DNA of 25,065 bases from a virus. Under the pieces are notes generated by a model, which saw only the letters and a program-made list of their open reading frames with translations, did not search any database and was not told the DNA's origin. The position numbers and the translations under genes were made by a program. Every line of letters starts with the position of its first letter. Within the stretch, counting starts at the first letter, position 1. The stretch covers positions 1-25,065 of IMG/VR virus record IMGVR_UViG_3300031898_000016; one strand, 5' to 3'. This document shows positions 1-25,065 of this stretch, one piece after another.

Positions 1-828
1 CAGCAGCTTCTTGAAGACGGTATCGATCTTGTCTACTTCAAGCATCCCACTCGCTACGACCGTCCCGGTGAACGACGTCGTGCGCAACTCCACTGTCAGG
101 CTCCCCTGCGGCGTGCCCACGCGTTTTCCTCGAAGCAGTATCCCCCTGCATCGTCCTGCTGCGGCTGGGAAGGACTGTCCTAAGACATGACTTCCTTCGA
201 GATAGGCATTCCCTCCGCCCGTAGAAGTCTCAGCCAAGCACGTTACTCCCTTATCGTGCCAAGTGGGTGTCCCGAAAGACGATGGGAGCGTCGATCCTGT
301 CCCATCTTCCGCACAGGCGCCAGTCTCAGCGTCATAGTAGAGGTAAGCGTCGGCATCTGCGGCCGAGTAAAGGAAGGCTATCCAATACCAACCAGGATTG
401 ACCGATATCGACATGGTGATCCGCCACCACATCGGGGTAGCAGAGTAATTGGAGGTGGATCCGTTGCCCAGCAGCGCGTCAGGGGAACCATTGTTATCAG
501 AGTAGATTCCCGCATATACTGTTCGAACGGCGCTTACGGACGTTTTCATCCATAGGCGGACAGCCGTGATGGTTGTCGCCTCGCTGATATAGATCCTGCG
601 AAGAGCGTAGGCCTTCTGTCTGCCGCTATTCCACTCCGTATCCCCCTTCTTCAGTTTCCCAGCAAGGCAAGTGAACGGTGAATACGACGCGGGGAAGGAA
701 TCTGGATTGACGACCAGAAGCGACTTCGCGCCCTCGTCCTTCGTTTCTTCCTCAGCCGGGATCGCTGACAGATACGCGTATTCCAGCGGGACGCCCGCGG
801 CTCTCTGAATCTGCCTTGTTCTGACCAT
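1..828 (-). CDS. Tail fibre or virion surface protein, 3' part cut by window edge
   Basis: The minus strand stays open from an ATG at 828 to the left edge (about 276 residues), so the C-terminus is missing. The start overlaps the stop of the hub gene (TGATG) and follows GGTGGTAGGTG. After a short N-terminal stretch there is a beta-rich region containing VYAGIYSDNNGSPDALLGNG, a pattern typical of jelly-roll modules in phage fibres and secreted surface proteins, and a second similar module appears to start near residue 190 (YLEGSHVLGQSF). The position directly after the baseplate hub fits a receptor-binding or distal tail protein. The role is inferred from position and fold-like pattern; no catalytic motif is visible. 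Confidence 0.7.
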   Translation of the reverse strand, partial: MVRTRQIQRAAGVPLEYAYLSAIPAEEETKDEGAKSLLVVNPDSFPASYSPFTCLAGKLKKGDTEWNSGRQKAYALRRIYISEATTITAVRLWMKTSVSAVRTVYAGIYSDNNGSPDALLGNGSTSNYSATPMWWRITMSISVNPGWYWIAFLYSAADADAYLYYDAETGACAEDGTGSTLPSSFGTPTWHDKGVTCLAETSTGGGNAYLEGSHVLGQSFPAAAGRCRGILLRGKRVGTPQGSLTVELRTTSFTGTVVASGMLEVDKIDTVFKKLL

Positions 829-2741
829 CACCTACCACCTACCAAGAGTTCCCAAGTGATGCTCCTCACGCGCGGGCTGACCTTGTCCGCAGAGGGCCGC
901 GATAATTCAAACTTGAGCGCAACTTGCTCATTGCTCAACCGCTCAAATCTGACGCCATCCACGAAGAGCGCCAAGACGGACGTATCCGAGGCCGGCACGA
1001 TGAACGAAACGTAGTTGATGTTGTTCCAGTTCGGGTTTCCGACCGCAGTCCACTCACTCTGATCGAGGGGGAAGCAGAACCGCCCGGCTGTCCAATCGGT
1101 CGGCGGTATTGAAACCGTCTGCTTCTTGAAGTAATTGCTGTCGTCCATGTGCAGCCTGACTTCAATAGCTGACTCGCCGTCAATTTCGAACTGAGCCCTC
1201 AGTACGCGGAACTCCGAGAGGTCCAGCGCCATGTTCTTCGTATATGGGAAGTAGCAGCCGCGCGCGACTCCTCCTGTTGGAAAGACTGTCTTCATCGAAT
1301 AGGTCCCGAAGACAGCATCATACGAGTTCTCGATGCTCGTCGCTTCGATCATTCCCCAGTCGCTCGGCAACCACTCGGCCGCGTCGAGATCGGGCGGATA
1401 TGGCAAAAGATCCATCGGCGATGTGAGCCCAGACCTGATCGTCGCGCCGGTCACGTCGAGCAGGCTGACGCTCACGCTGCCCTCTTCTTCGAAGAGCTCC
1501 CAAGCTATCCGATCCCAAGCAAGAAACTCCTCCCTGGGCGGATCATAGCGCACGATGAAATGGCCTGTCGTCTTGCCGGAAATCAGCTTCTGGCAGTCAT
1601 CCGCCCTATCACGGTAGCAGTCCACAGACTCGTCAGGATCTATGGGAAAGTCGATGTCCGTGAGCGCGTTCGGTGAGGCGACGAGTCCGGCTGACACGAG
1701 GTCGGCGACGGTCTCTCGCGCGCGCTCAAGCACAGCGATGCGTGATAGGATCTCTGCGACAGGGCTCACGTCCTTCTTCGACAGGTGGCCGAGTGTGAGT
1801 GTGTGGACGAGCTTCCCGCCCATGTAGTCGTAGCGTGAGTTTAGGACATCCAAGGTCGTATTGATCCCAAAGGTGGGGAAGTTACACGTCAGGCGCGTGC
1901 CAGCGTAGATATCGGCGGGAGACATCAGTTCGAGTTCAACAGTCGTGGTTGCTGACTTGTATCGATAGAGCGCGCTCTTCGCGAACTGCTTGGCGAGGGC
2001 CGGATCATCAATATCTGGACGATAGAAAACAACGCGCGCGAGTTGACGCTCCTTCGCCGTAGCACCCTCATCATACGCGGCTTCATAGATCGGGTTGCCC
2101 TGGAACGTGCCGCCCTTCACAACCACTTCCTTGACCTCCTTCTCGACATTGACATCACTCGATAAGAACGCACGCGCATCATCCTCAGTCAGAGAGCCAA
2201 CGATGGTTCCGCTCCCGCGCGGAACGAGGTAGAGTCTGAGGTCTGCCTGAAGCCAGAGGAGCGCATCAGTGGAATCACACAGGGCCATTATCCCCTGCAG
2301 GGGCGGCGCGTCCGCGAGGTTCGCCTTATCGAGCAAAGTGATGTCTTGGACATTAGTCGTGTCGAAGCCCAATTCGTAGATCGAAATGACGTCTTTGAGG
2401 ACGTCTCCGAAGGTAACGAAAGAATATGCCTTCGCAACATTCCCTCTCCTCAACGCATAGAGCTTGTCGCGTGCGGAGACTTGGAGGGCCTTCAGCCTTT
2501 CGCCCGATCCCTTCTTTCCGGTCACGATACCCCGGAAGACCTTCGTCCAGCTTCCGGTGTAGAAATCAAGAAAACATTCAACCTCGTCATTGGCTGACAG
2601 CTCTGTATCCCCGACGTGAGAAAAGGTCAAGGTAGCGATCCTCGACTCGACGGAGCGCTCGAGGGACAGATTATCGACCTTCGGGACTTGCCACGAGTCC
2701 GAAACCCTCACGACTTTCGCGCGGGCGACCTGAGTGCTCAT
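828..2741 (-). CDS. Baseplate hub / tail-associated protein with C-terminal carbohydrate-binding-like domain
   Basis: This 637-aa protein follows the tape measure in the tail operon. The first ~330 residues look like a gpD/gp27-type hub: early beta-barrel segments (DEVECFLDFYTGSWTKVFRG), a middle region (LLWLQADLRLYLVPRGSG), then a barrel with TRLTCNFPTFGINTTLDVLN. Hubs of this kind form the ring at the tail tip where the tube meets the fibres. Residues ~455-610 form a separate jelly-roll-like domain (YDAVFGTYSMKTVFPTGG, then LALFVDGVRFERL), like carbohydrate-binding modules, so the protein may also touch the host surface. The ATG overlaps the upstream 52-aa gene (ATGA). The hub role is inferred from fold pattern and gene order. 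Confidence 0.75.
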   Translation of the reverse strand: MSTQVARAKVVRVSDSWQVPKVDNLSLERSVESRIATLTFSHVGDTELSANDEVECFLDFYTGSWTKVFRGIVTGKKGSGERLKALQVSARDKLYALRRGNVAKAYSFVTFGDVLKDVISIYELGFDTTNVQDITLLDKANLADAPPLQGIMALCDSTDALLWLQADLRLYLVPRGSGTIVGSLTEDDARAFLSSDVNVEKEVKEVVVKGGTFQGNPIYEAAYDEGATAKERQLARVVFYRPDIDDPALAKQFAKSALYRYKSATTTVELELMSPADIYAGTRLTCNFPTFGINTTLDVLNSRYDYMGGKLVHTLTLGHLSKKDVSPVAEILSRIAVLERARETVADLVSAGLVASPNALTDIDFPIDPDESVDCYRDRADDCQKLISGKTTGHFIVRYDPPREEFLAWDRIAWELFEEEGSVSVSLLDVTGATIRSGLTSPMDLLPYPPDLDAAEWLPSDWGMIEATSIENSYDAVFGTYSMKTVFPTGGVARGCYFPYTKNMALDLSEFRVLRAQFEIDGESAIEVRLHMDDSNYFKKQTVSIPPTDWTAGRFCFPLDQSEWTAVGNPNWNNINYVSFIVPASDTSVLALFVDGVRFERLSNEQVALKFELSRPSADKVSPRVRSITWELLVGGR

Positions 2742-2896
2742 GTATTTCCACCCGCTTCGATCTTCTGGATCAGAGCGCGCACGTTCTCAAGGAGCTGCTT
2801 CGTGGCGACCGGATCAACGTAGTAGAGCAGGACGATCATCTCGGAAAGAAGTGCTTGGATCGTCGTGATTTGCTTGCTCAGGTCAATCTTAGACAT
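2738..2896 (-). CDS. 52-aa tail-operon protein
   Basis: A small gene in the gap between tape measure and hub: it starts at ATG 2896 inside the last codons of the tape-measure gene (8-nt overlap) and ends in an ATGA overlap with the hub start. A strong Shine-Dalgarno (GAGGAGG) lies 7 nt before the ATG. The product begins MSKIDLSKQITTIQALLSEM and is predicted helical, with a hydrophobic stretch IVLLYY in the middle. No family recognised. Its position suggests a small tail-tip or tape-measure-associated factor, but that is inference. The coupling and ribosome site make it likely to be translated. Confidence 0.7.
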   Translation of the reverse strand: MSKIDLSKQITTIQALLSEMIVLLYYVDPVATKQLLENVRALIQKIEAGGNT

Positions 2897-4241
2897 AGCC
2901 CATCCTCCTCAATTCCTCAACGAGTCCCCTCGCCGCAGCCCTGCCTCCTTGGTAGTCGTTCGCATAGACATTGACCGTGCCGATCGTAGGGCCTGCGCGA
3001 CCAACTACCTCACCTTCGTGTAAGCGATACAGCCCGGTCCGCGGAACACCGTAGGGGAATCCAACCTGTCCCTCGGGAATTGTTCCTGGGAGTATCGTAG
3101 CAACTCCAGCCTCTCCCAACGTGCCCGTGACTATCGCTTGCATCTCCTTCGGCGTGGGTTGCCAAGATTCCCACTCTCTGATCAGGTCCTTGATCCATTG
3201 AATCGCGTCTCGGATCCAACCGATCACGGTCCTCAGGCCCTCAATGATGAATCCAAGATAGGGCTTGAGGATGTTGTCCCATGTCCACTTGAGCGCAGGT
3301 CCTATCACGTTCACCCAGACTTCCTTGAAGATCTCCCCGAGCGGGACGAGTACACCATCCCATAAGTCCTTTAGCAGTTCCATGATGTCGTTCACGATAG
3401 GCGCGAAGTTCTCGTTATAGAACGCCTCGATGTCGTCGCGCATTCCCATGAAGTCCGTGTGCCACGCAAGTGCGATGAGTCCGACGGCAGCGGCGATTCC
3501 GCCCAGGATCGCTATCAGAGGATTCGCGAGCATGAAGGAGAAGAAGCCGGACGCGGCTGCTTGCATGTTCCCGAGCGCGCCCGTGAACACAGTCTGAAGC
3601 CCACCTGCATACTGAACTTGCGCCTGAAACGTCTTGATGCTCTCGACGATCTTGAACGTGTCCTTCGCGAACGCGGGGGCTTGGGCGATGAAGCCGAGCA
3701 TCATCATGTTCAGTTGGTCCTGCGCCTGACTCGCGCGCTGCGTTGTCTTCTCGAGATCCTCCTGTGCCTTGTGTAGTTCCTCGATTCCTTTCCTATATTC
3801 GTCTGAATCATCCTTTCCTTGTGCCTCAAGTTCGAGAAGGCGGGCAGTCGCCCTCTCGACTCGTTGAGCCGCGGCTGTCTGCGCATCCTGCGCTTGCGTG
3901 ACTCGTATCTGTGCGACGTTGTATTGTGTCATCATCTTGAGGCCGCGGTCGAACGTCCTCGCCACTCTATCGCCAACTTCAACCGCGGACATCATTACGT
4001 CGTGCTGGTCGGCCCATGCCTTCGCCGCGAGCCGCGCCGCTTTGTCGTTGGCGTCGAGTTGCCTGTTAAGATCACGATAGACTTGGTTGGCCTGTCTCCC
4101 CGCTTCTCCGCCCTTCTCCATCTCCTTGCCCAGACCGACGATTGAATCTTGGAGTTTCTTGCCATCCTCGGTGAGTTGTTTGAGTGCACCTTCGGTCCTA
4201 TCGTAGGCCGCCAGGACTAATCCAAGTTCTATCTCCGGCAT
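2889..4241 (-). CDS. Tail tape measure protein
   Basis: A 450-aa protein between the tail chaperones and the hub, the canonical place for the tape measure, which sets tail length and is threaded through the tube. Residues ~25-75 and ~110-180 are long charged coiled-coil segments. Residues ~238-260 are a membrane-like stretch (LIAILGGIAAAVGLIALAW), followed by W-rich repeats (KEVWVNVIGPALKWTWDNI) typical of the family. The C-terminus has GLYRLHEGE and TVNVYANDY, also common in tape measures. It is short for the family, which suggests a short tail. The start has GGTGA 6 nt upstream (CAGGTGACGTAAG). The call is based on position, coiled coils and hydrophobic block. Confidence 0.88.
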   Translation of the reverse strand: MPEIELGLVLAAYDRTEGALKQLTEDGKKLQDSIVGLGKEMEKGGEAGRQANQVYRDLNRQLDANDKAARLAAKAWADQHDVMMSAVEVGDRVARTFDRGLKMMTQYNVAQIRVTQAQDAQTAAAQRVERATARLLELEAQGKDDSDEYRKGIEELHKAQEDLEKTTQRASQAQDQLNMMMLGFIAQAPAFAKDTFKIVESIKTFQAQVQYAGGLQTVFTGALGNMQAAASGFFSFMLANPLIAILGGIAAAVGLIALAWHTDFMGMRDDIEAFYNENFAPIVNDIMELLKDLWDGVLVPLGEIFKEVWVNVIGPALKWTWDNILKPYLGFIIEGLRTVIGWIRDAIQWIKDLIREWESWQPTPKEMQAIVTGTLGEAGVATILPGTIPEGQVGFPYGVPRTGLYRLHEGEVVGRAGPTIGTVNVYANDYQGGRAAARGLVEELRRMGYV

Positions 4242-4242
4242 C

Positions 4243-4455
4243 TTACGTCACCTGGTCGATCAGACCCTCGCGCGCGAGCTGTTCCCTCTCCCTGCGGATT
4301 CGCTCTTCGAGGGAGTTGCCTTGCTTAGCAGCTTCCCTTACGAACTCTCGCGCGTGCCCTAAGATCTCGAAGTTCATGTGGAAAGTCTCGGCGTCCAAGG
4401 CGAGGATCTCCGACGGAAGAGTTCCGTACGCCTCAGCCATCAGCCCCGCTTTCAC
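4243..4455 (-). CDS. Tail assembly chaperone T part, probably made by frameshift from the upstream gene
   Basis: Lies between the first chaperone gene and the tape measure, where many tailed viruses carry a G/GT frameshift pair. The reading frame is open upstream as far as 4530 and there encodes plausible protein (FASPLGLLGLARTLEVKAGL), while the 3' end of the first chaperone in the other frame is a Gly/Ala-rich tail. A +1 shift at TTT-C (4501-4498) would fuse the two as ...EADWF-ASPLGL.... Independent initiation is also possible: GTG at 4455, or ATG at 4440 with GGAGGTGA at 4459-4452. The rest is helical and charged (SLEERIRREREQLAREGL). A sequencing indel is the trivial alternative. Confidence 0.65.
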   Translation of the reverse strand: MKAGLMAEAYGTLPSEILALDAETFHMNFEILGHAREFVREAAKQGNSLEERIRREREQLAREGLIDQVT

Positions 4456-4906
4456 CTCCAGCGTCCGCGCCAGCCCCAGCAGGCCCAGTGGGCTTGCGAA
4501 ACCAATCGGCCTCCTCCCCGGCCAGCCCTGTCAGAATCTCGCGCATGAGTTCCATCTTGTCGAGGCGCGTCATGTCCTTGATGGACAGCAGACCTGCTTC
4601 AACATCGGATTCACCCGTCACTATCTTGGGATAGATGACCTTCTTTCCGAAGAGCTCCGCCCACAAGCCTTCGGCCTTCTCAAGCACTCTCTCCTGCACC
4701 TCGAGGAGTTCCCTCTGACCGGCGAGTTCCTCGGCGTTGATTCCCTTGAGCTTCTCCCAATCCTCTCGCATGAGTTGATATTTGATCGCGATCCTCGTGA
4801 ACTCGAGCGGATCGCGGATGCGTCTGATCCTGAACTCAAGCCCAGATGGCGCTACCCACGTGACAATGCTCTCGCTCAAGTATTCCTTGAGGGACTTCTT
4901 CCCCAT
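4433..4906 (-). CDS. Tail assembly chaperone (G-like)
   Basis: This 157-aa protein sits directly after the tail tube gene, 27 nt downstream, with a strong GGAGGTGA site before its ATG. Residues 1-60 (VTWVAPSGLEFRIRRIRDPL) and the helical remainder resemble the assembly chaperones that coat the tape measure before the tail tube forms. The C-terminal ~20 residues (PTGPAGAGADAGGESGADG) are low-complexity and look like the unshifted end of a frameshifting gene rather than a folded domain. Assignment rests on position between tail tube and tape measure and on the overlapping downstream frame. No conserved motif is claimed. Confidence 0.72.
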   Translation of the reverse strand: MGKKSLKEYLSESIVTWVAPSGLEFRIRRIRDPLEFTRIAIKYQLMREDWEKLKGINAEELAGQRELLEVQERVLEKAEGLWAELFGKKVIYPKIVTGESDVEAGLLSIKDMTRLDKMELMREILTGLAGEEADWFRKPTGPAGAGADAGGESGADG

Positions 4907-4933
4907 CCCCTTCTCACCTCCTTATCCTTGGGA

Positions 4934-5908
4934 TCAGTATTCCGCCGTCTTGTTCACGAGGTCGAGTTTCAGTGAGTATTCAGATGTCGAATCGTAGTAG
5001 GCACGGATCGGCGCTCCGATGGCCGGCCTTGTTCTCCTGTCCGCGTGAGGGACCACGTTACTCTCATAGACGGCCTTCGGTATGTGGATGCTGAGCTTGA
5101 AGTTCTCGAATCCCGGAACGCTGCTTCCTGTTACCTCGCCGGAGAGCAGATCCACTTTCAGATCCCACGTGCTGCCCGCCACGAACCTGTCGTACTCCGC
5201 GCTTCCGTCGTCGTCAATCTGGATCTCTCCCGTCACTTGGAACCTCTCCTTCTTGACCTTCGCGAGGTATTCCGCGCCGAAGTTGAACAGTTCGCTGTGA
5301 GGGATGCCGTTGTCGATCCTAAGTCTGAGTGCGCGCACGATTGAAGACTTGTCCACGTCCGCGATCTTGAGGGTTGCCTTGCTCGCGAGCAGCAGCTTGC
5401 GCGTGCTGAAGGTCGGAGTCGGGAGGGCTTCGGTCCACTTCTCAAGCTTGTAGACTATCCAGCCCGGCGTGATGTGAAGGATACGTTCCTGTCCCGTTCC
5501 CATGCCGACCTCAAGGTCGAGCGTGTTCAGAAAGCCTGAGGTCATCTTTCGCGCAAAGTCATCCACCGTGACAATGCCTGAGTAGGTCGGGAGCGTGTCT
5601 CCTCTCTTGAACGTGTGTTTGTAGGCGTCCGGCGGGACTCCTCCGTCGTTTGTGACCGACTTGCTTCCGAGTGCCGCGAACAGGAAGTGTCCCAGGTCAT
5701 CCGGGCGCGGCTGCATCGGAGTGTCTCCAGAGTACAGCCACAGATCGGGCGCGAACTCCGCGAACTCGGGCAACGTCGCGTCGTCTATCGGCGTCCTGTT
5801 CGGGTTCTCCTCCAGCGATTCGCGAATGATACGAATGTAGGTGTCTGGTGCAACGTATGTCTTGAATTGTGTCTCCTTCTTGATCCCAAGATATCGCTTT
5901 GAGGCCAT
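4934..5908 (-). CDS. Major tail tube protein
   Basis: A 324-aa beta-rich protein in the usual place for the tail tube subunit, between the tail terminator and the chaperones. It begins MASKRYLGIKKETQFKTYV, a start seen in many siphovirus tube proteins, and has the alternating strands and loops expected of the tube fold (FQVTGEIQIDDDGSAEYDRF, then TWDLKVDLLSGE). The length is at the upper end of the family, so one extra surface domain is possible. A GGTGA site lies about 12 nt before the ATG. With no contractile sheath gene visible, a siphovirus-like tail is most likely, but genes beyond the left edge could change this. Confidence 0.82.
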   Translation of the reverse strand: MASKRYLGIKKETQFKTYVAPDTYIRIIRESLEENPNRTPIDDATLPEFAEFAPDLWLYSGDTPMQPRPDDLGHFLFAALGSKSVTNDGGVPPDAYKHTFKRGDTLPTYSGIVTVDDFARKMTSGFLNTLDLEVGMGTGQERILHITPGWIVYKLEKWTEALPTPTFSTRKLLLASKATLKIADVDKSSIVRALRLRIDNGIPHSELFNFGAEYLAKVKKERFQVTGEIQIDDDGSAEYDRFVAGSTWDLKVDLLSGEVTGSSVPGFENFKLSIHIPKAVYESNVVPHADRRTRPAIGAPIRAYYDSTSEYSLKLDLVNKTAEY

Positions 5909-5909
5909 T

Positions 5910-5984
5910 TTACTCTATTCTCACCTCTTTCGGGCTTCTGCCCCTCTCGCTCGCGAGAACGTATCTCACTCGAGTCGAGGGCAT
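5910..5984 (-). CDS. Possible 24-aa coupled mini-ORF
   Basis: The 75-nt gap between tail terminator and tail tube is filled exactly by an ORF whose ATG overlaps the terminator's stop (TGATG), preceded by GAGGTG. The product, MPSTRVRYVLASERGRSPKE..., is short and basic. The Shine-Dalgarno of the tail tube gene lies inside it. It could be a real peptide or only a device that couples translation of the two neighbours. No family recognised; it may also be chance. Confidence 0.3.
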   Translation of the reverse strand: MPSTRVRYVLASERGRSPKEVRIE

Positions 5985-6403
5985 CACTTAGCCACCTCAG
6001 CAAAGCAGGCGACCACGAGTCGCGCGCCTGCTATCGCATAATCATCCTGGACGGTTGGCTCGATGGGCTGAACTGCCACCGGATAGCTATCGTAGACGAG
6101 ACCGTCGAGCGTCGGGTTGCCGAAGAGAACGCCGTGCGCGATCTCAATGAGATCCTCAACCTTCTGTTCGGCCTCATCTTCTTTCCTGCTCCTGTGAACA
6201 ACCTGGATCGCGTAGTCTATGCGATGAACTGCCAGCAACTTCGTCTTCTGCTCTACGTTTTCAGTTGGCGAACTCGCCCACACAACGGCCGCGTATGGAT
6301 AGTCGAGAACCTTGATGGGCAGTCCGAAGTAGATCGTCTTGACCGTGAAAGTCGCTTCAGCCTTCAGGAGATCTATGACTTTCTGCTGGATTTGCTTCCT
6401 CAT
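5984..6403 (-). CDS. Tail terminator / tail completion protein
   Basis: A 139-aa protein just before the tail tube gene. The sequence MRKQIQQKVIDLLKAE at the N-terminus, then AAVVWASSPTENVEQKT, and a C-terminal strand AGARLVVACFAEV follow the alpha/beta layout of gpU-type terminators, which cap the tail tube and join it to the head. The start overlaps the upstream gene (ATGA). Assignment is by gene order and secondary-structure pattern; a neck protein is the main alternative. Confidence 0.68.
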   Translation of the reverse strand: MRKQIQQKVIDLLKAEATFTVKTIYFGLPIKVLDYPYAAVVWASSPTENVEQKTKLLAVHRIDYAIQVVHRSRKEDEAEQKVEDLIEIAHGVLFGNPTLDGLVYDSYPVAVQPIEPTVQDDYAIAGARLVVACFAEVAK

Positions 6404-6849
6404 GTCTTCTTCAACGCCTCCTCAATTACCGCTTGCGCGATCTTGGGATAGTCCGGTTCAACCGCGCGCGCCGTCCTCTCCACGAACTGAGTTCCGCGAG
6501 CAGGCCCAACGCTGCGTCGATAGATCACTTGACCGCCTATTTCAAATCTGAGGGCATGGGCTCTGCGCGCGAAGACGGGCCCGCGCCCGTAGTTCACTAC
6601 ATATGGATAGTAGAAGCCGTCCTCAGACCTCGCAGTCGGCCCTATGACTCGCTTGCCTATGTCTCGCTCAATAGAGATGGATTCCCGAAGCCTCCCCGTT
6701 CTCTCAGGCGCGATATCGCGCATCACGCTCTGCGCGCGTCCAGCAGCCATGTTCAGGAACTCCTCCTGAGCGGAGATGACCATCGGACCTAATGCGGCCA
6801 AGCGCGCGATGAATTCTTCGATGTTGGACTCTGCCCTGACTTCGATCAT
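6400..6849 (-). CDS. HK97 gp10-like head-tail joining protein
   Basis: A 149-aa protein with the usual gp10-family order: an N-terminal helix (FIARLAALGPMVISAQEEFL), a basic stretch (APERTGRLRESI), an aromatic segment YYPYVVNYGRGP, and a C-terminal helix (YPKIAQAVIEEALKKT). Motifs of the type RTGxLRxSI and YxxxVxxGxGP are characteristic of this neck protein. I chose ATG 6849 because it overlaps the upstream stop as ATGA, like its neighbours. A GTG at 6858 would add three residues. It lies between connector and tail terminator as expected. Confidence 0.8.
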   Translation of the reverse strand: MIEVRAESNIEEFIARLAALGPMVISAQEEFLNMAAGRAQSVMRDIAPERTGRLRESISIERDIGKRVIGPTARSEDGFYYPYVVNYGRGPVFARRAHALRFEIGGQVIYRRSVGPARGTQFVERTARAVEPDYPKIAQAVIEEALKKT

Positions 6850-7037
6850 ATCCTCCACCTTGCCTCTAGAGTTGCAACCGTATCCCCTACGACCAATTCA
6901 TAGAACGCGAATGCGAGCACGACAATCAGGAACGTGACGAGAAACTGCCCGACGGACAGCACTATAGCATACAATATCGTCAGAGCCACGACCGAGAGGA
7001 CCAGAACTAACAAGATCGCCTTCGTATCGTCATTCAT
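6846..7037 (-). CDS. Small membrane protein in the connector region
   Basis: A 63-aa protein that is nearly all membrane: two hydrophobic helices (ILLVLVLSVVALTILYAIVL and QFLVTFLIVVLAFAFYELVV) joined by a short turn, with a small charged tail. The start at ATG 7037 has an ATGA overlap with the upstream gene and GGTGA upstream. A membrane protein among head-tail joining genes is unusual. It could be a holin-like protein, a superinfection-exclusion protein, or an insertion into the operon. No family recognised. Confidence 0.7.
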   Translation of the reverse strand: MNDDTKAILLVLVLSVVALTILYAIVLSVGQFLVTFLIVVLAFAFYELVVGDTVATLEARWRI

Positions 7038-7357
7038 CCTATGGTCACCACTCCCTCCTCGAAGTAAGACAGAACGTCCTGAAGTCCTTCGTCCGCACGC
7101 TTCTTGAACACAGTCGCTTGATCTTTCCAACCAGGACCGCGATCCTCAACCAAGAGCCCAGCAGCGAGATCTGCCTCAACCTCTGCGAGCAGGTTCACGA
7201 TCTCCGTCGGAGTCGTCACGGGCACGGTCGTGAGCGACTTGAGCTTGCCGTCTATGATCCGGTTGGCTTGGGTGAGTTTCGCCGTGATCTTTGTGTCTTG
7301 ACTCGCATCCGTGATATCGAGACGTTCCTTTACCATCGTAGCCGTTGCGTAGCCCAT
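7034..7357 (-). CDS. Head-tail connector / adaptor protein
   Basis: A 107-aa helical protein that begins MGYATATMVKERLDITDA and continues with RIIDGKL and EVEADLAAGLLVEDRG. This matches the helical adaptor family (HK97 gp6-like), whose ring sits under the portal and whose members typically begin with a short motif followed by a helix pair. The start overlaps the upstream stop (TGATG) and has a strong GGAGGTGA. Position before the gp10-like gene agrees. Confidence 0.72.
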   Translation of the reverse strand: MGYATATMVKERLDITDASQDTKITAKLTQANRIIDGKLKSLTTVPVTTPTEIVNLLAEVEADLAAGLLVEDRGPGWKDQATVFKKRADEGLQDVLSYFEEGVVTIG

Positions 7358-7860
7358 CAGACTTTCACCTCCTTCGCGAGCAGTACCTTCTGGCCGCCGT
7401 TATCGAGCGGAACGAGCTCAGCCCACTTGAGCTTCAATGTCCGAACTGGGACTTTGACATAATGCCTGCCCTTGACCGTTATGAGGGGGACTTTCTCGCC
7501 GCTGACGCGCTTGATCCGCATCACTATTCCAAGCGGGATGGACTCGATGTCGTGGACCTCTCCCTCGTCGGTCTCCTCAGGGCTGATTATGATGTATTCC
7601 TGTTTGTAGCGGTGATCCCGCATGACTCCAATATAGTAGCCGATGGAGCGCTTGTAGGTCGCGAAGTCGTGATTCTTGAGCATGTCGACCTTACGATCTC
7701 TCGCAATGCAGGCATCCAGCCACAGAACTTCAATTGGCTCGCCGACTCTGAGCAGCTTGATGACGTTGTGCAGATCATCTTCCGGCGGCAACTTCACGAG
7801 TAACTGCTTGAGCGCCTGCTTGCCTGACTTCGGCCTAGAACTGCCGCCTCTCCGACGCAT
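7357..7860 (-). CDS. Unknown SH3-like viral protein, first gene of the tail operon
   Basis: A 167-aa protein with a basic N-terminus, then IEVLWLDACIARD (residues 43-55) and RSIGYYIGVMRDH (71-83), ending in a strand GIVMRIKRV (111-119) and a C-terminal extension. The combination of a WLDA motif, SIGY and a final hydrophobic strand is common in small uncharacterised viral proteins that look like SH3-type barrels. The gene at 13453 shares this layout. The start is 9 nt from the 18-bp motif and has no Shine-Dalgarno, so the transcript is probably leaderless. First place in a connector operon suggests a neck role, but the resemblance to a protein beside the terminase leaves other roles open. Confidence 0.6.
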   Translation of the reverse strand: MRRRGGSSRPKSGKQALKQLLVKLPPEDDLHNVIKLLRVGEPIEVLWLDACIARDRKVDMLKNHDFATYKRSIGYYIGVMRDHRYKQEYIIISPEETDEGEVHDIESIPLGIVMRIKRVSGEKVPLITVKGRHYVKVPVRTLKLKWAELVPLDNGGQKVLLAKEVKV

Positions 7861-7869
7861 CAGAAAGCC

Positions 7870-7887
7870 GACATAGCGGGCTATGCC
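7870..7887 (-). promoter_or_regulatory. 18-bp palindromic motif, copy 1 (tail operon)
   Basis: On the minus strand this reads GGCATAGCCCGCTATGTC and ends 9 nt before the ATG at 7860. It is one of seven related copies in this window, all close to operon heads. The half-sites (GRCATA and TATGYC) are inverted, as expected for a dimeric regulator or a virus-specific promoter element. Confidence 0.75.
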
Positions 7888-7895
7888 TTCCCTCT

Positions 7896-7989
7896 TAAGG
7901 GTTAGTGAACTTTAGTTCACTATTGTGACAAGAAGTGACAAACTTGTAACAATCGTTCACTTTAGTGCACTTTGGTTCACTAACCCTTA
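7896..7989. repeat. Eight-site 10-bp-phased array within a 15-bp inverted repeat; candidate origin or operator
   Basis: Eight related hexamers recur at exactly 10-bp steps: GTGAAC 7905, GTTCAC 7915, GTGACA 7925, GTGACA 7935, TGTAAC 7945, GTTCAC 7955, GTGCAC 7965, GTTCAC 7975. The whole is enclosed by a perfect 15-bp inverted repeat (TAAGGGTTAGTGAAC at 7896-7910, its complement at 7975-7989), and the first two sites form a perfect 8+8 dyad (7903-7922). The spacers are AT-rich. One-turn phasing puts every site on one face of the helix, which suggests cooperative protein binding. Its place between the tail operon and the helicase gene fits an origin or a switch region. Confidence 0.8.
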
Positions 7990-8008
7990 TCTTGAGCTGG
8001 CGAGGGAC

Positions 8009-8026
8009 GACATAGCGGGGTGTGTC
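8009..8026 (+). promoter_or_regulatory. 18-bp palindromic motif, copy 2 (replication operon)
   Basis: Reads GACATAGCGGGGTGTGTC, a weaker right half than the other copies. It lies 5 nt before the GTG at 8032 and mirrors copy 1 across the phased array, so the divergent region is bracketed by the motif. Confidence 0.65.
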
Positions 8027-8031
8027 GGAGA

Positions 8032-9759
8032 GTGGACCTCGACCTCAAGGCGATCAGGCGACAACTGGCTGGCGTGTTCCGCGACCTGTCGGAGATACGC
8101 GTGGAGGAAGAGCCACTGTTTGAGGACGTGGCTGTCCTAAACCCTTCTCTGGCCTTTTTACCGAACGAGGGGAAAGCCTTGGTCGCCGTCGGGCTCCCAA
8201 CTAGGGTAAGGAGGTTGAGAAGTCGGGGTGGGGAGGACGTTCTTCTGCGTGAAGAATACCAAGCAATGCGATACCTGTTATTCCGTAACATCAACGAGGT
8301 GGACGAAAAGACCGACCTTTGGCCGATTGCATTCATGAAATGCGATCCGAAGGAACTCTACTCCGTTGGAATCCGTGCTCGCCCCATCACAATTCCCCCA
8401 CGTCCCCGCATGAGTGCCGCTCTCATCAAGGAGATCAAGGAGGCAGGCGGAATCAAGCCCGAGAATGTCCCAACCCCCCTCGAAGTGTTTCGAGCAATCA
8501 AGTCCAAACTCGTCAAGTTTCATGAGTTCCCAGACGAACAGACGGCTAACTTCGTGACGATATGGATCATTGGGACACACTTCTTCCCACTATTCGCCGC
8601 ATATCCCTACCTCCACATCTGGGGGATAAAGCGAGTCGGAAAATCAAAACTTCTCCATTTCACTTCGTTGCTTGCCTTCAATACCGCATTCTCAAACAAC
8701 CTGACGACCGCGACCATCTTCAGGCTCATCGATGAGTGCATGGCAACACTCTTGATGGATGAGACCGAGGATCTAACCGATCCGCAAAGGAGACTCGACA
8801 TGAGATCAGTCTTGTTGGCAGGCTATAAACGCGGTTCTGTAACTTACCGAGTCGAAGGCGAACGCCGGAAGTATGTGCGCGATTTCGAGGTCTATTCCCC
8901 GAAGGCGCTCGCGAACATCAGCGGCGTTGAGGACGTCCTCGTCGACCGCGCGGTTACGATTGTCATGCAACGAAGCATAGATCGTGCGATAGTCGACAGC
9001 ACTATCGATGATCTGGACCCTGAATGGCAGAAGATACGGGACAAGTTGTATCTGCTCGCACTGTGTAGATGGAAAGAACTCTATGACATCTCCAAGGAGC
9101 TGAAGAACCCCTCAGAAAAGATTTCGGCGAGGGAATACGAACTCTGGCACTCAATCTTCTGCATCGCCAAGTGGCTCTCCGATGACTTGTTGGCTGAACT
9201 TATCCCGTGGGCAGAAGGAAAAGCAGAGGAGAAGGAGATCATAGAACTGAACGACAACAAAGACCTGATGTTACTTCACACACTGACGAGGCATGTTGAC
9301 AAGACAGCAGAGTATTCGGCCGTTCAGATCAGAGATTGGCTGAAGGGTGAATATCCTGAGGATGAAGCCAAAGGGATGGAGTGGCTCAATACTGCATGGA
9401 TCGGGCGCGCACTCAGGAGATTAGGCTTCTTGGATTCTCGGAAGCTCTCGAGGGAGGGCGGGCGACATTTCTACACCGTTAACAAAGACAAGCTCGATTC
9501 GCTCGCGCGGAAGGCGCGCCTTACCGTACCAGCAATACCAGACATACCGGTTCCTGGGCTACCGCACGACATTATCAGAATCGACACCACGGACAAAGTA
9601 GGTCGTCATCTATCGATAATCAAGGTAGGTGACAGTCGCCCAACAACCGGTATCGCTGGTATATCCGGTATAGTCCCGAAGGTCGGCCTGAAAGAGGAGA
9701 AGGATAGCGAGCAGGCCAAGGATGCTTCGACGGCCATCAAGGAGGACGACTCACAGTGA
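8032..9759 (+). CDS. AAA+ ATPase, putative replicative helicase with C-terminal winged helix
   Basis: A 575-aa ATPase with Walker A GIKRVGKS (residues ~198-205), Walker B LLMDETE (~240-246), and a later conserved block SPKALANISG...DRAVTIVMQR containing the likely sensor and arginine-finger region. The pattern resembles helicases of archaeal viruses and mobile elements often annotated as DUF3631-like or MCM-like. Around residues 425-485 a winged-helix region (IRDWLKGEYPE, then ALRRLGFLDSRKL) recalls the C-terminus of MCM. The last ~80 residues are probably disordered. I prefer GTG 8032 because GTG 8020 falls inside the motif. Being first in its operon beside a phased array fits a replication initiator/helicase. 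Confidence 0.78.
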   Translation: MDLDLKAIRRQLAGVFRDLSEIRVEEEPLFEDVAVLNPSLAFLPNEGKALVAVGLPTRVRRLRSRGGEDVLLREEYQAMRYLLFRNINEVDEKTDLWPIAFMKCDPKELYSVGIRARPITIPPRPRMSAALIKEIKEAGGIKPENVPTPLEVFRAIKSKLVKFHEFPDEQTANFVTIWIIGTHFFPLFAAYPYLHIWGIKRVGKSKLLHFTSLLAFNTAFSNNLTTATIFRLIDECMATLLMDETEDLTDPQRRLDMRSVLLAGYKRGSVTYRVEGERRKYVRDFEVYSPKALANISGVEDVLVDRAVTIVMQRSIDRAIVDSTIDDLDPEWQKIRDKLYLLALCRWKELYDISKELKNPSEKISAREYELWHSIFCIAKWLSDDLLAELIPWAEGKAEEKEIIELNDNKDLMLLHTLTRHVDKTAEYSAVQIRDWLKGEYPEDEAKGMEWLNTAWIGRALRRLGFLDSRKLSREGGRHFYTVNKDKLDSLARKARLTVPAIPDIPVPGLPHDIIRIDTTDKVGRHLSIIKVGDSRPTTGIAGISGIVPKVGLKEEKDSEQAKDASTAIKEDDSQ

Positions 9760-10841
9760 ACGACAAGGGCGACATAGATCACGCGCTCTGGCGCGAGGAG
9801 CTTGAGCGCCTCATCAAGTCAGTCGTTCCTCTATCGCCGGGCGGCGTCGCGCTCAGCGGCAAGGGCGCGCTCTTCGTGGATGAGATCGCCAAAGCGGCAT
9901 ACATGATGGCGCGCAAACTTCAACAGCAACATGGTGGCAGAATCGAGCCCCTCTTCGCGCACATCTTCAAGCATCTGATCGAGGATACGACCATTCACGA
10001 ACTCGGACACCTCGCGGGACTATCAGAACCTCAGACTAAGGAAGCAACGCGGACACTTCTGCGCAAGAAACTCATGAAAGTTGTCGACTGGATGGTCTGG
10101 TCGCTCATTCCGTGCCCGAAGAAGAACCGCGAACTGATCACTTGGACCGAATGCCTCAAGTGTACCGACGACGAGAAGGACGAATCCTGTCCTCTCTGGT
10201 CGATCCGTCAGGACTTGGCGCCGAGACAGACGCAGGCCCACACGTTCCACGTCACTGAGCTGACCAACCCGCGCAAGGCGTACTACGAGAGGACCGAGGG
10301 CCACGCGGAAGGCTGGGACGAGAAGGCGATTGACTTCTTCGTCGGGCGCGCGGTCCACAACTATATTCAGACCAAGTATGCAGCTCAGGAGCGGGAACTC
10401 TTCTGTTGGTGGGATCTCGGGGATATTCGAATCATAGGGAGCGCCGACAGGGTGGACATCCAGCACGGCATTCTTTTTGAGTACAAGACCTACGCGACCT
10501 TGGCCTTTCTGCTCGAGCGCAACAAGCCCGAGGATGATCACGTCTATCAGGCCCAATCTTACATCGAGCTACTGAAACACTCGCATCCTTGGATCAAGGT
10601 CAAGAAGATCAAGATCGTCTACATCGCGAAGGCAAAGGAGCCGTCAGTCTTCGGTCGAGAGCAGCCCGCCAGATACAAGGAATTCGTCTTGGAGCCCAAG
10701 CCACCGGAGGATCTCGTTGAGCGCGCGCGGATGTTGGATGCGGCTCTCGAGAAGCGCAAGCCGCCCAAGATGAAGTGCGCAGATTGGATGTGCAAACTTT
10801 GCGGGTATGCTGCGAAGTGCAAGGAGGCCGGATCCAAGTGA
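9756..10841 (+). CDS. Cas4-like PD-(D/E)XK nuclease with N-terminal zinc-binding region
   Basis: A 361-aa protein in two parts. Residues 1-150 hold a helical, winged-helix-like region (LAGLSEPQTKEATRTLLRKK) and four cysteines (120, 133, 136, 145) that could bind zinc. From ~165 a Cas4/RecB-type nuclease follows: TELTNPRKAYYER, H201 in GRAVH, D231 in GSADRVD, E242 and K244 in FEYK, and Q265-x3-Y269. At the end, C341-x4-C-x2-C-x5-C355 is a likely iron-sulfur or zinc site. In typical Cas4 proteins one ligand cysteine precedes PRK; here it is Asn171. The GTGA overlap ties it to the helicase, so processing of DNA ends during replication or recombination is the likely job. Confidence 0.82.
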   Translation: MNDKGDIDHALWREELERLIKSVVPLSPGGVALSGKGALFVDEIAKAAYMMARKLQQQHGGRIEPLFAHIFKHLIEDTTIHELGHLAGLSEPQTKEATRTLLRKKLMKVVDWMVWSLIPCPKKNRELITWTECLKCTDDEKDESCPLWSIRQDLAPRQTQAHTFHVTELTNPRKAYYERTEGHAEGWDEKAIDFFVGRAVHNYIQTKYAAQERELFCWWDLGDIRIIGSADRVDIQHGILFEYKTYATLAFLLERNKPEDDHVYQAQSYIELLKHSHPWIKVKKIKIVYIAKAKEPSVFGREQPARYKEFVLEPKPPEDLVERARMLDAALEKRKPPKMKCADWMCKLCGYAAKCKEAGSK

Positions 10842-11278
10842 GCGAGTTGGATCGTAGCCAAGGGGAACTCGAGCGCGCGCGTTCGCATCGCGAGGGGCTG
10901 CTCTACGTCGCGGGGATGCTGGACGGGGAGGGTAGTGTTATGTTGACCACTACAATGTCGGATACTCCTTGGCGCATCCGTCCCCGCGTCACAATCACCA
11001 ACAATTGCTTCAATACACTCGTGAAGTGCGGGAGGATCCTCAACTGTGGCAGGATTGAGGTGTCGCCGGGAGGAGATTGCTTCCGGTTAGTGATTGAGAA
11101 GCGCGCCGATATCGCGCGCACCCTCAAAGAACTGTTGCCGTTCCTGAAGATCAAGGCGAAGCAAGCCAGACTGATGTTGAGGTTTCTGACAGCCGTCAGT
11201 AGGGAGGCGGAGTTTCGGATGCGCGACCAAATGCGCGCGCTGAACAGGAGAAGGAAGGCCGGAGGGCCAAGAAAATGA
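10838..11278 (+). CDS. LAGLIDADG-type protein (homing endonuclease or derivative)
   Basis: A 146-aa protein with one LAGLIDADG-like motif, LYVAGMLDGEGSV, whose Gly-Glu-Gly end carries the acidic residue that binds metal in this family. The downstream RIRPRVTITN and CGRIEVSPG strands match the beta-saddle that contacts DNA. With one motif it would act as a homodimer. I chose GTG 10838, which overlaps the nuclease stop and has GGAGG about 10 nt upstream. It is free-standing and in step with the operon, so it may be a parasitic homing gene or one recruited for a viral function. The Arg/Lys-rich C-terminus supports DNA binding. Confidence 0.8.
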   Translation: MSELDRSQGELERARSHREGLLYVAGMLDGEGSVMLTTTMSDTPWRIRPRVTITNNCFNTLVKCGRILNCGRIEVSPGGDCFRLVIEKRADIARTLKELLPFLKIKAKQARLMLRFLTAVSREAEFRMRDQMRALNRRRKAGGPRK

Positions 11279-11826
11279 ACGATTCACCTAGTATAAAAAG
11301 GGCCTCCCCTCGCTCTCACAACGAAGCAAGTAGTTCCTTCACGAACGTAAAAGAAGATATCGAGGCACTGATCAAGAGGGTAGAGAAGCGGCTCTCCGAA
11401 GTCGAGGCCAAGCTCAACTCAAGCGAGCTGACGAGCAGGGAGAGGCGTCACTACATGGACGCCTTCACCAAGTTGGCCGGCACGCTCAGGTCGCTATACG
11501 CCCTCAAACTTGGAAAACTGCAACCCGAGGAGGAAGAAAGCGAAGACCTCGCGAAGCTCCTCAGTGGTCTCGAGAAGGAAGCCAAGCTGCACATCAAGGG
11601 ACAGCCAGGACGGAAGCGCGGCAAGCAGCAAGTCAAGGCTGAGGAGGCAGGCGTCCAACTCGTTCTCGCCGTCATCGAAGCGATCTCGATGTGTCACACG
11701 ATCTTGAGTGACCGTCGCTACGCTATCGCTGTTAGGATCGAGTGCGCGCGCCTGTTGCCTTCGTTGATTCAGGCCGTGCAGGCCCTCGCTGGACAGAAAC
11801 CAGTTCCGGAGGCGATGTTGTCATGA
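11275..11826 (+). CDS. Coiled-coil protein, possible terminase small subunit
   Basis: A 183-aa protein with a Ser-rich N-terminus, a long coiled coil (~residues 25-80, e.g. VEKRLSEVEAKLNSSELTS), a basic patch (KGQPGRKRGKQQVK) and a helical C-terminal domain. No family recognised. The plus-strand operon ends with the large terminase and has no other clear small subunit, so this is a candidate by elimination only. The ATG overlaps the upstream stop and has GGAGGG 9 nt upstream. The first codons contain GTATAAAAAGG (11289-11299), a TATA-like sequence described under findings. Confidence 0.6.
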   Translation: MNDSPSIKRASPRSHNEASSSFTNVKEDIEALIKRVEKRLSEVEAKLNSSELTSRERRHYMDAFTKLAGTLRSLYALKLGKLQPEEEESEDLAKLLSGLEKEAKLHIKGQPGRKRGKQQVKAEEAGVQLVLAVIEAISMCHTILSDRRYAIAVRIECARLLPSLIQAVQALAGQKPVPEAMLS

Positions 11827-12155
11827 CCTTGTGGCAATCGATAGTAGGATTCAACGACCGCTTCTTCACCTGGTGGAGGGAAAGGACTCTCCTCTATTGG
11901 TCCAATGCCCTCGCCGGAGAGGTTGGAGAGATCTGCGGCAAGGTCAAGCGTTTGATAGGTGGCGGGACCAACAAGTATCCTGTCACAGCCGAGGACATCG
12001 TCGAAGAGTGCGTGGACACATACATCTACATGGTCCTGCTCTGTGAGTGTCTCGGGATTCACGAGCACGACTTTATGAGAATCGCGGAGAACAAGCTCGT
12101 CGTCCTCGCCCAAAGGATGACTGCCGAAACGCTGAGGGAGGCGAAGCGTGAGTGA
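11823..12155 (+). CDS. MazG-like nucleotide pyrophosphohydrolase
   Basis: A 110-aa all-helical protein with the MazG metal-binding pattern: E33-x2-E36 in ALAGEVGEICGKVKR and E62-x2-D65 in VEECVDTYIY, then helical YMVLLCECLGI. MazG enzymes hydrolyse (d)NTPs to the monophosphate; viral versions are thought to adjust nucleotide or alarmone pools. I chose ATG 11823 (ATGA overlap with the upstream gene, GGAGG ~10 nt before). It opens a run of nucleotide-linked genes. Confidence 0.82.
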   Translation: MTLWQSIVGFNDRFFTWWRERTLLYWSNALAGEVGEICGKVKRLIGGGTNKYPVTAEDIVEECVDTYIYMVLLCECLGIHEHDFMRIAENKLVVLAQRMTAETLREAKRE

Positions 12156-12529
12156 AGCTCTTTTACCTCTCCTATCCATTCTCGGATAACCCGGACGTCC
12201 GCACGAACGAAGCACTCAGGCTCGCGCGCCAGATCATGGACAAGTTTCCGAATTCCTTCGTGATCGTCCCTCACAACACGTTCAATCCGGTGCTCCCACT
12301 CAGAATCCAGAGGGACAACAACAGGATGATTCGCATCGCCGAGGCCGAGCTCGAGATGATCTCTCGCTGCGACGCGCTGATCATAGGTGTGCCAATTGAG
12401 GAGATACCCGATCGTTCTGGCATAATCTGGGAGGTAGCATTCGCGCGGAAGATCGGCAAGAGGATCCTGCAAATCGTGTTCGATCCGAAGTACGATGAAT
12501 GGCTTGGGCTTGAGGAGGTCAATCCATGA
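12152..12529 (+). CDS. Nucleoside 2-deoxyribosyltransferase-like / DUF4406-like protein
   Basis: A 125-aa protein that starts MKLFYLSYPFSDNPDVRTNE and has SRCDALIIGV and RSGIIWEVAFARKIGK, the three blocks of the deoxyribosyltransferase/DUF4406 family. E94 in SGIIWE corresponds to the usual catalytic glutamate. Such enzymes move or cleave deoxyribose on nucleosides or nucleoside phosphates. The GTG start overlaps the MazG stop. The substrate cannot be read from sequence. Confidence 0.75.
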   Translation: MKLFYLSYPFSDNPDVRTNEALRLARQIMDKFPNSFVIVPHNTFNPVLPLRIQRDNNRMIRIAEAELEMISRCDALIIGVPIEEIPDRSGIIWEVAFARKIGKRILQIVFDPKYDEWLGLEEVNP

Positions 12530-12783
12530 CGCTAATCAAGTGGCACGGCAAGGATCCTCTCAAGATCGCATTCGAACTTGCGAACAAGATCAGGAAGGAG
12601 CGCAGGGGCACCTATTCAGACAATTGGGCGCTCATGTCGCTTTCATCGTTGCTCTATGCTGCCGTCTACAAGATTGAACGCGCGCGTTTCACCGAAGATG
12701 AGAAGAAGCGCCTCGATGATCTCATCGACGCTCTGAACTACATCGCGTTTGCAGTCGCGCGCCATGTTGAGGGGAAGGCATGA
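12526..12783 (+). CDS. DUF1599-like (nucleotide-modification-associated) small protein
   Basis: An 85-aa helical protein with RRGTYSDNWALMSLSSLLYA, then VYKIERA and DDLIDALNYIAFAVARH. This order (KxxxYxxxW, a central helix with Ki-R, a final D-L-x-x-Y helix) resembles DUF1599/NMAD1 proteins found near DNA-modification genes of phages. The fold is MazG-like, so a role with nucleotides is plausible. GGAGG lies 8 nt before the ATG, which overlaps the upstream stop. The family match is from pattern only. Confidence 0.6.
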   Translation: MTLIKWHGKDPLKIAFELANKIRKERRGTYSDNWALMSLSSLLYAAVYKIERARFTEDEKKRLDDLIDALNYIAFAVARHVEGKA

Positions 12784-13007
12784 GCACCCTCGAGGAGTTC
12801 AGGGAGATCCTGCGCAAGATGAAGTTGCGGTGCAGATGGTGCTTCACGCCCTTACCGGACGAGATCCAACACTACCCACACGCGAGCGGTTGGGAGGTTG
12901 AAGATTCGAACGGATTCGTCACGAGGTTGTGGCTCTACGTCACTTGCTCGACCTGCGGCTACGACTGGGCGCTCTGGAAACTGGGAATACCGAGGGAGCA
13001 CACATGA
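12780..13007 (+). CDS. Zinc-ribbon protein, 75 aa
   Basis: Two CxxC pairs (CRWC near residue 18 and CSTC near 57) flank a beta-rich core ending in GYDWALWKLGI, the layout of a zinc ribbon. Role unknown; small viral zinc ribbons often bind nucleic acid or host RNA polymerase. The gene is joined to both neighbours by ATGA overlaps. Confidence 0.7.
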   Translation: MSTLEEFREILRKMKLRCRWCFTPLPDEIQHYPHASGWEVEDSNGFVTRLWLYVTCSTCGYDWALWKLGIPREHT

Positions 13008-13189
13008 TCGTGACGGTCTACTTCTACGTCAAGTGCTCCAGGTGTGGAAAGAAGTATTGGACAGCCCTGCCTGAGTGCCCCAGAGAGCCTGAATACCAGC
13101 GAGTGATCCTTGAGAATTACTCGATCTGTGGGGAATGCACGCTGAAGGTCCGCGAAAAATGGCTCAAAGAGGTGAAACGAAGTGAGTGA
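13004..13189 (+). CDS. Second zinc-ribbon protein, 61 aa
   Basis: Starts at ATG 13004 (ATGA overlap). CSRC near residue 11 and CGEC near 42 form a second zinc-ribbon pattern, with a charged helical tail (VREKWLKEVKRSE). It is shorter than and not obviously a copy of the preceding ribbon. No function assigned. Confidence 0.7.
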   Translation: MIVTVYFYVKCSRCGKKYWTALPECPREPEYQRVILENYSICGECTLKVREKWLKEVKRSE

Positions 13190-13472
13190 CTCCAAGCGGA
13201 CGCTGAAGAAGAGCGAGCAGAAGGAAGGCGCCCTGATCTTCAAACAGGGAGAACTGAAGCTCACGATCGAGGACTGGAGGGGTGCGCTCGCCTTCCTGAT
13301 TGTTGTATCTTTTACGATCTTGTTCTCGCTCACGGTCCTGCTCACGAGGGACATCCAACTCGCGAGCCTCGTCGGAACGGTCTACTCTGGCCCAACAACT
13401 GCCGTCGTCACATGGTATTTCATGATGAAGTCGAAGAAGGAGGTGAAGAGACGTGGACCGAAGGAAGCATGA
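13182..13472 (+). CDS. Small membrane protein with two predicted helices
   Basis: 96 aa: a charged N-terminus of ~33 residues, then ALAFLIVVSFTILFSLTVLL and a second membrane segment (VGTVYSGPTTAVVTWYFMM), ending in a very basic tail (KSKKEVKRRGPKEA). The GTG start follows GAGGTGA. The fold recalls two-helix holin or phage membrane proteins. It lies before the terminase, not in a lysis cassette, so function is open. Confidence 0.65.
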   Translation: MSDSKRTLKKSEQKEGALIFKQGELKLTIEDWRGALAFLIVVSFTILFSLTVLLTRDIQLASLVGTVYSGPTTAVVTWYFMMKSKKEVKRRGPKEA

Positions 13473-13752
13473 GCGCGCGCTCGCTATCCTGCGGACGCTC
13501 AAGCAGAACGACCGCGTAGAGATCGAGGCAATCGATCATCACGCGATCCACAAGATCATAACGAGGCAAGAAGCCAAGGAGACAACGCGGAATGAACCTC
13601 TGACGAACACGACCATAGGATACTACCAGTGGCACGACCGGGACTATACCCTTCTTTCTGCCGATAAGTTGGACGACGAGGATGAGAGGGCGCAATTCAA
13701 CGTGGTTCTCACAAAATACGTCGTGCGCGTGACGAGGCTGAAGCGGAAGTGA
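13453..13752 (+). CDS. Unknown protein sharing layout with the 7357-7860 product
   Basis: 99 aa with VEIEAIDHHAIHK (residues 22-34), TTIGYYQWHDRDY (53-65) and a final strand VVRVTRLKRK. The order of motifs (VEI-x-x-x-D near the start, IGYY in the middle, R-hydrophobic-K at the end) matches the protein encoded at 7357-7860, so the two may be distant paralogues of one SH3-like family. The GTG start has GGAGG 9 nt upstream. Function unknown. Confidence 0.6.
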   Translation: MDRRKHERALAILRTLKQNDRVEIEAIDHHAIHKIITRQEAKETTRNEPLTNTTIGYYQWHDRDYTLLSADKLDDEDERAQFNVVLTKYVVRVTRLKRK

Positions 13753-15266
13753 GCCTCGACTGGACGAAGGTCGGTTTGGCAGGAATAACGCTAGTCCTGT
13801 TCCTCCTTCTCGTTTTCGTCTGGGAGCAGGTCTTCTACCTATTCACCTGCATTTATGTCTCCTTGACTTGGAAGCGGGGCCAAGAGGAGATCAATGAACA
13901 GTTCGCCCGAATCATCTACATCCCGCCCGGTTGGAAGGTCTCCAAGCAATTCGTCAAGGACATCGGTCCTGCGGCTCTCAAGAAGATCCGCGATGATCCG
14001 GTGCTGTTCGCGCGTGCGATTCTGAAGTTCTTCCCCTTCCCCTATCAGGAGAAGTGGCTCAGGGACGAGTCCAAGCGCGTCATCGCGATCTGTGGAAGGC
14101 AGGTCGGGAAGTCGACGACGGCAGCAGTCTCACTCATTCATTTTGCAGTAACTAACCCTAAGACGACCTCGATCATAGTGTCATCGACGCTGAGGCAGAG
14201 CATGGAGACGTTCGACAAGGTCGTGGGCTTCCTGCTCGATTCGCCCCTCAAGAAGTCCGTGATCTATAAGTCGCGCACGCGGATCGTGCTCAGCAACGGC
14301 GCGCGAATCGTCTGTTTGCCCTGTGGCCGATATGGACACTCATTGCGAGGATATACGGTTCATCGTGCCTTTCTCGACGAGGCGCCCGTCATGCCCGAAG
14401 ACGTGATCTCCAACGTCATTTTTCCCATGCTCGCGACGACGAACGGCACGCTCTGGATGATGGGCACGCCCTGGTCGAAAGATCACATCACCTACCGCGC
14501 CTTCATGGACACACAAGGATGGAGCGTCTATCACCTTCCGAGCTCAATCTCGCCCCTGATCACGAAGCAATTCCTCGACGAGCAGCTCAGGTTGATAGGG
14601 GAGGAAAGGTTCCGCCTCGAGTATCTGGCCGAATTCGTAGACGACGCGCGCGCCTACTTCCCGATGACATTATTGCGGATGAACCTGCACGTTTGCGAAG
14701 AGGCTCCCTGCCAGTTCTGTTCGTCCTACGGGAAGCCCGAGGGAGCGCGCGAGCCTTACGGTGGCTATGATCCTGGTGGGAAGGAGTCCTACGCAGCCTT
14801 CGTCGTGATAGATCGCGCGAGGAAGATGGAAGTCAGGTTCATCGACCAAGAGAAGACTGCCGCCGGGGAGGATGAACGGTTCTACACTCGATACACGGTC
14901 AAGATTGCGGACATTCACAAGTGCGCGCGATTCAGGATGATTGGAGTTGACCAAACCGGGATAGGCGCCCCGATCATAGCCCACATGAAGGAGTTGGGAC
15001 TCCCTGTTGAAGGTCACCAATTGACGGCGCGCGTGAAGGAGGAGCTCGCTTCAAGGACAAGGATCCTGCTTGAGAATAGAGGGGCGAAGTTACCTAACGA
15101 TCCCGCGTTGCTGAACTCCCTGAACTGCATCGAATATGAAAGAACGCGCGCGGGAGGCTACACGTTCAGCCACAGGCAGGGGACCTACGACGATCTCGGG
15201 TGGGCGTTCATGCTGGCGCTCGCCGTCGCAAGCGAAAAAAAGGTCGGAGGGATAGTGCTTGGCTGA
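13749..15266 (+). CDS. terL: Terminase large subunit with unusual N-terminal membrane segment
   Basis: The 505-aa packaging motor. ATPase: Walker A GRQVGKS (116-122), Walker B AFLDE (207-211), coupling motif GTPW (239-242). RNase H-like nuclease: D341 in GGYDPGG, D401 in GVDQTG, D481/D482 in YDDLGW. Between the two domains is a cysteine cluster C316-x4-C-x2-C324. Residues ~8-38 form a strongly hydrophobic stretch (LAGITLVLFLLLVFVW and onward), which is not normal for a terminase. The GTG start overlaps the upstream stop (GTGA) but has only a weak GAGG. A TTG at codon 39 would skip the segment but lacks a ribosome site. It is the last gene of the plus operon. Confidence 0.93.
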   Translation: MSLDWTKVGLAGITLVLFLLLVFVWEQVFYLFTCIYVSLTWKRGQEEINEQFARIIYIPPGWKVSKQFVKDIGPAALKKIRDDPVLFARAILKFFPFPYQEKWLRDESKRVIAICGRQVGKSTTAAVSLIHFAVTNPKTTSIIVSSTLRQSMETFDKVVGFLLDSPLKKSVIYKSRTRIVLSNGARIVCLPCGRYGHSLRGYTVHRAFLDEAPVMPEDVISNVIFPMLATTNGTLWMMGTPWSKDHITYRAFMDTQGWSVYHLPSSISPLITKQFLDEQLRLIGEERFRLEYLAEFVDDARAYFPMTLLRMNLHVCEEAPCQFCSSYGKPEGAREPYGGYDPGGKESYAAFVVIDRARKMEVRFIDQEKTAAGEDERFYTRYTVKIADIHKCARFRMIGVDQTGIGAPIIAHMKELGLPVEGHQLTARVKEELASRTRILLENRGAKLPNDPALLNSLNCIEYERTRAGGYTFSHRQGTYDDLGWAFMLALAVASEKKVGGIVLG

Positions 15267-15314
15267 TCTGATCTTCTTCTCTTGGCAGTTATAGCGGTAC
15301 TTATGTGATAAGTG

Positions 15315-15320
15315 TTATAT
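15315..15320 (+). promoter_or_regulatory. TATA box of the 15348 gene
   Basis: TTATAT lies 33 to 28 bp before the ATG at 15348, the normal archaeal TATA distance for a leaderless or nearly leaderless transcript. It is in an 81-bp gap after the terminase and the 18-bp viral motif is absent here. Confidence 0.55.
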
Positions 15321-15347
15321 GCCCGGCTGGTCGCGTTGATATAGTCT

Positions 15348-15968
15348 ATGACACAATATGGTGAAACTACTAGCGATGGTCTGAAGATATTTGGCGAACT
15401 TCAAGGTCCGGCCCGAAATGAACCTCAACCCACTCTCATACTTGACCTCAAGCTTACTAATCTATCAGAGACGGATGCATACCTCATACCCCCATTTTAC
15501 CACCGACTAGGCGCTAACATTGGAGATTGGGCAGATCTGGGACATGACGTAGACTTTGGTATGGCTGGCTCAAGGAGCTCTGGAAGGCACCGTTTCCGTC
15601 TTCTAAAAGGGGGAGAGATCAGGTTGCGGAACCACTTCAGGCTTGGGTATCATGGGATTGAGGCGGTAGAAAGACGAAGGAAGGGCCGTGAGAGTGCCCC
15701 TATTCAATTCGTGCTCACCGGAATAGTGAACGCTTTCGTTGAGGACGTCAATATTCTCTTTCAGCATCACTTTGAAATCTCTCTGTTTGTTCATAGCGGG
15801 GTGTGGGAGGAGTGGCTTGGAGCTTGGACTCGAGAAACAGTACCTGTCTACTTACCAAAAGATATGCATGAAAGACTACTAAAGATCCCGAAAGCACCCA
15901 GAGATCTGGTTTGGATCATTAATGAACTCATCTCTCATTATGAAGCCACCCACGCGCAGACTCAATAA
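15348..15968 (+). CDS. Accessory (moron-like) protein of unknown function
   Basis: 206 aa with no recognised family. The N-terminal half is beta-rich, with an Ig-like stretch (TLILDLKLTNLSETDAYLIP); the middle is basic (EAVERRRKGRESAP); the C-terminus is helical (LLKIPKAPRDLVWIINELIS). No signal peptide or membrane segment. Base composition is visibly more AT-rich than the neighbours, it has its own TATA box, no coupling to the terminase, and ends convergent to the capsid operon. These are typical signs of a recently acquired gene, perhaps for host interaction or defence. A motif-like sequence at 15793-15808 lies inside it. Confidence 0.7.
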   Translation: MTQYGETTSDGLKIFGELQGPARNEPQPTLILDLKLTNLSETDAYLIPPFYHRLGANIGDWADLGHDVDFGMAGSRSSGRHRFRLLKGGEIRLRNHFRLGYHGIEAVERRRKGRESAPIQFVLTGIVNAFVEDVNILFQHHFEISLFVHSGVWEEWLGAWTRETVPVYLPKDMHERLLKIPKAPRDLVWIINELISHYEATHAQTQ

Positions 15969-15995
15969 ACTTCCAACAAGAAAGATGATTGGCGG

Positions 15996-16226
15996 CTACG
16001 GACGCCGCCCCTTCTCCCCTTCCTTCTCGGTATATGCCTCGACTCCGAGGCGCACGATGTGGACGACGACTTGAGAACGCTTCGGCACGTCCCGCTTCTC
16101 CTGCTGCGCGCGAGTCTGCTCTGACTTTATGATCGCCTCGATCCGATCGGCGAGCCATTCCGGGACGGAGAACGGCCCCCAGCGCACGCGTTTTTCGTCA
16201 TTGTTGTCGTATGATCCCGACGGCAA
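15996..16226 (-). CDS. RHH-like small DNA-binding protein
   Basis: 76 aa, last gene of the capsid operon, 30 nt after the capsid gene. TTG 16226 is chosen as start because GGAGGG lies 6 nt upstream. GPFSVPEWLADRIEAIIKSE and PKRSQVVVHIVRLGVEAYTE give the strand-helix-helix order of ribbon-helix-helix proteins, separated by a charged linker longer than usual. A repressor or accessory factor is plausible; a decoration role cannot be excluded. Confidence in the gene is higher than in the fold. Confidence 0.6.
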   Translation of the reverse strand: MPSGSYDNNDEKRVRWGPFSVPEWLADRIEAIIKSEQTRAQQEKRDVPKRSQVVVHIVRLGVEAYTEKEGEKGRRP

Positions 16227-16256
16227 CGTTATCCCTCCGACAAGCGCCTAGGGGAC

Positions 16257-17207
16257 TTAGGCGCCCGTCATCTTGGCGACTGCCTTGCTCTGCAGGATTC
16301 CTATTCCTCCTCTGCTTGCGGCTATTACTCCAGCCCCGATCTTCCTCTCGAGCTCGTAGGAATCTACGACAACATCGCGGCGTAGCGGGAAGCCGACTGC
16401 GAACCAAGTGTGTATATAGACCGTTCCTGCCGTGACGTGCGGCGATACGAGGAATTTGACGTTGAAGACCTTGCCGATCGCGCCTGTCTGTTTGTCGATG
16501 CCCGCTGTCAGGTAGTTCGCGTTGATGAACTTGTCATCTTGGAGTAACGTATCTGTTGCCTGTGCGGGATTTAGGATACAAACGAACTGTGTTAGAGGTG
16601 ACCAACCCTCGCCCCACAGCACGTTCAGTAAAGTCAGGACATCGGCATAGGCGAATTTGTTTGCATTTACTGGAGACTGTGCGCCTCCGCCCGCGAGATT
16701 GCCTGCGCTGATACCGCCTAGCTTCGTGATGTATTCCGAGTTCTCAAGGTAGTAGACATCCTCGACGAGTTGCCTTCCGACGCCGGTTAGAACTCCGCCG
16801 GGCGTGTCCTCAAGGGACACTCTGTCCCATTCCTGCGCGGCGTTCCACTCGTATGGGTTTACGTCAACGTCGACATAGTCAAGCGAGGAACCGAGTATCA
16901 TCGGTTGCGCGCCAGGTGCTCTTTTGGTCGGAGTCCCTGCCTTGAATCGCGGGAACCTCACCTTCGGCTGGTCGGTTTCAACCAGCCAACAGGCATCCCT
17001 CGCGATCGCGGCGTAACGGGCTGCCTCGATGACCTGTCTGTTGTATTCGCCAAGCGCAGCGGCAGCGTCTGGGAAGATGAACTCTTTCATCAGCGCTCGC
17101 ACGAACGGGCTGTTGCTGTTCTTCTCGAGGAACCTTGGATCCTTGAGCAGTGAGTCGATCGTCTCGCACTTCCTTCCCTTCACGACTTCTGTCTTCTCTT
17201 CACTCAT
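16257..17207 (-). CDS. Major capsid protein (HK97 fold)
   Basis: 316 aa. The N-terminal ~55 residues are charged and helical, then YNRQVIEAARYAAIARDACW, a beta-rich core (KVRFPRFKAGT), and the C-terminal half with FVCILNPAQATDTLLQDDKF, GAIGKVFNVKFLVSPHV and RRDVVVDSYELERKI. The block G-x-IGKxFN-V-x-hhVS-P is typical of the HK97 P-domain. It is on the minus strand, opposite the portal and protease, which is unusual. The start has GAGG ~10 nt upstream, only 10 nt after the decoration gene. Confidence 0.88.
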   Translation of the reverse strand: MSEEKTEVVKGRKCETIDSLLKDPRFLEKNSNSPFVRALMKEFIFPDAAAALGEYNRQVIEAARYAAIARDACWLVETDQPKVRFPRFKAGTPTKRAPGAQPMILGSSLDYVDVDVNPYEWNAAQEWDRVSLEDTPGGVLTGVGRQLVEDVYYLENSEYITKLGGISAGNLAGGGAQSPVNANKFAYADVLTLLNVLWGEGWSPLTQFVCILNPAQATDTLLQDDKFINANYLTAGIDKQTGAIGKVFNVKFLVSPHVTAGTVYIHTWFAVGFPLRRDVVVDSYELERKIGAGVIAASRGGIGILQSKAVAKMTGA

Positions 17208-17217
17208 TTCTGACGCC

Positions 17218-17685
17218 TCACATCGCGAAGAACGAGATCAGTAGCGTGTCGTTGTCAGCGCTCGCGTCCGTCTCAGCTACGCCGCACGCGAGGAATCCCT
17301 CGATGTTCATGCTTGGTTGAGCGGATGTGCTTGTGACTGCGGTCGCTCCTGACGGTATTGTGACGGTCGTTACCGCGGCGACGACCTTTCCGGTTGCTCC
17401 CGGCTTGACAAACGCTGGGGCGGATATCGCGCCACCCGCCGTCACCTTCACCCTGCCTCTCTTGAGGATCTTCCCAATTGCTCCGTTCGCTATGTCCTGC
17501 ATCGCGACGCCGAAGGCGACCTCGCCCGCCCCAGCGGGTTGAACCGTGGGGCCATCCTTAGGATCCGTGGCCGCCGTGAGTTTGACGATCTGTCCCTTTG
17601 TGATCGCAGCGCCTGCTTTTGCCGTGATTGCGTCGTAGAGTCCGACGGGCTCTCCAAGACTGGAGTATGCCCAACTGTCTGCCAT
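17218..17685 (-). CDS. Capsid decoration / DUF2190-like protein
   Basis: 155 aa, small residues and beta-strands throughout: GLYDAITAKAGAAITKGQIV, then EVAFGVAMQDIANG, GRVKVTAGGAISA and GFLACGVAETDAS. This is the pattern of DUF2190 and related decoration proteins that trimerise on the capsid surface. ATG 17685 is supported by AGAGGTGA upstream, and an in-frame ATG at 17712 lies inside the regulatory motif. It is the first gene of the minus-strand capsid operon. Confidence 0.8.
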   Translation of the reverse strand: MADSWAYSSLGEPVGLYDAITAKAGAAITKGQIVKLTAATDPKDGPTVQPAGAGEVAFGVAMQDIANGAIGKILKRGRVKVTAGGAISAPAFVKPGATGKVVAAVTTVTIPSGATAVTSTSAQPSMNIEGFLACGVAETDASADNDTLLISFFAM

Positions 17686-17707
17686 TCTTTTCACCTCTGA
17701 ATGGTTG

Positions 17708-17725
17708 AGCATATCGGACTATGTC
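17708..17725 (-). promoter_or_regulatory. 18-bp palindromic motif, copy 3 (capsid operon)
   Basis: On the minus strand GACATAGTCCGATATGCT, 22 nt before ATG 17685. Here, unlike the other copies, the gap is long enough to hold a Shine-Dalgarno (GAGGTGA), which suggests transcription starts at the downstream edge of the motif. Confidence 0.7.
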
Positions 17726-17772
17726 AGATAGATATGGGTATGTAGCGAATACAATACAAACAGTTAAGAGGA

Positions 17773-17790
17773 AACATAGCGGGATATGCC
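17773..17790 (+). promoter_or_regulatory. 18-bp palindromic motif, copy 4 (portal operon)
   Basis: Reads AACATAGCGGGATATGCC and ends 10 nt before the ATG at 17801. Upstream is TTAAGAGGAA, resembling the sequence upstream of copy 1 (TTAAGAGGGAA on that gene's strand). Copies 3 and 4 stand back to back in the 115-bp divergent region. Confidence 0.75.
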
Positions 17791-17800
17791 CGAAACTGGC

Positions 17801-17887
17801 ATGAGCTACGACCAAGGATCTGGCGGAACCTCGGATTTCTGCGCAACAAGCCGGAACTTCTTGGGATCATTGAGGGGATCGGGATGA
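17801..17887 (+). CDS. 28-aa leader ORF coupled to the portal gene
   Basis: The first ATG after motif copy 4 opens a 28-aa frame (MSYDQGSGGTSDFCATSRNF...) whose stop overlaps the portal ATG as ATGA (17884-17887). It has no Shine-Dalgarno and would be read from a leaderless or near-leaderless transcript. It may be a peptide or a device that delivers ribosomes to the portal start, which has only GGGGATCGGG before it. No family recognised. Confidence 0.5.
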   Translation: MSYDQGSGGTSDFCATSRNFLGSLRGSG

Positions 17888-19203
17888 GTTTCCTGAGAAG
17901 TATCTTCGGAAAGAAGGAGTCATTCGGCCTGGTTACTGGATTGATGGGTGGACTGGCGCGCGACTACCCCGATCCTTCGCTCGCGGACCAACTCGAGTAC
18001 TACAAGCGTGATCCTACCGTGCGCGCTGCCATAGATGACCTGGCAGAGAGATCCGTGGGCATGGGGTTCTACACAACCGCTGAGACAGGTAGGGCGAAGA
18101 GCGTGATAGATCGTTTCTGCGAGGACGTGAACTTGGATGGCCTGAACCTTCAGGTCGCGCGCGAGTGTTGGGGTGTCGGCAACTCGTTCCTCGAATACAT
18201 GTTCACCAACTATGCAGAGGAGCCCGTTGAAGGATTCGGAAAACTAAGGGTTCCAGCACCGGACAAGTCGATAGGGATGCCACGCCTGATCGGCCTCAAG
18301 CCGCTCCCCGTTGCGTCTTTCACCAAGATCCACAGGAACGCGCTAGGGAGGGTTCTCGCGTACGAACAAACAGTTGGGGCCACACAACTAATGCAACCCG
18401 AGTGCCTTCTACATTTCAGGTGGAACCCCGTGAACGAGAGCGCGTTCGGAGTCGGCCTGATCACCACGCTCGCAAGTCCGGGCAAGGGATTCGTGATCGA
18501 CGCGACTACAGGGACGACGGCAAAACGCCCATCTTGGCTGGCGATGAAGGAGCGCACGGAGAACGCGCTCAACGACTTCTTCATCCGCTACATCGGGCGC
18601 TATGCGTTCGTCTGGAAGGGCGAAGATCAGGAGAAGGTGAAGGAATACTTCGCAGCGATCAAGACTTTGAGGGAGAATCAGGACATCGGCGTCGGCACAA
18701 GCACGGGCGCGGACTTCGACATCAAGACGCTCTCGATAGATCCGCGCGCGCGATTCGACACGATCCTCCCCTACTTCGAGAACCGCGTCCTGGAGGGGCT
18801 TGAGACACCCATCAACAAGCTGTTCACCACTCCAGGATTCACAGAGGCCAGCGCGAAGGCAGCAGTTGAGATCAGCGAGAGGAAAGTGGCAGCATTTCAG
18901 CGCTTCCTCAAACGGATCATCGAACGCGACATCTTCCCGCGCGTGCTCAGGCAGAACGGGCTCAATGTGGAGGAGTCGAAAGCGCGTCTCAACTGGGGCA
19001 TGCAGGAGACGCCTTCCATAGACGTCGAGAACCTCCTCAAGCTGGCTGAGATGAGCGCTCAGTACGGCGTTCAATACATCCGGCCTGATGAAGTTAGGAA
19101 GAGTCTCGCCAAGTTGGGCGTCGAGCTTTGGGAGCCGGAACAACCTGAGGCTGGAGTTCAGACGCCTCCGAAGCAGGGCAAGCCGATCGAGGTGGGGACC
19201 TGA
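17884..19203 (+). CDS. Portal protein
   Basis: 439 aa. The N-terminal LEYYKRDPTVRAAIDDLAER, then WGVGNSFLEYMF, LKPLPVASFTKIHRNALG and CLLHFRWNPVNESAFGVGLI are the usual siphovirus-type portal landmarks: stem start, wing and clip. A long helical part (VKEYFAAIKTLRENQDIGVG, later AAVEISERKVAAFQRFL) ends near the proline-rich C-terminus. It forms the dodecameric ring through which DNA enters and leaves. The ATG overlaps the leader ORF stop, and its own stop overlaps the protease start (TGATG). Confidence 0.92.
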   Translation: MSFLRSIFGKKESFGLVTGLMGGLARDYPDPSLADQLEYYKRDPTVRAAIDDLAERSVGMGFYTTAETGRAKSVIDRFCEDVNLDGLNLQVARECWGVGNSFLEYMFTNYAEEPVEGFGKLRVPAPDKSIGMPRLIGLKPLPVASFTKIHRNALGRVLAYEQTVGATQLMQPECLLHFRWNPVNESAFGVGLITTLASPGKGFVIDATTGTTAKRPSWLAMKERTENALNDFFIRYIGRYAFVWKGEDQEKVKEYFAAIKTLRENQDIGVGTSTGADFDIKTLSIDPRARFDTILPYFENRVLEGLETPINKLFTTPGFTEASAKAAVEISERKVAAFQRFLKRIIERDIFPRVLRQNGLNVEESKARLNWGMQETPSIDVENLLKLAEMSAQYGVQYIRPDEVRKSLAKLGVELWEPEQPEAGVQTPPKQGKPIEVGT

Positions 19204-20702
19204 TGCCGAGACACGACGACTTCGAAAAGGTCTATCAACAGTTCGTGGACAGATACGGTGAAGAGAAGGGGAAGGCCGTCTATTACGCTTGGTTGAACTC
19301 TTTCGATCCTCCTCTGGATGACACCAAGCCCATGCCTGAGAAACTGCCGCCAAAGAAGAAGAAAGAAGCCTACATCATGCCCCTGAATATAGACAACTTA
19401 GATGGGCGCGTCTATCTCGTCAAGACCCCCCACGTCGGCACAACTGGTAGTCTAGACCTAGTCGACGAGGAGGGGCTCCCTAGACTACGACACTACGACG
19501 CGGATGAACTCAAGCGGGCCGCGCGCACGCTGATCAACGCGCCCGCGAATCTGAATCATTTCAACCTGCTACCTAACGCCCGCGTGATCTGGGCCGATTT
19601 CAGTGACGAGGAGGAAGCAGTCAACGCGCTCGTTCTATCTCGCAACGCAGTCCTCGATAAGACCTACGACGAAGGCAAGATAGTAGGCGCTTCAGTCGAG
19701 TTCGGCGCAATTGACTTTCCGCAAGTGGATGGGGTGAAGCCTGCAGGGATCGTGTTCACGGGCTTGGCCTTCGTCACGAACGACTTTCAGCCCGGCGATC
19801 CCAAGTCACGCGTCATCCTGTTGAAGGAGATCCTCGCTCCCAGCAGTGAAAAGGGGGCGAGTTCACAACTTGAAAGTGATGAGGTGAAAGGCATGAGAGA
19901 GAAGCAAGAAGCGAAGGAGCCTGAACACAAGGAGGAGACTCCGGCAGTACTCGAGGAGATGGATAAGGTCGCACAACTGAAGGCAAAGATCGAAACCCTC
20001 GGAAAGGAAGGGGCGGATATTGTAGCCACAATTGCGAAGCTGAAGGAATCATTCGCAGCGGAGGAGCCGACACCGCAAGACATCCAACAAAGGTTGGACG
20101 GGATAAGCAACTGGGTTAGTGACATTGCGGGTATTCTCGCTGACCTCAAGGCCCGCGTCGAAAGGCTTGAGCAGGTCCTCATGACGAGAGAAACCAAGAA
20201 GGAGGTGCTCGTCCCAACGATCAAGGATATGCTCGCAGAACTTGCCAAGGGCGCACCGCAGCTGACCGAGTCACAACGCAACTTCTGGTCAGCGATGCTC
20301 GGCTACCTCAAGGCTGTCTTCAGCGACATGGCGGATGAGTTCGACAAGACGAGCGCGGAGATCGAGAAGGCAAAGACTGAGGGGGGCGGGAGTGAAGGCA
20401 AGAAGGAGACGGTCGAAGAGCAGGGTGGCACGCCGCCCACCAAGACGGAGGAGAAGGAGGCGACTACACCGCCTTCAGGACAGGAACAGAAGCAGCCCGA
20501 AAGCACACAGCAGGCTGAATCTCAGGGCGTCGGAATCGTGGAATCGAAGCCCGCAGCAGGCCCTACGACTGTGGACAGAGCCGAGAGGATAATCGCGCGC
20601 ATCCCAAGGTCCGAGCAGCTTCCGCCCAAGATGGGCAGGCCCTTCGTCTCGAGAATGCTGGAAGAGATCAAGCAGGCGATCAGGGAAGGACTGAAGGAGT
20701 AG
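19203..20702 (+). CDS. Prohead protease fused to scaffold
   Basis: 499 aa. Residues 1-30 (DDFEKVYQQFVDRYGEEKGK) form a helical lead often seen beside portals. A protease-like domain spans ~60-210: LNHF with H119, GASVEFGAID with S164, and TGLAFVTNDFQPG, matching the His/Ser order of HK97-type S78 proteases. Residues ~235-350 form a coiled coil (LKARVERLEQVLMTRETKK), and ~385-460 are low-complexity and acidic, like a scaffold. The C-terminus (GRPFVSRMLEEIKQAI) probably binds the capsid protein. The fusion explains the absence of a separate scaffold. Catalytic residues are assigned by position only. Confidence 0.82.
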   Translation: MPRHDDFEKVYQQFVDRYGEEKGKAVYYAWLNSFDPPLDDTKPMPEKLPPKKKKEAYIMPLNIDNLDGRVYLVKTPHVGTTGSLDLVDEEGLPRLRHYDADELKRAARTLINAPANLNHFNLLPNARVIWADFSDEEEAVNALVLSRNAVLDKTYDEGKIVGASVEFGAIDFPQVDGVKPAGIVFTGLAFVTNDFQPGDPKSRVILLKEILAPSSEKGASSQLESDEVKGMREKQEAKEPEHKEETPAVLEEMDKVAQLKAKIETLGKEGADIVATIAKLKESFAAEEPTPQDIQQRLDGISNWVSDIAGILADLKARVERLEQVLMTRETKKEVLVPTIKDMLAELAKGAPQLTESQRNFWSAMLGYLKAVFSDMADEFDKTSAEIEKAKTEGGGSEGKKETVEEQGGTPPTKTEEKEATTPPSGQEQKQPESTQQAESQGVGIVESKPAAGPTTVDRAERIIARIPRSEQLPPKMGRPFVSRMLEEIKQAIREGLKE

Positions 20703-20735
20703 GCGCGCCCGCTCTCAACATCTCTTCTCTGCCCG

Positions 20736-20749
20736 TTTTTGGTACTTTT
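20736..20749 (+). terminator. Oligo-T terminator candidate
   Basis: TTTTT at 20736-20740 and TTTT at 20746-20749 follow the protease-scaffold stop, in the gap before the convergent pilin-like gene. Archaeal termination often occurs at T-runs without a hairpin. Only suggestive. Confidence 0.4.
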
Positions 20750-20778
20750 CGTTGAACCCCCGCATCTTCCCACGACTC

Positions 20779-21477
20779 CTAGGTTGTCTTCGCGGTAGAA
20801 GAACCGAGGCGGCGCTTCGCGACTTCCCCCACGATTGCGGCCATTATTGCTACTAATGCTGCTATGACGAAATTGCGAATGGTGCCAAGTTCCTCAACCA
20901 CTGCATCGATCCTCTCTTCCATTCTAGCCAGCCTGATAGACAACTCTCTTAGTGAGTTTTCGATGACATCCAAACGTTCGATTCCTCCGTAGGTCCGGAT
21001 TATTTGCGTTGACGCCACATAGTCTTTCCCCCCTTCCGTATGGAACCGGACAACGAGGATAGTGCCTGAAGTCGTCATCGATGTGCCTATTACCTCGCCC
21101 TCTCTGACTAGGATATTGTATGTGATGCTTCCCCCAATATTGATCTTCACATTAGGTCCGGGCGTGATCCGACAATTTGGCGTCCAAGAGCCAGTGAGAG
21201 AACATGGAATATCATTCAGGTAGATGGACGATACGTTTGCTTCATTTGTGCCCACATTCTCAAGGACGATGGTTAGAGTCCATGTTCTGGTGGTTTCCTC
21301 GTATCGGACATGGGGGCCGCGAATCTCTAATTTCTCAAACCCAGTGATAATTCCAACGAGCCCGGCCAGCCAAGGAGCCGCAGCGACTGCGATAAATATG
21401 CCTGCAGCCACTATTGCGACCGATACGGTGACAGATAACATGTCGCGCTTTTCTGCCTTCCCGGCATTCGGTCTCAT
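20779..21477 (-). CDS. Pilin-like membrane protein, accessory
   Basis: 232 aa from ATG 21477; an upstream ATG at 21531 would add 18 residues but lies above the TATA box. The short basic N-terminus (MRPNAGKAEKRDM) is followed by a membrane helix (SVTVSVAIVAAGIFIAVAAA), as in archaeal type IV pilins and archaellins. Then comes an Ig-like domain (WTLTIVLENVGTNEANVSSI), a coiled coil (LRELSIRLARMEERID) and a C-terminal membrane helix (FVIAALVAIMAAIVGEVA). It would be anchored in the host membrane with the Ig-like part outside. It has its own TATA box and no viral motif, so it looks like a moron, perhaps for surface exclusion. Confidence 0.72.
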   Translation of the reverse strand: MRPNAGKAEKRDMLSVTVSVAIVAAGIFIAVAAAPWLAGLVGIITGFEKLEIRGPHVRYEETTRTWTLTIVLENVGTNEANVSSIYLNDIPCSLTGSWTPNCRITPGPNVKINIGGSITYNILVREGEVIGTSMTTSGTILVVRFHTEGGKDYVASTQIIRTYGGIERLDVIENSLRELSIRLARMEERIDAVVEELGTIRNFVIAALVAIMAAIVGEVAKRRLGSSTAKTT

Positions 21478-21507
21478 CTCTACTGCTGAAATGTTTCCGC
21501 GCGACAG

Positions 21508-21514
21508 ATTATAA
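21508..21514 (-). promoter_or_regulatory. TATA box of the pilin-like gene
   Basis: TTATAAT on the minus strand, centred about 34 bp before ATG 21477, within the archaeal range if the leader is about 8 nt. This decides the start in favour of 21477. A half copy of the viral motif (GGCATAGCGG, 21532-21541) lies upstream. Confidence 0.55.
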
Positions 21515-21589
21515 GATTGATACTGTACCATCCGCTATGCCCAGAGGACTTCTGCCTAGCGTCCTAGCCCCTGTCGTTGAGCATCGCTT

Positions 21590-21841
21590 CTATTCTTTCT
21601 TCTCCATGATCACGAAGCAACGCCTGAAGTTTTGGAGTGTCTCGACCGCCATAGCTTTTGGTGTCCAGCCGTGTCCAGCCATGATGTTCATCGCCCGCTC
21701 GATATTGTCAAAAGTGATCCCGGTTAACCCCATCGATTGATCGCAAAGTGTCCTGACTCTCCCGGGCAAGTTCTTCGCGACATCGGGGTTTCTCACGAGT
21801 TCAGCAGCTATTAGCATCTTCAGATCCTTGAACTCACTCAC
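21590..21841 (-). CDS. Small unknown protein, 83 aa
   Basis: Starts at GTG 21841, chosen because GGAGGTGA lies 8 nt upstream; the ATG at 21871 has no ribosome site. The product (MSEFKDLKMLIAAELV..., later IERAMNIMAGHGWTPKAMAV) is helical with no known motif. It is in the same operon as the RHH-like regulator, coupled through a mini-ORF. Function unknown. Confidence 0.6.
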   Translation of the reverse strand: MSEFKDLKMLIAAELVRNPDVAKNLPGRVRTLCDQSMGLTGITFDNIERAMNIMAGHGWTPKAMAVETLQNFRRCFVIMEKKE

Positions 21842-21893
21842 TTTCAGTTTCACCTCCGGGATTGGTGACATCCCAATGTTCGAACAGTTTCAT
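21834..21893 (-). CDS. Possible 19-aa coupled mini-ORF
   Basis: The ATG overlaps the stop of the RHH-like gene (ATGA) and the frame ends 5 nt inside the next gene, bridging the two. The product is MKLFEHWDVTNPGGETESE. The Shine-Dalgarno of the downstream gene lies inside it. It may be a true peptide or only keep ribosomes on the message. Confidence 0.35.
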   Translation of the reverse strand: MKLFEHWDVTNPGGETESE

Positions 21894-22246
21894 GATACCC
21901 TCTGTCTCCTCGCAGCCCGCTTCTCAAGCACCTTAAGGATCTGGATGATCCCGCTCCTGTAGGCTTCATCTGGAGTCATGAACGGAATCTCCTCTGAGTG
22001 CACAGCATCTGCAATTATCGAGCGCTGGGCGCCCGGAACGTTGACCGTGACGCGCCCGCCGTGCCCCCTGGGTGGAGCCTTCCGCTTCTTCAGGGAATAC
22101 CTCTTAATGATTCTAGATCCGGCCAGCCTCGCAAGGGTGTTCCTGTCCTTCAGTTTTGGGTCGCCGAGTCCCTGCAAAACCTCGTCGATCCAGCGCGCGA
22201 GCGCGGTCGGCATGATGATCGAGGCCCTGCCGCCTTCCACTTTCAT
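21890..22246 (-). CDS. Two-module RHH-like DNA-binding protein, candidate regulator of the motif
   Basis: 118 aa with two similar halves. Each has a short strand followed by two helices: ASIIMPTALARWIDEVLQGL with TLARLAGSRIIKRY, and GRVTVNVPGAQRSIIADAV with DEAYRSGIIQILKVLEKR. The strand-helix-helix order resembles ribbon-helix-helix repressors, and the linker is highly basic (KKRKAPPRGHGG). A protein with two such units could bind an inverted repeat as one chain. It is transcribed away from motif copy 5, so it may control itself and the other copies. The ATG follows GGGGGG and overlaps a leader mini-ORF. DNA binding is inferred. Confidence 0.6.
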   Translation of the reverse strand: MKVEGGRASIIMPTALARWIDEVLQGLGDPKLKDRNTLARLAGSRIIKRYSLKKRKAPPRGHGGRVTVNVPGAQRSIIADAVHSEEIPFMTPDEAYRSGIIQILKVLEKRAARRQRVS

Positions 22247-22296
22247 GGCCCCCCTATCACACGCTGATTTCTTAAGCTATTCCTTCCCGCGCCCAA
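22243..22296 (-). CDS. Possible 17-aa leader ORF before the RHH-like gene
   Basis: TTG 22296 opens an 18-codon frame whose stop overlaps the regulator ATG (ATGA), the same layout as the portal leader ORF. It begins 15 nt after motif copy 5 and is preceded by GAGGGCC. The rare start codon keeps the call weak. Confidence 0.3.
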   Translation of the reverse strand: MGAGRNSLRNQRVIGGP

Positions 22297-22311
22297 GTTG
22301 GCCCTCGGGAA

Positions 22312-22329
22312 GGTATAGCCGGGTATGTC
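22312..22329 (-). promoter_or_regulatory. 18-bp palindromic motif, copy 5 (RHH-like operon)
   Basis: Minus strand GACATACCCGGCTATACC, the most diverged copy. Its centre is 35 bp from that of copy 6, so the divergent promoters of this regulatory region lie side by side. Confidence 0.6.
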
Positions 22330-22346
22330 CCCTGGAAAGGCATAAT

Positions 22347-22364
22347 AACATAGCCCGATATGTC
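22347..22364 (+). promoter_or_regulatory. 18-bp palindromic motif, copy 6
   Basis: AACATAGCCCGATATGTC, 12 nt before the ATG at 22377. Upstream CATAATA could serve as a TATA-like element. The gap ends AACTGGC just before ATG, as it does after copy 4. Confidence 0.75.
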
Positions 22365-22376
22365 AGGCCAACTGGC

Positions 22377-22568
22377 ATGGTCGCGCGCGAGTGGGAAGTT
22401 GAGAGCGTGACAGATCTGATCCGCCTCCTCGGTTTCCTGCATACGAAACTCGGTATGCGTTCGCTCTTGATCAAGAACGAAGACTATTGGATCGACACGC
22501 CCGAGATGCGCCTGCAGAGCGCGTATGAGATCATGCGGCTGAGGGAGGGCCTTGCGAAAGGGGTATGA
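22377..22568 (+). CDS. Small unknown early-region protein, 63 aa
   Basis: Starts at ATG 22377, 12 nt after motif copy 6, with no Shine-Dalgarno, so probably leaderless. The product (MVAREWEVESVTDLIRLLGF...) is helical and charged, with no recognised family. It overlaps the winged-helix gene by 17 nt. Given that neighbour, a regulatory role is possible but not shown. Confidence 0.6.
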   Translation: MVAREWEVESVTDLIRLLGFLHTKLGMRSLLIKNEDYWIDTPEMRLQSAYEIMRLREGLAKGV

Positions 22569-22788
22569 CTTCCTGTCAGTCGTGGAGATCCTGAAGACTC
22601 TTGCTCCGAGCCCTGCGAGGATGACCGAGGTCACCAGAGCGAGCGGCTTCTCTTGCCGCGCGCGAGCATACCGATACGTACGGTTCTGCATGGAGACGCG
22701 CCTTGTGCGGAGGGAAGGGATGTTGTATACCCTTACTGAGGCCGGACGGACGCTCGTCGAGGTATGTAGTGAAAACGCTACAAAGTGA
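22552..22788 (+). CDS. Winged-helix protein (HTH_45-like)
   Basis: 78 aa with the full winged-helix order: SVVEILKTLAP, a recognition-helix region (MTEVTRASGFSCRARAYRYV), FCMETRLVRREGMLYTLTEA for the wing and GRTLVEVC for the last helix. This resembles the archaeal HTH_45 family. A TTG start is used, with GAGGGAGG close upstream; no better start is in frame before the domain. It is a second candidate for the protein that binds the 18-bp motif. Confidence 0.72.
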   Translation: MRKGYDFLSVVEILKTLAPSPARMTEVTRASGFSCRARAYRYVRFCMETRLVRREGMLYTLTEAGRTLVEVCSENATK

Positions 22789-22793
22789 TATAA

Positions 22794-22811
22794 GACATAG
22801 CCCGATATGTC
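22794..22811 (+). promoter_or_regulatory. 18-bp palindromic motif, copy 7
   Basis: GACATAGCCCGATATGTC, the consensus copy, 12 nt before ATG 22824. GATATAAG directly upstream (22786-22793) is a plausible TATA box, which would place the motif between TATA and the transcript start, as for a repressor site. Confidence 0.8.
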
Positions 22812-22823
22812 CCCCGAATCCAG

Positions 22824-23186
22824 ATGAGCGAAGTTGAGAAGTTCACATCTGAAGCACCCGAACCACAAGCTCCGGAAAAGAGGCCACCATTCCTGAAGCT
22901 TCGCCCCCCAGAGGGCGATAAGCTCTTCGGCTACAAGGTCAAGGTCATAGGCGAGCCGCGCCAAGTTGTCACGAAGCACGGCCAGAAGACCTTCGTAGAT
23001 GTCGAACTCCTTGAGACCACTGATGACAGGGTGAAGCCGGGATACTTCACGGTCGTTCCTCCGACGATGCTCGAGGACCAACTAAGGAGACTCGGTTGGG
23101 TTGCCGCGAGGATCCTGCTGATCGCCAACACTGGCAAGCCAACCGGGAAGCCCTACTTCCAATTCAGGGTTCAGGAGGTAAAGTGA
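22824..23186 (+). CDS. OB-fold, SSB-like protein
   Basis: 120 aa. After an acidic, Pro-rich N-terminus (~25 aa), FGYKVKVIGEPRQVV, KTFVDVELLETTDDRV and a final strand PYFQFRVQEVK follow the five-strand pattern of an OB fold, as in single-stranded DNA-binding proteins. The start has no Shine-Dalgarno and lies 12 nt after motif copy 7. It would act with the helicase and Cas4-like nuclease, although it is encoded 13 kb away. Nucleic-acid binding is inferred from fold pattern. Confidence 0.65.
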   Translation: MSEVEKFTSEAPEPQAPEKRPPFLKLRPPEGDKLFGYKVKVIGEPRQVVTKHGQKTFVDVELLETTDDRVKPGYFTVVPPTMLEDQLRRLGWVAARILLIANTGKPTGKPYFQFRVQEVK

Positions 23187-23187
23187 G

Positions 23188-23484
23188 ATGGACATCTGGC
23201 AGATCATAACGGGCATGGCTTGGGGCGTCCTCTCGGGCGCTCTAATAGCAGCGGCGGGCTATCTGAAGTCAATCAAGCCGGAAGGGATTGAGGAGTTCGA
23301 TCCGGTCAAGTTCTTGACAACCCTCGCGATAGGAGCAGTCGCGGGCGGATACGCAAGTTGGTCGGGCACGGGATACGACTTTGCCCTGACGTTCTTGGTC
23401 GCGGGTGGATACACTGTGCTCATAGAGAACTGGCTGAAGGCCATCATACGATGGTTCAAGGTAGTAACGCCAGGGGTGAAATGA
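23188..23484 (+). CDS. Membrane protein, holin-like
   Basis: 98 aa with three hydrophobic segments: MAWGVLSGALIAAAGYL, LTTLAIGAVAGGYASW and ALTFLVAGGYTVLIENW, and a basic C-terminus (KAIIRWFKVVTPGVK). The size and small-residue-rich helices are like holins. A GGAGGT site lies 9 nt before the ATG. No endolysin is seen nearby, so the lysis role is only a possibility. Confidence 0.65.
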   Translation: MDIWQIITGMAWGVLSGALIAAAGYLKSIKPEGIEEFDPVKFLTTLAIGAVAGGYASWSGTGYDFALTFLVAGGYTVLIENWLKAIIRWFKVVTPGVK

Positions 23485-23485
23485 G

Positions 23486-23932
23486 ATGGACGGCGAGATC
23501 ATAGTCATACTGGCGATAGCGGGAGTCGCAGCCCTCATCTTCGGCATACCCCTGATATCCAAGTGGATCAAGAGCAAGCGCGAGGAGGAGCAGCCCAAGG
23601 GCATGGTCCCTACTGTTTCAGTTTCGGGCGGCCCGGTCTTGCCATCCGCGCGCGGAGTTCCGACAGATCTCCTCTCAGCACAGCAACAACTGGATGCCCT
23701 ACTCGCGAAGCTGAATCAGGACAGAGAGCAGCTGACGGTTGACCTCAATACTCTGCACACCTACAACGCGGAGATGCAGCAGCGCGCGGAGTTCTACATC
23801 AGGGAGATCGGCAGGACAAAGAAGGCCCGCAAGGATTTCGAGGAGATCAAGAGGGCGATCGACAGGACGACTGAGGGAGTGGGAGAGCTCCAGACCGCGC
23901 TATCGAGGGCGACCTCGGGTGAGTCCTCATGA
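23486..23932 (+). CDS. Membrane-anchored coiled-coil protein
   Basis: 148 aa: an N-terminal membrane helix (IIVILAIAGVAALIFGIPLI), a basic stop (KWIKSKREEE), a flexible linker and a long coiled coil (~residues 70-145, e.g. QQQLDALLAKLNQDREQLTV). The shape recalls spanins or membrane tethers. It lies 1 nt after the holin-like gene and overlaps the next one, so the three probably act together. Confidence 0.65.
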   Translation: MDGEIIVILAIAGVAALIFGIPLISKWIKSKREEEQPKGMVPTVSVSGGPVLPSARGVPTDLLSAQQQLDALLAKLNQDREQLTVDLNTLHTYNAEMQQRAEFYIREIGRTKKARKDFEEIKRAIDRTTEGVGELQTALSRATSGESS

Positions 23933-24300
23933 GCAAGAAGTCAAAGATCTACGTCAAGGGTAGCGAAGTCACCATAGTGGACAAGGAGAGCAAGGTCACC
24001 AAGAAGGATGTTGAGGACTACATCCTCGAGCTGAACGAGCAGGTTGAGAAAGCGCGCTCTCTGATCTTCCGCAACAGGATCACTCAGGCTTTGGCAGCGG
24101 GAGCTTGTGTCGTCCTATCGTTCCTCGTGCTTCTGGCAAAGACAGCAGGCACGGCTGGGCCTCCATCGGAGTTGCAGTTCCCTGCTTCTTTAGTTGCTCC
24201 ATTTTCAGATCCTTCCATAATTGCCATCTTGATCATGCTCATCGGGCTGGGGTTGGCAATTCACGCGGCGTTCTTCATGCCATCACCGCAACTCGAGTGA
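23929..24300 (+). CDS. Membrane protein, third of the cluster
   Basis: 123 aa: a charged N-terminus with a short coiled coil (VEDYILELNEQVEKARSLIF), a membrane helix (ALAAGACVVLSFLVLLA), a loop and a second membrane helix (IIAILIMLIGLGLAIHAAFF). No family recognised. The ATGA overlap couples it to the preceding coiled-coil gene. Confidence 0.65.
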   Translation: MSKKSKIYVKGSEVTIVDKESKVTKKDVEDYILELNEQVEKARSLIFRNRITQALAAGACVVLSFLVLLAKTAGTAGPPSELQFPASLVAPFSDPSIIAILIMLIGLGLAIHAAFFMPSPQLE

Positions 24301-24350
24301 TCACTCTTGGGGAAAGAGGGCAGTCGAGTCCCGCAGGGGGCGAGACGACC

Positions 24351-24410
24351 GGGCGTAGCGAGCGAGGGGACAATAAGTGATGAGCAACAGCGCTCGTCAG
24401 GGCTACGCTC
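24351..24410 (+). other. Possible structured leader in a 222-bp gap
   Basis: After the membrane cluster, 24301-24522 holds no certain gene. GGGCGTAGC (24351-24359) can pair with GCTACGCTC (24402-24410, one G-U pair), and GAGCG (24360-24364) with CGCTC (24391-24395), giving nested stems. It could be a structured RNA or chance in GC-rich DNA. Confidence 0.3.
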
Positions 24411-24526
24411 GCCAATCTCGCCTCAAGTTATACGACTCTTCCTGCAATCTAAGAACCCTTCGAGGATCTCCACTTATCATTGGTCTCGGACTCAAAGCCC
24501 TCCCCCTGAAAGGTGATCGCGGATGA
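24380..24526 (+). CDS. Possible 48-aa protein
   Basis: ATG 24380 opens a 48-aa frame (MSNSARQGYARQSRLKLYDS...) that ends in an ATGA overlap with the next gene, the same joint used throughout this genome. GAGGGG lies ~11 nt upstream. Composition is not convincingly protein-like and a second frame (24307-24516) is also open, so the call is weak. Confidence 0.35.
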   Translation: MSNSARQGYARQSRLKLYDSSCNLRTLRGSPLIIGLGLKALPLKGDRG

Positions 24527-24888
24527 GCAAGCGCGATGACGATATCATTGTCATCAGTCCCAAGACGAAGCAACCAACCTCAATCATGGACAGTTTCATC
24601 TTTCCATTCGTCAAGGGGGCTCGTGCCATACCCGTCAATGCTATGGTGTCGAAGGCGTTTGTTTGGCGCAAGACTCCTGGGGAGAACGCGGTCGAAATCG
24701 CCCTTGTTTGGGACCAGGGCGTGACGCTGAAATACAAAGATAAGGTCTGGCGCGAAGAGGGAGACGCGCACATCAACATCTCCTTTGATCACTTGGCAGA
24801 GATCATCCAAGATTCACTTAGGATCCTAAGACGATATCATCGCGCCAACTATCGAAGGGCATTAGCTAACGAGGACGGTGATCGCTGA
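24523..24888 (+). CDS. Unknown protein, 121 aa
   Basis: Starts at ATG 24523 with AAAGGTGA 7 nt upstream. It has a moderately hydrophobic beta-rich middle (VEIALVWDQGVTLKYKDKVW) and a basic helical C-terminus (DSLRILRRYHRANYRRAL). No family recognised; no membrane segment. It overlaps the following zinc-ribbon gene. Confidence 0.65.
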   Translation: MSKRDDDIIVISPKTKQPTSIMDSFIFPFVKGARAIPVNAMVSKAFVWRKTPGENAVEIALVWDQGVTLKYKDKVWREEGDAHINISFDHLAEIIQDSLRILRRYHRANYRRALANEDGDR

Positions 24889-25015
24889 TTGTCCCTGCGG
24901 GTCGTTCTCGCGTGCGGCCACGAAACGGATCCTCTCGCACGGCTTCCCGCTCAGGCGGAAATACGTCTGTCTGAAGTGCAGGACGCCGCAGGTAGTGGTT
25001 GAGGTTGCGAAGTGA
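24878..25015 (+). CDS. 45-aa zinc-ribbon protein
   Basis: GTG 24878 opens a 45-aa frame with CPC (residues 5-7) and CLKC (31-34) around a basic middle (KRILSHGFPLRRKY), a short zinc-ribbon pattern. It overlaps the upstream gene by 11 nt and ends in a GTGA overlap with the next gene. Third ribbon protein in the window. Confidence 0.6.
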   Translation: MIADCPCGSFSRAATKRILSHGFPLRRKYVCLKCRTPQVVVEVAK

Positions 25016-25065
25016 CTTTCCAAGAGCCGAAAGAGGCCCTCCTCTCGATCTCAGGTTCAACAAGT
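25012..25065 (+). CDS. 5' end of a gene cut by the right edge
   Basis: GTG 25012 overlaps the stop of the zinc-ribbon gene (GTGA) and stays open to the edge (MTFQEPKEALLSISGSTS...). Too short to identify. The coupling pattern is the evidence that it is a gene. Confidence 0.45.
   Translation, partial: MTFQEPKEALLSISGSTS

Follow-up and report, generated by a model that had tools for sequence, protein, structure and literature searches.

The locus and its half-site array

The window, i.e., the whole stretch of DNA that was analysed, is a 25,065-bp virus record that is incomplete at least on the left, where an open reading frame runs off the end. It encodes a tailed virus, with TerL (13749-15266), a major capsid protein (16257-17207, minus strand) and a portal (17884-19203). 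Within it, 159 bp separate a leftward tail operon from a rightward replication operon, and a 94-bp array of short sites lies inside this gap. As claimed in the original prediction, the array stands between divergent operons beside the gene for a helicase (the replicative ATPase), ends in a perfect 15-bp inverted repeat, and has copies of an 18-bp motif on both sides:

7357-7860, minus strand: first gene of the leftward tail/structural operon; homologs adjoin TerL in several Nitrososphaeria proviruses
7870-7887, no strand: 18-bp palindromic operator, left copy
7892-7899, minus strand: putative TATA-like element of the leftward (tail) operon, CTTAAGAG, near its 18-bp operator and assigned from position
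7896-7989, no strand: mirror-symmetric half-site array, with eight slots on a 10-bp lattice starting at 7905, 7915, 7925, 7935, 7945, 7955, 7965 and 7975
7896-7910, plus strand: left arm of the perfect 15-bp inverted repeat, TAAGGGTTAGTGAAC, covering the outer site and the BRE/TATA side
7904-7921, no strand: palindrome A, AGTGAACTTTAGTTCACT, symmetric at 16 of 18 positions
7934-7951, no strand: palindrome B, AGTGACAAACTTGTAACA, symmetric at 12 of 18 and centred on the global dyad, 7942.5
7964-7981, no strand: palindrome C, AGTGCACTTTGGTTCACT, symmetric at 12 of 18
7975-7989, plus strand: right arm of the 15-bp inverted repeat, GTTCACTAACCCTTA
7986-7993, plus strand: putative TATA-like element of the rightward (replication) operon, CTTATCTT
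8009-8026, no strand: 18-bp palindromic operator, right copy
8020-9759, plus strand: initiator-type helicase, AAA+/SF3-like in its core, with residues ~414-498 modelled as a C-terminal winged helix and residues 503-579 as a disordered tail

The array itself is real: its single 10-bp register and its dyad exceed chance. Self-identity at a lag of 10 was 0.51 (z = 4.8), the highest value among lags of 5-44, and the eight slots had a total of 8 mismatches, compared with at least 18 in every shuffle (60 of 60 for the whole window, 10,000 of 10,000 for local shuffles). Across 7861-8019, a single 10-bp phase held all hexamers with no more than one mismatch from GTTCAC/GTGAAC, and those with two mismatches as well, apart from two weak ones. 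When the 94 bp were compared with their own reverse complement the identity was 0.70, the maximum in the window (the next value was 0.53, and shuffles did not exceed 0.57), while the arms of the inverted repeat could be extended to 33 nt at 82% complementarity.

It had been proposed that eight GTGAAC/GTTCAC sites follow one another without a slip. The 10-bp lattice was borne out, but only four of the eight slots (7905, 7915, 7955 and 7975) carried an exact hexamer. Slot 7965 (GTGCAC) had one mismatch, slots 7925 and 7935 (both GTGACA) had two and slot 7945 (TGTAAC) had three; the central three fit better as GTNAC at 7925, 7935 and 7946, which creates a central step of 11 bp. The array can also be parsed as three 18-bp palindromes (A, B and C) that start at 7904, 7934 and 7964, at a spacing of exactly 30 bp, and are symmetric about the global dyad. 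A LexA-like reading of palindrome A (GAAC-N4-GTTC) was set aside because it fits one site only and because LexA is not known in archaea. The degenerate central half-sites might suggest that the array is a remnant or by-product, i.e., that one operator was duplicated locally and now drifts without function, with the outer sites alone being used. However, phase and dyad are retained across all 94 bp, far beyond what was seen in shuffles, and we consider this explanation very improbable.

The array occupies the whole gap between two putative divergent promoters of archaeal type, and on both sides the arms of the inverted repeat link its outermost site to the presumptive BRE/TATA region. Within the window, it was found at this promoter pair only. 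The 18-bp palindrome, GACATAGC-SS-GMTATGTC, is present in seven copies (7870, 8009, 17708, 17773, 22312, 22347 and 22794), all of them at operon starts. An operator with a TATA-like box just upstream is a typical archaeal promoter layout, and TATA-like boxes (GATATAAG, CTTTTATG, GTTTTAAG) lie directly upstream of several 18-bp sites in both the window and its close relative, L003. Because this layout recurs at other operons, the elements at 7892-7899 and 7986-7993 probably have the same role.

L003 (TerL 78% identical) was the sole close relative in a search of IMG/VR using the helicase, the left-operon gene, a tail gene, TerL and PD-(D/E)XK as probes. This record begins within the PD-(D/E)XK gene, so that the array region is absent from it. 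The 18-bp operator sequence of the window was not found in L003, and a different 18-bp palindrome, GGGATACNNNNGTATCCC, occupies four matching places (7780, 7846, 11413 and 11859). The 18-bp operators look like the target of a virus-wide repressor whose specificity has diverged between the two viruses. A LAGLIDADG-like ORF (10775-11278 in the window) begins inside the end of the PD-(D/E)XK gene, and its counterpart in L003 has 66% identity.

The virus most likely infects a Nitrososphaeria archaeon, as judged from the relatives of TerL, which were present at up to 60% identity in 20 of 400 genomes of the Nitrososphaeria class, and from a small regulator in the window that resembles archaeal winged helices (HTH_45, Sso10a). 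A search for TerL in genome contigs returned no relatives. Neither the window helicase nor a comparable array was found in the TerL-bearing Nitrososphaeria relatives, and a phased GTTCAC pattern (see below) occurred in 0 of the 400 genomes of the class sample. TerL-related proviruses or viral contigs without the window helicase were seen in Nitrososphaeria genomes at L096-L109 (G272, G269, G204, G277, G198, G113, G260 and G279); at L099, a symmetric AT-rich stretch (12559-12650) with GTTAAC/TTAATTAA units adjoins the provirus portal gene. To our knowledge, regulation and replication have been little studied in tailed viruses of Nitrososphaeria.

The helicase and its in-gene iterons

The helicase itself had no Pfam match, and its homologs include a DUF3631 protein. 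A model built from 12 sequences gave the domains listed above for the helicase, and its structural matches included MCM, papillomavirus E1, AAV Rep and SaPI5 PriRep1. The helicase gene also contains an iteron element of its own:

9527-9562, plus strand: left arm of the helicase-gene iteron element, TACCAGCAA TACCAGACA TACCGGTTC, with a 9-bp step
9635-9670, plus strand: right arm of the same element, inverted

The two arms pair at 28 of 36 positions, a value reached by none of 60 synonymous shuffles, and the element (9527-9670) sits in DNA coding for the disordered tail of the helicase. In many of the homologs, the helicase gene contains 9-bp iterons or is immediately followed by them, and these often form two oppositely oriented blocks. 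Of 11 clusters of exactly phased hexamer triples with a 9-bp step in 455 kb, 10 were in helicase genes, although the loci are partly redundant. These 9-bp iterons are likely to be an origin element found throughout the family, and by comparison 9527-9670 would be the best-placed origin candidate in the window. Individual examples of 9-bp iterons in or just after genes of the helicase family were seen at L052, L053, L055, L064, L067, L088-L093, L176 and L180.

In SaPI and SCCmec elements, the C-terminal domain of the helicase binds iterons just downstream of the helicase gene (PMC7581432). The window system resembles SaPI Rep and SCCmec Cch2, i.e., initiator helicases with an iteron-binding C-terminal domain, and the Cch2 iteron, AAGTG, shares the AGTG core. 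The 9527-9670 element also matches their placement, in which short iterons lie within the 3' end of an initiator helicase gene or immediately beyond it. By contrast, whereas the SaPI and SCCmec origins lie just 3' of the helicase gene, the 7.9-kb array is upstream of it, in a divergent promoter, and so departs from the pattern of iterons within or downstream of the gene.

Comparison with P4-type replication iterons

The original prediction allowed for an origin, a genetic switch, or both. As an origin, the array would be a set of P4-like replication iterons, whose decamers would be bound by the C-terminal winged helix of the helicase (or by another initiator), followed by melting of the AT-rich region and loading of the helicase. 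Autoregulation of the helicase operon would follow from the overlap of the array with the promoters, and 9527-9670 would play the part that crr plays next to ori in P4, as an additional cis element. We regard this explanation as tentative, with the odds somewhat against it. According to the P4 record, the type I repeats of ori and crr read TGTTCACC, in both orientations and at adjacent steps of 9-11 bp, and form two clusters, one at ori and the other (crr) at the 3' end of the alpha gene. The window array shares with them a GTTCAC core (exact in 4 of 8 decamers), decamer spacing and the use of both orientations, and the helicase of the genome likewise has a C-terminal winged helix. That such an array is unusual, iterons being longer and direct, was therefore contradicted by the P4 iterons, which are decameric and lie in both orientations. 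However, the P4 iterons are irregularly spaced within clusters that lack the global dyad of the window array. The window helicase also belongs to another family, and its gene carries not the same iterons but another motif (TACCAGNNA-like, with a 9-bp step).

A scan of IMG/VR with the pattern GTTCAC-N4-GTKCAC-N4-GTTCAC yielded 65 loci, several with long decamer arrays. Helicases of the P4alpha, D5, VapE, DUF927 or window type were present at 22 of the 65, compared with 1 of 45 TerL-derived control loci, although some of the 22 are near-duplicates of one another and the controls are loci of another kind. Nine of these 22 arrays were no more than 300 bp from the helicase match (p ~0.02 vs random positions). 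The association between phased GTTCAC arrays and helicases in IMG/VR looks real, given partly redundant loci and an imperfect control. Phased decamer arrays were seen at L123, L167, L118, L172, L148, L146, L112, L135 and L130, several of them near D5, VapE or DUF927 helicases, and L130 has more than 10 perfect decamer copies in one run.

A CACT/AGTG core is frequent in the iterons of the helicase homologs. Iterons of the form TGCACTAAA/TACACTAAA occur at L176, the locus with the nearest winged helix that was found (WLGRALKRLGF vs WIGRALRRLGF). With a matrix derived from the iterons of four homologs, the best cluster in the window was at 7896. Column-permuted matrices, however, also placed the array first in 33 of 1000 cases, and shuffles of the array composition scored equally high in 926 of 3000, so that the match is only suggestive. 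The likeness of the helicase model to initiators such as SaPI5 PriRep1, E1 and MCM would be consistent with iterons, as would the AT content (0.64 vs 0.44). In DNA stability, the array was the third least stable 94-bp stretch, after the promoter region at 17.7 kb and a stretch at 15.8 kb, and the idea that it is a unique unwinding element was rejected because these two are less stable.

Against an origin at the array, and in spite of the motif match with P4 type I iterons, no 10-bp array was found upstream of the helicase at the ~20 homolog loci examined, some of which have little upstream DNA. Where these loci had iterons, they were 9-bp iterons in or by the gene, and the window's own element at 9527-9670 differs from the array in both motif and step. 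A turn in GC skew at the array had been suggested as a check. Third-position skew was ~0 in all gene groups, and the whole-sequence turn near 7.9 kb vanished at third codon positions, so that it only follows gene orientation; skew was rejected as an origin signal. The window does not hold the complete genome, and further origin elements may be located in the missing part.

Plasmid initiator iterons commonly overlap the promoter of their own gene, and for this reason a shared role as switch and iterons is possible. In its full form, with the array as both a P4-type decameric iteron origin and a bidirectional promoter switch, the helicase as both initiator and regulator, and the in-gene 9-bp element alongside, we consider this combination unlikely.

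A candidate promoter switch and its regulators

The reading that we rank first, with a probability of a little under one half, is that the array is a cooperative, AvtR-like operator array, i.e., a genetic switch through which the replication operon and the tail operon are controlled jointly. The P4-like iteron reading ranks close behind and is almost as possible; these values are judgements and not computed probabilities. The switch was placed first because of the exact fit of the array between the two promoters, its global symmetry and the precedent of AvtR. Both readings predict proteins aligned on one face of the DNA, and differ in which protein this would be. Directly observed are the sites and their phase, the dyad, the gene order and the operators on either side. 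As far as promoter placement, global dyad and flanking operators go, the anatomy agrees with the earlier proposal of a protein filament and a switch.

AvtR, a tandem ribbon-helix-helix (RHH) protein of an archaeal virus, covers a stretch of ~100 nt that separates the divergent promoters of gp29 and gp30; it is proposed to form oligomers along the DNA, and with rising dose causes activation and then repression (PMC5569661). The AvtR operator region of Acidianus filamentous virus 6 is like the window array in its extent (~100 nt) and in its position between divergent archaeal-virus promoters, those of the window, like its host, being presumptive; the window virus may also encode a regulator of the tandem-RHH-like type. 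However, the published AvtR consensus, ATnnTnnTAnnACnTT, is not the motif of the window array, Acidianus filamentous virus 6 belongs to another virus class, and binding by the window regulator is a prediction. There is also a likeness to the tripartite operator of lambda, in which three palindromes lie between divergent promoters, although the window palindromes are 30 bp apart and symmetric, and no CI/Cro-type repressor was identified in the window. Three genes could supply the regulator:

15996-16226, minus strand: candidate regulator, a short RHH-like protein
21890-22246, minus strand: candidate array-binding regulator, tandem RHH-like, with beta-alpha-alpha predicted twice in a low-confidence model
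22552-22788, plus strand: candidate regulator, a winged helix related to HTH_45 and Sso10a

In the switch that we favour, a virus-encoded regulator would fill the row of half-sites along one face of the DNA, binding cooperatively. The most plausible candidates would be the tandem RHH-like protein (21890-22246) or the small winged helix (22552-22788). Partial filling could aid recruitment of TBP/TFB, while full filling would shut both promoters, and the 18-bp operators just downstream of the TATA-like boxes would add repression at a second level, acting across the virus. The binding protein, its cooperativity and the direction of regulation are, like the TATA boxes, predictions from sequence.

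The absence of replication-type skew at third codon positions counts in favour of the switch. Counting against it, the proteins proposed to bind GTTCAC are candidates only, and the RHH model is of low confidence (pLDDT 49). The tandem RHH-like protein had no Pfam match, a fold search with its model gave no useful match, and no tandem-RHH protein was found in 300 genomes of the Nitrososphaeria class. In addition, the array stands at a single promoter pair, its motif and spacing match P4-type iterons, and similar viral arrays appear to associate with initiator helicases.

Sites for the omega protein occur in mixed orientation and have a promoter-operator role. By analogy, an RHH or winged-helix adaptor might coat the half-sites of the window array and couple the viral episome to a segregation ATPase, making the array a centromere-like partition site. 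Omega of pSM19035 is reported to bind series of short sites, which function there as parS (PMC9499535, PMC4498918). However, when the ORF list was read no ParA-like ATPase was recognised among the window ORFs, part of the genome being missing, and tailed viruses seldom need such an ATPase. We give this explanation very little credence.

The locus represents a compact, testable system that combines a 94-bp lattice between two promoters, an initiator helicase with iterons in its own gene, and three candidate regulators. Another component is the virus-wide 18-bp operator, which in a close relative has kept four of its places but not its sequence. Should the array be read by the helicase, archaeal viruses would join the systems with P4-like control of replication; should it be read by a regulator, a virus group unrelated to that of AvtR would provide a second example of AvtR-like regulation. 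At 22200-22830, the divergent genes for the tandem-RHH-like and winged-helix proteins, with operators between and after them, have an arrangement like that of an immunity region.
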